A stretch of 64,000 nt of DNA, taken from NCBI GenBank assembly GCA_902776285.1, contig CACYPK010000009.1:1-64000 (forward strand). The letters are read 5' to 3'. Positions 1 to 64,000 of the stretch are shown here, piece by piece (the stretch's first letter is position 1; every line of letters begins with the position of its first letter). The notes beneath the pieces were generated by a model. The model did not search any database and had not been told where the DNA came from. It worked only from the letters and a program-made list of their open reading frames with translations. This DNA comes from an uncultured Eubacteriales bacterium (GTDB lineage: Bacteria > Bacillota > Clostridia > Peptostreptococcales > Anaerovoracaceae). A program made the position numbers and the translations under genes.

Positions 1-268
1 GTCCGCCGCAGGTAACTGTAGGGAAAGTGCAACAGAAACATTCCGCCGAAACGGGTAATGCCGTGGCAAGGTTGAAATGGTGAGGTAAGAGCTCACCGGG
101 GCTGTGGAGACACAGCCGCCGTGTAAACCCCATCCGGAGCAAGACAAAAAGGGCATTTTGTGGTGCGGCCCGTACCCGCCCGAAGGTATGTCGCATGAGG
201 CTGCAGGCAACTGCAGTCCAAGATGGATGATCGTCAGATACAGAACCCGGCTTACGGTCTGCCCGGAA
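1..268 (+). ncRNA. rnpB: RNase P RNA, 5' end cut by window
   Basis: This is the catalytic RNA of RNase P, which removes 5' leaders from pre-tRNAs. Conserved blocks appear in the expected order: an AGGGAAAGTGCAACAGAAAC-like block near 20-40, the GTGAGGTAAGAGCTCACC core near 80-98, TAAACCCCATCCGGAGCAAG near 124-143, GATGGATGATCGTC near 222-235, and ACAGAACCCGGCTTAC near 240-255. The blocks fit the ancestral A-type fold rather than the Bacillus B-type. The 5' strand of P1 lies before base 1 and the 3' end is approximate. The next gene starts about 25 bases downstream. Confidence 0.95.
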
Positions 269-293
269 CACTGATTTATTCTAAGGAGAGTTT

Positions 294-3200
294 ATGCAGC
301 TTAGACTCGGGATCGATGTAGGATCAACAACAGTAAAACTGGTTCTTCTTGATGAGACAGACAAAGTCGTCTATTCAAAATACGAGCGCCACATGTCGAA
401 CGTATTTGAAAAAGCCGGCGAACTTCTGAAACAGATGAGAGCTGAACTGGGAGATATCACCGTCAGACCCGTTATCACGGGATCCGGCGGGCTTTCGCTT
501 GCGGATCTTTTAGGCATCAGATTCGAGCAGGAGGTAATTGCCTGCAGCAGGGCTGTAGAAGAACTCATACCTGAAACCGATGTTGCCATAGAGCTCGGCG
601 GCGAAGATGCCAAGATAACTTTCTACGGATCGACTGTAGAGCAGAGGATGAACGGCACATGCGCCGGCGGTACCGGAGCTTTTATCGACCAGATGGCCGT
701 GCTTCTGAATACCGATGCCGGAGGGCTAAACGAAGCGGCCAAGGGACATGAGATCATATATCCGATCGCATCCCGCTGCGGAGTTTTCGCCAAGACAGAC
801 ATACAGCCGCTCATCAATGACGGCGCAAGGACTGAAGACATCGCCGCATCCATATTCCAGGCTGTAGTAAATCAGATGATATCCGGCCTTGCGTGCGGAC
901 ATCCTATAAGAGGCAAGGTGGCGTTCCTGGGCGGACCTCTTGAATATCTTTCAGAACTCAGAAAGAGATTCATAGAGACACTGCAGCTTTCTGACGATGA
1001 AGTAGTATTCCCGGATAACGCGAAATTCTTCGTGGCCATCGGAGCCGCTTATCTTGCAGACAAAAAGCAGGCTGTCAGCATCGATTCTCTTATATCCAAG
1101 CTGGATAACGCCGCGCCTGACGACATCTCGGACACCAAGTATCTGAAACCGCTCTTCAGGAACGATGAGGAACTTGCGGAGTTCAGAGAGCGTCACGCGA
1201 AGGCTACTGTACCGAGGGGAGATCTTTCAAAAGCAGAAGGTCCTGTATTTCTGGGTATAGACGCAGGATCGACTACGACCAAGGCTGCTCTTATCAACAA
1301 GGACAAAGAACTCCTTTACGAGCACTACAGCAACAACGAGGGCGATCCTCTCGAAGTCGTCAGACAGGTGCTTAAGGAGATATATACTTCACTTCCGGAA
1401 GGAGCATTCATAGGCCGTTCTGTCGTAACAGGTTACGGAGAAGGACTTGTACAGGCCGCGTATGGAATAGACGCGGGTGAGATAGAGACAATGGCTCACT
1501 ACAAGGCGGCCAGTCAGTTCCTGCCTGAGGTAAGCTTTATTCTTGACATAGGCGGTCAGGACATGAAGTGCATGCAGATCAAGGACGGAGCCATCAGCAG
1601 CATAATGCTGAACGAGGCTTGTTCGTCCGGCTGCGGATCCTTCATAGAGACATACGCGAAATCGGTAAGCATGAGCGTGCCTGAATTCGCGCACGAAGCT
1701 CTGAAGTCGAAGAGGCCGGTAGACCTGGGAACAAGATGCACGGTCTTTATGAACTCGAAAGTAAAGCAGGCGCAGAAGGAAGGATCTTCTATAGCGGACA
1801 TCTCCGCGGGCCTGTCTTACTCAGTCATCAAGAACGCGCTTTACAAGGTCATAAAACTGAGGAATCCTTCGGAGACCGGTCCTAATGTTGTCGTTCAGGG
1901 CGGTACATTCCTTAATGAGGCGGTCTTAAGAAGCATTGAGATCATTCTTGAAAAGGATGTCATAAGGCCTGATATTTCCGGTCTTATGGGAGCCTACGGT
2001 TCGGCTATCATTGCCTGTGACAATTACGTCGAAGGCGAAGTATCCGGCGTACTGCCTCTGGACAAGGTAGACAGTTTCAGCGTAAAAACATCCAACGCAA
2101 GATGCGGAGGATGCGGCAACAACTGCCTGCTGACCATATCCAGATTCGCAGACGGTGGAAGATACATAACGGGAAACCGCTGCGAGAAGGGAGCGGGGGC
2201 TTCAACCAAAAAGTCAGAGCTTCCGAATCTCTACAAAATCAAGAACGACCTGCTCTTCAACAGACCCGTACTCGATGAGGAAAACGCCAAGAGGGGCGTC
2301 ATAGGCATCCCGAGGGTCCTCAACATGTACGAGAACTATCCGTTCTGGCACGCGTTCTTTACCAAACTGGGATTCAGAGTCATTCTCAGCCCTGCGACAA
2401 ACAAGGACATCTATCAGAGCGGCATGGATACCATATCTTCGGATACCGCGTGCTATCCGGCAAAGGTGGTGCACGGTCACATCAAGTGGCTCGTAGAGAA
2501 CGGTGTGAAGAGGATATTCTATCCTTCGATCAACTATGAAGCCGTAGAGGACAAATCCGCTCCGAACCACTACAACTGTCCGGTCGTAGCGACATATCCT
2601 GAAGTGATCGACAAGAACATGGCTGATTACTTCTACGATCATGAAGTGGAGTTCTATCATCCATTCGTGCCTTATGACAATGACAACAGGTTCATAAGCG
2701 AGATGACCAAGTTCTTCTCGGGCAGCCGCAGCGTAGATAACGAGGCGGCAGAAAACGTAGTGAAGAGCTACAGGCTCGGTAAGGACGAGAGGGAGTATTC
2801 TCTCTTCGGTATCGACACGGATATCCTTGAGATAGAGCACGCTCTGACAGCGGGAAGAAGCGCCCAGAAGGCATACAAGAGAAGGGTAGCTGAAGCCGGC
2901 GAAGCCGCGCTCGAATACATGAGGGAGCACGGCAAGAAGGGCATAGTGCTGTCCGGAAGGCCTTATCACATCGATCCGGAAATAAACCACGGCATAGACG
3001 AACTGATCACCCAGCAGGATATGGTAGTCCTTTCCGAGGACTCCGTCAGCTGGAAGGTCAAGACCGCAAGGCCTGTACGCATTCTTGACCAGTGGGTATA
3101 CCATTCAAGGCTCTACAAAGCCGCGATCTTCGCGGGCCAGAACGATGACATAGAAGTCATACAACTGAATTCATTTGGCTGCGGACTCGACGCGGTAACT

Positions 3201-4697
3201 ACGGACGAAGTCGACGAACTGCTTCAGCAGAACGACAAGCTCTATACCGTCCTGAAGATAGACGAAGGCGCCAACCTCGGAGCCGCGAGGATAAGGATAA
3301 GATCGCTCAAGGCCGCTCTTGACGAGCGTAAAAAACTGGGTACCAAGGCTAAGAACGTTAACAAGCCATATAAGCGCAAGCTCTTTACAAAGGAAATGAG
3401 AGACGACGGCTACACGCTTCTGGTGCCGCAGATGTCGCCTATACACTTCCAATATTTTGAACCTGTTTTGAAGGATGCCGGCTACAACGCGGTGCTGCTG
3501 CCTGCAGTAACAAAGGAATCCGAAGAAGAAGGACTCAGATACGTCAACAACGACGCCTGCTATCCGACGATCGTCACTCTCGGTCAGATCATATACGCCC
3601 TTAAATCCGGAGAATATGATCTTAAAAAGACGGGAGTGTTCATGTCGCAGACGGGCGGCGGATGCCGGGCGAGCAATTATGTCGCTCTGCTTCGAAAGGC
3701 CCTGAAGGACCTCGGCATGGAGCAGATCCCGGTCATTTCGTTCAACATGGTTGGTCTCGAGCGCAACCCGGGCTTTACGATAACGCCGAGACTGGCTCTG
3801 TCACTCGTGTACGGCGCTCTCTACGGAGACCTCATGATGAAATGCCTGTACAGGATCAGACCTTATGAGATCGAGAAGGGCTCGGCACAGTCCGTAATGG
3901 ATTCGTGGTTCAGCAAGATCGTAAAGAACTGCAGGGATCTCAACAAGAAAACTTTCATAAAGAATCTGAATGACATAATCAGAGACTTCGACAGCATTCC
4001 GATCCACGAGGACATGGTAAAGCCAAGGGTCGGCATAGTAGGAGAGATACTCGTAAAGTATCACCCTAACGCCAACAACAACCTGGTGGAGACCATAGAA
4101 GCAGAAGGCGGAGAAGCGGTCGTTCCTTCATTCATAGACTTCTTTGAATACGGATTCATCAATAAGGTCTATAACTATAACAACCTGTCGGGATCGTGGA
4201 AGGACATGGCGGTCAATAAGGCTCTCCTGAGCTTCATTGAATCGTATAAGAAGTATTCCAGGGAAGCCTGCGCTAAGAGCAAGCGCTTCGATCCCGATCC
4301 GCGCATTGAGGATACAGCGAGGAACGCCGAGAGATTTATATCGATCGGTAACCAGTGCGGCGAGGGCTGGCTGCTCACGGGCGAAATGGTCGATCTCATC
4401 GACAGCGGAGTCAAGAACATACTCTGCCTGCAGCCGTTCGCCTGCCTGCCTAATCACGTGGCAGGAAAGGGCATGCTGAAAGCTCTCAGGCAGTATGATG
4501 AGAAGGCGAATATAGTCGCCATCGACTACGATCCGGGAGCTTCGACGGTGAATCAGCTCAACAGGATAAAGCTGATGATGTCAACGGCTTTCAAGAATCT
4601 TGAAGATGAGAAGGCATCGTACTATAATAAAACCAAGAAAGAAAAGGCTGCGGATATCATCCATAAGGCCACAAAGAAAATAACTATAAGGAGGTGA
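294..4697 (+). CDS. Giant 2-hydroxyacyl-CoA dehydratase activator-family protein (double ASKHA ATPase fused to dehydratase-like region)
   Basis: This 1467-aa protein belongs to the HgdC/BcrAD-BadFG activase family. These ATPases use a [4Fe-4S] cluster to inject an electron into a dehydratase in strict anaerobes. Two ASKHA ATPase units are visible, one starting with GIDVGSTTVK (residues 6-15) and one with GIDAGSTTTK (about 320). Each has a cluster-type Cys motif, CAGGTGAF near 122 and CSSGCGSF near 443, followed by RCGVF or RCTVF. A Cys-rich CGGCGNNC lies near 604-611, a DUF2229-like region starts near 669, and an HgdB-like C-terminal part starts near 1040. The start is supported by AAGGAG upstream. 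Large fused forms are known in Clostridia, but their substrate is generally unknown. No dehydratase AB genes are adjacent, so the partner is unclear. Confidence 0.9.
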   Translation: MQLRLGIDVGSTTVKLVLLDETDKVVYSKYERHMSNVFEKAGELLKQMRAELGDITVRPVITGSGGLSLADLLGIRFEQEVIACSRAVEELIPETDVAIELGGEDAKITFYGSTVEQRMNGTCAGGTGAFIDQMAVLLNTDAGGLNEAAKGHEIIYPIASRCGVFAKTDIQPLINDGARTEDIAASIFQAVVNQMISGLACGHPIRGKVAFLGGPLEYLSELRKRFIETLQLSDDEVVFPDNAKFFVAIGAAYLADKKQAVSIDSLISKLDNAAPDDISDTKYLKPLFRNDEELAEFRERHAKATVPRGDLSKAEGPVFLGIDAGSTTTKAALINKDKELLYEHYSNNEGDPLEVVRQVLKEIYTSLPEGAFIGRSVVTGYGEGLVQAAYGIDAGEIETMAHYKAASQFLPEVSFILDIGGQDMKCMQIKDGAISSIMLNEACSSGCGSFIETYAKSVSMSVPEFAHEALKSKRPVDLGTRCTVFMNSKVKQAQKEGSSIADISAGLSYSVIKNALYKVIKLRNPSETGPNVVVQGGTFLNEAVLRSIEIILEKDVIRPDISGLMGAYGSAIIACDNYVEGEVSGVLPLDKVDSFSVKTSNARCGGCGNNCLLTISRFADGGRYITGNRCEKGAGASTKKSELPNLYKIKNDLLFNRPVLDEENAKRGVIGIPRVLNMYENYPFWHAFFTKLGFRVILSPATNKDIYQSGMDTISSDTACYPAKVVHGHIKWLVENGVKRIFYPSINYEAVEDKSAPNHYNCPVVATYPEVIDKNMADYFYDHEVEFYHPFVPYDNDNRFISEMTKFFSGSRSVDNEAAENVVKSYRLGKDEREYSLFGIDTDILEIEHALTAGRSAQKAYKRRVAEAGEAALEYMREHGKKGIVLSGRPYHIDPEINHGIDELITQQDMVVLSEDSVSWKVKTARPVRILDQWVYHSRLYKAAIFAGQNDDIEVIQLNSFGCGLDAVTTDEVDELLQQNDKLYTVLKIDEGANLGAARIRIRSLKAALDERKKLGTKAKNVNKPYKRKLFTKEMRDDGYTLLVPQMSPIHFQYFEPVLKDAGYNAVLLPAVTKESEEEGLRYVNNDACYPTIVTLGQIIYALKSGEYDLKKTGVFMSQTGGGCRASNYVALLRKALKDLGMEQIPVISFNMVGLERNPGFTITPRLALSLVYGALYGDLMMKCLYRIRPYEIEKGSAQSVMDSWFSKIVKNCRDLNKKTFIKNLNDIIRDFDSIPIHEDMVKPRVGIVGEILVKYHPNANNNLVETIEAEGGEAVVPSFIDFFEYGFINKVYNYNNLSGSWKDMAVNKALLSFIESYKKYSREACAKSKRFDPDPRIEDTARNAERFISIGNQCGEGWLLTGEMVDLIDSGVKNILCLQPFACLPNHVAGKGMLKALRQYDEKANIVAIDYDPGASTVNQLNRIKLMMSTAFKNLEDEKASYYNKTKKEKAADIIHKATKKITIRR

Positions 4698-4703
4698 CTG
4701 CCA

Positions 4704-5423
4704 ATGGGCAGACACGGGACTATTGCAAACAGAAAATCGGCGCAGGATTCAAAGCGTTCTGCGATGTTCACCAAGTATTCGAGACAGATCATCGTTGCCG
4801 CGAAGGCAGGCGGAGATCCTGACTTCAACCCTTCGCTGAGAGTTGCCATCGATAAGGCAAAAGCCATAGGCATGCCTAATGACAATATCAACAGGGCGAT
4901 CAAGAAGGGTACGGGAGAACTCGGCGGTGAGTCATACGAAGAGCTGCAGTTTGAAGGTTATGGTCCAAGCGGAGTTGCGGTCATCGTAGAAGCTCTGACG
5001 GACAACAAAAACAGGACTGCTTCATTCGTAAGATCTGTATTTGACAAGAACGGCGGAAACCTGGGTACACCGGGCTGCGTTTCGTATATGTTCAGCCGCA
5101 AGGGAGTTGTTATCATCGATTCCGAAGACCTCGATGAGGACGAAGTCATGATGGTAGCGCTTGACGCCGGAGCGGATGACATGGTCGTCAACGAAGATAA
5201 CTTCGAGATCCTCACAGATCCTGCCGCGTTCAATGACGTCCACCAGGCGATCAAGGAAGCAGGCTATGAGATTTTTGAAGCGGAGATCGAACAGATCCCT
5301 TCGATGGAAGCGAATGTGACTGACGAGAGCGCCATCAAGTCTCTTACAAAACTTATCACAAGTCTTGAAGACAACGACGATGTACAGAAGGTCTACTTCA
5401 ACTGCGATCTCGATCTTGAGTAA
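4704..5423 (+). CDS. YebC/PmpR (TACO1) family protein
   Basis: The 239-aa product has the full YebC fold and family length. The N-terminus starts MGRHG and runs through the conserved AQDSKRSAMFTKYSRQI block. The FEGYGPSG and NGGNLG motifs lie in the middle, and the acidic domain 2/3 follows. The MGR-type start resembles the second YebC subgroup (Bacillus YeeN-like) more than the classical MAGHSKW form. Members have been described as transcription regulators and more recently as ribosome-associated factors that help translation of proline-rich stretches. I cannot tell which role applies here. It starts 6 bases after the preceding stop, with a strong AAGGAGG site, so it is probably cotranscribed with the activator. 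Confidence 0.9.
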   Translation: MGRHGTIANRKSAQDSKRSAMFTKYSRQIIVAAKAGGDPDFNPSLRVAIDKAKAIGMPNDNINRAIKKGTGELGGESYEELQFEGYGPSGVAVIVEALTDNKNRTASFVRSVFDKNGGNLGTPGCVSYMFSRKGVVIIDSEDLDEDEVMMVALDAGADDMVVNEDNFEILTDPAAFNDVHQAIKEAGYEIFEAEIEQIPSMEANVTDESAIKSLTKLITSLEDNDDVQKVYFNCDLDLE

Positions 5424-5465
5424 CAGAAACCGATCATAGTATCCATTCCTGGAATACGCGTAAAA

Positions 5466-5612
5466 GTCTTCTTAATTGAACCTACACTTACTTAAAGGGA
5501 TTCCGATGCGGACGCATTATGTAAAGCCTCCTCAGAGTGGACTACAGAAGCCAGGCTCAGGAAGTTACCCACCTTATCCGTTAACGATAGGGCGTCAATT
5601 AAAGGCTTAACG
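5466..5612 (+). ncRNA. ssrS: Probable 6S RNA (RNA polymerase regulator)
   Basis: The 241-base gap between yebC and the yhdT-like gene holds a 6S-like arrangement. An 8-bp perfect closing helix is formed by TTAATTGA (5472-5479) and TCAATTAA (5595-5602). It is followed on the 5' side by GAACCTACA and preceded on the 3' side by GTTACCCACCTT, the two signature blocks of Firmicutes 6S RNAs. Between them lies a long, mostly complementary stretch that can form the central-bubble hairpin. A T-run at 5623-5628 may end the transcript. In known 6S RNAs the bubble mimics an open promoter and sequesters housekeeping RNA polymerase. The ends are approximate; a covariance-model hit would settle identity. 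Confidence 0.72.
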
Positions 5613-5664
5613 GTATTCCGGGTTTTTTATGTTATTTATGTTATTTCTGAAAGGAGAACTCTAA

Positions 5665-5943
5665 ATGAAAACGCAGATGTCCCCGGAGCAGAAAGAAAAG
5701 CAGATCAGGAAAGAGGCGAAAGCCACTATCCTGCTGTTCCTTATCTGTTTTATCTGGAATGTGGGCTTCGCCTATGGACTGTCGGGCACGGGCGCGAGAC
5801 TTTTTGGGCTGCCTGTATGGTGGCTGGTCAGCACACCGGGAATGTTCGTCATTGCCGTGATAGGCGTGGTCATTCTGCTGAAAAAGGTATTTTTAAACTT
5901 CGATCTCGAAGATGACGAGGAAGGAGGCGCCGCAAATGAGTAA
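5665..5943 (+). CDS. yhdT: YhdT/DUF997 small membrane protein, PanF partner
   Basis: This 92-aa protein has two hydrophobic segments (about 23-43 and 54-74) and a charged C-terminal tail. It matches the YhdT/DUF997 family, which is almost always encoded directly upstream of panF and often annotated as its small subunit. The IWNVGFAYG and FGLPVWW signatures are visible. A ribosome site (GAAAGGAGAAC) precedes the ATG. Its stop overlaps the true panF start by 8 bases, consistent with translational coupling. The function of the small partner is not established. Confidence 0.87.
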   Translation: MKTQMSPEQKEKQIRKEAKATILLFLICFIWNVGFAYGLSGTGARLFGLPVWWLVSTPGMFVIAVIGVVILLKKVFLNFDLEDDEEGGAANE

Positions 5944-7462
5944 AAAAGCAGCCGTCCTTATCATTCTCGTTCTGTACCTTCTGATAAATCTTTTGCTCGG
6001 TATTCGCGCCAGCAGAAGATCCGCGAAAGAGAATGCCGACAAGGGATTCCTCGCGAATTACTTCGCGGGATCCAGAAGCATGGGCGGAATCGTCCTTGCG
6101 ATGACACTTGTAGCTACTTATACGAGCGCCAGCTCATTCCTGGGCGGACCGGGACTGGCATCGTCATTCGGCATGTCATGGTCATGGGTCGCGGGAGTTC
6201 AGATCGGAGCGACATTCCTTACGCTGGGAGTTCTCGGCAAGAAATTCGCCATGATCGCCAGAAGGACAAATTCCGTAACGATAAACGACTACCTGCGCGC
6301 GCGCTATGATTCGCCTGCAGTCGTCATTCTTTGCGGGACCGCAATGGTGATATTCTTCATAACACAGATGATAGCTCAGTTCATAGGCGGAGCCACACTG
6401 ATGCAGACCGTCACGGGCCTGCCGTACTGGGCGGGACTGCTTCTGTTCGGAGCTGTTGTCATAGTCTATACCTCAGTCGGCGGTTTCAAGGCCGTAGTCA
6501 CGACTGATACGATACAGGGCATTGTAATGACTATCGGAACATTCCTGCTGCTGTTCTTTGTCATAAGATCAGCCGGAGGAATGGACAACATTATAAGCAG
6601 CCTTGACGCCGGGAACCCGGGCTGGGATCTTATGGGAAAAGGTGAGTACGGAGCTGAGATAGCCGCGCTGAGACCGGGAGCGCTGATCTCTTTCTGGGTG
6701 CTCGTAGGAATCGCTGTGCTGGGACTTCCTCAGACGGCCGTCAGATGCATGGGATTCAAAGATACGGAATCGATGCATAAGGCCATGATATACGGTACCG
6801 TAGTCATCGGAATTCTCATGATAGGCATGCACCTCGCCGGAACGCTGGCTTATCCTCTGCTTCCCGCGGAAGGACTTGCGAGCACGGATCAGGTCATACC
6901 TTTTGTAGTCATGAATTACATGCCTGCATGGGCTGCGGGATTCTTCCTCGCGGCGCCGCTCGCGGCTGTCATGTCTACGATAGACTCCCTGCTTATCCTT
7001 GCTTCGGCAACCATTATCAAGGACATATACGTCCACTACATAAAGAAAGTTCCGTTCGACCAAAAAGAAGCGTCGGATCCGAAATACAGCAGCGCGTATG
7101 ATAATGTCCCGAAATACAGTTTCGCGCTGACGGCCGGCATAGGCATCGTAGCCTGCTTGCTTTCGCTCAATCCGCCTGATGTAATCGTGTGGATCAATCT
7201 CTTCGCGTTCGGCGGTCTTGAAGCTACGTTCTTCTGGCCTATAATCGGCGGACTGTACTGGAAGAAGGGCAACAGCAAGGCCTGTCTTGCCTCAGTAATA
7301 ACCGGACTGGCAGTGTTTATTTTCTTCAACAGAGTGAAGATCCTGCCTCTGGGCATCCACGAGATTATCGCGGGACTTATCGTAAGCGGCATAGTCTATT
7401 TCGCTGTCGGATCGTTGAGCAAAGATGAACCTGACGCCGAAATGATTAAAAAATGCTTCTGA
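5936..7462 (+). CDS. panF: Sodium/pantothenate symporter
   Basis: This is a 508-aa sodium:solute symporter-family protein with about 13 hydrophobic segments. It probably takes up pantothenate (vitamin B5), the CoA precursor. The family signature GGFKAVVTTDTIQG lies near residues 190-203, and the TSASSFLGGPG motif of transmembrane segment 2 is present near 64. The reading frame extends upstream to an ATG at 5912. I chose 5936 because AAGGAGG at 5921-5927 sits 8 bases before it and the protein then begins MSKKAAVL, just ahead of the first membrane helix. Pairing with yhdT supports the substrate, which sequence alone cannot prove. Confidence 0.88.
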   Translation: MSKKAAVLIILVLYLLINLLLGIRASRRSAKENADKGFLANYFAGSRSMGGIVLAMTLVATYTSASSFLGGPGLASSFGMSWSWVAGVQIGATFLTLGVLGKKFAMIARRTNSVTINDYLRARYDSPAVVILCGTAMVIFFITQMIAQFIGGATLMQTVTGLPYWAGLLLFGAVVIVYTSVGGFKAVVTTDTIQGIVMTIGTFLLLFFVIRSAGGMDNIISSLDAGNPGWDLMGKGEYGAEIAALRPGALISFWVLVGIAVLGLPQTAVRCMGFKDTESMHKAMIYGTVVIGILMIGMHLAGTLAYPLLPAEGLASTDQVIPFVVMNYMPAWAAGFFLAAPLAAVMSTIDSLLILASATIIKDIYVHYIKKVPFDQKEASDPKYSSAYDNVPKYSFALTAGIGIVACLLSLNPPDVIVWINLFAFGGLEATFFWPIIGGLYWKKGNSKACLASVITGLAVFIFFNRVKILPLGIHEIIAGLIVSGIVYFAVGSLSKDEPDAEMIKKCF

Positions 7463-7516
7463 TTGTGATAAAATCAATCAACAAGTGCGGTTAACGATCA
7501 TAAAGGGGAAAGGCCT

Positions 7517-8911
7517 ATGAGTATGAAGATCATCAACATTACTGACATCAAGGGTTTTAAGCTCGGTAATGCGGAGAACAAAGAAAAGGGTACGGGCTGC
7601 ACTGTTATAGTTTGTGAAGAAGGAGCAGTGGGAGGCGTCGACGTAAGAGGAGGCGGACCCGCGACAAGGGAGACGGATCTTCTCAGAAGCGAGAACACCG
7701 TCGATTCCGTACATGCCGTAGTTCTCAGCGGAGGCTCGGCTTTCGGGCTGGAGGCAGCCTCGGGAGTCATGAGAGAGCTTTCGGCCAGAGGGCTTGGCTT
7801 TGATGTCGGCACAGGGATCACGGTCCCTATAGTCTGCGGAGCTTCACTGTATGACCTCGCTGTCGGAGACCCTTCGGCATTTCCTGACGTTAACATGGGA
7901 ATGTGCGCGGTACAGAACGCTTATGAAGGCATCTTCAGTCATGGCAATCACGGCGCGGGCACGGGAGCGACAGTCGGCAAATATCTCGGGCATAAGAGAG
8001 CCATGAAAACCGGCCTCGGTACTTTCGCCTGCGGAGACGGATTCATTGAAGTAGGCGCTATCGCGGCAGTAAATGCCATAGGTGACGTTTACAGCGGAGC
8101 AGGACACATAATCGCGGGCTTAAGGTCAGAAGACGGCGAATCGATCTACGGCACCATAAAGACTCTCAAGGGTATGGTGCACGATAATGTGAACCTTGTG
8201 GACGACAGCACTTCATTCATCAACAGGTCCGATATCGAGAAGGCTCTCGCGGCAGAAGAGGCTGCGCATGAAGAACAGCAGGAAGAGCCTCAGGCAGAAG
8301 AGGATCTGATAGATGAACTCATAGCCGAAGAACCGCCTGTTGAAGAAATTCCTGATGAAGAACCTGCAGCTGAGGACGCTCCTTCATTCGAAGAACCTGC
8401 TGAGGGACCTTCTGAAGAGTATCAGACCGAAGAACCTGCGGTAATAGACCTTGAGGAAACAGAGACCCCTGAACAAGCATCTGAGGAAATGTCCGAAGAA
8501 ACATCTGAGGAACAGGGTGTTCCTGAGGAATCTTTTGAAGAGCCTGCTGAAGAAGAGGCTGTCGAAGAAGAACCGGTGGAACTCACACGTGAGGAACTCG
8601 GGTACAACATCGCGTTCAATACGACGATCGGATGCCTCATAACCAACGCTTCCCTGACTAAGTCGCAGGCAAACAAGCTTGCTTCGATACTCCACGACGC
8701 CTACGCGAGGGCTATCAAGCCTGTTCACGGCACTCTGGACGGAGACACCATATTCGTGCTTACGACAGGAAAGCAGAAAGTCAATTTCGACGCGTTCGCG
8801 GCTCTTGCTGCCGACGTCATGCAATACGCGATAATTGACGGCGCTACATCAGCCAAGGGCGCTTACGGACTTCCTGCGGCGAGCGATATGAAAAAAGCGG
8901 AGAACGACTAA
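7517..8911 (+). CDS. S58 (DmpA/P1) family self-processing peptidase-like hydrolase with acidic insertion
   Basis: The 464-aa product is an Ntn-type hydrolase of the S58/P1 family, which cleaves itself into alpha and beta chains and typically acts on N-terminal residues of small peptides. The alpha part has the typical RGGGPATRETDLL and SGGSAFGLEAA motifs. The beta part begins at the expected NTTIG motif, with Thr369 or Thr370 as candidate nucleophile, and ends GAYGLPAA. Between them, about residues 246-356 form a Glu/Pro-rich low-complexity stretch with repeated EEP and EEPA units, absent from typical family members of roughly 320-370 aa. It lies just before the processing site. A ribosome site (AAAGGGGAAAGG) precedes the ATG. 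polA starts directly after the stop. Confidence 0.86.
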   Translation: MSMKIINITDIKGFKLGNAENKEKGTGCTVIVCEEGAVGGVDVRGGGPATRETDLLRSENTVDSVHAVVLSGGSAFGLEAASGVMRELSARGLGFDVGTGITVPIVCGASLYDLAVGDPSAFPDVNMGMCAVQNAYEGIFSHGNHGAGTGATVGKYLGHKRAMKTGLGTFACGDGFIEVGAIAAVNAIGDVYSGAGHIIAGLRSEDGESIYGTIKTLKGMVHDNVNLVDDSTSFINRSDIEKALAAEEAAHEEQQEEPQAEEDLIDELIAEEPPVEEIPDEEPAAEDAPSFEEPAEGPSEEYQTEEPAVIDLEETETPEQASEEMSEETSEEQGVPEESFEEPAEEEAVEEEPVELTREELGYNIAFNTTIGCLITNASLTKSQANKLASILHDAYARAIKPVHGTLDGDTIFVLTTGKQKVNFDAFAALAADVMQYAIIDGATSAKGAYGLPAASDMKKAEND

Positions 8912-11578
8912 ATGAAAAAACTCATTCTCATTGACGGCAACAGTCTGCTCTTCAGAGCGTACTTTGCGATGAGACCGATGGTAACTTCCAAAGGCATGCA
9001 CACTCAGGGTGTGTTTGCCTTTGTTAATATGCTTAACAAGATAATCACCGACTATGAACCTACGCACATGGCCGTGGCTTTCGACATGAAGGGCGGCACA
9101 TTCAGACATGATGTGTACAAGGAATATAAAGCCGGAAGATTAAAGACTCCTCCTGAACTGCTTTCACAGATACCGATGATGCATGAAGTGCTTGAAGCGC
9201 TCAATATAGCGGTCCTGGAAGTCCCGCAGTACGAGGCGGACGATATCATAGGTACTATAGCAGCCAGGGCTGAAGCGGACGGGATAGATACGCTCGTTAT
9301 TTCCGGTGACAAGGACGAACTCCAGCTTGTCGGGCCTCATGTCAATGTGCTTATAAACAAGCGCGGTATGAGCGATTTTGACCTCTACGACATAGATGCC
9401 ATGAAGGAGAGATACGGCTTGACACCTAAGCAGTTCATCGATCTTAAAGGCCTCATGGGCGACAGTTCTGATAACATCCCGGGTGTGCCGGGAATAGGTG
9501 AAAAAAAGGGCATAGCGCTTCTTGAAGAGTACGGCAGCCTGGAGAATCTGATAGAACACGCCGATGAAGTAAAGGGAAAGATGGGAGAGAAGCTGCGCGA
9601 CAACATTGAGACCGCGCGCATGTCCAAATGGCTCGCTACCATAAATACCGAATCGCCGGTAGAGTTCGAGTGGGAAGATCTTGAATATAAGTATCCTGAC
9701 ATGGAGAAACTGCTGGCGGTCTATACTGAACTCGAATTCAGCACGTTCATAAAGAGACTGCAGGCCGGAGCCGGAGTACAATCTGATTTTGCCGCATCAG
9801 CCGGCATGACTGACCTTAGCGAAGGGTTCGATCAGATAAAGAGGGTCAGCTTTGAGAAGTTCCTTTCTGACGTAAAGGACGGGAGCGAAGTATACATCGA
9901 GGCCGCAGCGGACGCGAGCCATCTCAGGGAACCTGAAATAAGATACATATGCCTTTACAGCGATGAAAAAGGCCTTGCATGCATAAAAGAGATCACACCG
10001 ATGGATGAAGCATTAACGGCCGAAGCGTTGGCAGACAAGGCTTACAGACTTTGCGGATGCGGTCTCAAGCGTGTGGCGTATTCTCTGATCTCAAAGAGCG
10101 ATATCGACCTCAAACTATATTATGACCTGCAGATAGCAGAATACCTGATAGACGCTAACAGACAGAAGTATCCACTCGATAAACTGCTTCTGAGATACGC
10201 CGGTTACGCCGCTGACGCTGCAGAGTCATCGCTGCTTTCGGATGAGATCTCTTACAACTCGATCGGTCTCGAACCTGAGGATCTGCTCAAAAGAGCGTAT
10301 TACTCCGCGAAAGCAAGACCGGAACAGGAAAAACTGCTTGAAGAAAACGGACTTAAGAATCTGTTTGATACCTGCGAGATGCCGCTGGTCCTCACACTTG
10401 CGCGCATGGAACTTGAGGGCATCAAGTGCGATCCGGACATACTGAGAGAGACGGGAAAAGAGTTGAAAGACAGCATAAGCAGGCTTGAAGAAGAGATATA
10501 TGCCGGAGCGGGCGCTGAATTCAATATAAATTCGCCTAAGCAGCTGGGAAAAGTTCTTTTTGAGAAGCTCGGCATAACGTATCCGAAGAGCGGCAAAAAC
10601 AAAAGCGGCTCTTATTCGACGGCTGCCGACATTCTCGACAAACTAAAGGACGACAACAAGATCGTAGCTGATGTTCTCGCATACAGAAAGGTGGCAAAAC
10701 TCAACAGCACTTACGTTGAGGGTCTTCTTCCGCTTATCGGTGAAGACGGAAGGGTAAGGCCTCATTTCATGCAGACCGTCGCCGCGACCGGAAGACTTAG
10801 CTGCACTGAGCCTAACCTTCAGAACATACCTATCCGTGACGAATACGGCAGGCTTATACGAAAAGCGTTTACGGCCCGTGAGGGGTGCGTATTCACCGGT
10901 TCCGACTATTCCCAGATAGAACTGAGAATACTGGCGGCGCTGAGCGGCGATGAATCTCTCATCGCGGATTTCAAGGCCGGCAAGGACATCCACAGGGCAA
11001 CGGCCTCCAGAGTCTTTGAGATACCTGAAGACGAGGTGACAGCGCTTGACAGGACACGCGCCAAGGCGGTGAATTTCGGAGTCGTATACGGCATGAGCGG
11101 CTTTGGCCTGGGCGAGAGTCTGAACATATCCAGATCCGAAGGCCAGAAATACATTAACGAGTATTTCGCCAAACACACCGCGGTCAAGGAATATCTTGAC
11201 GAGCAGGTAAGGACCGGAGAAGAGACCCGCGAAGTCCGCACGTACTTCGGAAGGATCAGAAAGATCCCTGAATTCGCTTCACGTAAATTCATGGAGCGCG
11301 AGCTTGCCAAGAGGCTTGCCATGAACACGCCTATTCAGGGCACTGCAGCGGATATAATCAAGATCGCCATGAATTCCGTTTCCACAGAACTGCGCGAGAG
11401 GGGACTTGAGTCAAAGCTCATACTTCAGATACACGATGAACTCATCGTAGAAGGTCCTGAAAGCGAAATGGCGGAGGTCAGAGAGATACTCGAAAAATGC
11501 ATGATGAGCGCCGCGGACCTTGCGGTAGAACTCGTCTGCGACATACATACAGGGGATACCTGGTATGAACTTAAATAG
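8912..11578 (+). CDS. polA: DNA polymerase I
   Basis: This is an 888-aa family A DNA polymerase for Okazaki fragment maturation and repair. The N-terminal 5'-3' exonuclease/flap domain spans about residues 1-290 (LIDGNSLLFRA, YEADDIIG, GDKDELQLV, GDSSDNIPG). The polymerase domain has motif A DYSQIELR (about 667), motif B RAKAVNFGVVYG (about 712) and motif C IHDELIVE (about 841). The middle 3'-5' exonuclease region (about 310-480) lacks the DxE proofreading motif and reads IEAAAD there, as in many Firmicutes enzymes, so proofreading is probably lost. It starts immediately after the S58 gene's stop codon and precedes coaE by 9 bases. Confidence 0.97.
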   Translation: MKKLILIDGNSLLFRAYFAMRPMVTSKGMHTQGVFAFVNMLNKIITDYEPTHMAVAFDMKGGTFRHDVYKEYKAGRLKTPPELLSQIPMMHEVLEALNIAVLEVPQYEADDIIGTIAARAEADGIDTLVISGDKDELQLVGPHVNVLINKRGMSDFDLYDIDAMKERYGLTPKQFIDLKGLMGDSSDNIPGVPGIGEKKGIALLEEYGSLENLIEHADEVKGKMGEKLRDNIETARMSKWLATINTESPVEFEWEDLEYKYPDMEKLLAVYTELEFSTFIKRLQAGAGVQSDFAASAGMTDLSEGFDQIKRVSFEKFLSDVKDGSEVYIEAAADASHLREPEIRYICLYSDEKGLACIKEITPMDEALTAEALADKAYRLCGCGLKRVAYSLISKSDIDLKLYYDLQIAEYLIDANRQKYPLDKLLLRYAGYAADAAESSLLSDEISYNSIGLEPEDLLKRAYYSAKARPEQEKLLEENGLKNLFDTCEMPLVLTLARMELEGIKCDPDILRETGKELKDSISRLEEEIYAGAGAEFNINSPKQLGKVLFEKLGITYPKSGKNKSGSYSTAADILDKLKDDNKIVADVLAYRKVAKLNSTYVEGLLPLIGEDGRVRPHFMQTVAATGRLSCTEPNLQNIPIRDEYGRLIRKAFTAREGCVFTGSDYSQIELRILAALSGDESLIADFKAGKDIHRATASRVFEIPEDEVTALDRTRAKAVNFGVVYGMSGFGLGESLNISRSEGQKYINEYFAKHTAVKEYLDEQVRTGEETREVRTYFGRIRKIPEFASRKFMERELAKRLAMNTPIQGTAADIIKIAMNSVSTELRERGLESKLILQIHDELIVEGPESEMAEVREILEKCMMSAADLAVELVCDIHTGDTWYELK

Positions 11579-11587
11579 GAGACAGTA

Positions 11588-12181
11588 ATGATCAACATAG
11601 CAATCACAGGCGGTATTGGATCCGGCAAATCGGAAGTTACAAATTACCTCAGCAGCAAGGGCTATACCATAGTTGACGCTGACAGGATGTCGCGTGAGAT
11701 GACGAGCGCCGGCGGAAAGGCGATCCCGTATATCCGCGAACATTTCGGTGAGTCTTTCATCCTTGAAGACGGCAGCCTCGACCGCGCGGCCATGAGAGAC
11801 CTGGTTTTCAGAGATCCGGCAAAGAAAAAGCTGCTCGAGGAAGGCACGACTAAGGCGGTGCTTAATGACATAGAGGAAATAAAGAGAGAAAGAGCCTGCT
11901 GCGGCGATAAGGCGCTTTTCTTTGATATCCCGCTGCTCTTTGAGACCGGAACTGAAAACGATTATGATCTGGTCCTTGTTGTGACTGCTGATTATGATAT
12001 CCGCAAGGAGAGGATAATGGCCAGAGACGCCATAGATTCAGCTATAATCGACTTGATTATGGATTCGCAGGAAGGCGAAGAAAGAAAGGCCGCTCTTGCT
12101 GACTTTGTCATATATAACAACGGAACAATCGACGATCTTCACGCTGCTGTAGACCTGTTGTTAAAAAAACTTCAAATTTAG
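11588..12181 (+). CDS. coaE: Dephospho-CoA kinase
   Basis: The 197-aa P-loop kinase catalyses the last step of CoA synthesis, phosphorylating the 3'-OH of dephospho-CoA. The Walker A motif GGIGSGKS is at residues 8-15, followed by the family motif DADRMSREM near 33 and the lid region around KKLLEEGT. Length fits the family. The gene follows polA by 9 bases with an AGGAG ribosome site. The polA-coaE order is common in Firmicutes and suggests cotranscription. A separate promoter for the tRNA genes begins within a few bases of the stop. Confidence 0.95.
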   Translation: MINIAITGGIGSGKSEVTNYLSSKGYTIVDADRMSREMTSAGGKAIPYIREHFGESFILEDGSLDRAAMRDLVFRDPAKKKLLEEGTTKAVLNDIEEIKRERACCGDKALFFDIPLLFETGTENDYDLVLVVTADYDIRKERIMARDAIDSAIIDLIMDSQEGEERKAALADFVIYNNGTIDDLHAAVDLLLKKLQI

Positions 12182-12183
12182 TC

Positions 12184-12212
12184 TTGCAAAAGCGTCCGAA
12201 GATGGCTATAAT
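12184..12212 (+). promoter_or_regulatory. Sigma-A promoter for the tRNA-Leu pair
   Basis: TTGCAA at 12184-12189 and a perfect TATAAT at 12207-12212 are separated by 17 bases. Transcription would start near 12219, about 7 bases before the first mature tRNA base. Confidence 0.8.
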
Positions 12213-12225
12213 GCATAAGTGCCGT

Positions 12226-12310
12226 GTGGATGTGGCGGAATTGGTAGACGCGCATGGTTGAGGGCCATGTGGGTTAAACCGTGCTGGTTCGAGTCCAGTC
12301 ATCCACACCA
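12226..12310 (+). tRNA. tRNA-Leu (anticodon GAG)
   Basis: This is an 85-base class II tRNA. The acceptor stem GTGGATG pairs with CATCCAC, the discriminator is A, and CCA is encoded. The anticodon arm CATGG-TTGAGGG-CCATG gives GAG, reading CTC/CTT codons. A long variable arm and a GGTTCGAGTCC T-arm are present. A 7-base T-run follows directly at 12311-12317. Confidence 0.95.
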
Positions 12311-12334
12311 TTTTTTTAGCCAAAATAGCCATGC

Positions 12335-12421
12335 GCCGGCGTGGCGGAATTGGCAGACGCGCGGGATTCAAAATCCCGTGATAGCGATATCGTGTGGGTT
12401 CGACCCCCACCGCCGGCACCA
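12335..12421 (+). tRNA. tRNA-Leu (anticodon CAA)
   Basis: This is an 87-base class II tRNA. The acceptor GCCGGCG pairs with CGCCGGC, followed by A and an encoded CCA. The anticodon arm CGGGA-TTCAAAA-TCCCG gives CAA, reading TTG. It lies 24 bases after the GAG tRNA and has a similar D-arm, so the two probably arose by duplication and share the upstream promoter. Confidence 0.95.
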
Positions 12422-12458
12422 CTATATAGCATTAAGCATTCAGTTTTAGGAGGAAAAA

Positions 12459-12857
12459 ATGAATCCGAACAGCCCTACATTCAGTTTAGTATTGATGGTT
12501 CTTCTGATCGCCCTGATCTACTTCATGATGATCAGACCTCAGAGAAAGAAAGATAAAGCTGACAGAGAGATGAGAGAAGCCCTCAAGGTAGGTGACGAGA
12601 TCATCACTATCGGCGGAATCATCGGCAAGGTAGAGAAGGTCAATGAAAAGACAGTCGTCATTTCCACTACTGCGGCCAAGAACAAGATCGAGTTCCTCAA
12701 GACAGCTATCGCCAGCGTAAGCGCCAAGGAAGGCGGCTCCGCGAAGCCTGCTGCAAAGGAAGAGACCAAGGCGGCAGAAGAGGAAAAGAAGGCTCCTTCA
12801 AGAGACAAGAAGGTCACTCCTAAAAAGCTCGGAAAGAAATCCGAAGACCAGGAGTAA
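12459..12857 (+). CDS. yajC: Preprotein translocase subunit YajC
   Basis: This 132-aa protein has one N-terminal membrane segment (about 8-24). The conserved YFMMIRPQRKK motif follows, then the small cytosolic YajC domain with VGDEIITIGGIIGKV. A lysine/glutamate/alanine-rich tail of about 50 residues (PAAKEETKAAEEEKK) extends beyond the usual core. YajC associates with SecDF at the SecYEG translocon, and secDF is the next gene. The ribosome site AGGAGG lies 7 bases before the ATG. Confidence 0.93.
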   Translation: MNPNSPTFSLVLMVLLIALIYFMMIRPQRKKDKADREMREALKVGDEIITIGGIIGKVEKVNEKTVVISTTAAKNKIEFLKTAIASVSAKEGGSAKPAAKEETKAAEEEKKAPSRDKKVTPKKLGKKSEDQE

Positions 12858-12885
12858 TCCATCTGTAAAAAGAACTGAAATAAGT

Positions 12886-12917
12886 ACATCCGAAGAGGCT
12901 TCGGATGTGCTTTTTTC
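12886..12917 (+). terminator. Rho-independent terminator after yajC
   Basis: A perfect 10-bp stem, ACATCCGAAG with CTTCGGATGT, has a 3-base loop and is followed by GC and a T-run (12911-12916). It separates yajC from secDF, so secDF probably has its own promoter in the A+T-rich 12920-13024 gap, where I could not fix a clear -35/-10 pair. Confidence 0.88.
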
Positions 12918-13024
12918 ATTGAAAAATAAAGCATAAACGAGTACAATAGATTGAATAATTGTTAATTGTCGTATTTTGCGCTTTTTTAAGCGACTGACAA
13001 ATAAACGAAAGGTATTATTGAGTT

Positions 13025-15310
13025 ATGAATCAAAAGAAAACAGCCAGAAGAAAAGTATTTGCGGTACTGATCGTGATTCTCCTGATCGCTTCGTGGATAG
13101 TATCATTCACGGGCGCCGGAGAGAAGTTCGGAAACCTCGGAAAGCAGCTCAAGTACGGCCTCGACATCAACGGAGGTGTTTATGTACTGCTCGAAGCTGA
13201 TACTCCTGAAACAGGTACAGAACTTACTGCGATCATGAATCAGACAAAGAGCGTGCTCGAGAACCGTGTCAACGCCATGGGTATCAGCGAGGCTCAGGTC
13301 TCCATCGAAGGTACCAACCGTCTCAGAGTAGAGATGCCGGGCGTAGAGAACGCGCAGGAAGCCATCGAACAGATCGGCCGTACAGCTCAGCTCCAGTTCT
13401 TCCTCGCTGACGGAACACTCGCTCTTACGGGTGAAGGCATCAGCGACTCCCAGATAGCCAACGACACAACGAACGGCGGCTATAAGATCACCATTGATTT
13501 CACCAGTGAAGGAAGCAATCTGTTCGCCGAGGCAACAGAGAAAGCATACAGCGGCTCAGTCGAGCCTTCCATGACTGATGAAGAAGGAAACGTGGTAGGA
13601 AGCTCAGCCATCGTGATATGCCTCGATGATGAGGTCATCTCGGCTCCGCTCGTACATGAGAAGATCAATTCAAGATCCTGCGAGATCACAAGACCGGGCG
13701 GATTCACAGAGACTGAAGCGTCATCGCTGTCAGCTCTTATCAGAGGCGGTGCACTGCCGGCTAACCTGACAGAGATCAATTCATCCGTACAGACCGCTAC
13801 CATCGGAGCCAACGCACTGAAGCTTTCTGTCAAGGCCGGTATCATCGGTCTTGCGCTCGTGCTCATACTGATGGTCATCGTTTACGGAATGCTCGGAGTC
13901 ATCGCGGACCTCGCGCTGCTCCTGTACGTGCAGTTCGTGCTCTGGATCATGGTCGCCATCGGATCGGTACTGACACTGCCGGGAATCGCGGGTATCATCC
14001 TGTCCATAGGTATGGCGGTAGACTCCAACGTAATCATCTTCACACGTATAAGAGAAGAGATACAGAAGGGCAAATCCGTGAGAGTAGCTGTAGACATGGG
14101 ATACCACGCTGCTCTGTCAACGGTAGTAGACGCACAGACGACTACGCTTGTAGCCGCGTTCGTGCTCTACACCTTCGGTACCACATCGGTAAAGGGCTTC
14201 GCTCTCACACTGATGATAGGTACTGTGATGTCAGTTGTAACAGCGGTATTCATCACACAGCTCTTCGTGAACCTGCTTGCTGAAAGCGAGAAGTTCGGAA
14301 CAAACAAGATGTTCGGCGTCAACGATGACGGCACACCGAGATTCAGCTGGAACTTCAACATTAAGTTCATCGAAAACAGAAAGAAATTCTACGCGCTGAG
14401 CCTTGCTGTCATCCTGATCGGAGTCGGCGCATTCGCGTTCAAGGGATTCAACTACGGAATCGACTTCACGGGCGGTACGATGATGCAGCTCGAGATGGGC
14501 GAGAAAGTTGACATCGACGAAGTCAAGGATACGATCAAGGACTTCGATCTTGACCCGACTATCGTGTATGCCGGAGAAGGCAATACTCAGATCGTCATAA
14601 GGACCATCAAGGACCTCAAGTCCGCTGAACGTATGGAAGTCATAGACGCGATCGCCGACAAATACGGCATTGACGATGAGAAGGACGTTCTCGCGTCTGA
14701 GGAATTCGGACCTACCGTCGGTAAGGATCTCAGAGCGAACGCTACTAAGTCGATCCTGATCGCCGCGCTGTGCATGCTCATTTACATCAGATTCAGATTC
14801 AAGAACTGGCAGTACGGTCTCGCGGCTGTCGCCGGACTTGCGCATGACGTTCTGGTAGCGCTGTCGCTGTATGCTATATTCCGCATAACTATCAACAACC
14901 CGTTCATCGCCGGTATCCTCACCGTTGTAGGATATTCGATCAACGATACCATCGTAGTATTCGACCGTATCAGAGAGAACTCAAAGTTCTTCAAGAAGAA
15001 ACAGGCTGCTGAGCTCATCGACACCAGCATCAACCAGACGCTGTCGAGATCCATCATGACATCTCTGACCACTCTGGTGGTAATGATCCCGCTGTTCATA
15101 ATGGCGAGCTCAGAACTCAGATCGTTCCTCATCCCGCTGATGATCGGTGTATTCACGGGTACATATTCGTCGATATTCCTCTGCAGCCCGGTATTCTATG
15201 AGCTGACAAAGAAAGAGGGAATCTCCAAGTACGAGGACAACAAGGCAAAGGCTGATAAGGCCAGAAAAAAATCGGCTAAGAGAAGAGACGACGAAGGAAT
15301 CAGACTTTAA
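13025..15310 (+). CDS. secDF: Fused protein-export membrane protein SecDF
   Basis: The 761-aa RND-type protein combines SecD (about 1-430) and SecF (about 445-761). It uses the proton gradient to assist late steps of Sec export. SecD features include YGLDINGGVYVLLE near the N-terminus, the periplasmic P1 region, and GMAVDSNVIIFTRIREE in the membrane domain. The SecF half has NYGIDFTGGTMMQ, GYSINDTIVVFDRIREN and a basic C-terminal tail. Twelve membrane segments are expected. Fusion is usual in Bacillus and many Clostridia. Codon choice (AGA, ACA, CTC rich) looks like that of well-expressed genes. Confidence 0.96.
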   Translation: MNQKKTARRKVFAVLIVILLIASWIVSFTGAGEKFGNLGKQLKYGLDINGGVYVLLEADTPETGTELTAIMNQTKSVLENRVNAMGISEAQVSIEGTNRLRVEMPGVENAQEAIEQIGRTAQLQFFLADGTLALTGEGISDSQIANDTTNGGYKITIDFTSEGSNLFAEATEKAYSGSVEPSMTDEEGNVVGSSAIVICLDDEVISAPLVHEKINSRSCEITRPGGFTETEASSLSALIRGGALPANLTEINSSVQTATIGANALKLSVKAGIIGLALVLILMVIVYGMLGVIADLALLLYVQFVLWIMVAIGSVLTLPGIAGIILSIGMAVDSNVIIFTRIREEIQKGKSVRVAVDMGYHAALSTVVDAQTTTLVAAFVLYTFGTTSVKGFALTLMIGTVMSVVTAVFITQLFVNLLAESEKFGTNKMFGVNDDGTPRFSWNFNIKFIENRKKFYALSLAVILIGVGAFAFKGFNYGIDFTGGTMMQLEMGEKVDIDEVKDTIKDFDLDPTIVYAGEGNTQIVIRTIKDLKSAERMEVIDAIADKYGIDDEKDVLASEEFGPTVGKDLRANATKSILIAALCMLIYIRFRFKNWQYGLAAVAGLAHDVLVALSLYAIFRITINNPFIAGILTVVGYSINDTIVVFDRIRENSKFFKKKQAAELIDTSINQTLSRSIMTSLTTLVVMIPLFIMASSELRSFLIPLMIGVFTGTYSSIFLCSPVFYELTKKEGISKYEDNKAKADKARKKSAKRRDDEGIRL

Positions 15311-15339
15311 TTAACACGTTTTGACTTTCAGGAGACAGT

Positions 15340-17544
15340 ATGACTGACCCCAAGACGGTGGATCTGTCCACGGAAAAGTTCATACAGGATATGAACGAGA
15401 TCAATCCGAAATACGATGACTCGGTCATTATCAAAGCCTACGAGATTGCCCGCAAATTACATGACGGGCAATTTCGCAAGAGCGGAGAACCCTACATAAC
15501 CCATCCGGTAGCTGTGGCTAAGATACTGGCAGGGTTTGGTATGGACAACGAGACTATCATAGCCGGTCTCCTGCACGACGCCATAGAGGATACTAAATAT
15601 ACGAGAGCCCAGCTGGCAGATGACTTTGATGAAAAGATCGCCGATCTCGTCGAAGGAGTCACAAAGCTCACCAATATCACATTTGATACCACCGAGACTG
15701 CGCAGGCTGAGAACTTCAGAAAGATGTTTCTCGCCATGTCGAAGGACATAAGGGTCCTGATCGTCAAACTTGCCGACAGGCTCCACAACATGCGCACCCT
15801 CGAGTACATGACGCCCGAGAAGCGCCAGATCAAATCCAGGGAGACTCTGGAGATATACGCTCCGCTCGCGGGACGTCTCGGAATATTCAGCATCAAGTTT
15901 GAGCTGGAAGATCTCTCACTTAAGTATCTTCATCCGAATGAATATAAAAAGCTCGTAGACGCGGTAGAGAAGAGAAAGCCCGAATACGAGAAGAACCTGC
16001 AGATCCTTACGGGGATCATCTCGCAGGAGCTGAACGAAGCCGGAATACAGCACGACGTAAAGGGAAGGGCAAAGCATCTCTACAGCATCTATCGCAAGAT
16101 GATAGTCCAGCAGAAGGAGATAGACGAGATATTCGACATACTGGCTGTGAGAATTCTCGTATCTTCCGTAAAGGACTGCTACGCCGCTCTCGGACTCGTA
16201 CACAACAGATGGAAGCCGATCCCGGGACGTTTCAAGGACTATATAGCGATGCCTAAGCCTAATATGTATCAGTCGATACATACTACGGTGCTCGGTGACA
16301 ACGGAGAGCCTTTCGAGATCCAGATAAGGACCTACGAGATGCACCGCATAGCTGAATACGGTGTCGCGGCCCACTGGAAGTACAAAGAGGGCAAGGTCTC
16401 CGGCGATACGGACGACAGCGAGCAGAAACTCGCGTGGCTCAGGCAGGCTCTGGAATGGCAGAAGGAAGCCGATGACTCGGTCGAATTCCTTGAGACCGTC
16501 AAGGTGGATCTCTTCAACAACCAGGTATTCGTATTCACCCCGGGCGGAGACGTAATGGAACTCCCGGCGGAGAGCACTCCTCTGGACTTCGCTTTCAAGA
16601 TACACACGGATGTCGGCATAAAATGCGTAGGCGCCAAGGTCAACGGCAAAATGGTCACGATAGACCATCAGCTGCAGAATGGCGATATCGTAGAGATCAT
16701 AACCAACTCGAACGCGTCGGGTCCGAGCGATGAATGGCTCAAGAAGTGCAAGACATCCGGAGCCAAGAACAAGATCCGTAACTGGCTGCGCAAGGCTGAC
16801 AAGGATAACGACGTCACCAAGGGCAGAAGCAATATAAACAACTACATCAAGAAAAAGGGTTATGACCCGTCTCTTGTCACAAAGAACGCGTACATACTGA
16901 AGGCCGTAAAGGACTTCAACTGCTCCAATGTAAATGAGCTATATCTGCAGATATCACGCGGAGGAAGCACTGTCTCCAAGCTCGGTCAGAAGCTGATCGA
17001 ATACTACGAAGCCGACAACCAGAAGCAGAAGACAGAAGAGCAGGAGATCCCTGAGATCAAGAAGAAGCCGGTGACCAGAAGCTCTTCTGGTTCTGATTCC
17101 GGCATCATCGTCAAGGGTACGGATAATCTGCTCATAAGACGCGCTACATGCTGCAACCCTGTTCCGGGCGATTCAATCATAGGATATATATCAAAGGGAA
17201 AGGGCATCACGGTACACAGGGCAGACTGTGTGAACATAAAGAATCTAAGGGAAGAAGACCGCGGAAGGCTTATCGAAGTCTTCTGGGACAGCCCGAGCGA
17301 AAGCAGAAAGTACTTTGCTGACATTCAGGTAGTGTCCGAAGAACGCAAGGGTCTCTTCAAGGATATTTCAAAGGTCTGCGATGATTTCGAGCTCGAGGTA
17401 GTGGGACTCAATCTGACTCCGGGAGAACCGGGCACTACCAACACTCTTCTGACCGTTGAGATAACTGACATGCATCAGATACAAAGGCTTCTTACCGGCC
17501 TCAGGCAGGTGGACGGAGTCATAAAGGTCTACAGACCGAGATAA
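15340..17544 (+). CDS. rel: Bifunctional (p)ppGpp synthetase/hydrolase
   Basis: This 734-aa RSH enzyme makes and degrades the stringent-response alarmone (p)ppGpp. In order it has an HD hydrolase domain with intact LLHDAIEDT (about 79-87) and RLHNMRTL; a synthetase domain with GRAKHLYSIYRKM (about 242) and RFKDYIA; a TGS domain (VFVFTPGGDV, about 395); a CCNPVPGD Cys-containing segment near 605; and a C-terminal ACT domain. Both active sites look intact. The RFKD motif is that of bifunctional enzymes rather than the hydrolase-dead RelA type. It lies between secDF and a hydrolase gene, with a GGAGAC ribosome site. Confidence 0.96.
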   Translation: MTDPKTVDLSTEKFIQDMNEINPKYDDSVIIKAYEIARKLHDGQFRKSGEPYITHPVAVAKILAGFGMDNETIIAGLLHDAIEDTKYTRAQLADDFDEKIADLVEGVTKLTNITFDTTETAQAENFRKMFLAMSKDIRVLIVKLADRLHNMRTLEYMTPEKRQIKSRETLEIYAPLAGRLGIFSIKFELEDLSLKYLHPNEYKKLVDAVEKRKPEYEKNLQILTGIISQELNEAGIQHDVKGRAKHLYSIYRKMIVQQKEIDEIFDILAVRILVSSVKDCYAALGLVHNRWKPIPGRFKDYIAMPKPNMYQSIHTTVLGDNGEPFEIQIRTYEMHRIAEYGVAAHWKYKEGKVSGDTDDSEQKLAWLRQALEWQKEADDSVEFLETVKVDLFNNQVFVFTPGGDVMELPAESTPLDFAFKIHTDVGIKCVGAKVNGKMVTIDHQLQNGDIVEIITNSNASGPSDEWLKKCKTSGAKNKIRNWLRKADKDNDVTKGRSNINNYIKKKGYDPSLVTKNAYILKAVKDFNCSNVNELYLQISRGGSTVSKLGQKLIEYYEADNQKQKTEEQEIPEIKKKPVTRSSSGSDSGIIVKGTDNLLIRRATCCNPVPGDSIIGYISKGKGITVHRADCVNIKNLREEDRGRLIEVFWDSPSESRKYFADIQVVSEERKGLFKDISKVCDDFELEVVGLNLTPGEPGTTNTLLTVEITDMHQIQRLLTGLRQVDGVIKVYRPR

Positions 17545-17593
17545 AAATATATAAATTAACAATAATTAATTATCAATCAAGCGAGGCAGGCTC

Positions 17594-18187
17594 ATGGGAC
17601 TTGAAATCAAATGCTACCCGAAAGGGCTTTACGGCGAGAACACATATCTGATAACTGACGAAGCCACGGGCTTCAAGGCAATAATCGATCCCGGCTATTT
17701 TGATTTTGAGGTCAGGATGGACATCCAGAACAACGCCTTCCTCAAGTACATGCTGCTGACTCACGGTCATGATGACCATTATCTGGCTGCGAAGGACTAT
17801 CTTGACGAGTACACATCCGTCAGATTCGCGGGTCCCGAAAAAGACCTGAAACTGTTGACGACAGGTATGCGCAGATGCCCGGAACCTTCGATCCTTCTCA
17901 AGGAAGGGGATGTGATCCCCCTCGGCGAGACAGAACTCAGAGTCATAGAGACTCCGGGACACACGGGCGGCGGCATATGCTTCGCGACAGACAGGGAAAT
18001 ATTCACGGGAGATACGTTGTTCAGGCTCAGTGTGGGTCGTACGGATCTTCCGACCGGGGACTGGAACACGCTGGTTGAATCGATAAGCAAAAAGCTTTAT
18101 ACGCTTGATGAAGAAATGATCGTATATCCGGGTCACGGTGAACCGACCACGATAGGCTTCGAAAAGAGGGCAAATCCGTTTGTATAG
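17594..18187 (+). CDS. Metallo-beta-lactamase-fold hydrolase (glyoxalase II-like)
   Basis: The 197-aa protein has the metal-binding motif THGHDDH (about 56-62), PGHTGG (about 119), GDTLF with Asp (about 140) and a final PGHGEPT (about 178). These are the full ligand set of a dinuclear-zinc MBL hydrolase. Such small proteins next to rel are common in Firmicutes and are often annotated as hydroxyacylglutathione hydrolase-like, although Firmicutes seldom use glutathione. The true thioester or other substrate is unknown. Its stop overlaps the hemZ start by 8 bases. Confidence 0.88.
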   Translation: MGLEIKCYPKGLYGENTYLITDEATGFKAIIDPGYFDFEVRMDIQNNAFLKYMLLTHGHDDHYLAAKDYLDEYTSVRFAGPEKDLKLLTTGMRRCPEPSILLKEGDVIPLGETELRVIETPGHTGGGICFATDREIFTGDTLFRLSVGRTDLPTGDWNTLVESISKKLYTLDEEMIVYPGHGEPTTIGFEKRANPFV

Positions 18188-19553
18188 GTTTTATATCAAC
18201 AACACAGATGATGATTACCACTTCATGGAGCTTGCGAGAGCGTTCCTGCCGGATGACGGTTTTGAGACCATCCCATACAGCGGCAGTCCGATAAGATATC
18301 TTCCATCCGAAAACAGCTATCTTGTGAATGAAAAGGGTTCGGACGACAGGGAAGAGATCAAAAGGGAATTTTACAGACTGCTGTCAGAACTTACCGGAAC
18401 AAGACCTCCGTGGGGAACTCTTACGGGAGTAAGGCCTTTGAAACCGGCCCTTGCGATATGTTCGCAAAGCTCCGTAGAGGAGATGGAAAAAGTCATGAAG
18501 GAACGATACCTCATGACCGACGCCAAGGCCTCGCTCATAGCGGACATAGCCGATTATCAGCTGGGCCATGTTAGTGGAGTTCCATGGGAAAAAGCGTCTC
18601 TCTACGCGGGCATCCCATTTTGCCCTACAAGATGCGCGTACTGCAGTTTCGCTTCAAACGTGGCTCCCGCAGAAGATCACGCGGCATATCTTGAGAACCT
18701 GCTGAAAGAGACGGCCTATATGGGAAGGCTCGCGGCAGAGCACGGAACCGGACTAGAAAGTGTGTACATAGGCGGCGGCACACCGACGACTCTTACGGCC
18801 GCGCAGCTTGAAAGGCTCATATGCGGCATATCCGAAGCCTTTGATATAGATCCGGCAGGCCTCGAATTCACTGTTGAAGCGGGCAGGCCGGACACGATAA
18901 CGAAAGAAAAGCTCGACACGCTCAGAAGACTCGGCGTATCGCGCATCAGCATAAATCCCCAGTCCATGAAGGACAGAACGCTCCGTCTCATAGGACGCGA
19001 CCACACGGCGGATGACATCAGAGAAGGGTACAGACTCGCCGGAGAGACCGGATTCGACGTGATCAACGCCGACATCATAGCGGGGCTTCCGGAAGAAGAC
19101 GAAAAGGACTTTACGGACACCCTGGCGGAGATCATAGACCTCGGAGCGGATAACATCACAATACATACGCTTTCCGTAAAGAAGGGATCGAGGTTAAAAG
19201 AAAACGATCCCGTCTACTACAGAAAAAACGTTGAGACCGTCTCTGCCATGCTGGACATATCGCGCAGCATGCTGACAGAAGCGGGATTCAGACCGTATTA
19301 CATATACAGACAGAAGCATCAGACAGGCGCTCTCGAGAACGTCGGCTGGTGCAGACCGGGCAAACACTCCATCTACAACATCAGGATCATGGAGGACAAG
19401 CAGACGATAATAGGGCTCGGAGCCGGAGCCGTCGGAAAGGTTTATTACCCGGATGAGGACAGGCTCGAGCGTATCGCCAATGTAAGCAATTACAGACTAT
19501 ACAGCGAGAGATTCGACGAGATGCTCGCCCGCAAGAACGAGTACTACCGTTGA
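18180..19553 (+). CDS. hemZ: HemZ, coproporphyrinogen III oxidase-like radical SAM protein
   Basis: This 457-aa radical SAM enzyme has cluster-binding Cys148, Cys152 and Cys155 in FCPTRCAYCSF, preceded by the WGTLTGVRPLKPA block typical of HemZ. GGGTPTTL (about 199) and the HemN-type C-terminal region follow. The start codon is TTG, chosen because the conserved N-terminus (YRFYINNTDDDYH) begins there and AGAGGG lies 10 bases upstream. The family is annotated as oxygen-independent coproporphyrinogen dehydrogenase. No other haem genes are nearby, so its role in this organism is uncertain. Confidence 0.88.
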   Translation: MYRFYINNTDDDYHFMELARAFLPDDGFETIPYSGSPIRYLPSENSYLVNEKGSDDREEIKREFYRLLSELTGTRPPWGTLTGVRPLKPALAICSQSSVEEMEKVMKERYLMTDAKASLIADIADYQLGHVSGVPWEKASLYAGIPFCPTRCAYCSFASNVAPAEDHAAYLENLLKETAYMGRLAAEHGTGLESVYIGGGTPTTLTAAQLERLICGISEAFDIDPAGLEFTVEAGRPDTITKEKLDTLRRLGVSRISINPQSMKDRTLRLIGRDHTADDIREGYRLAGETGFDVINADIIAGLPEEDEKDFTDTLAEIIDLGADNITIHTLSVKKGSRLKENDPVYYRKNVETVSAMLDISRSMLTEAGFRPYYIYRQKHQTGALENVGWCRPGKHSIYNIRIMEDKQTIIGLGAGAVGKVYYPDEDRLERIANVSNYRLYSERFDEMLARKNEYYR

Positions 19554-19574
19554 TCTCAGGAAAGGATATCGATA

Positions 19575-20822
19575 ATGGCAATCAAAGCACCTAAAGGCAC
19601 AAAGGACATGCTGCCGCAGGACGCGTACAAATGGCAGTTCATTGAAAAGGAATGGGCTGAGATCTGCGAGGAGTACGGCTTCAGAGAGATAAGGACACCT
19701 CTGTTTGAGTCCACTGACCTCTTCAACAGAGGAGTAGGAGACACTACAGACATAGTCCAGAAGGAGATGTACACCTTCGAAGATATGGGCGGCCGCAGCA
19801 TATCTCTCAAGCCTGAAGGCACGGCTTCCGCGGTAAGGGCTTTCATTGAAAGCAATCTCTACGCGGAGACACAGCCTACAAAGCTCTTCTACAACACACC
19901 GTGCTACAGATACGAAAAACCTCAGGCCGGAAGGCTCAGGGAGTTCCACCAGTTCGGAATAGAGAACTTCGGAACACACTCGATGATGGCCGACGCCGAG
20001 ATAATCGCTCTCGGCAACGACTTCCTTGAGCGCATGGGCATAGAGGATATAGAACTGCACATCTCAAGCGTAGGCTGCAGAAAGTGCAGGCCGGTGTACA
20101 GAAAGGCCCTTCAGGATTTCCTGAGACCTAAATACGACTGCCTGTGCGATACATGCAAGTCCAGATTCGAGAAGAACCCGATGAGGATACTTGACTGCAA
20201 GTCGCCTGAAGATAAGGAAGCCGTAAAAGACGCGCCTAAGATGCTCGACTACCTCTGCGAAGAGTGCAAGAAAGACTTCGAAGAACTCAAGTCATATCTG
20301 GACGCAATGGGTATCAAGTATACAGTTGATCCTTCGATCGTCAGAGGCCTCGACTATTACACGAAGACCGCGTTCGAGTTCATCACCACAAAGATAGGCG
20401 CTCAGGGCACGGTCTGCGGAGGAGGCAGATACGACCACCTCATCGAAGAGATAGGCGGTCCTGACATGCCGGGCGTGGGATTCGGTCTCGGTAAAGAAAG
20501 ACTCCTGCTGCTTATGGACGCCTGCGGCTTCGATTTCGGAGAGGACAAGGGCCCTCAGATATTCCTTGCGTGGATAGGCGATGAGGCCAGGACCTACGCA
20601 ATGAAGTTGCTCCATGAGCTCAGAAACAAGGGCATAAGGGCAGAAATAGATACAAGAGAGCGCAACCTTAAGGGACAGATGAAATATGCCAACAAGCTGG
20701 GCGCTCAATACACAGCCGTCATAGGCGATGATGAAGTCGCCAGCGGCGAGATAACACTTAAAAACATGACTACGTCTGAACAGACAAAGATCAGGAGGGA
20801 GGATCTGGCAGATGCTTTATAA
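19575..20822 (+). CDS. hisS: Histidyl-tRNA synthetase
   Basis: The 415-aa class II synthetase charges tRNA-His. Visible motifs are KGTKDMLP at the N-terminus, motif 2 region [17 protein letters not shown] (about 114), the histidine-specific GGGRYDHL (about 281) and motif 3 [11 protein letters not shown] (about 303). The C-terminal anticodon-binding domain contains [16 protein letters not shown]. The gene overlaps aspS by 11 bases, so the two are cotranslated; hisS-aspS is a classic Firmicutes pair. I saw no T-box leader, because hemZ ends only 21 bases upstream. Confidence 0.97.
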
Positions 20823-22572
20823 AAGAACTCATATGTGCGGCGACCTCAGGCTTGCCGACGAAGGTAAAAATGTCGTGCTCAACGGATGGGTATCCAAGGC
20901 AAGAAGCCTCGGAGGTCTTGTTTTCGTAGATATCAGGGACAAGACGGGCATCACGCAGATCACATTCAATGAAGACGCTCCTGCGGAGGTTCTTGAAAAA
21001 GCCAGAAGCCTCAGCCGTGAATACTGCATCGGCGTAAAGGGCGTTGTAAAAGAAAGAAGTTCCAAAAACCCTAACATCCCGACAGGAGACATTGAAGTAT
21101 TCGCGGATGATCTGACGATCTACTCAACATCCGAGACTCCTCCGATCTACATAAAGGACGACGATAACGTAAACGACGATCTGAGGCTCAAGTACAGATA
21201 TCTCGATCTCAGAAAGCAGAAGATGCAGAGAAATCTTACTTTCAGGCACAAGGTCATGAAGTGCACACGCGACTACTTCGACGAGCAGGGTTTCACGGAA
21301 GTAGAGACTCCTGTACTCATCAAGCCTACTCCGGAAGGAGCCAGGGACTATATCGTGCCGAGCAGGGTCCACAACGGATTCTTCTACGCTCTGCCGCAGT
21401 CGCCTCAGATGTTCAAGCAGCTGCTGATGGTCGGCGGAACAGACAGATACGTTCAGATCGCCAAGTGCTTCAGAGACGAAGACCTCAGAGCCGACAGACA
21501 ACCTGAATTCACGCAGATCGACCTTGAGATGTCGTTCGCGGGCGTGGATGATGTCATCGAGGTTCAGGAAGGATTCCTCAAGAGAGTCATGAAGGAAGTC
21601 AAGGGCATCGACATCGAGACTCCGTTCCCAAGGCTTTCTTACGACGAGGCAATGGAGAGATACGGATCCGATAAGCCTGACACAAGATTCGATATAGAGC
21701 TGGTCAAGCTCAACGATCTCTTTGAAGGATGCGGATTCGAACTGTTCACAAAGACTCTTGCCGATGGCGGAGACATTAGAGGAATATGCGTACCGGGCGG
21801 AGCCGCAGAATTCTCACGCAAGAAGATAGACAAGCTCGTCAGCGAAGTGAAGCACTACGGCGCAAAGGGCCTTGTGACGATCAAGTACGAAGATGACCAG
21901 ATAAGCTCGTCTATCAGCAAGTTCTTCAGCGAAGAAGAAATGCAGGCTGTCATGGACAGGTTCGGAGCAAAGAGCGGCGACATCGTATTCATCGTCAGCG
22001 ATACTCCTAAGGTGACCTACGATTCACTGGGATTCCTCAGACGCAGGATCGCCGGCATACTGGGACTGCTCGATGATAACAAGTACAACTTCCTCTGGGT
22101 AGTTGACTTCCCGATGTTCGAAGAGGACGAAGAGGGCAATCTGAAAGCGATGCACCACCCGTTCACACAGCCTAAGCTCGAAGAACTGTACAAACTCGAT
22201 TCTGACATCCTCGGACTCAAGGCCAACGCTTATGACATCGTTCTCAACGGCGTCGAGCTCGGCGGCGGAAGCGTAAGAATACACGACAAGGATCTGCAGG
22301 CCCGCATGTTCAAGGTGCTCGGTCTTACAGAAGAAGAGTGCCAGGTCAAGTTCGGCTTCCTGATAGAAGCATTCAAGTACGGCGCTCCGCCTCACGCGGG
22401 ACTCGCGTACGGACTCGACAGACTCGTCATGCTGCTCCTCGGCGAAAAGAGCATCAGAGAGGTCATCGCGTTCCCTAAGAACCAGAACGCTGAGTGCCCT
22501 GTATGCGAAGCGCCGGCACCTGCGGGCGAAGGCCAGCTTGAAGAGCTCGGCATAGAACTCATCGAGGAATAA
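20812..22572 (+). CDS. aspS: Aspartyl-tRNA synthetase
   Basis: The 586-aa bacterial-type AspRS has an N-terminal OB-fold anticodon domain ([19 protein letters not shown]), motif 2 ([19 protein letters not shown], about 222), the GAD insertion domain (about 300-410), and motif 3 [13 protein letters not shown] (about 532). The length and GAD domain distinguish it from archaeal-type non-discriminating AspRS, although bacterial-type enzymes can also be non-discriminating. It begins inside the end of hisS and ends overlapping the nadD start (TAATG). Confidence 0.97.
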
Positions 22573-23177
22573 TGGAAAAACGTCACTATGCCATATACGG
22601 GGGAAGTTTCGACCCCATACATATAGGACATGTCGCTCTGGCTGACAGCGCCGTGAAGGAATGCGGCATCGACAAGCTCATATTCATGCCTGCTTACATG
22701 TCTCCGTTCAAGCAGGACCGCAAGGTCACTGACGGAAGGGACAGATGCGGCATGATAGAGAAGGTGCTGAAATACAACAAGGCGTTCTGTCTGTCCAGAT
22801 ATGAGCTTAACAAGGGCGGTCCGTCATATACGATAGAGACTCTGAAACACTGGAGCGGAATGCTCGACGGAAAGCTGAGCTTCGTTCTCGGATTCGATTC
22901 GGCAGTGCAGGTCGACACCTGGTTTGAAGGCCCTGAGATCCTGAAGAACTTTCACCTTATAACCGCGAGGCGTCCGGATACGGATACAGCGGAAGGCATG
23001 AAGAAGATAGAGTCTCTGCGCAGGGAATACGGAGCCGACATCACGGTGATGGACATGGAACCTGTTGACGCGTCATCTACTGAGATAAGGAACAATGTCA
23101 GAGAGGGCAGATCCATCAACGGACTTGTCCTGCCGGAGGTAGAGGAATACATAATTGAGCATCAACTGTACAGATAG
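22572..23177 (+). CDS. nadD: Nicotinate-nucleotide adenylyltransferase
   Basis: The 201-aa enzyme adenylates nicotinate mononucleotide in NAD synthesis. The nucleotidyltransferase motif GGSFDPIHIGH is at residues 9-19. The C-terminal SSTEIRNNVREGRSI motif (about 168) is the ISxTxIR-like site. It shares one base with aspS (TAATG) and overlaps yqeK by 23 bases. The nadD-yqeK-rsfS order is widely conserved in Firmicutes. Confidence 0.95.
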   Translation: MEKRHYAIYGGSFDPIHIGHVALADSAVKECGIDKLIFMPAYMSPFKQDRKVTDGRDRCGMIEKVLKYNKAFCLSRYELNKGGPSYTIETLKHWSGMLDGKLSFVLGFDSAVQVDTWFEGPEILKNFHLITARRPDTDTAEGMKKIESLRREYGADITVMDMEPVDASSTEIRNNVREGRSINGLVLPEVEEYIIEHQLYR

Positions 23178-23739
23178 AGAGGCTCTTGAGAGGTTCATGA
23201 AAGACAACCTCAAAGAGAGCAGATACATACATTCGCTCGGAGTCGAGGACATGGCGGTCAGGCTCGCAAAGACATGGGGCGCGGATATCGAAAAGGCTGC
23301 ATTCGCCGGCAGATATCACGACATCGCAAAGAACTTTGACGAAGAACGCATGGACAGCTGCGTAATAAAGTACGGTCTTCCTGAAGAACTTATAGGGAAC
23401 AACGCTCTGGCTCATTCGAAGGTAGCCGCGGCCATCCTTCAGAACGATTTCGGAGTGTGCGACGAAGACATCCTCAACGCCGTGAGATTCCATACGACGG
23501 GAAGGAAAGACATGTCGCTGCTCGAAGAGATCATCTTCGTCGCGGATGCCGTAGAAGACAACAGGACGTATAACGATCTGAAGTATTACCAGCAGCTTGC
23601 GGAGACCGACCTGGACAGAGCGTGCTTTGAAATAATCGAGTATACGATATGGGCCCTCGAATCAAAAAACAGAGACATACATAAAGACACACTGGAAGCA
23701 AGAGATTGGGTCTGGAAAAAGATAAAAGGAGATAATTGA
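23155..23739 (+). CDS. yqeK: YqeK family HD-domain nucleotidase (Ap4A hydrolase)
   Basis: The 194-aa HD-domain protein carries RYIHSLGVED near residue 23, the metal-binding RYHDIAKNF near 47, and downstream HSKVAA and HTTGR histidine motifs. YqeK proteins are reported symmetrical diadenosine tetraphosphate hydrolases. The TTG start is preferred: AGAGG lies 9 bases before it and the resulting N-terminus aligns with the family. An internal ATG at 23197 would cut close to the domain. It overlaps nadD by 23 bases and rsfS by 4. Confidence 0.9.
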   Translation: MSINCTDREALERFMKDNLKESRYIHSLGVEDMAVRLAKTWGADIEKAAFAGRYHDIAKNFDEERMDSCVIKYGLPEELIGNNALAHSKVAAAILQNDFGVCDEDILNAVRFHTTGRKDMSLLEEIIFVADAVEDNRTYNDLKYYQQLAETDLDRACFEIIEYTIWALESKNRDIHKDTLEARDWVWKKIKGDN

Positions 23740-24080
23740 TGGAAAGCAAAGAAATCGCAACAATGATAGCTGAAATGCTGAGCAACAAGAAGGCAAAGGA
23801 TGTCGTAATGATCGATATCGCCGAGAAATCCTCGTTCGCAGACTACTTCGTGATCGCTACGGGAACCTCCGACAGGCAGCTCGGAGCTCTCGCGGACGAA
23901 ACAGAGGACAAATTTGCCGAACTCGGCATAGATCCGAAGAGCAAGGATGGACGTCCTGACACCGGATGGATACTTATTGACGGCGGGGATATTATCGTCA
24001 ATCTGTTTACAACCGAGACCAGAGACAAGTATACGCTCGAAAGGATCTGGAGCGACTGCGAATCCATACTGATAGACTGA
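23736..24080 (+). CDS. rsfS: Ribosomal silencing factor RsfS
   Basis: The 114-aa RsfS (YbeB/Iojap) protein binds ribosomal protein L14 and blocks subunit joining in slow growth. The family motifs SSFADYFVIATGTSDRQ (about 29-45), DTGWILIDGGDIIVNLF and the ending RDKYTLERIW are present. It overlaps yqeK by 4 bases with an AAAGGAG site inside yqeK, and precedes leuS by 18 bases. Confidence 0.96.
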   Translation: MMESKEIATMIAEMLSNKKAKDVVMIDIAEKSSFADYFVIATGTSDRQLGALADETEDKFAELGIDPKSKDGRPDTGWILIDGGDIIVNLFTTETRDKYTLERIWSDCESILID

Positions 24081-24098
24081 CACGGGAGACAGATTGAG

Positions 24099-26576
24099 AT
24101 GAAAGACAGATACAACTTTTCGGAAATTGAATCAAAATGGCAGAAGATCTGGGCTGATGAAAAGGCTTTCAAGACAGAAGAAGACGACAGCAAAGAAAAG
24201 TATTACGTCCTCGAGATGTTCCCGTATCCATCGGGTAAGCTCCACATGGGCCATGTCAGGAACTATTCGATCGGCGACGTCATAGCCAGATACAAGAAGA
24301 TGGCAGGATACAACGTTCTTCATCCTATGGGTTATGACTCGTTCGGACTTCCGGCTGAGAACGCTGCCATTCAGCACAACGCGGAGCCTGCGAAATGGAC
24401 CTATGACAACATGGACGAGATGGACAGACAGCTCGCCAGCATGGGACTTTCGTATGACTGGGACCGCAGGGTAGCGACATGCACTCCTGATTATTACAAA
24501 TGGACCCAGTGGATCTTCATCCAGTTCTATAAGAAGGGCCTCGCGTACAAAAAGGACAATCCTGTCAACTGGTGCCCAAGCTGCCAGACCGTTCTCGCGA
24601 ACGAGCAGGTAGTGGACGGTAAGTGCGAGAGATGCAAGACAGAAGTCACCAAGAAGAACCTGTCACAGTGGTATCTCAAGATCACAGACTACGCTGACAG
24701 GCTTCTGGACAATCTGGATAAGCTCGAAGGCTGGCCTGACAAGGTCAAGACCATGCAGCGCAACTGGATCGGCAAGAGCTACGGCGCCAATATCAACTTC
24801 AAGATCAAGGATACAGACAAGGTCCTTGAGGTTTTCACTACAAGAGCGGACACACTTTTCGGAGCGACATACATGGTAATGTCGCCTGAGCATCCGTTTG
24901 TAAACGAACTGGTTGCCGGACGTCCTGAAGAGGCTGCAGTGCTCGAGTATCAGGAGAAGGCACGCCGCATGTCCGATATCGAGAGGACATCTACAACCAA
25001 CGAGAAGACAGGTGTATTCCTGGGAAGATACGCGATCAATCCGGTCAACGGCAAGGAGATCCCTATCTATATCTCCGACTACGTACTCATGGGTTACGGT
25101 ACCGGAGCCATCATGGCCGTACCGGCTCATGACCAGAGAGACTTCGATTTCGCAAAGGCGTTCGGACTCGAAATAATACCTGTAGTCGATCCGGAAGATC
25201 CTTCGATCGACCTCTACGACCTCAAGGAGGCTTTCGTAGCGGAAGGCAAGATGATCAATTCCGGAAAGTTCGACGGAATGAACAACAAGGAAGCCATTCC
25301 TGCGATGATAGAATGGCTGAACGAGCAGGGAATAGGCGACAAGACCGTCAATTTCAGACTCCGGGACTGGCTCATCTCCAGACAGAGATACTGGGGCGCT
25401 CCTATCCCTATGATCTGGTGCGACGACTGCGGCTGGGTGCCTGAAAAAGAGGAGAACCTGCCTGTGCTGCTTCCGACTGACGTTCAGTTCACAGGAAAAG
25501 GCGAATCGCCTATAACCACCAGTAAATCGTTCGTAGATACCGTTTGCCCGTGCTGCGGAAAGCCGGCAAAGAGAGAAGTCGATACGATGGACACATTTGT
25601 AGACTCATCGTGGTACTTCCTCAGGTATTGTGACGCACACAATGACAAGGCTCCTTTCGCCAAGGAAAAGGCTGACTACTGGATGAACGTGGACCAGTAT
25701 ATCGGAGGCGTAGAACACGCGATACTGCATCTGATGTACGCGAGATTCTTCCAGATGTTCCTGCACGACATAGGTCTGAGCAAGGAGGAAGAGCCGTTCA
25801 GAAACCTGCTGACACAGGGAATGGTCATCAAGGACGGCGCCAAGATGAGCAAGTCTCTCGGCAACGTCGTGAGCCCTGCGGAGATACAGGCAAGATACGG
25901 TTCTGATACGGCAAGGCTGTTCATACTCTTTGCCGCTCCGCCTGAAAAGGAACTCGACTGGTCAGACGAGGGAGTCGAGGGAAGCTACAGGTTCCTCAAC
26001 AGGGTCTACAGACTGGTATACGAATACATCAACGATATCAGGGGAGACGCTGAAGTCCCGGCTGAATTCAAGGCTGAGAACGAAGCGGATAAATCTCTCA
26101 ACTACATGCTCAACGCAGCCATCAAAAAGGTGACTGAGGACGCCGGCGGAAGATTCAACTTCAATACGGCCATCGCGTCCATCATGGAGCTTGTAAACGA
26201 AATGTACAAATACAAGAACGGCGACATCAACCTGCCGCTGTTCAATAAGGCGATCGAGACTCTGCTGACACTGCTCGATCCGTTCTCGCCGCACATTGCG
26301 GAAGAACTCTGGAGTCAGCTCGGTCACGAAGACAGGCTTTACAACAGAGCGTGGCCGGTCTGCGACGAGTCTGCACTCGTCAAGGACGAGGTGCAGGTCA
26401 TACTGCAGATAAACGGCAAACTTAAAGACAAACTTATGCTGCCGAATAATTCAGAAAAGGAGGTAGTGGAAGAAGCCGCGAGAGCGTCGGAAAGGTTCAG
26501 GGAAGCTACAGACGGACGCGAAGTTGTCAAGGTCATCTATGTACCTAACAAGATAATCAACTTCGTTGTAAAATAG
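24099..26576 (+). CDS. leuS: Leucyl-tRNA synthetase
   Basis: The 825-aa class I synthetase has the HIGH-type motif HMGHVRN (about 49), a CPSC...CERC zinc-type segment (about 158-177), the CP1 editing domain with [12 protein letters not shown] (about 249) and [12 protein letters not shown] (about 335), and KMSKS at about 587. A C-terminal anticodon-binding domain follows. Length is normal. The organism also shows two tRNA-Leu genes in this window, but leuS sits in the nadD-yqeK-rsfS string, 13 bases before the RNase J gene. No T-box leader is visible upstream. Confidence 0.97.
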
Positions 26577-26589
26577 CGGCTTCGATATT

Positions 26590-28323
26590 ATGGCAACTTA
26601 TAAAGACAACAGTAAAAAGAGGGCAAAAGCCCCCGCGAAAGCAATAAAAAAGAACAGAGAAAAGGCAAAGCCGCCTTTCAGGATAATCCCTCTGGGCGGA
26701 ATGAAAGAGATAGGCAAGAACTGCACCCTCATTGAGTGCAATAACGAGATACTCATGATCGACTGCGGATTTGCCTTTCCTGAATACGAGATGTTCGGAA
26801 TCGACATAGTCATCCCGGATTTCACATACATCAAGAAGAACATGGAGAAGATAAAGGGCCTCATAATCACGCACGGTCATGAGGACCACATCGGAGGCAT
26901 TCCGTACCTTCTCCAGGAAGTATCAGTACCTATTTATGCGTCGCCTCTGGCGATGGGCCTGATAGAGCATAAGCTCGAAGAGAACTATCTGACATGCGAG
27001 CAGCATGTGGTAAAGGCTGGTGACAGATTCAGGATCGGAGGCTTCACGGTAGAAGCGATCCAGACCAATCACAGCATAGCCGACTCACTGGCGTATTCTG
27101 TCAAGTTCGCCGGAGGACACGTGTTCCATACCGGAGACTTCAAGATCGATTACTCGCCGCTGGACGGCAACGTGATAGATCTCAACAGGTTCTCGCAGCT
27201 CGGCGACCAGGGTGTAGACGTGCTTCTGTGCGACAGCACCAACGTGCTGAGAAAGGGATATACGCCGTCCGAGGCAGTCGTAAGGCGCTCCATAGACGAG
27301 ATATTCGACAATACGGAAAGGCGCATCATCATAGCCACATTCGCGTCAAACGTTCACAGGATCAAATACTTCATAGAAGCGTCGATGAAGCATCACAGGC
27401 GAATCGCCGTTTCCGGAAGATCGATGGAAAACGTGCTCGCTCTTTCGAAGCGTCTCGGATATCTGGATGATATCCCGGAATCTGTATTCGTCGATGTGAG
27501 CGAAGCAAAGAATCTTGCGGACAACAAGATCACCATCATCACGACGGGAAGCCAGGGCGAGCCGATGAGCGCTCTTACCAGGATGGCGTACGACAATCAC
27601 AAGTCGGTCAAACTCAAAAAGAACGACGTGGTCGTATTCTCATCATCGCCAATACCGGGCAACGAGAAAGTTATCTCGCAGATCGTCAACAGGCTGTATG
27701 AGAAAGAAGTATCGGTAGTGCTGGCATCCGCAATGGACGTACACGTTTCAGGTCACGCTTCATCAGAAGAACTGAAACTGATCCATACTCTCATAAGGCC
27801 TAAGTACTTTGTGCCGGCTCACGGAGAGTACAGGCACCTTGTAGAACACGCGAAACTCGCGCACTCGCTGGGACAGCCTAATGAGCACATATTCTTATTA
27901 GGCAACGGAGACGCTCTCGAAGTAAACGGCGGCAGTACCCACGTGGAGCGCGGATACACGTCCGGAGAAGACGTCATGGTAGACGGCTACGGGGTAGGCG
28001 ATGTCGGCAGCAAAGTGCTGAACGACAGAAAGAAACTCTCGCAGTCCGGACTGATCACCGTATCCGTGGCGCTGGACCGTGCTACCGGATCTCTCATGGC
28101 AGAACCTATACTCAACACCCGAGGCCTGATTTTCGAAGAAGAGCATATGGATCTCATACGTGAGGCGATAAGCGTTATCTACAACACTATCGGAAAGAGC
28201 ACATCGGCGGGCGCTCTGGATGAGGCATCCCTTACGAGAGCCATCAAGTCGGATATGAAGACATTCATATATAACACGACAAAGAAGAGCCCGATGATCA
28301 TCCCGGTGATACTTTATGTATAG
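26590..28323 (+). CDS. rnj: Ribonuclease J
   Basis: The 577-aa beta-CASP metallo-beta-lactamase ribonuclease combines 5'-3' exonuclease and endonuclease activity in mRNA decay and rRNA maturation. A lysine-rich N-terminal extension (about 1-32) precedes the core LGGMKEIGKNC. The metal motif THGHEDHIGG lies near 94, GDFKID near 180, and the beta-CASP motif PAHGEYRHL near 415. The C-terminal domain is complete. The ribosome site is weak. The following gene encodes a YlbF-family protein, another factor tied to RNA turnover. Confidence 0.95.
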   Translation: MATYKDNSKKRAKAPAKAIKKNREKAKPPFRIIPLGGMKEIGKNCTLIECNNEILMIDCGFAFPEYEMFGIDIVIPDFTYIKKNMEKIKGLIITHGHEDHIGGIPYLLQEVSVPIYASPLAMGLIEHKLEENYLTCEQHVVKAGDRFRIGGFTVEAIQTNHSIADSLAYSVKFAGGHVFHTGDFKIDYSPLDGNVIDLNRFSQLGDQGVDVLLCDSTNVLRKGYTPSEAVVRRSIDEIFDNTERRIIIATFASNVHRIKYFIEASMKHHRRIAVSGRSMENVLALSKRLGYLDDIPESVFVDVSEAKNLADNKITIITTGSQGEPMSALTRMAYDNHKSVKLKKNDVVVFSSSPIPGNEKVISQIVNRLYEKEVSVVLASAMDVHVSGHASSEELKLIHTLIRPKYFVPAHGEYRHLVEHAKLAHSLGQPNEHIFLLGNGDALEVNGGSTHVERGYTSGEDVMVDGYGVGDVGSKVLNDRKKLSQSGLITVSVALDRATGSLMAEPILNTRGLIFEEEHMDLIREAISVIYNTIGKSTSAGALDEASLTRAIKSDMKTFIYNTTKKSPMIIPVILYV

Positions 28324-28338
28324 AGGAGGAAGAAGCTT

Positions 28339-28662
28339 ATGAATGTTTATGACGAGGCTCACAGCCTGGCCAAGGCTATCAAGGAGTCCAATGAATTCAA
28401 GGAATTCGACAGAATGAGAAAGGCCGTTGATGACGATAAGGAGACATCCGATATGCTCAAGGAGCTCACAGAGCTCCAGATGCAGCTGCAGACCGCTCAG
28501 ATGGTAGGCCAGCAGCCGGACAAGGATGTTTTCACCAGATATCAGAGCCTTAACACGATGGCGATGACAAAGCCGCTCGCGATGCAGTATCTGCAGGCGC
28601 AGTTCGCTCTGGCAACGATGATGAACGATGTTTTCGGCATCGTCGGCGAAGCCATCAAATAA
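28339..28662 (+). CDS. YlbF/YmcA family protein
   Basis: The 107-aa all-helical protein matches the YlbF/YmcA (com_ylbF) family in length and pattern: an N-terminal YDEAHSLAKAIKES helix, the central KELTELQMQLQTAQ helix and a Met-rich C-terminal helix. In Bacillus, YlbF, YmcA and YaaT form a complex that steers RNase Y processing, competence and biofilm development. Adjacency to RNase J is consistent with an RNA-turnover role here, but that is inference. A strong GAGGAGGAAG ribosome site precedes it. Confidence 0.85.
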   Translation: MNVYDEAHSLAKAIKESNEFKEFDRMRKAVDDDKETSDMLKELTELQMQLQTAQMVGQQPDKDVFTRYQSLNTMAMTKPLAMQYLQAQFALATMMNDVFGIVGEAIK

Positions 28663-28708
28663 AACAAGTCCATAATTTAAGCATTTTAAAATAAAAGGAG
28701 AAACACTA

Positions 28709-29269
28709 ATGATCTATGCAAGTGACTTCAGAAAAGGTATCACTTTCGAGATGAACGGCGAGCCTCATGTCGTACTGGACTTCCAGCACGTCAAGCCGGG
28801 AAAGGGCGCGGCTTTCGTAAGGACAAAATACAGAAACATCCTTACAGGCGCTACACGCGAGGAAGCTTTCAACCCTAACGACAAGTTCCCTAAGGCCCAC
28901 ATCGAGACAAAGCAGATGCAGTATCTCTACAATGACGGAGAGCTCTACTACTTCATGGATACCGAGACCTACGACCAGGTGCCGCTCACTTACGAACTCG
29001 TAGAGGACGCTATCAAGTACATCCGCGAGAACGATATGGCGACCGTTAAGTTCTACAAGGACAACGCGTTCACCGTAGAAGCTCCTAACTTCGTAGACCT
29101 CGAGGTCATCGAGACAGAGCCGGGCGTCAAGGGCGATACAGCTACGAACGTCACAAAGGCTGCTACAGTTGAGACAGGCGCTGTTATCCAGGTGCCTATC
29201 TTCATCAACGAAGGCGAGAAGATCCAGATCGATACAAGATCCGGAGAATACCTCGGAAGATCCAAGTAG
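28709..29269 (+). CDS. efp: Elongation factor P
   Basis: The 186-aa factor relieves ribosome stalling at consecutive prolines. Three beta-barrel domains are expected. The domain I loop [12 protein letters not shown] carries the conserved Lys near residue 33 that is modified in many species, and the C-terminal signature is [12 protein letters not shown] good AAAAGGAG site precedes the ATG. Codon use is biased (AAG, GAG, CTC), as for an abundant protein. mltG starts 9 bases after its stop. Confidence 0.96.
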
Positions 29270-29278
29270 GAGACTGCG

Positions 29279-30316
29279 TTGGACTTGGAACCGAAATTGT
29301 CCGATAACGGTACCGGCAGCGGCATTCCCGAGAAAAGAAAACGTTTCCAGAGATCACTGAGCGTCATAATAGCGCTTATAGTGCTTGCGGCTCTTGCTCT
29401 CTGGGGCGTTTACATGATGTCGAAGCCTTACGACAGAACGCGTACTACCTACGCGGATTTTGTCGTAGAAGAAGATGCGGACATCAGCGCCGTCGCGGCG
29501 GATCTCGAGGAACAGGGAGTAATAAAGGACGCTTCTCATTTCGAAAGGCTCGCCAAGCTGACCTTTGCCGATCCTTTCAAGCCGGGCACTTATTATCTGT
29601 CTCCTTCGATGGATTCGCTTACCATACTCAGAACGCTTCAGAGCGGTATGACGACATCAAAGGGCTTTACCGTTCCCGCGGGCTACACGCTGCTGCAGCT
29701 CGCTTCGGCACTTGACAGGGACGGCCTGGCCGATCAGCAGAAGTTCCTGAAGGCAGCCGCGTCTCCGGACATCGCTTCACTGGAAGTGCTCGGGGAGAAC
29801 ACGGAAGGGCTCAAAGGCACTGACCTGCTTGAAGGATTCCTTCTTCCGGGCGAATACACTCTGAGCGCGGATGCCGATGAGAGCATGATAATCATCATGA
29901 TGCTCGACGCTTTCGCCAACTTCTATAACGACGATTACAAAGCAAGGGCGGACGAACTCGGCATCAATACAAGGCAGCTGCTCGTGATCGCTTCCATGAT
30001 TGAAAAGGAAACTTCCGTCGACAAGGAGAGAGCGGCTATATCCGGCGTGATACACAACCGCATCAATCTCGAGATGACTCCTGTCAGCGAACTTCCTGAG
30101 AAACCTATATGCTTCCCGAGCAAGGAGTCCATAATCGCGGCTCTCTATCCGGATGACAGCGAGTACACTTACTACGCTCTTGATCCGAGCATGGACGGTA
30201 CTCACAGATTCACCGACGATGAAGAAGAGTATAACGAGTGGATGGAAGAGCTCAGCGAAGATAGCGAAGAAAACGACGAAGAAAGCAGCGAAGAAAGCGG
30301 CGGTGAAGAGGAATGA
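29279..30316 (+). CDS. mltG: Endolytic murein transglycosylase MltG (YceG-like)
   Basis: The 345-aa membrane-anchored protein has one transmembrane helix (about 29-47) and an extracellular YceG domain. It carries the catalytic-Glu motif IASMIEKETS (Glu near 244) and the downstream VIHNRIN and PICFPSKESI motifs. MltG cuts nascent glycan strands and is thought to set their length. The start is TTG, with GGAG 7 bases upstream. The C-terminus ends in an unusual acidic Ser/Glu tail (about 313-345). It overlaps trmR by 4 bases; mltG-trmR-trhP matches the Bacillus yrrL-yrrM-yrrN order. Confidence 0.9.
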   Translation: MDLEPKLSDNGTGSGIPEKRKRFQRSLSVIIALIVLAALALWGVYMMSKPYDRTRTTYADFVVEEDADISAVAADLEEQGVIKDASHFERLAKLTFADPFKPGTYYLSPSMDSLTILRTLQSGMTTSKGFTVPAGYTLLQLASALDRDGLADQQKFLKAAASPDIASLEVLGENTEGLKGTDLLEGFLLPGEYTLSADADESMIIIMMLDAFANFYNDDYKARADELGINTRQLLVIASMIEKETSVDKERAAISGVIHNRINLEMTPVSELPEKPICFPSKESIIAALYPDDSEYTYYALDPSMDGTHRFTDDEEEYNEWMEELSEDSEENDEESSEESGGEEE

Positions 30317-30987
30317 GCGTCAGGGACATGGCTCTTAAGGAGTTCGTCGACAGGCATCATAAGGCTCTCGACGATGATCTGGCTGAACTCAGGCGTTCCA
30401 ACGAAAGCGAAAGCGTTCCTCTGATACTCGCCGAGACGGAAGAGATACTGAGCCTTCTTACGGGTCTCACCAAACCTAAAAAGATCCTCGAACTGGGAAC
30501 GGCTCACGGATATTCGGCCCTGTTCTTCGCCAAGAAGCTTCCGGAAGCCCGCATCACTACCATCGAAAGGAATCCGGCCATGATCGTGTACGCCGAGGCC
30601 GAATTCGCTAATCGGAAGGAAGGCGAAAGGATAGATCTTCGCATCGGTGACGCGGGAGAGATCCTTTCAGGCCTTGCGGACGAGCTCAAAGACGCCTGCG
30701 AAAGCGAGAAATATGACTTCGTATTCATAGACGCCGCGAAAAGCCACTATAAGGAATTCCTGGAACAGGCGGAGAAGATCTGCACGAAAGACGCGCTCAT
30801 AGTCTGCGACAACATCCTTCTTAAGGGATGGATAATCGAAGCGGACGGCGACGCCGCCAAAAGGCACAGGACAAGCATAAAATACATGAAGCAGTTCCTG
30901 GACTATCTCGTTGAGAGGGACGATCTGGATGTCTCTATACTCACGGGAGGGGACGGACTTGCTGTCATAAGGTTCAAGAATGAATGA
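30313..30987 (+). CDS. trmR: tRNA 5-hydroxyuridine methyltransferase-type O-methyltransferase
   Basis: The 224-aa class I SAM methyltransferase has motif I LELGTAHGYSALF (about 57), the acidic TIERNP motif (about 80) and FVFIDAAKSHYKEF (about 136) with the metal-binding Asp typical of the catechol-OMT-like family. Its position between mltG and a U32 protein matches Bacillus TrmR (YrrM), which methylates 5-hydroxyuridine at wobble position 34 of tRNA to mo5U. I assign that role mainly from context, since the sequence alone would only say O-methyltransferase. It overlaps both neighbours by a few bases. Confidence 0.83.
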   Translation: MSVRDMALKEFVDRHHKALDDDLAELRRSNESESVPLILAETEEILSLLTGLTKPKKILELGTAHGYSALFFAKKLPEARITTIERNPAMIVYAEAEFANRKEGERIDLRIGDAGEILSGLADELKDACESEKYDFVFIDAAKSHYKEFLEQAEKICTKDALIVCDNILLKGWIIEADGDAAKRHRTSIKYMKQFLDYLVERDDLDVSILTGGDGLAVIRFKNE

Positions 30988-32215
30988 CAAATCGCCCAGA
31001 TTAGAACTGCTCGCTCCGGCGGGCGATATGGAAAAGCTAAAGACCGCGGTCAGATTCGGGGCTGACGCCGTATACTTCGGCGGAGAACTGTTCAGCCTCA
31101 GAGCAGGCGCGGGCAATTTTACCGTGCCGGAAATAGCCGAAGCCATGGACTGGCTGCATTCAAACGGCGCAAAGGGTTACATGACCATTAATATATACCC
31201 TCACAACGGCGATATTTCGCCTCTGAGGGATTATATCGGTAAAATCAAGGATATTCCCATCGACGCGTTTCTGGTGTCGGATCCGGGCGTTATGGGCCTC
31301 ATAAGAGGACAGATACCTGATGCCGAGATACATCTTTCAACCCAGGCAAATACGACCAATTATCTTACAGCGTCTTTCTGGGCCTCGCAGGGTGTAAAAA
31401 GGATAGTCTGCGCCCGCGAGATGAGCATCGAAGAGATACGCGTCATGAGACGCGAGCTGCCTGAAGACATCGAGATAGAAGCCTTTGTGCACGGCGCGAT
31501 GTGCATATCTTATTCAGGAAGATGCCTTCTGAGCAACTTCATGGCCGGCAGGGATGCCAACCAGGGAGCCTGCACGCATCCGTGCAGATGGAAATACGCT
31601 CTCGTAGAGGAGCAGAGACCGGGAGAGTACTATCCGATAGAAGAGGACGGACGCGGCAGCTACATACTCAATTCGCGCGACCTCTGCATGATAGATAAGA
31701 TCCCGGACCTTGCAGAAGCCGGCGTATACTCCTTCAAGATAGAAGGGCGTATGAAATCGATGTATTACGTGGCTACTGTAGTTTCGGCATACAGAGCGGC
31801 AATGGACGCCTATATGGCCGATCCTAAGAACTATAAGTACGACAGCGGTTACTTTGACGAGCTCTGCAAGGCAAGCCACCGCGAGTTCACGCACGGATTC
31901 TATTACAACAAGCCGACTGACAAGGATCAGAATTATCTGACAAGCGAATACACGAGAGACTACTCGTTCATAGGACTTGTCAGAGAAACAGATGAAAACA
32001 CCGGACTCACGACCGTAGAACAGCGCAATAAGTTCTCTGTCGGAGATACCGTTGAAATATTCGGACCGCGCACTCCTTTCTGGGAAGAGACGGTCGCTGA
32101 AATGTACGATGAGGAAGGGGAGCCTGTCCAAAGCGCGCCGCATCCTCAGCAGATACTGAAAATACGATTCAAAAGGATCCCGCCTGAGGGATTCATAATG
32201 CGAAAGAAAAAGTAA
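30980..32215 (+). CDS. trhP: U32 family tRNA U34 hydroxylation protein
   Basis: The 411-aa U32 'peptidase' family protein starts ELLAPAGDMEKLKTAVRFGADAVY-like. It contains HGAMCISYSGRC (about 173) and GACTHPCRW (about 198), which carry Cys residues typical of Fe-S-binding U32 members. The C-terminal beta domain begins near 330. In Bacillus and E. coli the TrhP/YegQ relatives hydroxylate U34 of tRNA from prephenate-derived chemistry, feeding TrmR. Adjacency to trmR supports this. Bacillus has two consecutive U32 genes (yrrN, yrrO), whereas only one is present here. Confidence 0.85.
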   Translation: MNDKSPRLELLAPAGDMEKLKTAVRFGADAVYFGGELFSLRAGAGNFTVPEIAEAMDWLHSNGAKGYMTINIYPHNGDISPLRDYIGKIKDIPIDAFLVSDPGVMGLIRGQIPDAEIHLSTQANTTNYLTASFWASQGVKRIVCAREMSIEEIRVMRRELPEDIEIEAFVHGAMCISYSGRCLLSNFMAGRDANQGACTHPCRWKYALVEEQRPGEYYPIEEDGRGSYILNSRDLCMIDKIPDLAEAGVYSFKIEGRMKSMYYVATVVSAYRAAMDAYMADPKNYKYDSGYFDELCKASHREFTHGFYYNKPTDKDQNYLTSEYTRDYSFIGLVRETDENTGLTTVEQRNKFSVGDTVEIFGPRTPFWEETVAEMYDEEGEPVQSAPHPQQILKIRFKRIPPEGFIMRKKK

Positions 32216-32239
32216 CACTTGATCACAGGAGCCTAGGAA

Positions 32240-33568
32240 ATGGACGATCCCTCTATATTGTTAATTGTTTTAATAGTCATCATCATGGTGGTCAACGCTC
32301 TTGTCGTTGCCTGCAAAAGGGCGCTTGACTATGTTGACCGCAATGCCATAAAGGAAAGGCTCGAGGACGAACCGGAAAACAAGAGACTTCAGACTGTCTC
32401 GTTCTTCCTTTCCAAGCCTTCCGGATATCATTACGCAAACCACGCTGCAAGCTTTCTGAACATCGTCATATGCTTCATGCTGTTCAATCTTCTGCTCATG
32501 AAGATCGGAAAAGAAGGCGGCACGGCAGCGGGTCCTTACGGATTCAGCATTCCGCTTGTGGTACTGTACAACGCGCTGTTCTACGCCGTTTATACCGCGC
32601 TCTCAGACATCCTTCCTAAGAAGCTGGCGGCTCAGGCGAGCGAGAAGGTAAGCGTCGGGCTGACAGGATTCCAGAAGTTCATATATTACATAACACTTCC
32701 TTTCGTATGGTTCTGCAAAGGCATAGCCAATGTGGTGCTGAAGATCATGGGAAAGAAAACGGATGTCGACGACTCGTATTTCAGCGAAGACAAGGTCATG
32801 TCAATGCTTGACAGGGGCCAGGAGACAGGCGAGATCAAAGAGGAAGGCCGCAAGATGATCGACTCCATATTCGAGTTCGACGACCTTCTTGCTTACGAGA
32901 TCATGACGCCTCGTACCGACGTGTTCATGTTCGACCTTGAAGACGACAGGAGCGAGTATTTCAACGAACTGATGGAGCTGACACACTCCAGGATCCCGGT
33001 ATACAAAGGCGATCCGGACAATATCGTCGGCATTTTGCACATAAAGGACTATCTTCACAGCGCTACAAAGAAGGGCTTTGACAACGTCGATATCAAGAAG
33101 CTCCTGAGGCCGGCGTACTTTGTGCCTGAAACAAAGAACATCGACGCTTTGTTCAGAGAACTGCAGAAAGAGAAGCAGCATCTGGCGATACTTATCGATG
33201 AATACGGCGGAGTAAGCGGAATAGTGTCCGTAGAGGACATAATCGAACAGATAGTAGGCGATATAGACGACGAATTTGACGAAGAAGACCGCATAATAGA
33301 GAAAGTTAACGATACAACATTTATTGTAGACGGCAACGTCCATCTTGACGATCTTGAAGAAGAGACGGATATCGAGCTCGAATCCGAGACCAGCGAGACC
33401 GTCGGAGGCTTCATTATCGACCTGATGGGCGAGATCCCGCGCGAAAACGTAAAATACGATACGATCACATATGAGGATTACAGGTTCACGATACTTTCGG
33501 TAAAGGACCGCAGAATAGAAAAGCTCAGGATCGAGATCATCGAGAGAGAGGAAGACAGCGATGAATGA
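32240..33568 (+). CDS. CNNM/CorC-type membrane protein with CBS pair
   Basis: This 442-aa protein has an N-terminal CNNM/DUF21 membrane domain (about four hydrophobic segments within 1-175). A CBS-domain pair follows (about 200-335) with the YEIMTPRTDVFMFD and SRIPVYKGDPDNIVGILH motifs and DEYGGVSGIVSVEDIIEQIVG. A C-terminal CorC/HlyC domain completes it (about 355-435). Relatives are Mg2+/Co2+ efflux or transport proteins, formerly called haemolysins. The CBS pair probably senses adenine nucleotide-Mg. The ribosome site AGGAG lies upstream, and the end overlaps the next gene by 8 bases. Confidence 0.9.
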   Translation: MDDPSILLIVLIVIIMVVNALVVACKRALDYVDRNAIKERLEDEPENKRLQTVSFFLSKPSGYHYANHAASFLNIVICFMLFNLLLMKIGKEGGTAAGPYGFSIPLVVLYNALFYAVYTALSDILPKKLAAQASEKVSVGLTGFQKFIYYITLPFVWFCKGIANVVLKIMGKKTDVDDSYFSEDKVMSMLDRGQETGEIKEEGRKMIDSIFEFDDLLAYEIMTPRTDVFMFDLEDDRSEYFNELMELTHSRIPVYKGDPDNIVGILHIKDYLHSATKKGFDNVDIKKLLRPAYFVPETKNIDALFRELQKEKQHLAILIDEYGGVSGIVSVEDIIEQIVGDIDDEFDEEDRIIEKVNDTTFIVDGNVHLDDLEEETDIELESETSETVGGFIIDLMGEIPRENVKYDTITYEDYRFTILSVKDRRIEKLRIEIIEREEDSDE

Positions 33569-33887
33569 TGATGTCAATGTCATAGATATTATCGAAGAGG
33601 TCATAATGTCTTTCGATGCCGTCAGCAGATTTCCGGGTCACGGGATCTCGGACAACATACAAAAGGCCATCGGGATGGATGTACAGCATCCCGGCATAAA
33701 GGTCAGCGAAGACGATGACGGCATCACCATTAACTGCGGGATAATCGTTTATTTCGGAGTAAACATACCGCAGCTTTGCTACGACATACAGACAAGAGTC
33801 AAGAGGGAAGTTGAGGAAGTGACCGGTCTGGAAGTCAGAGCAGTGAACATAAAGGTCGAAGGCATCGACAAAGAGGAGACGAATTGA
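33561..33887 (+). CDS. Asp23/Gls24 family envelope stress protein
   Basis: The 108-aa Asp23-family protein carries the typical INCGIIVYFGVNIPQLCYD and QTRVKREVEEVTGLEVRAVNI blocks. Family members are abundant envelope-associated proteins, and one copy is often encoded just before nusB (Bacillus YqhY), where it is linked to lipid metabolism. That gene order is kept here. The middle glycine-rich DGVAS-type region of classical members is modified. Overlaps of 8 and 4 bases with its neighbours indicate one transcript. Confidence 0.88.
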   Translation: MNDDVNVIDIIEEVIMSFDAVSRFPGHGISDNIQKAIGMDVQHPGIKVSEDDDGITINCGIIVYFGVNIPQLCYDIQTRVKREVEEVTGLEVRAVNIKVEGIDKEETN

Positions 33888-34285
33888 AAAGAGAAACCGT
33901 AAGAGAAAAAACCATGCAGCTCGTATATCAGATGGATATCACCGGAGATTTCGAGGTTGCAGATCTCAGCATCGTAGAAGAGAATGTCAAGGCGGCGGGC
34001 AATAAGCAGGCAGCCCAGACTCTTGCCGCGGTGCAGGATCATCACGAAGACATAGACAGACTCATTACAGAGAATCTCGACAACTGGACCCTTGAGAGGA
34101 TAGCAAGGACAGACCTTGCCATACTCAGGACTGCGGTTGCCGAGATGCTTTATGTTGAAAGCATACCTGTCAGTGTTTCGATCAACGAGGCGGTCGATCT
34201 TGCAAAGAAATACGGAGATGAGAGATCGTACGCGTTCGTCAACTCCGTTCTGGGCAAGATATCGCGCAGCCTTTCAGCGGAATAA
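33884..34285 (+). CDS. nusB: Transcription antitermination factor NusB
   Basis: The 133-aa all-helical NusB binds boxA RNA with S10 in rRNA antitermination. The N-terminal KRETVREKTMQLVYQMD arginine-rich helix and C-terminal INEAVDLAKKYGDERSYAFVNSVLG motif are clear. The start is TTG, with AGAGGAG just upstream, and the protein aligns from there; no ATG gives a better N-terminus. It overlaps the Asp23 gene by 4 bases. Confidence 0.95.
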   Translation: MKRETVREKTMQLVYQMDITGDFEVADLSIVEENVKAAGNKQAAQTLAAVQDHHEDIDRLITENLDNWTLERIARTDLAILRTAVAEMLYVESIPVSVSINEAVDLAKKYGDERSYAFVNSVLGKISRSLSAE

Positions 34286-34293
34286 AAGGGACA

Positions 34294-35301
34294 ATGAACC
34301 GGCTGTATCTGGGGATAGACACTTCGAATTACAGGACTTCGGTCGCTGCAGTCGACAGCAGCGGGAGCATTCTGTTTTCAAAGGCAGTGCTTCTTGATGT
34401 CGATAAGGGCGAGAGAGGTCTGAGACAGTCGGAAGCTTTCTTCAGACACAGCAACAGGCTTCCTGACTATATCAGCGAGCTGTTTGAAGGCATCGATCCT
34501 TCAAAGATCGTTGCTGTGGGAGTATCCGAAAGACCGAGGAGAGTCGAAGGATCGTACATGCCTTGCTTCATGGCAGGTGTAAACGCGGCCTCCATCATAG
34601 GATCGTCGCTGGACGTTCCGGTCTGCGGCTTCTCGCATCAGGAAGGCCACGCCGCCGCCATACTTGAGAGCGGCGGAAACACTCCTCCTGAAAGTTCGCT
34701 GTTCTTCCATCTGAGCGGCGGTACTACCGAAGCTCTCCTTTGCAGACCTGACGCGAAGGGATACAGCATGGAGATAGTGGGAGGGACTCTCGACATCTCC
34801 ATAGGCCAGCTTCTGGACAGATACGGAGTTGCCATGGGCATGCCTTTCCCTTCAGGACAGTATCTAGACGATACAGCATATAAAACTCTCGACTCCGCGG
34901 GCTTTGATACGGCCGCTGTCAGCGGTACAGGCGTGATGCCCAAGCTCAAAATTAAAGACGGATATTTCAATCTTTCCGGCGCTGAGACAAGGCTGATGAA
35001 GTACGCTGATTCACGCGGCGGAGATGAGAAGGAAACTTCCCGTGTGACAGCCGAGCTGTTCGCTTCAATAGCGGGACTCCTGGCCGGGGAAGTCGCATAT
35101 TTAAGAGATAAATACGACATAAAAGGCATCTATATGGCAGGCGGAGTCGCTTCAAGCAAAACAGTACGCAGACTTCTGTCAGCCGATGAATACACTGATA
35201 TCAGGTTCGGCGACGCCGGACTGTCAGGTGATAACGCTGTTGGAACAGCGCTGCTCGCTAAGAGGATACATGAGACCGGTAACAGTAACTCAGGTAAATG
35301 A
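34294..35301 (+). CDS. TsaD/Kae1 paralogue (YgjD-like ASKHA protein)
   Basis: The 335-aa ASKHA-fold protein is related to TsaD, which makes the t6A tRNA modification. It has LGIDTSNYRTS (about 6), FSHQEGHAAA (about 114) matching the TsaD HxEGH metal site, and the C-terminal YMAGGVASSK and SGDNAV motifs. In canonical TsaD a SGGHT motif follows; here it reads SGGTTE, lacking that His. Clostridia often encode such a second TsaD-like copy between nusB and xseA. The function is unknown, and it should not be assumed to be the t6A enzyme. It overlaps xseA by 32 bases. Confidence 0.82.
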   Translation: MNRLYLGIDTSNYRTSVAAVDSSGSILFSKAVLLDVDKGERGLRQSEAFFRHSNRLPDYISELFEGIDPSKIVAVGVSERPRRVEGSYMPCFMAGVNAASIIGSSLDVPVCGFSHQEGHAAAILESGGNTPPESSLFFHLSGGTTEALLCRPDAKGYSMEIVGGTLDISIGQLLDRYGVAMGMPFPSGQYLDDTAYKTLDSAGFDTAAVSGTGVMPKLKIKDGYFNLSGAETRLMKYADSRGGDEKETSRVTAELFASIAGLLAGEVAYLRDKYDIKGIYMAGGVASSKTVRRLLSADEYTDIRFGDAGLSGDNAVGTALLAKRIHETGNSNSGK

Positions 35302-36409
35302 ATACATAGCCAAGAAGCTTCGTGATGACCTCAATCTTCACGGGCTTGTTGTTGAGGGCGAGATCTCCGGCTTAAGCAGAAGCGGTCAGCATGTTTACCT
35401 GACTCTCAAGGATGCAGACAGCCAGATACGCGCCGTCATCTGGGGTAGGGATGCCGTAAAGATCGACATGTCTCTGGTAGAGAACGGCAAGAAGGTCGTC
35501 GTGGTATGCGATATCAGTCCGTATTACAAAAATGGGACGTATTCCCTCAGCATCAGACACGTTGAAGCGGCCGGCGAAGGAGACCTGGCGGCGGAGTTCA
35601 ACCGCGTCAAGGCAAAACTCGAAAAGGAAGGACTTTTCGACAAGAAATACAAGAAGCCCATACCCGTTTTCCCGTACCGCGTAGGCGTTGTAACTTCAGC
35701 CACCGGAGCCGCGATAGAAGACATTCGCAAGATCATCACCGCAAAGAATGACTTCACGGACATAGTGATATTCCCTACAGCGGTCCAGGGAGTCGGAGCG
35801 GTAAGAAGCATCTGTGACAATATAAAACTGGCGAACAGACTCAGCGAAAGCGGGACCTTCATCGATACGCTGATCGTAGGCAGGGGAGGCGGTTCGGCCG
35901 AAGACCTTGCCGCGTTCAACGATGAAGAAGTCGCGCGCGCGATATTCGCGTCAAAGATACCGGTCATAAGCGCAGTCGGCCATGAGATAGATTATTCGAT
36001 CAGCGATCTTGTTGCAGACATGAGAGCCGAGACTCCTACCGCCGCGGCGGACATGGCCGTTATGGATACGTTCAAACTGAGGGATGACATCACAAACAGC
36101 CGCAGGATACTCGTCACATCCATCGAGCAGAAAATAGCATCCGAAAGAAGGGTGCTCGACAGCGGATACGCGCTTCTGGGCGCGAATATAAAAGCAAAGA
36201 TATCCGAAGCGAAAAGCGCCGTAGAGAAAGCCGTGATAGTTCTGAGAGAGAACGATCCGCGCAATATCTTTTCAAAGGGTTACGCAGCGGTAACAAAGGA
36301 CGGGACGGTGGTCCCGCGTACGGCAGACATCGTGAAAGGCGAAGAATACAGAATAATCATGACAGACGGCAGTTTCACCGCCAGAGTCACGGAAGTGGAC
36401 CCGGATTAA
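35270..36409 (+). CDS. xseA: Exodeoxyribonuclease VII large subunit
   Basis: The 379-aa product has an N-terminal OB-fold (VTQVNEYIAKKLRDDLNLHG, VEGEISG) and the catalytic exonuclease domain with VGVVTSATGAAIEDI (about 141), GRGGGSAEDLAAFNDE (about 204) and SAVGHEIDYSISDLVAD (about 230). A helical C-terminus completes it. The open frame reaches upstream to 35186, but I chose the ATG at 35270 because the family N-terminus begins there. AGAGGA lies close before it. With XseB it degrades single-stranded DNA from both ends. Confidence 0.93.
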   Translation: MRPVTVTQVNEYIAKKLRDDLNLHGLVVEGEISGLSRSGQHVYLTLKDADSQIRAVIWGRDAVKIDMSLVENGKKVVVVCDISPYYKNGTYSLSIRHVEAAGEGDLAAEFNRVKAKLEKEGLFDKKYKKPIPVFPYRVGVVTSATGAAIEDIRKIITAKNDFTDIVIFPTAVQGVGAVRSICDNIKLANRLSESGTFIDTLIVGRGGGSAEDLAAFNDEEVARAIFASKIPVISAVGHEIDYSISDLVADMRAETPTAAADMAVMDTFKLRDDITNSRRILVTSIEQKIASERRVLDSGYALLGANIKAKISEAKSAVEKAVIVLRENDPRNIFSKGYAAVTKDGTVVPRTADIVKGEEYRIIMTDGSFTARVTEVDPD

Positions 36410-36424
36410 AGGAAGGGGCATATT

Positions 36425-36631
36425 ATGGCAGACAAAACATTCACGGAATCCATGCAGGCTCTTCAGAACGCGGCTTCCGAGATCGGAAAGCAGGCGACCA
36501 CCCTCGAAGATTCTCTCAGGCTTTTTGATGAAGGCATGAAGGAAGCTGAGTACTGCAGGGAGATACTCGACAAGGCCGAGCAGAAGATCCAGATATATGA
36601 GAACGGAGAACTCAGGGATGCGCAGCTTTGA
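36425..36631 (+). CDS. xseB: Exodeoxyribonuclease VII small subunit
   Basis: The 68-aa two-helix protein carries the XseB pattern: FTESMQALQNAASEIGK, LEDSLRLFDEGMKEAEYC and the C-terminal LDKAEQKIQI. Several small subunits coat the extended helices of one XseA. It follows xseA by 15 bases with AAGGAAGGGG as ribosome site. Its 3' end overlaps the probable ispA start by 14 bases. Confidence 0.94.
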   Translation: MADKTFTESMQALQNAASEIGKQATTLEDSLRLFDEGMKEAEYCREILDKAEQKIQIYENGELRDAQL

Positions 36632-37508
36632 TGAATATAAGGCTATCGTAAATGAACACCTGAGCGATCTTATCGCGGATCCGGGGGCGGAAGCATCCGT
36701 ACTCAGCGAAGCGATGAGATACAGTCTTGAAGTAGGCGGAAAGAGGCTCAGGCCTGTTCTGCTGCTCGCGGCATGCGAATTCGCGGGCGGAGATATAAGC
36801 GAGGCTCTGCCGTACGCTCTTTCAATTGAGTACATACACACATATTCACTGATCCACGACGATCTGCCCGCGATGGACAACGACGACCTCAGACGCGGCA
36901 AGCCTACCAATCACAAGGTGTTTGGCGAAGCAATGGCGATACTGGCAGGCGACGGGCTTCTGTCTACAGCCGCTGAGACTGTCACGGGAGAACCGCTCAA
37001 GCACGCAGATGATACCGTAAAGATGCGCGGCCATATCGAAGCCGCTCATGAGATACTCTCAAGAGCGGGCGCGACCGGAATGATAGCGGGCCAGACAGCC
37101 GACATCAGGGGAGAAACTCTCGAACCTACAGCGGAACTTATAAGGTATATCGAGCTGCACAAGACAGCCGATCTGATAACAGCGCCTGTTCGCGCGGGAC
37201 TTATGATAGCCGGCGCGGACGATAAGATGCTGGATGATTTCACTGTTTACGCAAGGGATATAGGAGTCGCTTTCCAGATCCTTGACGATATCCTCGACAT
37301 AGAAGGCGATCAGGCGCTCATGGGAAAGACCCTGGGCAAGGACGCCGAGCAGGGCAAGTGCAATTACGCTTATGTCCACGGGCTCGAAGCCGCAAAAGAA
37401 GAACTCCACAGACTCACGGCCGAAGCCAAGTCCGCGCTTTCGGGATATGGCGCTGATGCCTCGTTCTTTACGAAGCTGGCTGATTCACTTGAAGCAAGGA
37501 ACAACTGA
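36618..37508 (+). CDS. ispA: Farnesyl/geranylgeranyl diphosphate synthase-type polyprenyl synthetase
   Basis: This is a roughly 296-aa trans-polyprenyl synthetase. The first Asp-rich motif DDLPAMDNDDLRRGKPTNHK (about 79) includes the LIHDDLPAMDND block, and the second is FQILDDILDIEGD (about 218), with GGKRLRPVLLL near 35. The residues before the first DDxxD fit short-chain (C15) enzymes. The frame opens at 36597. I prefer the ATG at 36618, which gives MRSFDEYK and a better-placed GGAG. The xseB-ispA-tlyA order is typical; dxs, often next, is missing from this string. Confidence 0.93.
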   Translation: MRSFDEYKAIVNEHLSDLIADPGAEASVLSEAMRYSLEVGGKRLRPVLLLAACEFAGGDISEALPYALSIEYIHTYSLIHDDLPAMDNDDLRRGKPTNHKVFGEAMAILAGDGLLSTAAETVTGEPLKHADDTVKMRGHIEAAHEILSRAGATGMIAGQTADIRGETLEPTAELIRYIELHKTADLITAPVRAGLMIAGADDKMLDDFTVYARDIGVAFQILDDILDIEGDQALMGKTLGKDAEQGKCNYAYVHGLEAAKEELHRLTAEAKSALSGYGADASFFTKLADSLEARNN

Positions 37509-38302
37509 TGAAAGAACGTCTGGACGTATTACTTGTGAATAACGGACTCGCCGAGTCGCGCGAGAAGGCAAAGCGGACCATAATGGCCGGTCTGGTCACC
37601 GTAGACGGAAGGCTTGAGGACAAGCCGGGTTCCCGCTTCGATATCGATTCCGATGTTCAGGTCAAGGGACAGGAATGCCCTTACGTTAGCAGGGGAGGCC
37701 TCAAGCTCGAAAAAGCCATTGAGGAATGGGGCGTATCATGCGACGGAGCGGTATGCGTGGACATGGGAGCTTCTACCGGAGGCTTCACCGACTGCATGCT
37801 TCAGCACGGAGCGCGAAAGGTCTACGCGATCGACGTCGGATACGGCCAGCTCGACTATAAGCTGCGTACGGATGAGCGCGTTGTCAACATGGAGAAGACG
37901 AATATCCGATATCTCGACACATCGCTAATCAGCGAGCCTGTCGACCTCATATCCATAGACGTCAGCTTCATTTCGGTGAAGCACATGTTCCCGGTCGCAG
38001 CTGCTATCCTTGCCGATGAAGGCAGGATACTTTGCCTTGTAAAGCCGCAGTTTGAAGCGGGGAGAGAGCAGGTCGGAAAGGGCGGAATAGTCCGCGAGCC
38101 TGAGATCCACAGGGAAGTCATCGATAATGTCATCGGCTACGCGGCCGATAACGGACTGTATCCCGAAAATCTTTCTTATTCTCCGATAAAAGGTACAAAG
38201 GGAAACATAGAATATTTACTTTTACTTTCAAGAAAAAAGTGCGATAATAAACTTGATATGAGCGGAGTCATAAATGCTGCTCATTCAGGTCTAAATAAAT
38301 AA
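37508..38302 (+). CDS. tlyA: TlyA family rRNA 2'-O-methyltransferase
   Basis: The 264-aa protein has an N-terminal S4 RNA-binding domain (ERLDVLLVNNGLAESREKAK) and a FtsJ-like methyltransferase domain with VDMGASTGGFTDCML (about 84), DVSFIS (about 152) and KPQFEAGREQVGKGG (about 181). Family members methylate 16S/23S rRNA ribose, and some are called haemolysin A. It shares the TGATG junction with ispA. No recN or argR follows here, unlike many Firmicutes. The gene is the last of this compact block before a 61-base gap. Confidence 0.92.
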   Translation: MKERLDVLLVNNGLAESREKAKRTIMAGLVTVDGRLEDKPGSRFDIDSDVQVKGQECPYVSRGGLKLEKAIEEWGVSCDGAVCVDMGASTGGFTDCMLQHGARKVYAIDVGYGQLDYKLRTDERVVNMEKTNIRYLDTSLISEPVDLISIDVSFISVKHMFPVAAAILADEGRILCLVKPQFEAGREQVGKGGIVREPEIHREVIDNVIGYAADNGLYPENLSYSPIKGTKGNIEYLLLLSRKKCDNKLDMSGVINAAHSGLNK

Positions 38303-38363
38303 CCAATAATTAACTATCATTCCAAGTTTTTATCACCATCATTCTTAACGTAAGGAGATCAAA

Positions 38364-39563
38364 ATGGAAGTATCAAAAAGATGTGCAGGAATGCAGTTCT
38401 CGCCAATCAGAAGATTCAACGTATTCGCTTTTGAGGCCGAAAGAGAACACGGCAAAAAGGTCTATCGTCTCAACATCGGCCAGCCGGATATCGAGACTCC
38501 TCCTTGCTTCATGGAAGCAGTAAGGGATTTTGACAAGAAGGTCATCGCATACGCTGAGTCCCAGGGTATCGACGAACTGCGCGACGCAATGATCTACTAC
38601 ATGAAGAGAGACTTCGACATGGAGTATGAGCGCAAGGACATCATCGTCACAAACGGAGGTTCCGAAGCTCTTATCCTCGCGTTCACAGCTCTCCTCAACC
38701 CGGGAGATGAAGCTCTCATCGCCGAGCCGTTCTACACAAACTACAACACATTCTGCAACGAGGTAAGCGGCGTTCTCGTTCCGCTCACAACAAAGGCAGA
38801 AGACGGCTATGCATGGGCTAAGAGAGATCTTATCGAGGCTGCCATCACACCTAAGACAAAGGCAATCTGCTGCCTCTCGCCTGGTAACCCGACAGGAAGA
38901 GTTCTCACAATGGAAGACATGAGACTCATCGGCGACATCGCCAAGGAGCACGACCTCTGGATCATCTCCGACGAGGTTTACAGAGAGTTCGTATATGACG
39001 GAGCAGAAGCTCACTCATTCGGACAGCTCGACGACATCGCAGACAGAGTCGTACTCATCGACTCCGTATCCAAGAGATGGTCTGCATGCGGAGCAAGAGT
39101 CGGAGCTCTCATCTCCAAGAATGAAGAACTCATGAGCGCTGTACTCAAGCTCGCTCAGGGCAGACTCTGCGTACCTACACTCGAGCAGGTAGGAGCTGCG
39201 GCCCTCTACAGAATGGACAAGAGCTACTATGACGAGGCAAAGGCTGAGTACGAAGCAAGAAGAGACGCTGCTTACGAAGAGATCTCCAAGATCCCTGGCG
39301 TAGTTTGCCAGAAGCCTGCAGGCGCATTCTACATGATGTGCAAGCTGCCGGTTGACAACATCGAGGACTTCCTGATGTTCATGCTCAAGGAATTCGACGA
39401 CAAGGGTGAAACAGCAATGTTCGCGCCTGCTCCTGGATTCTATGCAACAAAGGGTCTCGGCGGAGACGAGATGCGTATCGCTTACGTTCTGACACCTGAT
39501 AAGATGAGAAGAGCTTGCGAACTCATCAAGCTGGGCGTAGCTGCTTACAACGCGAAGAAGTAG
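38364..39563 (+). CDS. Class I/II PLP-dependent aminotransferase (aspartate-type)
   Basis: The 399-aa fold-type I aminotransferase has the PLP lysine in DSVSKRWSACGARVG (about 231-245), CLSPGNPTGR near 169, SDEVYREF near 196 and a C-terminal MRIAYVL with the substrate-carboxylate Arg. The DSVSKRWSACGAR variant is seen in anaerobe enzymes annotated as aspartate or aromatic aminotransferases; the substrate cannot be fixed. Codon choice differs from its neighbours: Arg is nearly all AGA, Leu mainly CTC and Thr mainly ACA, like secDF and efp. This suggests high expression. A strong AAGGAG site precedes the ATG. Confidence 0.9.
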   Translation: MEVSKRCAGMQFSPIRRFNVFAFEAEREHGKKVYRLNIGQPDIETPPCFMEAVRDFDKKVIAYAESQGIDELRDAMIYYMKRDFDMEYERKDIIVTNGGSEALILAFTALLNPGDEALIAEPFYTNYNTFCNEVSGVLVPLTTKAEDGYAWAKRDLIEAAITPKTKAICCLSPGNPTGRVLTMEDMRLIGDIAKEHDLWIISDEVYREFVYDGAEAHSFGQLDDIADRVVLIDSVSKRWSACGARVGALISKNEELMSAVLKLAQGRLCVPTLEQVGAAALYRMDKSYYDEAKAEYEARRDAAYEEISKIPGVVCQKPAGAFYMMCKLPVDNIEDFLMFMLKEFDDKGETAMFAPAPGFYATKGLGGDEMRIAYVLTPDKMRRACELIKLGVAAYNAKK

Positions 39564-39596
39564 TCTTAACTCAGAAAAGATCAACTTTAACGGGTG

Positions 39597-39622
39597 GTAG
39601 GGGGAATCGCGGTTCCCCCTAC
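39597..39622. repeat. Perfect inverted repeat in the mutS leader
   Basis: A 10-bp perfect stem (GTAGGGGGAA with TTCCCCCTAC) has the 6-base loop TCGCGG. It lies between the aminotransferase and mutS. No T-run follows on the + strand, so it is not a standard terminator. It may stabilise the highly expressed upstream mRNA or be a small dispersed hairpin element; compare 52401-52433. Confidence 0.7.
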
Positions 39623-39643
39623 ACTTGTATGTAAAGGGAAAAA

Positions 39644-42295
39644 ATGGCTGAAGCAAAACTGTCCCCAATGATGCAGCAATATATGGCAATAAAGGATGAC
39701 TACAAGGATGCCATCCTGATGTACCGTCTCGGAGATTTCTACGAGATGTTCTTTGATGATGCCCTGCTTGCTTCGGCAGAACTCGAGCTGACGCTCACGG
39801 GCCGCAACTGCGGTCTTGAAGAAAGGGCGCCGATGTGCGGCGTTCCGCATCATTCCGTCGATCAGTACATCGTAAGGCTGGTGAACAACGGCCATAAGGT
39901 CGCAATATGCGAGCAGGTGGAAGATCCTGCAGAAGCGAAGGGGATAGTAAAGCGCGAGATAACAAAGATATATACGCCGGGCACGCTCGACATAAGCGGC
40001 AACGGAAGCGGAGAGAACAATGTGTATATCGCTTCCGTATGTGTTTCAGACACCATGACCGCGGTCGCTCTGGCGGATATAACCACGGGCGAACTGTCAG
40101 CGTATGAATATGAAACGGAATATGAGAACGGCAAGGTCTCTCATATTCGCCTTCTGAACGACCTTTCGGTACTTGATGTAAAAGAACTCGTGATAAGCGA
40201 TGAGATGCGCTCAGAACTCGAAATATCGCTTTCTGAGGCCATGCCTTCGCTCTATCTGGACGCGGTCGACCCGTCATATTACAGATATCAGACCGCCAGG
40301 GAAGTGCTGATGGATCAGTTCGGAGTGTCGTCTCTCATTCCGCTCGATATGGAAGGGCGCGAAGAAATGGTTTCTGCCGCGGGATCGCTCCTGATGTATC
40401 TGAGGGAGACTCAGAAGGGCGACCTCGATCAGTTCATGAACATTACGATCAAGCAGCACGACGGCGTGATGCATCTCGACAGGACGACGCTCCGCAATCT
40501 TGAGCTGCTCGAGACCATTTATGACGGCGACATAAAAGGATCGCTTCTGGGAGTCATCGGAAAGACAAGGACGGCAATGGGAGGGCGACTCCTAAGGGCC
40601 TGGCTCAGAGAGCCTCTGACGGATGTTGCGGAAATAAACCTCAGGCTCGACGCGGTAGATGAACTGAAGCGCGAACCGGTCATCGCGAACAACATTTCCA
40701 ACTGTCTCAAGCACGTATACGACTTCCAGAGGCTTACGGCCAGAGTGGCTACCGGCAGGGCGGACGCGAGAGATCTCATCGCTCTAAAGAAGACGATAGC
40801 TCAGCTTCCGGACATAAAGTATGAACTCGCCGGCCTCACGGCTCCGATGCTCAAAACCATCGATGATTCGATCGCTGACTTTGACGCTCTTCATACAATG
40901 ATAGAACGCTCAATATGTGATGAACCGCCGATGGGCATCACCGAGGGCGGCATAATAAAGCCGGGATATTCCAAAGATCTGGACAAGCTCAAGGAATCCA
41001 TATCCGGAGCCAAGCAGTGGATAGCCGGACTCGAGGAGACCGAAAAGGAGAGGACCGGCATCAAGACCCTCAGGGTCGGATTCAACAAGGTCTTCGGATA
41101 TTACATTGATGTCAGCAAGGGCATGATAGATAAGGTGCCTGAAGACTATATACGCAAGCAGACTCTCGTCAACAACGAGAGATACATAACTCCTGAACTC
41201 AAGGAGAAAGAAGACCTGGTGCTCACGGCAGAAGCAAGGATCAACAAGCTTGAGTACGAAGAATTCAGAAAGATAAGGCAGGCGATAGAACCTTATATCG
41301 CGAGTCTTCAGGCGGCTTCTGCTGCCATCGCGTCACTCGACGTGCTGATATCCTTCGCTAAAGTCGCCGCTTCGAACGCTTACGTAAAGCCTGTCGTGAA
41401 CGACGGCAGCATGATCGATATAAAGGCCGGAAGACATCCGGCCGTAGAACAGCTTTTAGGCGCGGGCATGTTCGTATCAAACGATACATACATCGACATG
41501 GATGAGCGAAGCATGCTGATCATCACCGGACCTAACATGTCCGGAAAGTCGACATACATGAGGCAGACCGCCGTGATAGTACTTATGGCTCAGATAGGCT
41601 GCTTCGTGCCGGCCGCTTCGGCTGAGATAGGCGTTGTGGACCGCATATTCACAAGGATAGGCGCTTCCGACAACCTGGCTTACGGTCAGTCGACTTTCTA
41701 TATCGAGATGAGCGAGCTCGCAGGCATACTCCGCAACGCCACTTCAAGGAGTCTAATAATACTCGATGAGATAGGCAGGGGGACCAGCACGTTTGACGGA
41801 CTTTCGATAGCCTGGGCCACCGCTCAGTATCTTGCAGAGCCCGAACACAGAGTCCGCACCATGTTCGCGACTCATTACCATGAACTGACTGAGCTCGAAG
41901 ACGAGCAGCAGGGCATACACAACCTTTCAGTCGCGGCGGCAGAAGACGGCAATGATGTCGTGTTCCTGCACAATATAATCGAAGGGCCTGCCAGCAAGAG
42001 CTACGGCATCCATGTAGCCAGGATCGCCGGTATCCCTGAAGTGATAAGAAGCGAGGCCCGAAGAAAGCTTAAAGAACTTGAAAGCACTGAACTGTCCGGC
42101 AGGAAAGCCGAAGCGGAGACCGGCCAGATGTCGTTCATGGACAATGAACTGGCTGATGAAGCGATAAAAGCCGATGCCGAAAAGCTCAGAAAGATCGCTT
42201 CAAAACTGAATGAAACAGACATAAACAGGATGACCCCTGTGGCAGCTCTTGTGAAGCTGCAGGAGATCATCGATGACATAAGCGAAAAGATATAA
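39644..42295 (+). CDS. mutS: DNA mismatch repair protein MutS
   Basis: The 883-aa MutS has the N-terminal mismatch-recognition domain with GDFYEMFFDDA (about 25-35, the FxE region), a connector and core/clamp, and the ATPase with Walker A GPNMSGKSTYMRQ (about 628) and DEIGRGTSTFDGLSIAWA (about 708). A C-terminal helical tail ends with a second LxxI-type helix. The length is full. mutL follows after 4 bases, the normal mutS-mutL pair. A ribosome site (AAAGGGA) precedes the ATG. Confidence 0.97.
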   Translation: MAEAKLSPMMQQYMAIKDDYKDAILMYRLGDFYEMFFDDALLASAELELTLTGRNCGLEERAPMCGVPHHSVDQYIVRLVNNGHKVAICEQVEDPAEAKGIVKREITKIYTPGTLDISGNGSGENNVYIASVCVSDTMTAVALADITTGELSAYEYETEYENGKVSHIRLLNDLSVLDVKELVISDEMRSELEISLSEAMPSLYLDAVDPSYYRYQTAREVLMDQFGVSSLIPLDMEGREEMVSAAGSLLMYLRETQKGDLDQFMNITIKQHDGVMHLDRTTLRNLELLETIYDGDIKGSLLGVIGKTRTAMGGRLLRAWLREPLTDVAEINLRLDAVDELKREPVIANNISNCLKHVYDFQRLTARVATGRADARDLIALKKTIAQLPDIKYELAGLTAPMLKTIDDSIADFDALHTMIERSICDEPPMGITEGGIIKPGYSKDLDKLKESISGAKQWIAGLEETEKERTGIKTLRVGFNKVFGYYIDVSKGMIDKVPEDYIRKQTLVNNERYITPELKEKEDLVLTAEARINKLEYEEFRKIRQAIEPYIASLQAASAAIASLDVLISFAKVAASNAYVKPVVNDGSMIDIKAGRHPAVEQLLGAGMFVSNDTYIDMDERSMLIITGPNMSGKSTYMRQTAVIVLMAQIGCFVPAASAEIGVVDRIFTRIGASDNLAYGQSTFYIEMSELAGILRNATSRSLIILDEIGRGTSTFDGLSIAWATAQYLAEPEHRVRTMFATHYHELTELEDEQQGIHNLSVAAAEDGNDVVFLHNIIEGPASKSYGIHVARIAGIPEVIRSEARRKLKELESTELSGRKAEAETGQMSFMDNELADEAIKADAEKLRKIASKLNETDINRMTPVAALVKLQEIIDDISEKI

Positions 42296-42299
42296 AGAA

Positions 42300-44117
42300 A
42301 TGATAAAGGTATTGGACAGCTTTGTCGCTGATAAGATAGCCGCCGGAGAGGTAATAGAGCGGCCGGTATCAGCGGTAAAGGAACTTGTTGAAAACTCAAT
42401 AGATGCGGGTGCGCGCACCATCATCGTCGAGATCAGAAACGGCGGCAAGTCGTACATAAGGATCACGGATGACGGATGCGGCATCTCTTTTGATGAGGCG
42501 GAAACAGCATTCCTGAGGCACGCTACAAGCAAGATCAGCAGCATAACCGATCTCGACAGGATAGTCTCGCTTGGATTCAGAGGAGAAGCTCTGGCCAGCA
42601 TCGCAGCAGTATCAAGGCTGACCATGGTGACACGCACTGCCGATTCTCCGTCCGGCGCCAAGCTGGTATTACACGGAGGGCAGGTCGTGTCAAAGGAGCG
42701 CACAGGCGCTAACAAAGGGACTACGGTCATAGCCGAAGACCTGTTTTACAATACACCGGCAAGACGCAAGTTCATGAAGAGCGACGCCAGGGAAGCGTCA
42801 TCGATAATAGAACTTATACAGCAATACGCGGTCTTTTATTCTGATATACGCTTCATGATGATCAATAACGGGCAGACGCTTTTCTCGACGGCGGGAGACG
42901 GAGACGTTTCAGCGGTCATAAAGATGTTGTATCCGGATATCGCCAGACGCGGTCTCATTCCTGTATCAGACGGATCCGTGACGGGTTTTGTGTCAGATCC
43001 GGGAAGCACCATGAATACAAGGAAGGGGCAGCTCTTCTTTGTGAACGGCAGACTGGTCTCGAGCAATGTGATAGAGAAGGGACTCGTAGAAGGCTATCAG
43101 GGAAGGATATTCAGCGGTTTTCCGGCGGCTGTCCTCTTCATCGACACCGATCCTTCAACAGTCGATGTCAACATCCACCCGGGAAAGCGCGAGATAAGGT
43201 TCCTGCGGCAGGATGAAGTAAGAAACGCGATCTCGGAAGCTGTAAGAAGGGCGGTAATGACCGATGCGGGAATTCCTAAAGGTTTTGTTAAGAATATTGA
43301 AAGTTCTGAGCCGGAAAGCTTAAATAATAATCGCGGAACTGTCTTTGAACAGCAGGAAAGCGAACAGACTTCCATCCGTGATTTTCTGTCCGGCCTTCAG
43401 AGGACTGATACCGCGGAAACAGCTGAGGCTGAGGTCAAGACAGAGACAGAGGCTGCAGAAATATTTGAGATAGCTGAAGTTAATACCGAAGATCAGTACA
43501 CGGCTTTTTCTTCTGTAGAGAATGCAGCGGCTCCGGCCCCGTTCGATTTCAGCGACCTTGCTTTCAAGGGTTATGTATTCAACACATACATAATAATGCA
43601 GGGAAAGGACGAGCTGTACATATTCGATCAGCATGCCGCTCACGAGAGAGTATTCTATGAGAAGTTCATGCGTGGATATGATAACTCCTCACACGCGCCA
43701 CAGCCTCTTCTCACGGCCTTCACAATCGAAGTCAGCCCTGATGTATACTCAATGGACAGAGACTGGCTCGATGATCTCAGGCGGATGGGATACGATATCG
43801 AGGATTTCGGCGAACGCACCTTTATTATCAGGGGCATCCCTCCGTACATGGAAACCGGAGAAGCTGCAGGCTTTGCCGCCGGATATGCTGAAGCGGCAGG
43901 TGAGACAGGCGGAAGCAACAGGACTGTCATAGACAAGCTCATCATGAGATCGTGTAAATCGGCGGTGAAGGCCAACGACAAGCTGTCAGAGCTTGAGATC
44001 TCCGAGCTCATGGAGAAGCTTTCGCGATGCGACAACCCGTATTCATGCCCGCACGGACGGCCGACTTTCATCAGAGTCACAGCTTATGACATCGAAAGAT
44101 CGTTCAGAAGAAAATAA
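42300..44117 (+). CDS. mutL: DNA mismatch repair protein MutL
   Basis: The 605-aa GHKL ATPase has KIAAGEVIERP (about 14), ELVENSIDAGA (about 29), RGEALASIAAVS (about 94) and GTTV near 140. A Glu/Thr-rich linker (about 350-410) leads to the C-terminal domain. That domain keeps the endonuclease motif DQHAAHERVFYE (about 444) and the zinc-site motif CPHGRP (about 583), so this is an endonuclease-active MutL as in bacteria lacking MutH. It lies 4 bases after mutS. Confidence 0.96.
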   Translation: MIKVLDSFVADKIAAGEVIERPVSAVKELVENSIDAGARTIIVEIRNGGKSYIRITDDGCGISFDEAETAFLRHATSKISSITDLDRIVSLGFRGEALASIAAVSRLTMVTRTADSPSGAKLVLHGGQVVSKERTGANKGTTVIAEDLFYNTPARRKFMKSDAREASSIIELIQQYAVFYSDIRFMMINNGQTLFSTAGDGDVSAVIKMLYPDIARRGLIPVSDGSVTGFVSDPGSTMNTRKGQLFFVNGRLVSSNVIEKGLVEGYQGRIFSGFPAAVLFIDTDPSTVDVNIHPGKREIRFLRQDEVRNAISEAVRRAVMTDAGIPKGFVKNIESSEPESLNNNRGTVFEQQESEQTSIRDFLSGLQRTDTAETAEAEVKTETEAAEIFEIAEVNTEDQYTAFSSVENAAAPAPFDFSDLAFKGYVFNTYIIMQGKDELYIFDQHAAHERVFYEKFMRGYDNSSHAPQPLLTAFTIEVSPDVYSMDRDWLDDLRRMGYDIEDFGERTFIIRGIPPYMETGEAAGFAAGYAEAAGETGGSNRTVIDKLIMRSCKSAVKANDKLSELEISELMEKLSRCDNPYSCPHGRPTFIRVTAYDIERSFRRK

Positions 44118-44138
44118 AAACTTATACCGGAGAAATAA

Positions 44139-45065
44139 ATGAACAATACTGTATATATAATATCGGGTCCGACAGCGTCGGGTAAAAGCATAATTTCGTA
44201 CTATCTTGCCAAGCGCATAAACGGCGAGATAGTCAACTGCGACTCGATACAGCTTTATAAATATATGGATATCGGAAGCGCCAAGCCTTCTGAAAAGGAA
44301 ATGGAGGACATACCGCATCACCTCTATTCAATAGAGGATCCTTCGGAAAACATGACCGTTGCCCAGTTCAGAAAGCTCGCTCTCGAAGCGATAGACGATA
44401 TCCTGGCGCGCGGTAAGACTCCTATAGTCTGCGGCGGGACAGGACTCTATCTCAACGCGATTCTTTACGACATGGACTTCGGCGCTGTACCGGATGATGA
44501 AGAAAGGCGGCAGGAACTTGAGAAGCTTGCCGAAGAGCGCGGCAGTCTTTACATGCACGAATATCTTGAGGGGCTCGATCCGGACGCGGCTTCACGCATC
44601 CATCCAAACAACACCCGCAAGATCATCCGCGCGATAGAGGCCTTTGAATACGGAAAAGGCATCAAGGATCTCTCCGAATGCGAGCTGAATCCTGACTATG
44701 ACTTCAAGTTCTTTGCCATTACGATGGAAAGAGACTGGCTGTATGAGCGTATAAACCGCAGGGCTTCGCGCCTCATAACAAGCGGACTCGTAGACGAGGT
44801 GACGAATCTCCTCAGGATGGGGTATACTCCCGATCTGCCTTCCATGAAAGGGATTGGATATAAGGAGATAATCGGCTTCCTCAACGGCGAGTACGATCTT
44901 TACGACGCCAGAGAACTGATACAGAAAAATACCAGGCATTACGCCAAAAGGCAGTATACCTGGCTCAAAAGGTATGACTTTGTGAATTGGATAGACATAC
45001 GCAAGGGTGAGACGGTAGGGGAAGTAGTCGACCGCATCCTTGATGCTGCCGAAGGCAGCGACTGA
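44139..45065 (+). CDS. miaA: tRNA dimethylallyltransferase
   Basis: The 308-aa enzyme adds a dimethylallyl group to A37 of tRNAs reading U-initial codons. The P-loop GPTASGKS is at residues 9-16, followed by VNCDSIQLYKYMDIGSAKP (about 33), HHLYSIEDP (about 63), GGTGLYLNAI (about 96) and RKIIRAIE (about 162). All are family hallmarks. The mutS-mutL-miaA order is conserved in Firmicutes. A CGGAGAAAT ribosome site precedes the ATG. Confidence 0.96.
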   Translation: MNNTVYIISGPTASGKSIISYYLAKRINGEIVNCDSIQLYKYMDIGSAKPSEKEMEDIPHHLYSIEDPSENMTVAQFRKLALEAIDDILARGKTPIVCGGTGLYLNAILYDMDFGAVPDDEERRQELEKLAEERGSLYMHEYLEGLDPDAASRIHPNNTRKIIRAIEAFEYGKGIKDLSECELNPDYDFKFFAITMERDWLYERINRRASRLITSGLVDEVTNLLRMGYTPDLPSMKGIGYKEIIGFLNGEYDLYDARELIQKNTRHYAKRQYTWLKRYDFVNWIDIRKGETVGEVVDRILDAAEGSD

Positions 45066-45066
45066 C

Positions 45067-46212
45067 ATGGCCAGGACCACATACGACAGCAAGGAATTCA
45101 GATCGCACAACAAGAGCGATAAGCCCGATAATATCGTAAAGAAAGAAAACGATATTTATCTCGAATGTGAAGCCATACAGCATGAGCTTCCGAATTTTTT
45201 GCGGCCGTATTTCGCGTATCTGAAGGGCAATGTCCTGCCTATGACAAGGCTCGCGTACCTTCATGACGTGCGGTTCTTCATGAACTACCTTATAAACGAG
45301 ACGGACATCACAAAGGCAGAGACACCTAAGCAGATCACCTCTGAGGAGCTGAACAGCGTAGTTGCCGCGGATGTGAACCTCTTCATCGACTATTGCCGCA
45401 AGTACATGGTCGAAGAGGGCGATACCGTGACCGTTTACGAAAACAACAACAAATCCCTTGCCCGCAAGAAATCCTCTGTTTCAGTGCTTTTCAAGCAGCT
45501 TTACAGGGACGGCATCGTTGATAAGAACATCACTGACGGCTTCGATCCGATAAGGGTAGCAAAGCCGGGCGAGCGCGAGATAAAGGCGCTTCAGGACGAC
45601 GAGGTCATGATAATGCTAGATGCCGTGACGAACGGCACAGGTCTTACCAATCATGAGCGTACTTACTGGGAGAAAACCAAGCTGCGCGACAAGGCGATAC
45701 TGGTGATGTTCGTCACATACGGACTGAGGCTCAGCGAGCTGCAGCAGCTCAATCTTTCTTCCTTCAACTTCTCGAGAGGGGAATTCAAGATCTACCGCAA
45801 GAGAGGCAAGGAATCCATAATGCCTCTCAACCGTTCGGTCGAGATGGTCCTGAACGATTACATCAACAGCGAAAGAAAGACCGTGATACCTGAAGATCAG
45901 GCCGCGGAGGACGCGCTCTTCCTGTCGATACAGGGCAAGCGCATAACCGAGCGCGCTATAAGGGATCTGGTAAAGAAATACACATCGATCGCTTTGAATA
46001 CCAGCAGGCGGGCAGGATACAGTCCTCACAAGCTGAGGGCGACCGCGGCGACTTCACTGATAGGCCGCGGCAATTCCATATACGATGTGGCGGCTCTGCT
46101 CGATCATGAGCAGGTCACGACCACTCAGCTGTACGCACAGCACAAGATGAATGTGAAGAGAGACCTTGTTAGTGACATGGAATGGGAACTCGAACGAACT
46201 GAAGACGAATAA
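45067..46212 (+). CDS. XerC/D-like tyrosine recombinase
   Basis: This is a 381-aa tyrosine recombinase. The N-terminal core-binding domain spans about 30-155. The catalytic domain has RLSELQQL with Arg near 219, KRGKE near 247, HKLRATAAT near 318 and DHEQVTTTQLYAQ, with His near 343 and nucleophile Tyr near 351. The frame opens at 45040, but the ATG at 45067, just after the miaA stop, is the likely start. No attachment sites, excisionase or phage genes are nearby. The miaA neighbourhood and overlap with the next gene suggest a resident housekeeping recombinase, perhaps the chromosome-dimer resolvase, although that is not shown. Confidence 0.85.
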   Translation: MARTTYDSKEFRSHNKSDKPDNIVKKENDIYLECEAIQHELPNFLRPYFAYLKGNVLPMTRLAYLHDVRFFMNYLINETDITKAETPKQITSEELNSVVAADVNLFIDYCRKYMVEEGDTVTVYENNNKSLARKKSSVSVLFKQLYRDGIVDKNITDGFDPIRVAKPGEREIKALQDDEVMIMLDAVTNGTGLTNHERTYWEKTKLRDKAILVMFVTYGLRLSELQQLNLSSFNFSRGEFKIYRKRGKESIMPLNRSVEMVLNDYINSERKTVIPEDQAAEDALFLSIQGKRITERAIRDLVKKYTSIALNTSRRAGYSPHKLRATAATSLIGRGNSIYDVAALLDHEQVTTTQLYAQHKMNVKRDLVSDMEWELERTEDE

Positions 46213-47549
46213 TGACCGATTATAGAGAATATCTTAAAGCTGAATTCAATATTGATGAGAACGTCCTGGATCTTGTCAGCAGGGCAGAAGACCTTCTGTC
46301 GGAACGTTTCGCGCGCATCGATGATACGACCGCAATATGTCAGATGAAGGTGCTCAAGGCCTTCCAGGACAATCATATAAACGCTACTCACTTCGACTGG
46401 AGCACAGGTTACGGCTATGATGATGCCGGCCGTGACGCGGTGGAAAGTGTGTACGCGTCCGTATTCCGTACCGAAGCAGCTCTTGTAAGACCCAATATAG
46501 TCAACGGGACACACGCCATTGCCTCTACTTTGCTTGGACTTCTGCGTCCGGGAGACGAACTGATAGAGATAACAGGCACTCCTTATGACACTTTGCAGAC
46601 TGTCATAGGCAGGCCTGACGGCAGCGCGGCCAATAAAAGGGGAGACGGCAGCCTTCTGGGGCCAGATGACTTCAAGGGGACAATAAGAGATTATGGTATA
46701 GTCTATAAAGAAGTTGCTCTCGGAAGCGATCTGGACATAGATCTCGAAGCAATAAGGAATGCAGTCACTCCGAAGACCAGAGTCGTCGCTATGCAGCGTT
46801 CCACCGGCTATGACTGGAGGCCTGCGATATCCCTTGAGAGCCTTAAAAAAGCAACGGATCTGATACACAGCATCAATAAGGACATCATCGTGATGCTTGA
46901 CAACTGCTACGGCGAATTTGTTGGCACGGTCGAGCCGACTGAATTCGGCGTGGATGTTATGGCAGGTTCGCTCATAAAGAACCCGGGCGGCGGGCTCGCT
47001 CTTTCGGGCGGCTATATAGTCGGAAGGGCGGATCTCATAGAGCAGATATCCTACAGACTTACATGTCCGGGCATAGGCGCTGAATGCGGCCTTACATTCG
47101 GCCAGAACAGAAACGTACTGCAGGGGCTTTTCCTTGCTCCTAAGGTCGTGAACGCGGCCTTGAAAGGCGCTCTGCTGGCAGGCTCCGTATACAGCATGCT
47201 CGGCTTTGAAGTAATGCCGCCGGCTGAAATGGACAGGAGCGACATAATACAGGCCATCAAGTTCGCGTCCGCTGAGAGAACAGTAGCGTTCTGCCAGGCC
47301 GTACAGTCCGCTTCGCCTATAGATTCCTATGTTTCTCCGATGCCTTGGGACATGCCCGGCTATGAGGATCAGGTCGTAATGGCCGCCGGAGCGTTCGTGC
47401 AGGGTTCATCCATTGAACTCAGCGCTGACGCGCCTCTAAGAGAGCCTTATATCGCGTACTTCCAGGGCGGACTGACATACGAGCACTCAAGGTTCGGAGT
47501 CATCAAGAGCCTTGACACTCTGTATAAGAAGGGGCTCGTTACGATATGA
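46212..47549 (+). CDS. Methionine gamma-lyase-family PLP enzyme (YnbB-like)
   Basis: The 445-aa fold-type I PLP protein belongs to the methionine gamma-lyase-related group once called aluminium resistance protein. The probable PLP lysine is in GSLIKNPGGG (about 256-260), with SGGYIVGRADL after it and VNGTHAIAST near 98. FDWSTGYGYDD near 57-67 matches the family N-terminus. The real substrate in this group is not settled. In Bacillus the ynbB gene also lies near miaA/hfq. It shares one base with the recombinase gene (TAATG) and overlaps the next by 4. Confidence 0.88.
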   Translation: MTDYREYLKAEFNIDENVLDLVSRAEDLLSERFARIDDTTAICQMKVLKAFQDNHINATHFDWSTGYGYDDAGRDAVESVYASVFRTEAALVRPNIVNGTHAIASTLLGLLRPGDELIEITGTPYDTLQTVIGRPDGSAANKRGDGSLLGPDDFKGTIRDYGIVYKEVALGSDLDIDLEAIRNAVTPKTRVVAMQRSTGYDWRPAISLESLKKATDLIHSINKDIIVMLDNCYGEFVGTVEPTEFGVDVMAGSLIKNPGGGLALSGGYIVGRADLIEQISYRLTCPGIGAECGLTFGQNRNVLQGLFLAPKVVNAALKGALLAGSVYSMLGFEVMPPAEMDRSDIIQAIKFASAERTVAFCQAVQSASPIDSYVSPMPWDMPGYEDQVVMAAGAFVQGSSIELSADAPLREPYIAYFQGGLTYEHSRFGVIKSLDTLYKKGLVTI

Positions 47550-48286
47550 ACGGCGCCGCGACCTCTGAAAACAGAAAGATAATCGCTGTACTGAAGCTGA
47601 TATTGCTCGTGCTTATCATAGCGGGCATACCGGCTTTTCTTTATTTAAGATACGGCGGAGAGATCTTCAGCAAGGACGCAGCGTACAGGGTCATAGAATA
47701 TCTCCGCGCGAACAGAAATGTCGCGGCCATCCTGATCATCTGCATACAGATAGTGCAGGTCGTCATATGCTTTCTTCCCGGACAGCCGATCCAGTTTGCC
47801 GCAAGCTATATGTTCGGAGTGGCAAGGGGCTTCATATTTTCGCTGATAGGGGCCGTCATAGGCACCGTGATATCTTTCTACCTTGCTAAACTGCTCGGCA
47901 GCGACGCGATGGAGCTCTTCTTCGGAAAAGAGAAGGTGCGTGATTATAAAAAGAAGCTGGACTCGGGCAGGGGACTGCTGCTCGCGTTCCTCATTTACCT
48001 TATACCCGGGATACCCAAGGACCTTGTCTCATACGCGGCAGGAGTATCGAACATGCGCTTCAGGCCGTTCCTTCTGGTCGCTACCGTGGGAAGGATGCCG
48101 GGAATGCTCGGAAGCCTGCTGCTTGGACATTTCTTCGGAAAGGAGGACTACCGCTCGATGATAATCATATCCGTCATCGTTGCCGTGATCCTTCTTATAT
48201 GCTATATAAAGCGCAACGCACTGATAAACTTCCTTGACGAGATCGAGAAAAAGGACGCTGAGTCCGGAGAGGTTTCCGATGGCTAA
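47546..48286 (+). CDS. VTT-domain (TVP38/TMEM64, DedA-like) membrane protein
   Basis: The 246-aa integral membrane protein has about six hydrophobic segments. The VTT core includes FLPGQPIQFAASYMFG (about 73-88), GTVISFYLAKLLG (about 104) and the re-entrant-type LIYLIPGIPKDLVSYAAG (about 152). Family members include lipid scramblase/flippase-type proteins, DedA among them; the substrate here is unknown. It overlaps its neighbours by 4 and 8 bases, and no regulatory signal is visible. Confidence 0.87.
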   Translation: MNGAATSENRKIIAVLKLILLVLIIAGIPAFLYLRYGGEIFSKDAAYRVIEYLRANRNVAAILIICIQIVQVVICFLPGQPIQFAASYMFGVARGFIFSLIGAVIGTVISFYLAKLLGSDAMELFFGKEKVRDYKKKLDSGRGLLLAFLIYLIPGIPKDLVSYAAGVSNMRFRPFLLVATVGRMPGMLGSLLLGHFFGKEDYRSMIIISVIVAVILLICYIKRNALINFLDEIEKKDAESGEVSDG

Positions 48287-48767
48287 AGAGAAGATACAGA
48301 AAACCAATGCCATGAGGCTGCTTGATTCGGCAGGCCTTAAATACGAGATGGCTTCATATGATTATGACGAGTCCGACCTGTCAGGCGTACATGCGGCTGC
48401 TGAACTCGGCGTGTCTCCGGAGATAGTGTTCAAGACACTCGTCACAAGGGGAGACGGCAACGCGTTCTTCGTGTTTGTAATTCCCGTAGCTGAGTCGCTC
48501 GATCTCAAGAAAGCCGCGAAGGTATCCGGCAACAAGCGCATCGAGATGATACATGTAAAAGAGATACTCGATATCACCGGATATATCCGCGGAGGCTGCT
48601 CTCCTATAGGAATGAAAAAGGAATATCCGACTTATATAGATGAGACCGCTCAGCTGTATGAAAAGATCTACTTTTCCGCAGGGAAAAGGGGAGTGCAGAT
48701 AATACTGGATCCTGAGGACTTAGCCGGTGTGACCGGAGGGATATTCGCGGATCTTACAGAATTCTGA
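48279..48767 (+). CDS. ybaK: YbaK/EbsC-type Cys-tRNA(Pro)/Cys-tRNA deacylase
   Basis: The 162-aa YbaK-domain protein hydrolyses misacylated Cys-tRNA(Pro). It carries FKTLVTRGD (about 49), FVIPVAESLDLKKAAKVSG (about 64-82, with the conserved Lys) and GYIRGGCSPIGMKK (about 101). The frame is open from 48234, inside the VTT gene. I chose the ATG at 48279 because GGAGAGG lies 8 bases upstream and the protein then starts MAKEKIQKTNAMRLL as in the family. It is the last gene before a terminator. Confidence 0.92.
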   Translation: MAKEKIQKTNAMRLLDSAGLKYEMASYDYDESDLSGVHAAAELGVSPEIVFKTLVTRGDGNAFFVFVIPVAESLDLKKAAKVSGNKRIEMIHVKEILDITGYIRGGCSPIGMKKEYPTYIDETAQLYEKIYFSAGKRGVQIILDPEDLAGVTGGIFADLTEF

Positions 48768-48812
48768 CAGCGGCACTGATCCGGGGTCAATAAATAAAAT
48801 GTTGAAATTTCA

Positions 48813-48843
48813 GGGCTTTCCGTTCTTGCGGAGGGCCTTTCTT
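48813..48843 (+). terminator. Rho-independent terminator after ybaK
   Basis: GGGCTTTCCG pairs with CGGAGGGCCT across the loop TTCTTG, followed by TTTCTT. It closes the long miaA-ybaK transcript and insulates the SOS-type promoter that begins 20 bases downstream. Confidence 0.83.
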
Positions 48844-48862
48844 AATGTGTGATAATAAAACA

Positions 48863-48931
48863 GAACTTTTGTTCGGAAAAATGTTGACATGTATCGAACA
48901 AATGTTTATAATTCAAGCAGAACAAATGTTT
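48863..48931. promoter_or_regulatory. Three LexA (DinR)-type operator boxes
   Basis: Box 1 is GAACTTTTGTTC (48863-48874), a perfect GAAC-N4-GTTC. Boxes 2 (48896-48907) and 3 (48920-48931) both read GAACAAATGTTT, one base off the palindrome. Box 2 fills the promoter spacer, box 1 lies just upstream of the -35, and box 3 covers the start-site region. This layout would let LexA block RNA polymerase completely until DNA damage. No lexA gene is in the window, so the regulator's identity rests on the match to the known Gram-positive consensus. Confidence 0.88.
48884..48912 (+). promoter_or_regulatory. Full-consensus sigma-A promoter of the SOS-type gene
   Basis: TTGACA (48884-48889) and TATAAT (48907-48912) both match consensus perfectly, with a 17-base spacer. 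Such a strong promoter is typical of genes held off by a repressor. Transcription should start near 48919, about 48 bases before the ATG. Confidence 0.9.
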
Positions 48932-48966
48932 TAGATGTTTTGTCATTGAAGAAAACGGTGAACGAC

Positions 48967-49281
48967 ATGAAAGATAACAGAAGACATCATTACAGAATAG
49001 TTGATCCGGTCAGGTTCTTCCTGGCTGTTGTAATAAGCATCATGATACTTATCTTTGCGGGATACAGCGTAATAGGAGCCGCAAGGGTCCAGGCTGCTGC
49101 CATCCGCACATATACCCAGGTGACCATACAGGAAGGAGATAATCTCTGGAATCTGGTCAAGATGTACAATCCTGACTCGCATATCGATATAAGGGATGCC
49201 ATATATGACGTATATGAGATCAACGATATTGATGAGAGCGACATCAGGCCGGGGGAGAAGGTATTCATCCCTATCTATTAA
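48967..49281 (+). CDS. yneA: YneA-like SOS cell-division inhibitor (membrane anchor plus LysM)
   Basis: This 104-aa protein has a basic N-terminus (MKDNRRHHYRI), one membrane segment (about residues 19-42) and an extracellular LysM domain (about 53-102) with QEGDNLWNLVK and PGEKVFIPIY. Size, layout and triple LexA-box control match Bacillus YneA, a short-lived protein that delays septation during DNA damage. The open frame extends to an ATG at 48889, but that lies inside the -35 box, so the start must be the ATG at 48967. In Bacillus yneA is next to lexA; here it is not. Confidence 0.87.
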   Translation: MKDNRRHHYRIVDPVRFFLAVVISIMILIFAGYSVIGAARVQAAAIRTYTQVTIQEGDNLWNLVKMYNPDSHIDIRDAIYDVYEINDIDESDIRPGEKVFIPIY

Positions 49282-49336
49282 ATCGCTAGCATCATATGTC
49301 TCCCTGACGTATGTCTAGAAGTGTGTTTTATTGACA

Positions 49337-49386
49337 GATCCGAAGCAATGACAGTCACTTGTATCCCGGCAGTCATGCTTCGGATC
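49337..49386. repeat. Long inverted repeat downstream of yneA
   Basis: The left arm 49337-49352 (GATCCGAAGCAATGAC) pairs with the right arm 49372-49386 (GTCATGCTTCGGATC), giving 15 pairs with one bulged A and a 19-base loop. No T-run follows, so a simple terminator is doubtful. It may protect the 3' end of the yneA message or be a small RNA hairpin. Confidence 0.7.
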
Positions 49387-49582
49387 TTCAATTGTATTGA
49401 AACGCAAATTCCTGAATAGAATAATCAAACGCCTGCAATTGTAACCCTTCGCGAAACTTACGAAACTATGTAAACCGTTAAGTAAAAACAAATTTGAGGG
49501 GTGTTTTTTGTGCAAAATACAAATTGTATCGGAAAAGATACAAAAAACCGTGATTGTGGATACAGTTTTTTATAATATGCGT

Positions 49583-49612
49583 TTGAAAACGATTTCACAA
49601 AAATCTTATAAT
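49583..49612 (+). promoter_or_regulatory. Probable sigma-A promoter of the surface-structure locus
   Basis: TTGAAA (49583-49588) and TATAAT (49607-49612) are separated by 18 bases. It lies about 97 bases upstream of the coiled-coil gene and would drive that gene and signal peptidase I. Confidence 0.65.
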
Positions 49613-49708
49613 ATATAAAGAATATATTATGTATAAGGGGTAGTGTGGCTTAGTGTAAACTCTTCACTAGCATATATGTATTTTACTGTCGTGAAAAAGG
49701 ACCTGAAC

Positions 49709-50020
49709 ATGTCTAGAGCGGAACGTACAAAAAAAGAAAACTCGCCTGAAAACGATCTTTCAAAACTCAAAAAGAAAGACCTGCTTGAGATAATGCTCAG
49801 GCAGGGAGAAGAGATCGACTCCCTCAGGGCGCAGGTATCCGAACTTCAGGCAAAACTTGACAACAGAGATTTTGAGCTCAGCAAGATAGGCAATATAGCG
49901 GAAGCGTCACTTGTGGTCACCAATGTATTTGAAGAAGCTCAGAAAGCCGCTGTTATCTATCTGAGAAATGTCAAGCGCATAGCTGAGCAGAATGCCGATG
50001 ATACAGGGAGCCGCAAATGA
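49709..50020 (+). CDS. Small coiled-coil protein, unknown function
   Basis: This is a 103-aa soluble protein without signal peptide. A charged N-terminus (MSRAERTKKENSPEND) is followed by a coiled coil (about 19-56: KKKDLLEIMLRQGEEIDSLRAQ, then VSELQAKLDNRDFEL as seen) and an amphipathic helical tail. The frame opens at 49643, but the ATG at 49709 is preferred because AAAAAGG lies 8 bases before it. I do not recognise a named family. Similar small coiled-coil proteins are found beside signal peptidases in Clostridia. It overlaps the peptidase gene by 4 bases (ATGA), suggesting a functional link. Confidence 0.78.
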   Translation: MSRAERTKKENSPENDLSKLKKKDLLEIMLRQGEEIDSLRAQVSELQAKLDNRDFELSKIGNIAEASLVVTNVFEEAQKAAVIYLRNVKRIAEQNADDTGSRK

Positions 50021-50616
50021 GGACCGACCCCGCACAAAACAAAGAAATGATCGCGCTCCCGGAGACTCCCGAGATACGCGAGGCCTACGAGAAGGTTTCC
50101 TATCTTGACAGGCTCAGAAAGTCGATTATCAGTACCACGAACATCCTGATAGTAGTGGCCGCGCTGGCGATACTGGTGGCGATGCTGTTCCTGCCGGTAC
50201 TGCGCATATACGGAGAGTCCATGAACGCCACGCTGAAGAGCGGAGAACTGGTAGTATCGGTAAAAGGATCGAAGTTCAAGACAGGGGATATCGTAGCTTT
50301 CTACTATAATAATAACATCCTCGTTAAACGCGTCATGGCCAACTCCGGCGACTGGATCGATATCGATCTTGACGGCAACGTATACGTCAATCAGCAGCTC
50401 GTAGACGAACCGTACCTGACGGAAAAGGCATTCGGCGAACCGGACATAGATTTTCCTTATCAGGTGCCTGATGAAAGAGTATTCGTGCTGGGAGACAACC
50501 GAAGCGTGTCCATAGACTCAAGGCACAGGGCCGTCGGATGCGTGACGTCTGAACAGATAGTAGGAAAGATAGTATTCAGGATCTGGCCGCTTACAAGGAT
50601 AGGGCCGGTCCACTGA
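50017..50616 (+). CDS. lepB: Signal peptidase I
   Basis: The 199-aa type I signal peptidase has one N-terminal membrane helix (about 42-63), nucleophile Ser68 in GESMN, general-base Lys104 in LVKRVMA, and the conserved GDNRSVSIDSR motif (about 165). The Lys makes it the prokaryotic Ser-Lys type, not the SipW type that has His. Its place directly before the pilin locus suggests it processes these secreted subunits, as dedicated peptidases do in some pilus islands. It is coupled to the coiled-coil gene by a 4-base overlap. Confidence 0.93.
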   Translation: MRTDPAQNKEMIALPETPEIREAYEKVSYLDRLRKSIISTTNILIVVAALAILVAMLFLPVLRIYGESMNATLKSGELVVSVKGSKFKTGDIVAFYYNNNILVKRVMANSGDWIDIDLDGNVYVNQQLVDEPYLTEKAFGEPDIDFPYQVPDERVFVLGDNRSVSIDSRHRAVGCVTSEQIVGKIVFRIWPLTRIGPVH

Positions 50617-50632
50617 ATGTCAAAAAAAGTGT

Positions 50633-50850
50633 CGTCAGATGACGGTAACTGTGACTGCACAGTTGCTACCATAAATATAAGTATGATGGCATATATCAGG
50701 CTTTGGTCAAAACTCCGCAGACTCTGAGGGGAGGCCTGCGGGTAATGATACCCGGGCTGCCGAGGGTAAGAGGCAGCGCAAAAACAATTTTGCCCTTCGG
50801 GGCATGAACTATGGCCGCGAGGCCATTAAACAAAATGGGCCGATTGGCCA
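50633..50850 (+). ncRNA. Hairpin-rich 5' leader of the pilin gene, unassigned class
   Basis: The 272 bases between lepB and the pilin gene hold a string of hairpins: CGTC-AGAT-GACG (50633-50644), a 9-bp stem (50645-50666), CGGGTA-ATGA-TACCCG (50739-50754), GCTGCC/GGCAGC (50756-50777), TGCCC-TTCG-GGGCA (50791-50804), ATGGCC-GCGA-GGCCAT (50811-50826) and a GGCC-GATT-GGCC stem (50836-50850). CCGCAG (50715-50720) can instead pair with CTGCGG (50736-50741), competing with the CGGGTA stem. The UUCG and GCGA tetraloops imply a selected RNA fold. I could not match it to any riboswitch I know. A TATAAG at 50676 may be part of a weak promoter. Confidence 0.6.
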
Positions 50851-50888
50851 TAGTAATATGCCTGATGAGGGCAGAAAGGAAGGTTTTT

Positions 50889-52346
50889 ATGAAACACATT
50901 AAAAAAGTTGTAACTCTGTTTCTGACTTTTGCGATGGTGCTGGCAATGAGCGTTTCAGTATTCGCTGCTGGTAATCATACTGTAACAGCTCCATCCGATA
51001 GGGCTAACCACACTTATCAGATCTATCAGGTGTTTACCGGTGACGCTGACGGCAACGCACTGACAAACCTGAAATATGGCTTAAATGCTGTGGGAGAAAC
51101 AGGAAAAGTAGTAAGCCAGGCTGATATGGAGAAGTTAAAAACAATTGAGGGGAAAACATATGCTGATGATCAGGCTAAGATTGCCGATTTAACTCAATTT
51201 GTAAATTTAACTGGCACACCAATTGCCGAAATCGGTAAGGGAAAAGAAGCATCTGCATCGTTAGCTGAAGGTTACTATATCATCAAGGATACAGATAACT
51301 CCCTTCAGGATCCTGACACGTATACACTATATATGTTTAAAGTTCTGAAAGATGACCTTACATTAGAGCCGAAGGATTCAACGACTGAATCTGATAAAAC
51401 TATCGGTGATTCTGCCAAGATCACAGACACAGATATCGGTAAGGATGTGCCGTACACTCTGACAGTTAAGCTTCCGGCGAACTATGCGGATTACAAGGAT
51501 TTCTATCTGAACTTCGTCGATGATATGTCAAAGGGCCTCACCTACAATGGCGACGCCAAAATCTTCTACGGAGCTTCTGATACAGAAGGAACAGCTATAA
51601 ACTTCGCTGCTGTTTCCGGAACATCTTATACAGGTGGTCAGAAGTACGAGTATAAGATTGCCGATCTCAAATCCGTTGATAACGATTTTGCTAAAGCTTT
51701 AAAGGGCGGAGATGTCGTAAAGGTCACCTATACTGCAAAAGTCAACAACAACGCTGTAATTGGCGAAGCCGGAAATCCTAACAAGTTCCACGTTGATTAC
51801 TCAAACAATCCGAATCAGACAGGTGATGGAAACCCTGGACACACACCGGATGACACAACTATCGTTCTGACATTCAAGACAATCCTCAACAAGGTTGACG
51901 GCGATGGCAACGCACTTACAGGAGCTGACTTCAAGCTTGAAAAGAAAGCTGATGATGGTACTTGGGTTGTAGTTGACAGAAAAGAAGGAACATCTGCAGG
52001 TTCTCAGTTCTCATTCAATGGTCTTGGGCAGGGAGAATACCAGCTTACAGAGACTGCAGTCCCTACCGGCTATAATGAGATGGATCCTAATCCATTAACT
52101 TTCACAATCAGTGCTGAATATAGTATCGAAGGAGATAAAGCTACAGTGTCATCACTTACTGGCACGGCATTAGAGTTTACATCGGACACAGAAGCTGGAA
52201 CACTGACTGCTGACATTGAGAACAATTCCGGCGCCACACTTCCTTCGACAGGTGGTATCGGTACGGTCATCTTCTATGTATTCGGTTCACTGCTCGTGAT
52301 CGGATGCGGAATCGTTCTTATCTCCAGAAAGAGAACGAACAACTAA
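50889..52346 (+). CDS. LPXTG-anchored major pilin (SpaH/EbpB-type, isopeptide domains)
   Basis: The 485-aa protein has a Sec signal peptide (cut after SVFA, about residue 26) and a fimbrial D2 isopeptide domain with VPYTLTVKLPANY and FVDDMSKGLTYNG. The backbone-pilin block HVDYSNNPNQ follows, then a SpaA-type domain LNKVDGDGNALTGADFKLEK with the E-box YQLTETAVPTGY, and a sorting signal LPSTGG, membrane segment and RKRTNN tail. It is probably the shaft subunit polymerised by the next gene's sortase. The ATG at 50889 follows AAAGGAAGG; an upstream frame from 50811 lacks a signal peptide and runs through leader hairpins. Codon use is more A+T-rich than neighbours. Confidence 0.93.
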   Translation: MKHIKKVVTLFLTFAMVLAMSVSVFAAGNHTVTAPSDRANHTYQIYQVFTGDADGNALTNLKYGLNAVGETGKVVSQADMEKLKTIEGKTYADDQAKIADLTQFVNLTGTPIAEIGKGKEASASLAEGYYIIKDTDNSLQDPDTYTLYMFKVLKDDLTLEPKDSTTESDKTIGDSAKITDTDIGKDVPYTLTVKLPANYADYKDFYLNFVDDMSKGLTYNGDAKIFYGASDTEGTAINFAAVSGTSYTGGQKYEYKIADLKSVDNDFAKALKGGDVVKVTYTAKVNNNAVIGEAGNPNKFHVDYSNNPNQTGDGNPGHTPDDTTIVLTFKTILNKVDGDGNALTGADFKLEKKADDGTWVVVDRKEGTSAGSQFSFNGLGQGEYQLTETAVPTGYNEMDPNPLTFTISAEYSIEGDKATVSSLTGTALEFTSDTEAGTLTADIENNSGATLPSTGGIGTVIFYVFGSLLVIGCGIVLISRKRTNN

Positions 52347-52358
52347 GCATCATTCTAT

Positions 52359-52433
52359 GAAGATATCTGATATCGATATCTTCAGGTAGGAAGAGGACTT
52401 CGGTGGAGCGGGGTCCGCGGCTCCGCTCCACCG
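52359..52433. repeat. Two strong hairpins after the pilin stop
   Basis: GAAGATATC and GATATCTTC (52359-52383) form a 9-bp stem, extended to 10 by the flanking T-A pair. CGGTGGAGCGG and CCGCTCCACCG (52401-52433) form a perfect 11-bp stem with an 11-base loop containing CGCGG. Neither is followed by a T-run. They probably protect the pilin mRNA 3' end. The second resembles the 39597-39622 hairpin in loop sequence. Confidence 0.7.
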
Positions 52434-52456
52434 CAAACGCGCTTAGCCGGCGCGAG

Positions 52457-52490
52457 ATGAATGGGGAATATCCCCTCACTCATTTTTCTT
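52457..52490 (+). terminator. Rho-independent terminator between pilin and sortase genes
   Basis: GGGGA-ATA-TCCCC, extended outwards by ATGA/TCAT pairs, is followed by TTTTTCTT at 52483-52490. Partial readthrough would give much pilin mRNA and little sortase mRNA. No convincing promoter is seen between here and the sortase start. Confidence 0.75.
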
Positions 52491-52623
52491 CATTTATCTA
52501 ATACGGCTTATTTGCAGAATGCCCTGTACGGGCCTGCGGTTTCTGATCGGTCTATCAGGGACGGATCAGGCTGGATCAGTTTCCGGAATTTCGTACAAAG
52601 GCAAAAGGAAAAGTTATCAGGTA

Positions 52624-53505
52624 ATGAAAGCATGGATACGTAAGAATCTCGTAACAGTATTGATGGCGGCAGGAATGGCTGTCGGCGTCTTCCTGCTAGC
52701 ATATCCTTCTGTAGCTAATTACTGGAATTCATTTCACCAAACGCGCGCGATAGCTTCCTATACCGAGGCTGTCAGCCATATGAGCAAGGATGAATATGAT
52801 TCCGTTATGAAGGAAGCAAGGGACTATAATAAGCGGCTTGCTGAAACAGGGATGCGATGGTCAATGACGGATGCTGAACTGGCGGAGTACAACAACACTT
52901 TAACGATAAAAGGCTCACAGATCATAGGCTTTGTAAGTATTCCCAAGTTCCATGTCCGTTGCCCTATATATCACGGTACCGATGAGGCGATCCTTCAGGT
53001 AGCCATCGGGCATCTGGAACCATCATCGCTTCCGGTAGGAGGGGAGAGCACCCACTGTCTTATATCCGGACACAGGGGTCTTCCGTCGGCCAGGCTTTTC
53101 ACAGACATCGTCAAGATGAAGGAAGGCGACACCTGGACCATATCGGTCCTCAACGAGACGCTGACATATGAGTGCGACCAGATAAGAACGGTCCTTCCGG
53201 ATGACCTGTCAGATCTACAGATCATAGAAGGCGAAGATCTTTGCACACTTATTACTTGTACGCCATACGGAGTCAATACTCACAGGTTGCTTGTCAGAGG
53301 ACACCGAATACCAAATGTTAATGGAACAGCGGATATCACGGCGGACGGCATACAGATCGAGCCGATATACATAGCCCCGGTCCTCGCAGTACCGTCGATA
53401 ATACTGCTGCTTATACTACTATTTATATCTACGAGAAGAGCAAAACGTTTCAACTCAGAAGACTTTAAAAAGCTATACCTTGAAGAAAAGGGACTCGGAA
53501 AATGA
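52624..53505 (+). CDS. srtC: Class C (pilin-polymerising) sortase
   Basis: This is a 293-aa sortase with an N-terminal membrane segment (about 13-32) and a C-terminal one (about 249-269), the usual class C layout. The catalytic triad is intact: His150 in SGHRGLP, Cys212 in TCTPYG and Arg221 in HRLLVRG. A lid-type segment precedes the core (MRWSMTDAELAEYN). It should join pilin subunits through their LPSTG signals. The frame is open from 52519, but the ATG at 52624 gives a normal membrane-anchor start. It overlaps the next gene by 4 bases. Confidence 0.94.
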   Translation: MKAWIRKNLVTVLMAAGMAVGVFLLAYPSVANYWNSFHQTRAIASYTEAVSHMSKDEYDSVMKEARDYNKRLAETGMRWSMTDAELAEYNNTLTIKGSQIIGFVSIPKFHVRCPIYHGTDEAILQVAIGHLEPSSLPVGGESTHCLISGHRGLPSARLFTDIVKMKEGDTWTISVLNETLTYECDQIRTVLPDDLSDLQIIEGEDLCTLITCTPYGVNTHRLLVRGHRIPNVNGTADITADGIQIEPIYIAPVLAVPSIILLLILLFISTRRAKRFNSEDFKKLYLEEKGLGK

Positions 53506-54983
53506 AAACGAGAAAACGACTAATCAAAAAAACGCTGTTAGTAGCTGTGCTGACCCTGCTGTTGGCGGGTCTGGCATGTCTGCCTCAAATGCAATCGTAC
53601 GCGGGCGGTACCGTTACGGTTAATGTCGGCAATCAGGATTCCTGGCAATCCGGCACGGAGTTCACGTTTGAACTGTACAAGGTTGGCGAATACGGTCATG
53701 ACGCAAATGGAAAGGTGATCTTCAACCTCGATGACAAGTATGCCGACGCCGGAGTTTCACAGAAACTTGCTACAGCTTCCAGTTATGATCAGGGGACGAC
53801 ATCTGACAAGGACTGGAGTCAGGATTGGCTTGATACGGCGAACACTCTGGCCACATACATCAACAGTATGAGTTCAGGCAAACCTGAAGCGCAGACCGCA
53901 ACGGCAACTTTCGGTGATGACGGAAAAGCTTCGTTCAATATCACCGTTAACAAAGGAAACGGCCTCTATCTTCTTGTAGGAAGGTCAAAAGAGATAGGTG
54001 GCAAGCTCTGGACGCCTCAGCCGATGTTCGTCAGCGTTCTCGATGACGATAAGACCATCACTTTTGACAACTCCCTCGGAGTAAAGATGATCTCAAGAGA
54101 CATCGTGTTTGACCACAATGTTGTAAAGATGTGGGAAGGTGATGGAGACGTATCCGATTACGTAAGACCTGCTAAAGTCGCAGTAAAGATAATGTATGGA
54201 TCGACTCTTGTCGATACTGTTATCCTCGATAAAGAAAGCGGCTACTCATTCAGCTGGAAACATAAAGTTCATTACAGCTCCGGTGCCGACGCCGCAGCAT
54301 CAACTGATGACGAGGTAGTAAGCATTGATTACATAATAAATGCAGATGGTACCGAAACCGTAAAGAAGAACTTCAAGCCTGTTGCCGGAGACGCGGGCTG
54401 GAGTGTGGTAGAGATCAGGGACGAGGACGAAATACCTGACGCTGACGCTAAAAAGCAGGCACCGATGCTCCGCAGTTATAACACTACGTACCTGCCGCAG
54501 CAGGTCACTGACGAAACTGAGTCATTCACCATTACCAATGAGTATGTCAGCAAGATGCTTAAGCTTAAGAAAACCATCGACGGTTATGTCGATGACGGGC
54601 AGAATGTAGCGTTCTCATTCAAGATCGTAGGCAGGGACTCAAATGATAAAGTAATCTACACCAACCATATCGGAATATCCTTCGAGAAAAATGAGGGTGT
54701 GACAAAAGAGGCCGTGCTGAACAACATTCCGGTCGCTGTCGAGACGATAGAAGTTACCGAAGAGTATTCCGGCAACTACGTGCAGGATGGTGATATTGTG
54801 ATAACCGATATTACCAAGACTGACTCAGATGGAGAAACGACCTATGTAGTTGGATGGCAGGCTGAAGCAAATAACAAACATAGCGGTCACGGACCTGGCG
54901 GAGGCGTCGTCAACAAGTACGAACACGGACAGGGTCCGGTACAGGACGGCGGCTCGGAGCCGGCAGAAGAAGATAACGACTAA
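53502..54983 (+). CDS. Secreted Cna-B-type pilus subunit lacking a sorting signal
   Basis: The 493-aa protein has a signal peptide (cut after QSYA, about residue 34), a pilin-like N-terminal domain (TEFTFELYKVGEYGHD) and a Cna-B domain (about 200-330; VKMWEGDGDVSDYVRPAKVAV, cut here to VRPAKVAVKIMYG). A further beta-rich domain (MLKLKKTIDGYVDDGQNVAF) and a His/Gly/Glu-rich tail ending AEEDND follow. No LPXTG motif, membrane segment or basic tail is present, and the next gene's ribosome site follows directly, so no C-terminus was lost by a nearby frameshift. It may be an accessory or tip subunit held non-covalently or by another route. Confidence 0.8.
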   Translation: MKTRKRLIKKTLLVAVLTLLLAGLACLPQMQSYAGGTVTVNVGNQDSWQSGTEFTFELYKVGEYGHDANGKVIFNLDDKYADAGVSQKLATASSYDQGTTSDKDWSQDWLDTANTLATYINSMSSGKPEAQTATATFGDDGKASFNITVNKGNGLYLLVGRSKEIGGKLWTPQPMFVSVLDDDKTITFDNSLGVKMISRDIVFDHNVVKMWEGDGDVSDYVRPAKVAVKIMYGSTLVDTVILDKESGYSFSWKHKVHYSSGADAAASTDDEVVSIDYIINADGTETVKKNFKPVAGDAGWSVVEIRDEDEIPDADAKKQAPMLRSYNTTYLPQQVTDETESFTITNEYVSKMLKLKKTIDGYVDDGQNVAFSFKIVGRDSNDKVIYTNHIGISFEKNEGVTKEAVLNNIPVAVETIEVTEEYSGNYVQDGDIVITDITKTDSDGETTYVVGWQAEANNKHSGHGPGGGVVNKYEHGQGPVQDGGSEPAEEDND

Positions 54984-55004
54984 CAGACACGGGAGGAAGC
55001 GACA

Positions 55005-55496
55005 ATGAGAAACAAAAGGAAACTGGTCATAGCGCTGAGCCTCATACTGTGTCTTACGGCAAGCGTGGGATTTACCATGGCTTACTTTACAGACTATGAG
55101 AATGCAAAGGGCGGCGCTGTGGTCAAACTTAGCGGACAAACAGAGGTCGATGAGGAGTTTGATGGCAATAATAAAGAAGTCACCATCAAGAACACAGGCG
55201 ACACCGATATGGTTGTGCGTCTCAAAGTATTTGGTGATGAAAACCACATGACCATGAACTCCACCGGTAATACCGACTGGCTGGAAGGTACGGACGGCTT
55301 CTGGTACTACAAGAAAGTTTTACCTGCCGGTGCTGAAGCGTCCATGTTCAAGGTAGAGGTAAACGGAGAGATCGATCCGGGTGATCCGATCGACTTTGAG
55401 ATCACTGTCGTGCATGAGTCTCAGAGAGTCACTTATGACGGTGACAAGGTAGCTGTCCCTGAAGGATGGAAGATAGATTCCATCAGCGATAAGTAG
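55005..55496 (+). CDS. Small secreted TasA/camelysin-like protein with SipW-type N-terminus
   Basis: The 163-aa protein starts with a basic, hydrophobic signal whose end reads VGFTMAYFTD (residues 21-30). The AYFTD-type junction is typical of SipW-processed TasA/camelysin relatives. A beta-rich domain follows with VTIKNTGDTDMVVRLKVFGDE, the common 'conditions on mean and residue' pattern of this group. TasA-type proteins form biofilm fibres. No SipW gene is in the window; only the Lys-type signal peptidase is. The GGGAGGAAG ribosome site and 21-base spacing place it in the pilus operon. Confidence 0.72.
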   Translation: MRNKRKLVIALSLILCLTASVGFTMAYFTDYENAKGGAVVKLSGQTEVDEEFDGNNKEVTIKNTGDTDMVVRLKVFGDENHMTMNSTGNTDWLEGTDGFWYYKKVLPAGAEASMFKVEVNGEIDPGDPIDFEITVVHESQRVTYDGDKVAVPEGWKIDSISDK

Positions 55497-55508
55497 GGAG
55501 GTGACGGC

Positions 55509-56393
55509 ATGAAGAAGATAAGATCAGAAATGTCAAAACGCTCATTGGCTCTGCTTGTAGCGGCAGCACTGTTCCTCGGTGCCGGGACTTTCGCGGCAGC
55601 GAAGACCGTTTTCGACATACAGAGTGAATATTACATCGCTCACTTCTATCTCAATCACCTGCAGGTGCATCTCATTGAGAACGGCAAGGATGTCTGCGAG
55701 CGCGCAGGTCACAAAAATGACCTGGACAGCGGAAGCAAGGTGACCGGAGAACTCGCTGTCACGCTTGGTTATGAGCACAAAGACGGACAGGACGAGGTTC
55801 TGGGATCCATTGAACCGGGCAAGCTGTATAAGGAAGAAATCGCTGCGCAGAACGGCAGCGACATCGATGAGTTCGTTAGGCTCACAGTCAGAAAATACTG
55901 GATGGAGCCTAAAAAGGATGCCGATGGCAATGTAGTAAAAGACGACAGCGGTAATCCTGTGCTTGTGAAATCATCAAAACTGAAACCGTCACGTATACAT
56001 CTCTATTACAAAGGTAAAGAGGGCTACAACAGCGGCGCGTGGACGCTCAATAGCAAAGAACAGACCGCAGAATCCAGCACTTACTACTATAAAAAGGACC
56101 TGGATCCGGACGCGACTTCGTCGCTTCTCTTCGACAAGGTCAGCATTGACAAGGAGATCATTGATCTCGGAAAAGTCAATACGACGGAAGAAACGTACGC
56201 GGATGGAAAAAAGACTAAGAAAGTCTACAAATATGAGTATCAGTATGACGACTGCGTATTCTTTATCGAAGCGGACGTACAGGCCATACAGACTCATAAC
56301 GTAAATGACGCTATAAAGAGCCAGTGGGGAGTCAGCAATGTTACCGCGTCCTATAATGACAATACGGGCAGCGGCACGCTGACGGTCAAATAG
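55509..56393 (+). CDS. Secreted protein, possible TasA-like fibre partner
   Basis: The 294-aa protein has a signal sequence with GAGTFAAAKTVFD (about 25-36) and a beta-rich body with paired blocks (GELAVTLGYEHKD, FVRLTVRKYWMEP, YQYDDCVFFIEADVQAIQ). The N-terminal layout and domain size resemble TasA-type or SipW-linked proteins, but no named domain is certain. No LPXTG or membrane tail is seen. A single Cys occurs near residue 64 and another near 263. It starts 12 bases after the previous gene with a GGGAGGTGA site. It probably forms or caps a fibre together with the 55005 product, though that is inference. Confidence 0.62.
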   Translation: MKKIRSEMSKRSLALLVAAALFLGAGTFAAAKTVFDIQSEYYIAHFYLNHLQVHLIENGKDVCERAGHKNDLDSGSKVTGELAVTLGYEHKDGQDEVLGSIEPGKLYKEEIAAQNGSDIDEFVRLTVRKYWMEPKKDADGNVVKDDSGNPVLVKSSKLKPSRIHLYYKGKEGYNSGAWTLNSKEQTAESSTYYYKKDLDPDATSSLLFDKVSIDKEIIDLGKVNTTEETYADGKKTKKVYKYEYQYDDCVFFIEADVQAIQTHNVNDAIKSQWGVSNVTASYNDNTGSGTLTVK

Positions 56394-56404
56394 GAGGTGC
56401 CGAT

Positions 56405-57172
56405 ATGAAGAAAAGATATAACATCATTCCGGTCCTCATGATATCGCTGGCGCTGATCCTTGGCGGCACTTTCTCAACATTTGCTGAGAGCACTTCGCAT
56501 AAAGGATCATGCAGCTATGACGGGAACGACATCGAGAGCACGTTCAGCAGTTCTACAATAGCAAAGGCCGTAGAAGACCTGCAGCCGGGCGATGACGTCA
56601 CATTCACTGTCACATATACGAATGAGTCCGGTGACGATACCGACTGGTACATGGAAAACAGCATTGTTCAGACGCTCGAGAAGACTTCTGCCAAAAAGAA
56701 GGTGAGCGGCACAGGCGAAGCTGAAAACGGCGGCTATACCTACGAGCTGACCCATTATGACAAGAACGGCGACAGTGAAGTGCTCTTCAGCAGCGACGAA
56801 GTGGGCGGCGAGAACGGTGCGGTCCCTGACCTCGATTCCGGTAAAGAAATCGAAGGACTTGAACCTGCCACAAACGCGCTCGATGAATGGTTCTACATCC
56901 AGACTCTCAGTAAGAATGAGAGCGGAAAAGTAGTGCTGCATGTCGCGTTCGACGGCGAGACCGAAGTTAACGACTACATGGATACCGACGGCGAACTGAA
57001 TCTCAGATTTGCTGTAGAAAAAGTATCAAAGAAAAGCAAGAGAGTATATACCGGCGATCACAGTGACCTCATAATGTGGTCAGCCATATTCCTGGTGAGC
57101 GGACTGCTGCTCATAGTCCTTGCATGGCTTTTCAGAAAGCAGAAAGGAGGCAATGATGAAAAAGTTAAATAA
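56405..57172 (+). CDS. Surface protein with C-terminal membrane anchor and VYTGD motif
   Basis: The 255-aa protein has a signal peptide (cut after STFA, about residue 27) and an extracellular domain with VTYTNESGDDTDWYMENS. A C-terminal tail carries VYTGDHSD (214-221), a 22-residue membrane segment (222-243) and the basic end RKQKGG. The layout copies a sortase sorting signal, but the pentapeptide is not LPXTG. It could be a variant signal or only a membrane anchor. It follows with an AGGAGG site and its end overlaps the next gene by 17 bases, indicating coupling. Confidence 0.68.
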   Translation: MKKRYNIIPVLMISLALILGGTFSTFAESTSHKGSCSYDGNDIESTFSSSTIAKAVEDLQPGDDVTFTVTYTNESGDDTDWYMENSIVQTLEKTSAKKKVSGTGEAENGGYTYELTHYDKNGDSEVLFSSDEVGGENGAVPDLDSGKEIEGLEPATNALDEWFYIQTLSKNESGKVVLHVAFDGETEVNDYMDTDGELNLRFAVEKVSKKSKRVYTGDHSDLIMWSAIFLVSGLLLIVLAWLFRKQKGGNDEKVK

Positions 57173-58109
57173 ACTCTTCATTATCTTCCTTGCCCTGATC
57201 ATGGCCGCAGGACTTTCCTGCATGTCAGTTTTCGCTGATACAGACGACGCCGATGTTACATATACTGTCACTGTATATTCCGGCAAATCAGGTACCTTCA
57301 GTGGAGGATCCACATCAAAAGTCATCAGCGGACTGCATCTGGGCGATGAAGTGACGCTTGACATCAATTCTGCTGAATATAAGCCGGTGATCAACAGCGA
57401 CGTGGCAGATAAATACTATGCCAGGGGCTTTAAGATTGCCGGACATGACAACGATGAGATCAGCCAGCTGCAGCTCGTAAGCTACAAATTCAAAGTAGAT
57501 GGAGATGCTTCATTCACGGTCGCTTACGGAATGAAGGGAGGCCTTGTAAAGTATACTGTCAACTATGTTGACGAAGGCGGAAACGATCTTCTTCCATCTG
57601 GGGAGTTTTACGGGATGGTCGGCGACACTCCTGTCGTATCCTATCAGTATGTGGAAGGGTACAAGCCTGACGCGTACAACATCGGACGTACTCTTAAGGC
57701 AGACGAATCAGAAAATGTCTTTGATTTCGTATACACCAAGGCTGCTGCCACGGGAACGACTATTGAATATATAAACGGCGGCGGAGCAGGCGCAAACAAC
57801 GCTAATGGCGCCGGAGCCGGTGCCGGTGCCGGCGGTGATGCTGTCGCTGACGGAACGACTATCAACGACAACCCTACACCACAGGCTTCAGAGCCTGATC
57901 AGATCAAGATCGAGGATAGCGATACACCTGAGGCACTGCCGCAGGATCAGGGCCTGACCGATTCCCAGCGTCAGCTTATCAAGGCTGCAGCCATCGGTAC
58001 CGGATGCGTTGTAGTACTGGCAATTGCTCTTGCAGCGCTTCTCATAAAGAGACGCAGAGACAATGAGGAGGCGGCCACGGTAGGATCTTCGATAACAGAT
58101 GAAGGGTAA
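57156..58109 (+). CDS. Membrane-anchored MucBP-domain surface protein
   Basis: The 317-aa protein has a signal peptide (cut after SVFA, about residue 24) and an N-terminal beta domain. A MucBP-type domain (about 130-195) includes VKYTVNYVDEGGNDLL and YVEGYKPD, followed by a Gly/Ala/Asn-rich linker (about 208-225). The C-terminal membrane segment (about 273-294) is followed by KRRRDNEEA. No LPXTG is present. MucBP domains occur in adhesins. I chose the second of two adjacent ATGs because AAGGAGG lies 5 bases before it. The gene overlaps the following sortase-like gene by 11 bases. Confidence 0.75.
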   Translation: MKKLNKLFIIFLALIMAAGLSCMSVFADTDDADVTYTVTVYSGKSGTFSGGSTSKVISGLHLGDEVTLDINSAEYKPVINSDVADKYYARGFKIAGHDNDEISQLQLVSYKFKVDGDASFTVAYGMKGGLVKYTVNYVDEGGNDLLPSGEFYGMVGDTPVVSYQYVEGYKPDAYNIGRTLKADESENVFDFVYTKAAATGTTIEYINGGGAGANNANGAGAGAGAGGDAVADGTTINDNPTPQASEPDQIKIEDSDTPEALPQDQGLTDSQRQLIKAAAIGTGCVVVLAIALAALLIKRRRDNEEAATVGSSITDEG

Positions 58110-58665
58110 AAAAGGGACAAAACAAATTCTGAGACTATCGATCTTGCTGCTTATCATTGCAGCAATTGGTTATGGCGGATACACATATCTTCAGATACAG
58201 CAGTCGGGCAGACACGCTGCCGATGTGCTGAGCAAGATGAAGATGCTCATTCCCAATCTGGGAGTCGACACCGGTGTATCAAAAGGACTGGGAAGGGACC
58301 CGCTCCCCGTCATAAGTATCGATGAGATCGATATAGCAGGCTGCATAGAGGTGCCGTCAATCGATCTGATGGCGCCTGTAGCGGCCGAAGGATACGAAGA
58401 GGAAGGATTTGCCACCATCGTCAGCGGATCGCCTGTAAAGGGGAATTTTAAACTCTCAGGTGGACGTGACGACGTATTCCGCAAATTGTCCAAAGCAAAA
58501 CCTGGCGACACCGTGGCTTTCACTGATGTCGACGGAGTCCGTTATAGCTATAGGGTATTGACACAATTTCATCTGAAGGAATGGGACGAAGCAGATCATG
58601 ATCTGATGCTGTGCTACCAGACTGATGACCATACAGAATTCGTTGTAGGATGTAACGCGGATTAA
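58099..58665 (+). CDS. Sortase-like protein lacking catalytic His and Arg
   Basis: The 188-aa protein has an N-terminal membrane segment (about 11-31) and a short sortase-like barrel: CIEVPSIDLMAPV corresponds to the start of the sortase core, and SGGRDDVFRKLSKAKPGD to the His-containing strand. The His position reads Gly122, in SGG instead of SGH. A Cys172 sits where the nucleophile is expected (LMLCYQT), but the Arg position 8 residues on, as in class B, is Glu180. An intact transpeptidase is therefore unlikely. It could be a chaperone-like or regulatory pseudo-sortase, or a divergent enzyme. It is tightly packed in the locus. Confidence 0.7.
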   Translation: MKGKKGTKQILRLSILLLIIAAIGYGGYTYLQIQQSGRHAADVLSKMKMLIPNLGVDTGVSKGLGRDPLPVISIDEIDIAGCIEVPSIDLMAPVAAEGYEEEGFATIVSGSPVKGNFKLSGGRDDVFRKLSKAKPGDTVAFTDVDGVRYSYRVLTQFHLKEWDEADHDLMLCYQTDDHTEFVVGCNAD

Positions 58666-58718
58666 ATAGATAAAAAAGGGGTAAGAAAAGTTCTCAAGGA
58701 ACTTAAAGAGGTAAGAAA

Positions 58719-61700
58719 ATGCATATTATAGACAGATTAAAAGAGTTAATATATGCGCTTGTAATGAACATGAAAAAGCAGCGCAAGATCATTCTTGTAC
58801 TTGCTTGCTTTGTTGTATTCATTACAACCTATGTACTCATATTACCGGCCTTTACACTTGAGAAGGACAAAGCCCTTGAACAGGGGGGAATTGACATACC
58901 CGCAAACACAGTCAGTTCTGAAGTACAGGACGTTGATGATTCTTCAGATAAAGAACCTGTAACAACTGAGGAAACAACTGCAACAGAAGAAGCAGTTGCC
59001 AAGGAAGAAACATCCGAAAGGAATAAAGAGAGAGAACCGGAAAAGACCAAAGTTACTGATAATAAGACCGAAAAGACTAATGCAAAAGACAATGATTCTC
59101 TTACATTTGAAGGTGAGAATTATAAAGTATCTGTAGTTGATAAGAATCATGTTCTGCCTGCAAATACCGAAATAAAAGTAGAAGAAATAGATGAGCAACT
59201 TGATTCAAAGGATTATAAGAAATACATATCGGATTCGATCAAAGCAGTAAATGATGATGAGGGCACTAATTCCATTACAGATATTAAATTCGCTCGCTTC
59301 TATGACATTAAGCTTGTCTCCAATGGTAAAGAAATCAACACAGACAACGCTGTAAGCGTCAGTATAGAGTATGAAAACGAAATATCCAAATCCATGCCTG
59401 TAAAGGACTCTGATAAGATCCATGTCATTCATTTTGCCGAAGACAAGAAGACAGGAGAGATTGAACCGGAAATACTTGACAGCAAGAACGTAGACGTTAA
59501 TACCGATAGTAAGGACCATCTCACAGAAACAACGTTTGAGGCGGAAGGCTTCTCCGTTTATGCTGTCATTTATACTGTAGATTTTAGTTATTCTGTAGAT
59601 GGTGAATCATATGAGTATAGCCTTGAAGGCGACAGTTCCATTTCACTCAAGGAACTGCTTAAGACACTTGAAGTAATAAAGGATGACAAGAATACTGAGC
59701 CTGATGAGTCGGCCTTATTCATGAATGAGATCGATAAAGTCGAATTCACTGATGATGAACTCATAAACATTGAAAAAGCAACGGGAGATGAGCCTGACTG
59801 GACTCTTACAAGCCTTAAGCCTTTCGATTCAGAGGAAAAACTGACTATCACCATGAAGAATGGCGATGTGTTTGAAGTAAATGTAACAGACGCTCAACTG
59901 AAGACTTATGCTATATCAGCCAAGGGTGAAAAATATGAAATCATTGTTACCTATGATGAAACAGCAGAGATTCCTGAAGATGCAGAGCTTGAAGTAAGAG
60001 AAATCACATCTGATTCTGAGGAGTATTCCGAGAATGTTGAACTTGCTAATAAGAAAATTGAGTCCAAGTCTGAATCGGAACTGATTACTGATCCTGTTCA
60101 GTTTGATATCAGTATTGTTTCAAACGGCGAAAAAATTGAGCCTAAAGAAGGCAGTACTGTGAAAGTAGAAATGCAGTTGGTTCAGTCCATGTTCGAAAAT
60201 GACGTGACTAAAGAATCGGAAAATGCATCGGAAGAAACTTCATCCGGCGAAAAGGCTGGCAGCATAATGCTAAATGGCCAGGAGATTACTGTTGATGATT
60301 CTGGAAGTGAAAAAGTAACAAAATGCAATATCGTTCATATTACTGATGAAGGCGCTGTTGAATTCATAAATGATGTTGACAGTACTGTTGATGATGACAG
60401 AATTGTTATGCAATTTGAAACAGATTCATTCTCAGATTACATGGTTCAAGGTTCTAACATGTACAATAATGTATACAACCTTCCGGATGTAATTTATGTT
60501 GGCGATGTAATCTATATGCAAAATGCCGGTGATATATGGGTAACGGACATTGGAAGCGTTGTATCTGAAACAAAGCATAATAATCGTGATGACTATAAAG
60601 TAGTAGAAGCACTGACACCGGGAACATTCAGGATGTGCCACAGGAATGACTGGAATAACGGCAATCCTGTGAACAATGTTAAAACAATCAGAGTTCTGCC
60701 AGCCAGAGAGGAGCAGGATCTTCCGCATCCACGCGTATTAACTGAAGCAGATGGTATTGTTAGTAATAACAGCATAGGACTAAAGCTTAATCTGTTTGAT
60801 TATGATTTGGATGGATATTTGGATGATAGATTTAACAACTATGACTTTGGCAACAATAATCCTGCAACAAGCGCATTCACAAGTCACGGAATAAACAATG
60901 GGCATGCGCTTAAGTTCTGGGGAAGCGGAATAACTAATGGTTATCATGGTTCTTTAAATAATTATGTAGAACACGGAGTAACCAGTATTGTTGAAAGAAA
61001 CCTTTCCGGAGGATATCCGAAGCTTAGCGGTTACAACGAAACATTAGCATATTTATTTGATCCTTCTTTGAATACAACTGACAGACAGGTTATGCAGGGA
61101 TCTGATGGAACGAATAACATAGATGGGTTGTTTAAAAAAGAGGGTGATTACTACGTTTATGACAGTAATAAAAATTATGCTTACTACAACCCGGAAACAA
61201 AAAGATTTGATGTTTATGAAACAACATATAAGCAAAAACTCCGTGGTGATGGAGGCGAACAAGCTTCGCAGGAAGCTAATAAGCCGATTGGTTTCTTCCC
61301 GTTCCATGAATATGACGAAAACTATGACAAGTATGTAAACTGGAACAAGACTCTGAACCATCATTTCGGTATGTCGATGAGTGTCGACTTCAGTTTACCT
61401 AAGGATCCAAAGGCTGTTGTGGATACAAATGGCAATCCTATTATCTTTGAGTTCTCCGGCGATGATGATTTGTGGGTATTCATAGACGGAAAGCTTGCCA
61501 TGGATATCGGTGGAATTCACCAGCCTACCTCCGGTAAGATCAATTTCCAGGATGGAACTGTTGAGGTCAACGGTCAGGCGCAGACCGGATTTGATTTCTC
61601 GAACTTATATGACGGGAAAAAGCATACGCTTCAAGTGTTCTATATTGAACGAGGAGGCTGCGATTCCAACTGCATGATCAAGTTTAATCTGACTCAGTAT

Positions 61701-64000
61701 GGCGACATCCATTTTGACAAAGTCGACAAAGACAATACTAGTAACAAACTTGCAGGTGCGGTATTTGGAATCTATAAAGACAGTGCCTGCACGGAGCCGC
61801 TGATGGAACAGTTGAAAAACAGACCTTCCAGAGCATATGTCGCAGAGTCGGATGCGAATGGGCGTGTACAGTTTTCAGATATTCCTCTCGGAACATACTA
61901 TCTGAAGGAACTACATGCGCCGGAAGGATACCCTCTTGATGATACTGTTCATACTGTCAGAGTATATGTTGACGAGGGAACCGGAGAGGTAAGAGTTGCA
62001 GTTACTATTGACGGCGTAGATGTTGTTAACGGAGTGCGCATTCTTAATGAAAAACCTGCTCCAATAAATCTTGGACTGAATAAAGTGTGGCAGAATGCAG
62101 ATGAGCAGAACATCGATGCTCCAGTTGGCGTGACCGCTAAATTTGAAATCAAGCGGATTCGAACCTATGAGAAGTATACTGAGCAGCAAATAGAAGGTCA
62201 GGGACGTGAATCTTCGCATCTTACTGTTGGATGGATTCACAACAATCAGACCCATGTATATAAAGAATATGATCTCATTGCAGGCTCTCAGGCGACTGTT
62301 TCATGGGGATATGTTGATGGCTACGAAGGCAGTAAAGACTGCGTAGTCAACGGAAACAGAGTAGATAAGGATTATGTTTCCAGCAATATAGTTTCCGAGT
62401 CGATCACTATGCCGGCATCCGGTGGATCAGCTACGTTCTATATTATTGACGATTCTGAAAATGGTGAAGCGATTCGCAGTATCAACGTTGCCGGACAGCA
62501 GTTCTATGGCAACTCGGGCGGTGGTGTTATTCACACCTTTGAAACGATTACTGAGCCGGATCCTGATTTCAGCTATAGCGGCGACAATGTGACTAACAAT
62601 CAGGTTACTCTTCCGATTGGCACGGATACATGGCAGTACATATTCAACAATCTGCCTACATTTGGAAGAGGTAGTGTTGCAGGTGTTGATCACGAAGTTT
62701 CTTTCAACTACACCTACTATCTGGAAGAGGTGAGCAATACGGCTCCTGAAGGAACTACTGTGATTTACAAGGATCTGAACGGCAATGTGATCAATTCCGC
62801 TTCTGACGCTGAGACATCAATATCCGGTACACAGGAAATAGTCAACCGTGTTCCATTCGGTTATCTGAAAATCGAAAAGAAAGTTACGTATAATGGCAGT
62901 GATCAGGATCTAACCGACGAACAGAAATCAAAACTCGCAGGTGATTACAAGTTCAAAATCTATACGGATGCGCAGTGTAGTACAGGATCTGCAGTTCAGG
63001 ATCCTGATGCTGCACCTGATGCTGAAGATAAAGACTTAATCATCACTATTACTATCGGAACAGATGGACAGGCTGTCAGCAGCGATGCTGTCAAACTCTT
63101 GGCGGGTAAATATTGGATCAAGGAAGTAGAGTCTTCAAATCCTGTTATGTTCCCTGTTGAGAATCCGATCGAGGTAACTGTAACGAAAGATAATACAACA
63201 TCAAGTCCTGCATTATCTTCGATCACCAATAATTACGACGAGAATAACGGTCCTGATAAGATAGTGATCGATGTTGAGAAGAAGTTCCAGGGACTGTACG
63301 ATATTTCACAGGTACCTGCAAATTTTGAACTCCACATTCAGTATAAAGTAGGAACGCAGACTAAAACAGTAACACTTCAAAATCATATGGCAACCGGTGA
63401 AAATGGAGAGACCATTAATTTCACTCAAGATGGTTTCACCTGGCACTGGGTAGTAGGCGATATCGATTCTGAAGCAAAAGATTTCAGAATCCAGGAGAGT
63501 CATTACGATGAAGCTGCTGGAGCTGACTGGCAGAGCGCAACCCTGAACGGAACAACTATCACTTCAACTGCATCGGATTATCATGATTTGACAGTGACAG
63601 CTCCGGAGGTAACGATCAGCGAAGATATACATACTCAAAGAATAACATCTGACAGTGAGTACGATAGAGCATTTTTCCTTCTTGACGATGACATTCTACT
63701 CACTGCGCTGACAGCTCATCAGGGATCATTGGTAATTTCCAAGAAGCCTCTGAATCTGTTACAGAGAAAAGCTATTGAGGAGAATTGGCCTGGACAGGGA
63801 AGTATAAAAAAACCAGCGACTTATTTCAGTATCGAAGAGCATCCGGAAGGTTTTACTTATGACAACAAAACGATTGTCTTCGGAGAAAAGGACGGGAAAG
63901 CAGTTGTAAAATTTACCGCGAATGCCTCATCCAATGAAGCAATATTTGTTGCTACTTATGACAGCCATGAATCTCTAAATATAGCAAATTTGGTAAATAC
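58719..64000 (+). CDS. Giant fibro-slime/SpaA-domain surface adhesin, 3' end beyond window
   Basis: At least 1760 codons are visible, with no stop before base 64000. The N-terminus has a basic stretch and an export segment ending TTYVLILPAFTLE (about 36-48), a pattern common to large clostridial surface proteins. A Glu/Lys/Thr-rich region follows (about 60-130), then several beta-rich domains. A fibro-slime-type domain with FSGDDDLWVFIDGKLAMDIGG lies near 910-930. From about 1000 onwards are SpaA/Cna-B-type domains (IHFDKVDKDNTSNKLAGAVF, YYLKELHAPEGY). AAAGAGG lies 7 bases before the ATG. It looks distinctly A+T-rich. It is a likely tip adhesin for the locus; any LPXTG signal would be outside. 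Confidence 0.9.
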   Translation, partial: MHIIDRLKELIYALVMNMKKQRKIILVLACFVVFITTYVLILPAFTLEKDKALEQGGIDIPANTVSSEVQDVDDSSDKEPVTTEETTATEEAVAKEETSERNKEREPEKTKVTDNKTEKTNAKDNDSLTFEGENYKVSVVDKNHVLPANTEIKVEEIDEQLDSKDYKKYISDSIKAVNDDEGTNSITDIKFARFYDIKLVSNGKEINTDNAVSVSIEYENEISKSMPVKDSDKIHVIHFAEDKKTGEIEPEILDSKNVDVNTDSKDHLTETTFEAEGFSVYAVIYTVDFSYSVDGESYEYSLEGDSSISLKELLKTLEVIKDDKNTEPDESALFMNEIDKVEFTDDELINIEKATGDEPDWTLTSLKPFDSEEKLTITMKNGDVFEVNVTDAQLKTYAISAKGEKYEIIVTYDETAEIPEDAELEVREITSDSEEYSENVELANKKIESKSESELITDPVQFDISIVSNGEKIEPKEGSTVKVEMQLVQSMFENDVTKESENASEETSSGEKAGSIMLNGQEITVDDSGSEKVTKCNIVHITDEGAVEFINDVDSTVDDDRIVMQFETDSFSDYMVQGSNMYNNVYNLPDVIYVGDVIYMQNAGDIWVTDIGSVVSETKHNNRDDYKVVEALTPGTFRMCHRNDWNNGNPVNNVKTIRVLPAREEQDLPHPRVLTEADGIVSNNSIGLKLNLFDYDLDGYLDDRFNNYDFGNNNPATSAFTSHGINNGHALKFWGSGITNGYHGSLNNYVEHGVTSIVERNLSGGYPKLSGYNETLAYLFDPSLNTTDRQVMQGSDGTNNIDGLFKKEGDYYVYDSNKNYAYYNPETKRFDVYETTYKQKLRGDGGEQASQEANKPIGFFPFHEYDENYDKYVNWNKTLNHHFGMSMSVDFSLPKDPKAVVDTNGNPIIFEFSGDDDLWVFIDGKLAMDIGGIHQPTSGKINFQDGTVEVNGQAQTGFDFSNLYDGKKHTLQVFYIERGGCDSNCMIKFNLTQYGDIHFDKVDKDNTSNKLAGAVFGIYKDSACTEPLMEQLKNRPSRAYVAESDANGRVQFSDIPLGTYYLKELHAPEGYPLDDTVHTVRVYVDEGTGEVRVAVTIDGVDVVNGVRILNEKPAPINLGLNKVWQNADEQNIDAPVGVTAKFEIKRIRTYEKYTEQQIEGQGRESSHLTVGWIHNNQTHVYKEYDLIAGSQATVSWGYVDGYEGSKDCVVNGNRVDKDYVSSNIVSESITMPASGGSATFYIIDDSENGEAIRSINVAGQQFYGNSGGGVIHTFETITEPDPDFSYSGDNVTNNQVTLPIGTDTWQYIFNNLPTFGRGSVAGVDHEVSFNYTYYLEEVSNTAPEGTTVIYKDLNGNVINSASDAETSISGTQEIVNRVPFGYLKIEKKVTYNGSDQDLTDEQKSKLAGDYKFKIYTDAQCSTGSAVQDPDAAPDAEDKDLIITITIGTDGQAVSSDAVKLLAGKYWIKEVESSNPVMFPVENPIEVTVTKDNTTSSPALSSITNNYDENNGPDKIVIDVEKKFQGLYDISQVPANFELHIQYKVGTQTKTVTLQNHMATGENGETINFTQDGFTWHWVVGDIDSEAKDFRIQESHYDEAAGADWQSATLNGTTITSTASDYHDLTVTAPEVTISEDIHTQRITSDSEYDRAFFLLDDDILLTALTAHQGSLVISKKPLNLLQRKAIEENWPGQGSIKKPATYFSIEEHPEGFTYDNKTIVFGEKDGKAVVKFTANASSNEAIFVATYDSHESLNIANLVN

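Follow-up and report, generated by a model that had tools for sequence, protein, structure and literature searches.

A pilus is a polymeric surface fibre, and its subunit should far outnumber its signal peptidase. How can two proteins needed in such unequal amounts be produced when their genes appear to share one operon? The question is posed by a locus on the first 64,000 nucleotides of contig CACYPK010000009.1 (assembly GCA_902776285.1) from an uncultured Eubacteriales bacterium; the whole of this stretch is called the window. Here, a signal peptidase gene and a pilin gene are separated by a leader of 272 bases, counted from the peptidase stop to the pilin ATG at 50889. The elements of the locus are as follows.

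49583–49612, + strand: promoter-like site TTGAAA-18-TATAAT with 11 of 12 consensus matches, upstream of a small ORF, lepB and the pilin gene
50017–50616, + strand: signal peptidase I gene (lepB/sip type; Pfam Peptidase_S26, 110 bits), upstream of the leader in the same apparent operon
50617–50888, + strand: the whole lepB–pilin leader, most likely intercistronic
50874–50883, + strand: Shine-Dalgarno stretch GAAAGGAAGG, identical in nine of nine leaders
50889–52346, + strand: major pilin, LPXTG-anchored backbone (Pfam GramPos_pilinBB, SpaA and Gram_pos_anchor)
52519–53505, + strand: sortase, downstream of the pilin gene (Pfam Sortase, 73.4 bits; ORF as listed, the true start may lie further in)

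In the region that begins 400 nt before the leader and ends at the pilin ATG, no sigma-70-like promoter was found at seven of the nine loci that carry the leader; the remaining two each show a single match, and the positions of these are unrelated. An initial annotation of this DNA had considered that transcription might start downstream of the leader; a sequence scan found no promoter-like site within the window's leader. A terminator-like site or attenuator is likewise absent from its + strand. Because there is no conserved promoter between lepB and the pilin gene, a promoter-like site lies upstream and a terminator is lacking, the leader is most likely intercistronic, as judged from the sequence. 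The site at 49583–49612 is the likely operon promoter, read as a consensus match only, with eight promoter-like sites found in the whole stretch and 4.4 expected. A perfect TTGACA-17-TATAAT at 48884–48912 (+ strand) overlaps the listed start of ORF 48889–49281, which suggests that the true start of this ORF lies further in. The lack of a terminator also bears on the idea of an antitermination leader of the LoaP/NusG-paralogue type for a long pilus operon. A hairpin-rich RNA near the head of such an operon would suit this role, yet each of the eight leader-bearing genomes encodes a single NusG-domain protein (101–104 bits), as do leader-less genomes, and no specialised NusG paralogue is seen at Pfam level. 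We regard antitermination as highly improbable.

The leader folds well beyond chance. Positions 50633–50888 reach a folding energy of −106.2 kcal/mol, compared with −74.05 ± 4.59 kcal/mol in dinucleotide shuffles (z −7.0), none of 200 shuffles folds as well, and four homologous leaders gave z values of −3.6, −4.8, −4.0 and −6.5 in the same test. This bears out the initial annotation, which had placed a structured leader in front of the major pilin, and the hairpins it quoted (UUCG and GNRA tetraloops, ATGGCC/GGCCAT arms, CCGCAG/CTGCGG, CGGGTA/TACCCG) all lie where it had put them. The string of hairpins it described is present, but the first ones (50633–50671) belong to a 5' part shared solely with the 88%-identical sister G030. 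At the gathering score, Rfam gave no match in the window's leader and none in 11 loci (eight leader-bearing ones and three pilin loci without the leader), in line with the earlier view that the RNA falls outside known families. At E up to 10, ceN28 scored highest in the leader, with 17.3 bits against a cut-off of 70, followed by a fragment of a group-II intron with 17.0 bits against 35; both are chance-like. A likeness of the conserved core to the PyrR-binding hairpin was dropped because the Rfam PyrR family is absent even at E 10. An in-frame start upstream of the pilin ATG was also rejected, the frame being open in some leaders and, by reading, closed in others. Searches of the open-access literature showed no published account of the leader, and the word pilin is absent from the main text of PMC8040213.

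Two domains can be distinguished, and their parts are listed here.

50705–50752, + strand: domain A, comprising an outer helix P0, P1 and the core GACTCTGAGGGGAGGCC at 50720–50736
50705–50709 with 50746–50752, + strand: P0, assigned by eye
50715–50720 (CCGCAG) with 50736–50741 (CTGCGG), + strand: P1
50739–50754, + strand: alternative hairpin CGGGTA/TACCCG (arms 50739–50744 and 50749–50754), which shares 50739–50741 with P1 and excludes it
50756–50777, + strand: hairpin P2, GCTGCC/GGCAGC, with 85.3% of cells paired and three pairs changed on both sides
50791–50873, + strand: domain B, four local hairpins or one extended rod, just upstream of the Shine-Dalgarno stretch
50791–50804, + strand: hairpin a, with a UUCG cap
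50811–50826, + strand: hairpin b, with a GCGA (GNRA) loop
50838–50849, + strand: hairpin c
50859–50873, + strand: hairpin d
Rod pairing: a with d', a' with d, b (50809–50816) with c' (50846–50853), and b' with c

How widely is this element distributed? Nine leaders of 187–323 nt are found in eight genomes from two genera of one family, all nine between the same signal peptidase gene and a pilin gene. Relatives in the genus of the window's bacterium turned up in a DNA search, and a peptidase search of 47 genomes of that genus gave eight close loci in seven genomes (at least 79% identity, the window's included), each of them with the leader; one genome, G014, has two peptidase–pilin loci (C47, C49; L042, L037) with a leader at both. 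Domain B of those eight loci served to build a covariance model, R1, which matched strongly only there in the 47 genomes. Among 345 genomes of the order, searched with stricter filters at which weak matches are lost, it identified blind one further strong locus, in another genus (G213, 93.9 bits), where the leader again lies between the same peptidase and a pilin. In 349 genomes of the family, under the same filters, R1 is strong at the nine loci only (83–101 bits), with one match at each, so the leader is not a mobile repeat element. Weaker matches were left out of the count; some reach 18–23 bits, in six genomes of the genus, and one more, in G014, has 20.1 bits, while those at 24.9–27.6 bits in G371, G337 and G207 are not at pilin loci. 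Seven of the best 80 of 161 peptidase-related loci have the leader, all within the set from the genus genomes. R1 found no other locus at 14 bits or more on the sense strand over 81 sources; this search covers all 80 loci, including the 33 in which the ORF script failed to give a usable peptidase end or following gene. Four related lepB–pilin loci, with lepB 79–81% identical, have no R1 match and spacers of 47, 52, 55 and 125 nt, and the leader is therefore dispensable for such operons.

In a lepB tree of 23 rows, the nine leader-bearing rows fall on one side of one branch (support 85/78), with the window and G030, G067 and G014b, and G022 and G003 as pairs. This is consistent with a single origin of the leader. 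A single origin and a narrow range of nine loci would also agree with a functionless relic, kept by recent common descent. Against this, the lepB proteins of the first eight loci diverge down to 81% identity to that of the window while the stems still pair and the core stays fixed, and the second genus was found blind; a relic is accordingly given little credence. The leader is a genuine structured RNA of narrow range outside any catalogued (Rfam) family.

Domain A combines a constant core with variable stems. The core, ACUCYGAGGGGARG (14 nt), is fixed in six of the nine leaders, and the surrounding stem sequence varies with pairing kept. In these six sequences, P1 and P2 together have 90.9% of cells paired, compared with 39–64% (maximum 63.9%) in slid controls, and six pairs with changes on both sides. 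The covariance check proposed in the initial annotation, Rfam followed by a model from homologous leaders, thus yielded nine loci and compensatory changes in domain A. Model R2, representing domain A and run with the stricter filters, recovered the six loci that have the core, and its other matches are weak. Of the matches under 27 bits, L149 and L158 alone contain the core when up to two mismatches are allowed, and each has two; seven weak rows without a locus were set aside. The other three leaders (G035, G022, G003) have different hairpins in place of the core and keep domain B. The proposed switch between P1 and CGGGTA/TACCCG is real in the window but fares less well elsewhere, the CGGG-type hairpin being clear in three, weak in one and absent in two of the six core-bearing leaders (sequences read by eye). 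As further observations on this region, the lepB stop of G014a lies only about ten bases from domain A, and at one G014 locus the same core is enclosed by a P1 stem of quite different sequence. The L038 and L039 leaders, which lack the core, form a different long hairpin in the domain A region; TGATCCGGG is common to L038, L039 and L041 and is possibly a variant core.

Domain B offers another kind of alternative. Near-identical ATGG(G)CC/GGCCAT arms occupy 50811–50826 and 50835–50851, and both a rod of 24–35 bp and the four-hairpin fold are predicted to be possible in all nine leaders, with the rod more stable than the local set by 5.5–19.5 kcal/mol in every case. Hairpin b has its GNRA loop in eight of nine leaders, and the spacing from domain B to the Shine-Dalgarno stretch is near-fixed. 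When the hairpins were held fixed, 7, 0, 0, 6, 5, 1, 9, 16 and 14 of 300 randomisations gave as stable a rod in the nine leaders; when the rod was held fixed, 0, 1, 0, 17, 27, 2, 0, 0 and 10 of 300 gave hairpins as stable. By these computations, each fold of domain B is more stable than expected with the other one kept, the nine results not being independent because the nine sequences are related. In alignment A6, which was made on a rod-structured model and favours the rod, the local set pairs 83.5% of cells with four pairs changed on both sides, and the rod 85.8% with three. Shuffles reached the paired percentage of the rod in 21 of 500 cases and its number of changed pairs in 82 of 500; for the local set the figures are 1 and 18 of 500. 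Domain B pairing therefore receives weak covariation support, with no choice between rod and hairpins. Many unpaired cells lie in helix d and helix a–d', partly from a one-base alignment shift. Among the aligned leaders, domain A shows good covariation, and that of domain B is weak. According to the fold models, the conserved alternative of the leader is that between domain B rod and hairpins, not that between P1 and CGGGTA/TACCCG.

Could such a palindrome act at the level of DNA, in the form of a cruciform or of protein-binding sites, so that the folding of the RNA is a by-product? R1 does match the opposite strand at 20–40 bits. At the same places, however, the sense strand scores 83–101 bits, and the GNRA loop, the near-fixed Shine-Dalgarno spacing and the compensatory changes in domain A all speak for RNA; nor is there a conserved promoter nearby to regulate. 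A DNA element is therefore very unlikely. Similarly, GGA-containing hairpins near the start codon of a filament subunit, read from the sequence, bring to mind CsrA-type translational control, as for flagellin in Bacillus. CsrA (PF02599) was found in none of the eight leader-bearing genomes, several of them incomplete drafts, against 3 of 14 controls including E. coli and B. subtilis, and we assign this explanation almost no weight.

More depends on the accessibility of the ribosome-binding site. In the minimum-energy fold of domain B alone, the AGGAAGG of the Shine-Dalgarno stretch is unpaired in all nine leaders. In whole-leader minimum-energy folds, the stretch is partly paired in three of five (window, G067, G035) and free in two, and the partners differ between folds. 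These folds, together with the fixed core of domain A, keep alive the possibility of a cis-regulatory sensor, in which the core would bind a protein or small ligand and shift domain B or free the Shine-Dalgarno stretch, changing pilin translation or decay. The unchanged core within covarying stems and the two exclusive conserved folds beside the Shine-Dalgarno stretch would agree with such a device. It belongs to no Rfam family, however, three of the nine leaders lack the core yet keep domain B, and no expression platform is conserved, since the Shine-Dalgarno partners differ or are absent and there is no terminator. We consider a sensor possible, if on balance unlikely. In a more elaborate version, which we find rather doubtful, the leader would represent a new RNA class of sortase-pilus operons for two-state pilus control, where a factor on the ACUCYGAGGGGARG hairpin sets domain B either as a rod that is cut or silenced, or as four hairpins that are stable and allow translation.

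In the reading we favour, with a probability of roughly 0.4, the leader lies between two cistrons and serves to process and stabilise their mRNA, which would lift pilin above peptidase. The position of all nine leaders between the peptidase and a pilin, the lack of a conserved promoter there, the promoter-like site upstream of lepB and the stability of both domain B folds speak for it. Among the modes of control named in the initial annotation (ligand, protein or RNA stability), RNA stability fits best because the element is free of terminators and embedded in what appears to be an operon; there is no sign of a ligand. Transcription from a promoter upstream of lepB would yield a primary transcript that spans lepB, leader, pilin and sortase. 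The domain B rod, next to the pilin Shine-Dalgarno stretch, is a possible substrate of RNase III or RNase Y, and a double-strand or structure-specific endonuclease would cut it. As the halves of the rod are nearly palindromic, the cut would leave each product with two hairpins, a and b in the case of the upstream one, c and d at the 5' end of the pilin mRNA; these product hairpins fold in silico, and their use as caps is what we propose. With hairpins at its end, the pilin mRNA would be protected against 5' exonuclease while its Shine-Dalgarno stretch stays available, so that pilin would be made in excess over the signal peptidase. That the core of domain A is fixed points to a bound factor. 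The domain A hairpin probably serves as a docking site for a protein or nuclease controlling the extent of processing; this is the least certain step. Several points weigh against the processing reading. A fixed 14-nt core exceeds the needs of a plain stabiliser, the predicted Shine-Dalgarno pairing in three of five whole-leader folds would suit translational control, and, among the sequences compared, covariation in domain B is weak and four related loci do without the leader; in addition, the leader lies 5' of the presumably abundant gene, unlike the mainly 3'-protecting stem-loops of clostridia discussed below. If the reading is true, the leader would embody a self-capping cleavage design that sets a subunit ratio post-transcriptionally in little-studied gut and rumen bacteria. 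It is a small, defined and testable element that comes with nine natural variants and natural leader-less controls.

Related devices are known from other bacteria. In the papBA operon of E. coli P pili, processing and differential stability raise the pilin mRNA over the upstream cistron. This is a Gram-negative system of chaperone-usher pili and involves RNase E. In the proposed reading the pilin would likewise be favoured over the upstream cistron, a likeness at the level of mechanism. In C. difficile, the type IV pilin gene pilA1 is preceded by a c-di-GMP riboswitch, a known aptamer class. Both are structured RNAs before a pilin gene in Bacillota; unlike the pilA1 riboswitch, the present leader has no match to any c-di-GMP family in Rfam.

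Closer parallels come from clostridial and staphylococcal mRNAs, as far as the relevant portions of the reports describe them. In the cip-cel operon of Ruminiclostridium cellulolyticum, intergenic stem-loops are cleavage signals that protect both product ends (PMC10311766), and in one case a cut on the upstream side of the stem-loop raises the abundance of the transcript that follows (PMC10311766; PMC4423207). Clostridial stem-loops of this selective RNA processing and stabilisation (SRPS) are described as acting mainly by 3'-end protection (PMC4423207). Fold computations and the terminator scan identified in the leader stable stem-loops without a terminator U-run, as in SRPS stem-loops. The cip-cel SRPS, in those portions of the text, separate genes of a single operon that encodes a multi-subunit extracellular structure, as the leader appears to do, and most of them likewise lack a U-run; they differ in that most cip-cel loops protect 3' ends, whereas the leader lies 5' of a presumably abundant subunit. 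The leader further departs from the SRPS as described there in its conserved 14-nt core and its two-way rod/hairpin palindrome, and its cleavage is putative. In the cspA mRNA of S. aureus, a long hairpin in the 5' UTR is cleaved by RNase III; the shorter terminal hairpin that remains belongs to an mRNA that is more stable and better translated (PMC3386247). The leader has the same arrangement in silico, a long hairpin just upstream of the Shine-Dalgarno stretch from which a cut would leave a short 5' hairpin. According to the sections of that report on the hairpin, cspA differs in that its leader heads a separate transcript and forms a structure that inhibits at the ribosome site, whereas the pilin leader appears intercistronic; the two are likened by layout. 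By the best reading, the leader is a known kind of device in which the two-way palindrome and the fixed core are unusual.

Conserved stretches occur at other loci as well. A different pilin leader of 62 nt is shared with 84% identity by two distant Clostridia loci (L066:1689–1749 and L086:3813–3873); it contains AAAGGAGG and CCTCTGATCTCGACGAA and has no Rfam match. Conserved gaps downstream of the peptidase at L049, L052, L059 and L092 show 72–80% identity over 71–220 nt, and these precede the next gene chosen by the script, so that unlisted coding sequence could be included.

Follow-up and report, generated by a model that had tools for sequence, protein, structure and literature searches.

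The open reading frame at 58,099-58,665 of the window (the whole 64,000-nucleotide stretch of DNA that was analysed) very probably encodes a pseudo-sortase, here PSRT, a membrane-anchored protein of sortase fold that derives from a second pilus sortase, has lost the catalytic Cys, His and Arg, and would not carry out transpeptidation by the known mechanism. The non-catalytic status of PSRT is well supported, and a holding platform or substrate presenter is the best guess for its role. The reading as a whole, in which PSRT is a non-catalytic pilus assembly factor that acts as a scaffold or presenter and anchoring falls to a class B sortase, is given a probability of roughly 0.48. PSRT lies close to the end of a gut bacterium's pilus operon, the features of which are as follows.

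50017..50616, + strand: type I signal peptidase, which opens the operon (family match, neighbourhood)
50811..52346, + strand: major pilin with an LPSTGG sorting signal (family match)
52624..53505, + strand: class C pilus sortase SrtC with intact SGHRG and TCTPYGVNTHR (NF033745, 259 bits against a cut-off of 160)
53502..54983, + strand: secreted pilin-like protein, related to base-pilin-like proteins of sister operons (without a family match)
55005..55496, + strand: TasA/BsaA-like, SipW-type secreted protein (TIGR04090, E 4.6e-6, below cut-off)
55509..56393, + strand: secreted operon protein, conserved in long-form operons (without a family match)
56405..57172, + strand: minor or base-type pilin ending in VYTGD, a transmembrane segment and a basic tail, an xxTGD-type signal (weak TIGR03063 match, E 0.11)
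57156..58109, + strand: secreted or membrane protein with a C-terminal transmembrane segment and RRR tail, partner of PSRT in long-form operons (neighbourhood)
58099..58665, + strand: PSRT, predicted pseudo-sortase with a membrane helix and a sortase beta-barrel lacking the catalytic Cys, His and Arg (profile, fold, alignment)
58462..58464, + strand: codon of Gly122, in the catalytic His column (alignment to active relatives)
58612..58614, + strand: codon of Cys172, in strand b7, two residues before the catalytic Cys column (alignments, predicted structure)
58618..58620, + strand: codon of Gln174, in the catalytic Cys column, or beside it if one residue is deleted there (alignments)
58636..58638, + strand: codon of Glu180, in the catalytic Arg column (alignments)
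58719..64000, + strand: large fibro-slime/SpaA adhesin 3' of PSRT, continuing past the window to contig position 64547 (family matches)

Within this operon, no LPxTG-like sorting motif was recognised in the 57156..58109 protein. The presence of a BsaA/TasA-like protein (55005-55496) in a sortase pilus operon represents a mix of two fibre systems. The adhesin at 58719-64000 is followed in tandem by a second large adhesin (L013:4816-9504); the two align at 42% over 440 aa, and both carry LPxSGGIGT signals. When the window's own genome was scanned with PF00746 and TIGR03063, four LPxTG-type proteins were found above cut-off, while class B-type signals were only weak, with the 56405 protein second best.

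The earlier note had described the PSRT gene as intact, membrane-anchored and tightly spaced, and this description stands: the reading frame of 188 aa is unbroken, its start overlaps the end of the upstream gene 57156..58109 by 11 bases, and an N-terminal membrane helix is predicted at residues 5-50 (AlphaFold2). Residues 83-160 match the Pfam Sortase family (PF04203) at 29.9 bits, against a curated cut-off of 26.6, and the AlphaFold2 model is a sortase barrel (pLDDT 82, pTM 0.74) whose top PDB matches are sortases (Foldseek, VIA-align). The best of these is SrtA 7f87 (Z 14.8, rmsd 1.8 A over 112 residues), and SrtC 3tbe gives a Z of 14.0; both share the barrel with PSRT but at only ~13-25% identity, and PSRT differs from them in having no catalytic residues. 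On its predicted fold, PSRT is a member of the sortase superfamily. It reaches no class-level NCBIfam cut-off, the best match being to class D at 26 bits against a cut-off of 140, and the class B model (TIGR03064) is not listed at E values up to 1. Assignment to class B was rejected for lack of any class B model match, and the comparison with class B sortases drawn earlier was not apt, as PSRT is closest to the second sortases encoded in clostridial pilus operons.

These active second sortases (for example L030:4067-4651, L055 and L056) resemble PSRT in length, in topology, in their position after SrtC and the base pilin, and in a full-length profile match (hhalign, Prob 99.8, E 2.6e-28), but differ in that they keep His, Cys and Arg (AHN...TC...R) and are partnered by an [LI]PxTGxxWP signal rather than xxTG[DE]. 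Judged by full-length homology and shared operon position, PSRT belongs to the second pilus sortase lineage. The active members L030 and L031, when tested, reach no class-level NCBIfam cut-off either, and the active second sortases together with their LPxTGxxWP partner signal possibly constitute an unclassified sortase group.

In the profile-profile alignment, Gly122 pairs with the catalytic His of the active relatives and Glu180 with the Arg, in agreement with the column table of a 68-sequence alignment, so that the replacement of these two residues proposed in the earlier note is upheld. The same cannot be said of its claim that the Cys is kept. Cys172 pairs with the Phe of DLTLFTC in the profile-profile alignment (Phe or Tyr in the column table), two residues before the catalytic Cys, which itself lies opposite a gap adjoining Gln174; MAFFT placed the offset at one residue in one small set and at two in the other sets, and the profile-profile alignment agrees with two. 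Because Cys172 is off the catalytic column, and this column holds no Cys in any of the 16 orthologues, the kept Cys is a misalignment.

Among these 16 orthologues, the His column reads G,G,G,N,G,G,G,D,S,G,G,G,N,A,G,R (His 0/16), the Cys column Q,K,P,E,R,E,E,R,E,K,P,R,D,P,E,G (Cys 0/16), and the Arg column, in which Glu180 is itself variable, E,E,Q,D,S,Y,Y,R,D,K,D,M,Q,D,S,S (Arg 1/16, in L038). The three columns rank with the more variable ones of the domain, at 85 (His), 105 (Cys) and 108 (Arg) of 111 columns, where 1 is the most conserved. In the 68-sequence alignment, by comparison, 43 of the 44 relatives labelled active keep both His and Cys, and Arg is present in all 43 except one truncated sequence, where it is missing; seven further dead relatives have no catalytic residues in the aligned columns. 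PSRT therefore lacks, as judged from these alignments, the catalytic Cys, His and Arg that define a sortase enzyme. The exception among the 44 is L145 (G236:C128; the same gene as L199:3658-4365, minus strand), which keeps the Cys, has His changed to Leu and Arg to Gln, and adjoins a LIQTGQLNWP base pilin. This is the Cys-kept pattern that had been described for PSRT, seen here as a singleton in a MAG, and it could be an error.

The 16 orthologues are intact and span four genera; seven of the loci come from six of the 47 genomes searched within the genus, and the other nine from elsewhere in the family. They are found in records of uncultured Clostridiales, Mogibacterium sp. and Bacillota MAGs, and sheep ileum and roe deer jejunum are the sources given in the two records whose titles state one. 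One genome, G026, carries two complete pilus operons (C47 = L015 and C49 = L016) with a pseudo-sortase in each. Between the window and G043, dN/dS is 0.092 for PSRT, like that of the active SrtC (0.081), and 0.063 for the signal peptidase; in more distant pairs dS is mostly saturated. Purifying selection, as had been proposed, is borne out by this ratio, by the intact orthologues and by the retained operon position, which together with the predicted fold also support the idea of a non-transpeptidase sortase fold.

When the whole class was searched and the catalytic motifs were read, many families proved to have active relatives. A second, more distant dead group of seven also emerged (L052/L136, L158, L167, L168, L169, L171 and L172), spread over five or more families; wherever the contig extends far enough, its members occupy the corresponding place in the operon. 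All 23 dead sequences form one clade in the maximum-likelihood tree (96/85), which persists when the catalytic regions are removed (94/89), although it is not fully secure. Several independent catalytic losses need not be invoked, as the dead copies group together even without the catalytic regions.

The loss of catalysis is accompanied by a change in the partner pilin. Active relatives are mostly found in operons of the order SigPep - adhesin - PilA - SrtC - base pilin - sortase, and the dead copies mostly end a SigPep-PilA-SrtC-base-pilin operon, in the slot that an active second sortase fills in relatives. The closest sorting signal on the upstream side is xxTG[DE] in 21/23 dead loci, with no upstream signal found in G019 (rearranged) or G796, while an [LI]xxTG followed by a W(P) motif ([LI]xxTGxxWP) lies upstream in 23/26 active loci, the other three comprising one TGD (G777) and two in which no signal was found. 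These counts were made by hand from a script table, and from neighbourhood readings where the script missed signals. Of the genomes tested, 18/18 with a dead copy encode a class B sortase at another locus, and 14/18 with an active copy also encode one; that of the window's genome is L082, above the TIGR03064 cut-off. In Clostridioides difficile, the class B sortase SrtB cleaves (S/P)PXTG signals (PMC4155245), and the Clostridium perfringens pilus likewise carries a class B signal (PMC8088525). SrtB is the likely enzyme type for xxTGD signals; it differs from PSRT in being active, and PSRT is not class B.

In sister operons, position and co-variation suggest that the active second sortase anchors the base pilin through its LPxTGxxWP signal, as the enzymatic ancestor of PSRT would have done. 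In the pseudo-sortase lineage, a class B sortase encoded elsewhere would probably anchor the xxTG[DE] base pilin instead, because xxTG[DE] resembles (S/P)PXTG and every dead-copy genome tested encodes a class B sortase. PSRT would then most likely hold the base pilin, the growing SrtC-bound pilus or both at the membrane and present what it holds to the working sortase, as is thought for SipA. Against this, the window's VYTGD has no (S/P)P such as the C. difficile motif contains, many genomes with an active copy encode a class B sortase too, and in one active-copy genome, G777, the base pilin has a PQTGD signal. This last case (L195:1672-3309) is an exception to the co-variation, with an active second sortase beside the PQTGD base pilin, and no class B sortase was found in that genome. 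The link between dead copies and signal type may moreover rest on a single evolutionary event, kept since, which is possible because the dead copies form one clade. It is suggested only tentatively, and with some doubt, that the pseudo-sortase family, present in at least five families, marks an anchoring switch, in which a dedicated anchoring sortase lost its catalysis and turned into an adaptor that hands the xxTG[DE] pilin to the housekeeping class B sortase.

An alternative, unlikely although with several points in its favour, is that PSRT, instead of presenting substrate, acts as a regulator. It would vie with SrtC or the class B sortase for sorting signals, and thereby restrain pilus polymerisation or determine when elongation gives way to anchoring. 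PSRT shares its fold and membrane topology with the operon's active sortases, it is the final gene of the assembly operon, and its barrel is conserved while the catalytic columns drift, all of which would suit a competitor; but its beta6/beta7 loop is about six residues shorter than in active relatives, so that signal binding is not assured. Rather less probable still is a structural anchor, in which PSRT would bind the base pilin or the 57156 protein non-covalently and, as a component of the pilus base, hold it fast in the membrane. The N-terminal membrane helix would fit this arrangement, as would a neighbourhood that always includes the base pilin and, where the operon is long, the 57156 protein. 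Yet the base pilin has its own TG signal, transmembrane segment and basic tail, features of a protein that a sortase anchors covalently.

Unorthodox catalysis, as a hydrolase or an altered sortase using for example Cys172 with His158 and Arg148, is very improbable. Cys172 is kept in 13/16 orthologues, His158, the best-kept His, in 14/16 and Arg148 in 16/16, but orthologue L038 is devoid of His, Tyr, Leu and Tyr replace Cys172 in L042, L045 and L046, and in the seven sequences of the sister group every catalytic residue is missing from the aligned columns. This variation led to rejection of the Cys172/His158/Arg148 triad, and no alternative conserved His/Arg pair was found among the 16 orthologues. 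The hydrolase role that had been raised earlier is not supported, on the same grounds, with no conserved Cys/His/Arg triad and a Cys172 that lies outside the catalytic column. Least credible is a functionless, decaying remnant, for although all catalytic residues are lost and G012 holds a 48-codon fragment of the gene, decay is rejected by the dN/dS of 0.09 and is further opposed by the 16 intact orthologues in four genera and by the retained operon position and upstream-gene overlap. The fragment itself (G012:C33:95252-95380; L011/L060) is a gene remnant, and no SrtC, PilA or SigPep match was found near it in the 20 kb stretch read.

For the preferred reading of PSRT as an assembly factor, the closest parallel in kind is SipA of Streptococcus pyogenes, a signal peptidase homologue without the catalytic dyad that is essential for pilus polymerisation, and for which its authors detected no binding partner (PMC4049620). 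Both would be dead homologues of an envelope-processing enzyme retained in a pilus operon. They differ in that SipA has a signal peptidase fold, with no homology to PSRT, and in that the need for SipA in polymerisation is known, while the role of PSRT is inferred. In the literature, of which coverage was incomplete, no description of a pseudosortase or of an inactive, degenerate or dead sortase was found, and the one match to 'degenerate sortase' concerned a cleavage motif. PSRT would represent a pseudo-enzyme branch of the sortase superfamily. Databases would label this protein a sortase and so infer an activity that is most likely absent. A dead sortase that is conserved in pilus operons and has a co-varying pilin signal offers a natural system in which to ask which steps of pilus assembly need the body of a sortase and not its chemistry. 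The case bears on how an enzyme becomes an assembly factor, and PSRT would parallel SipA from another fold.
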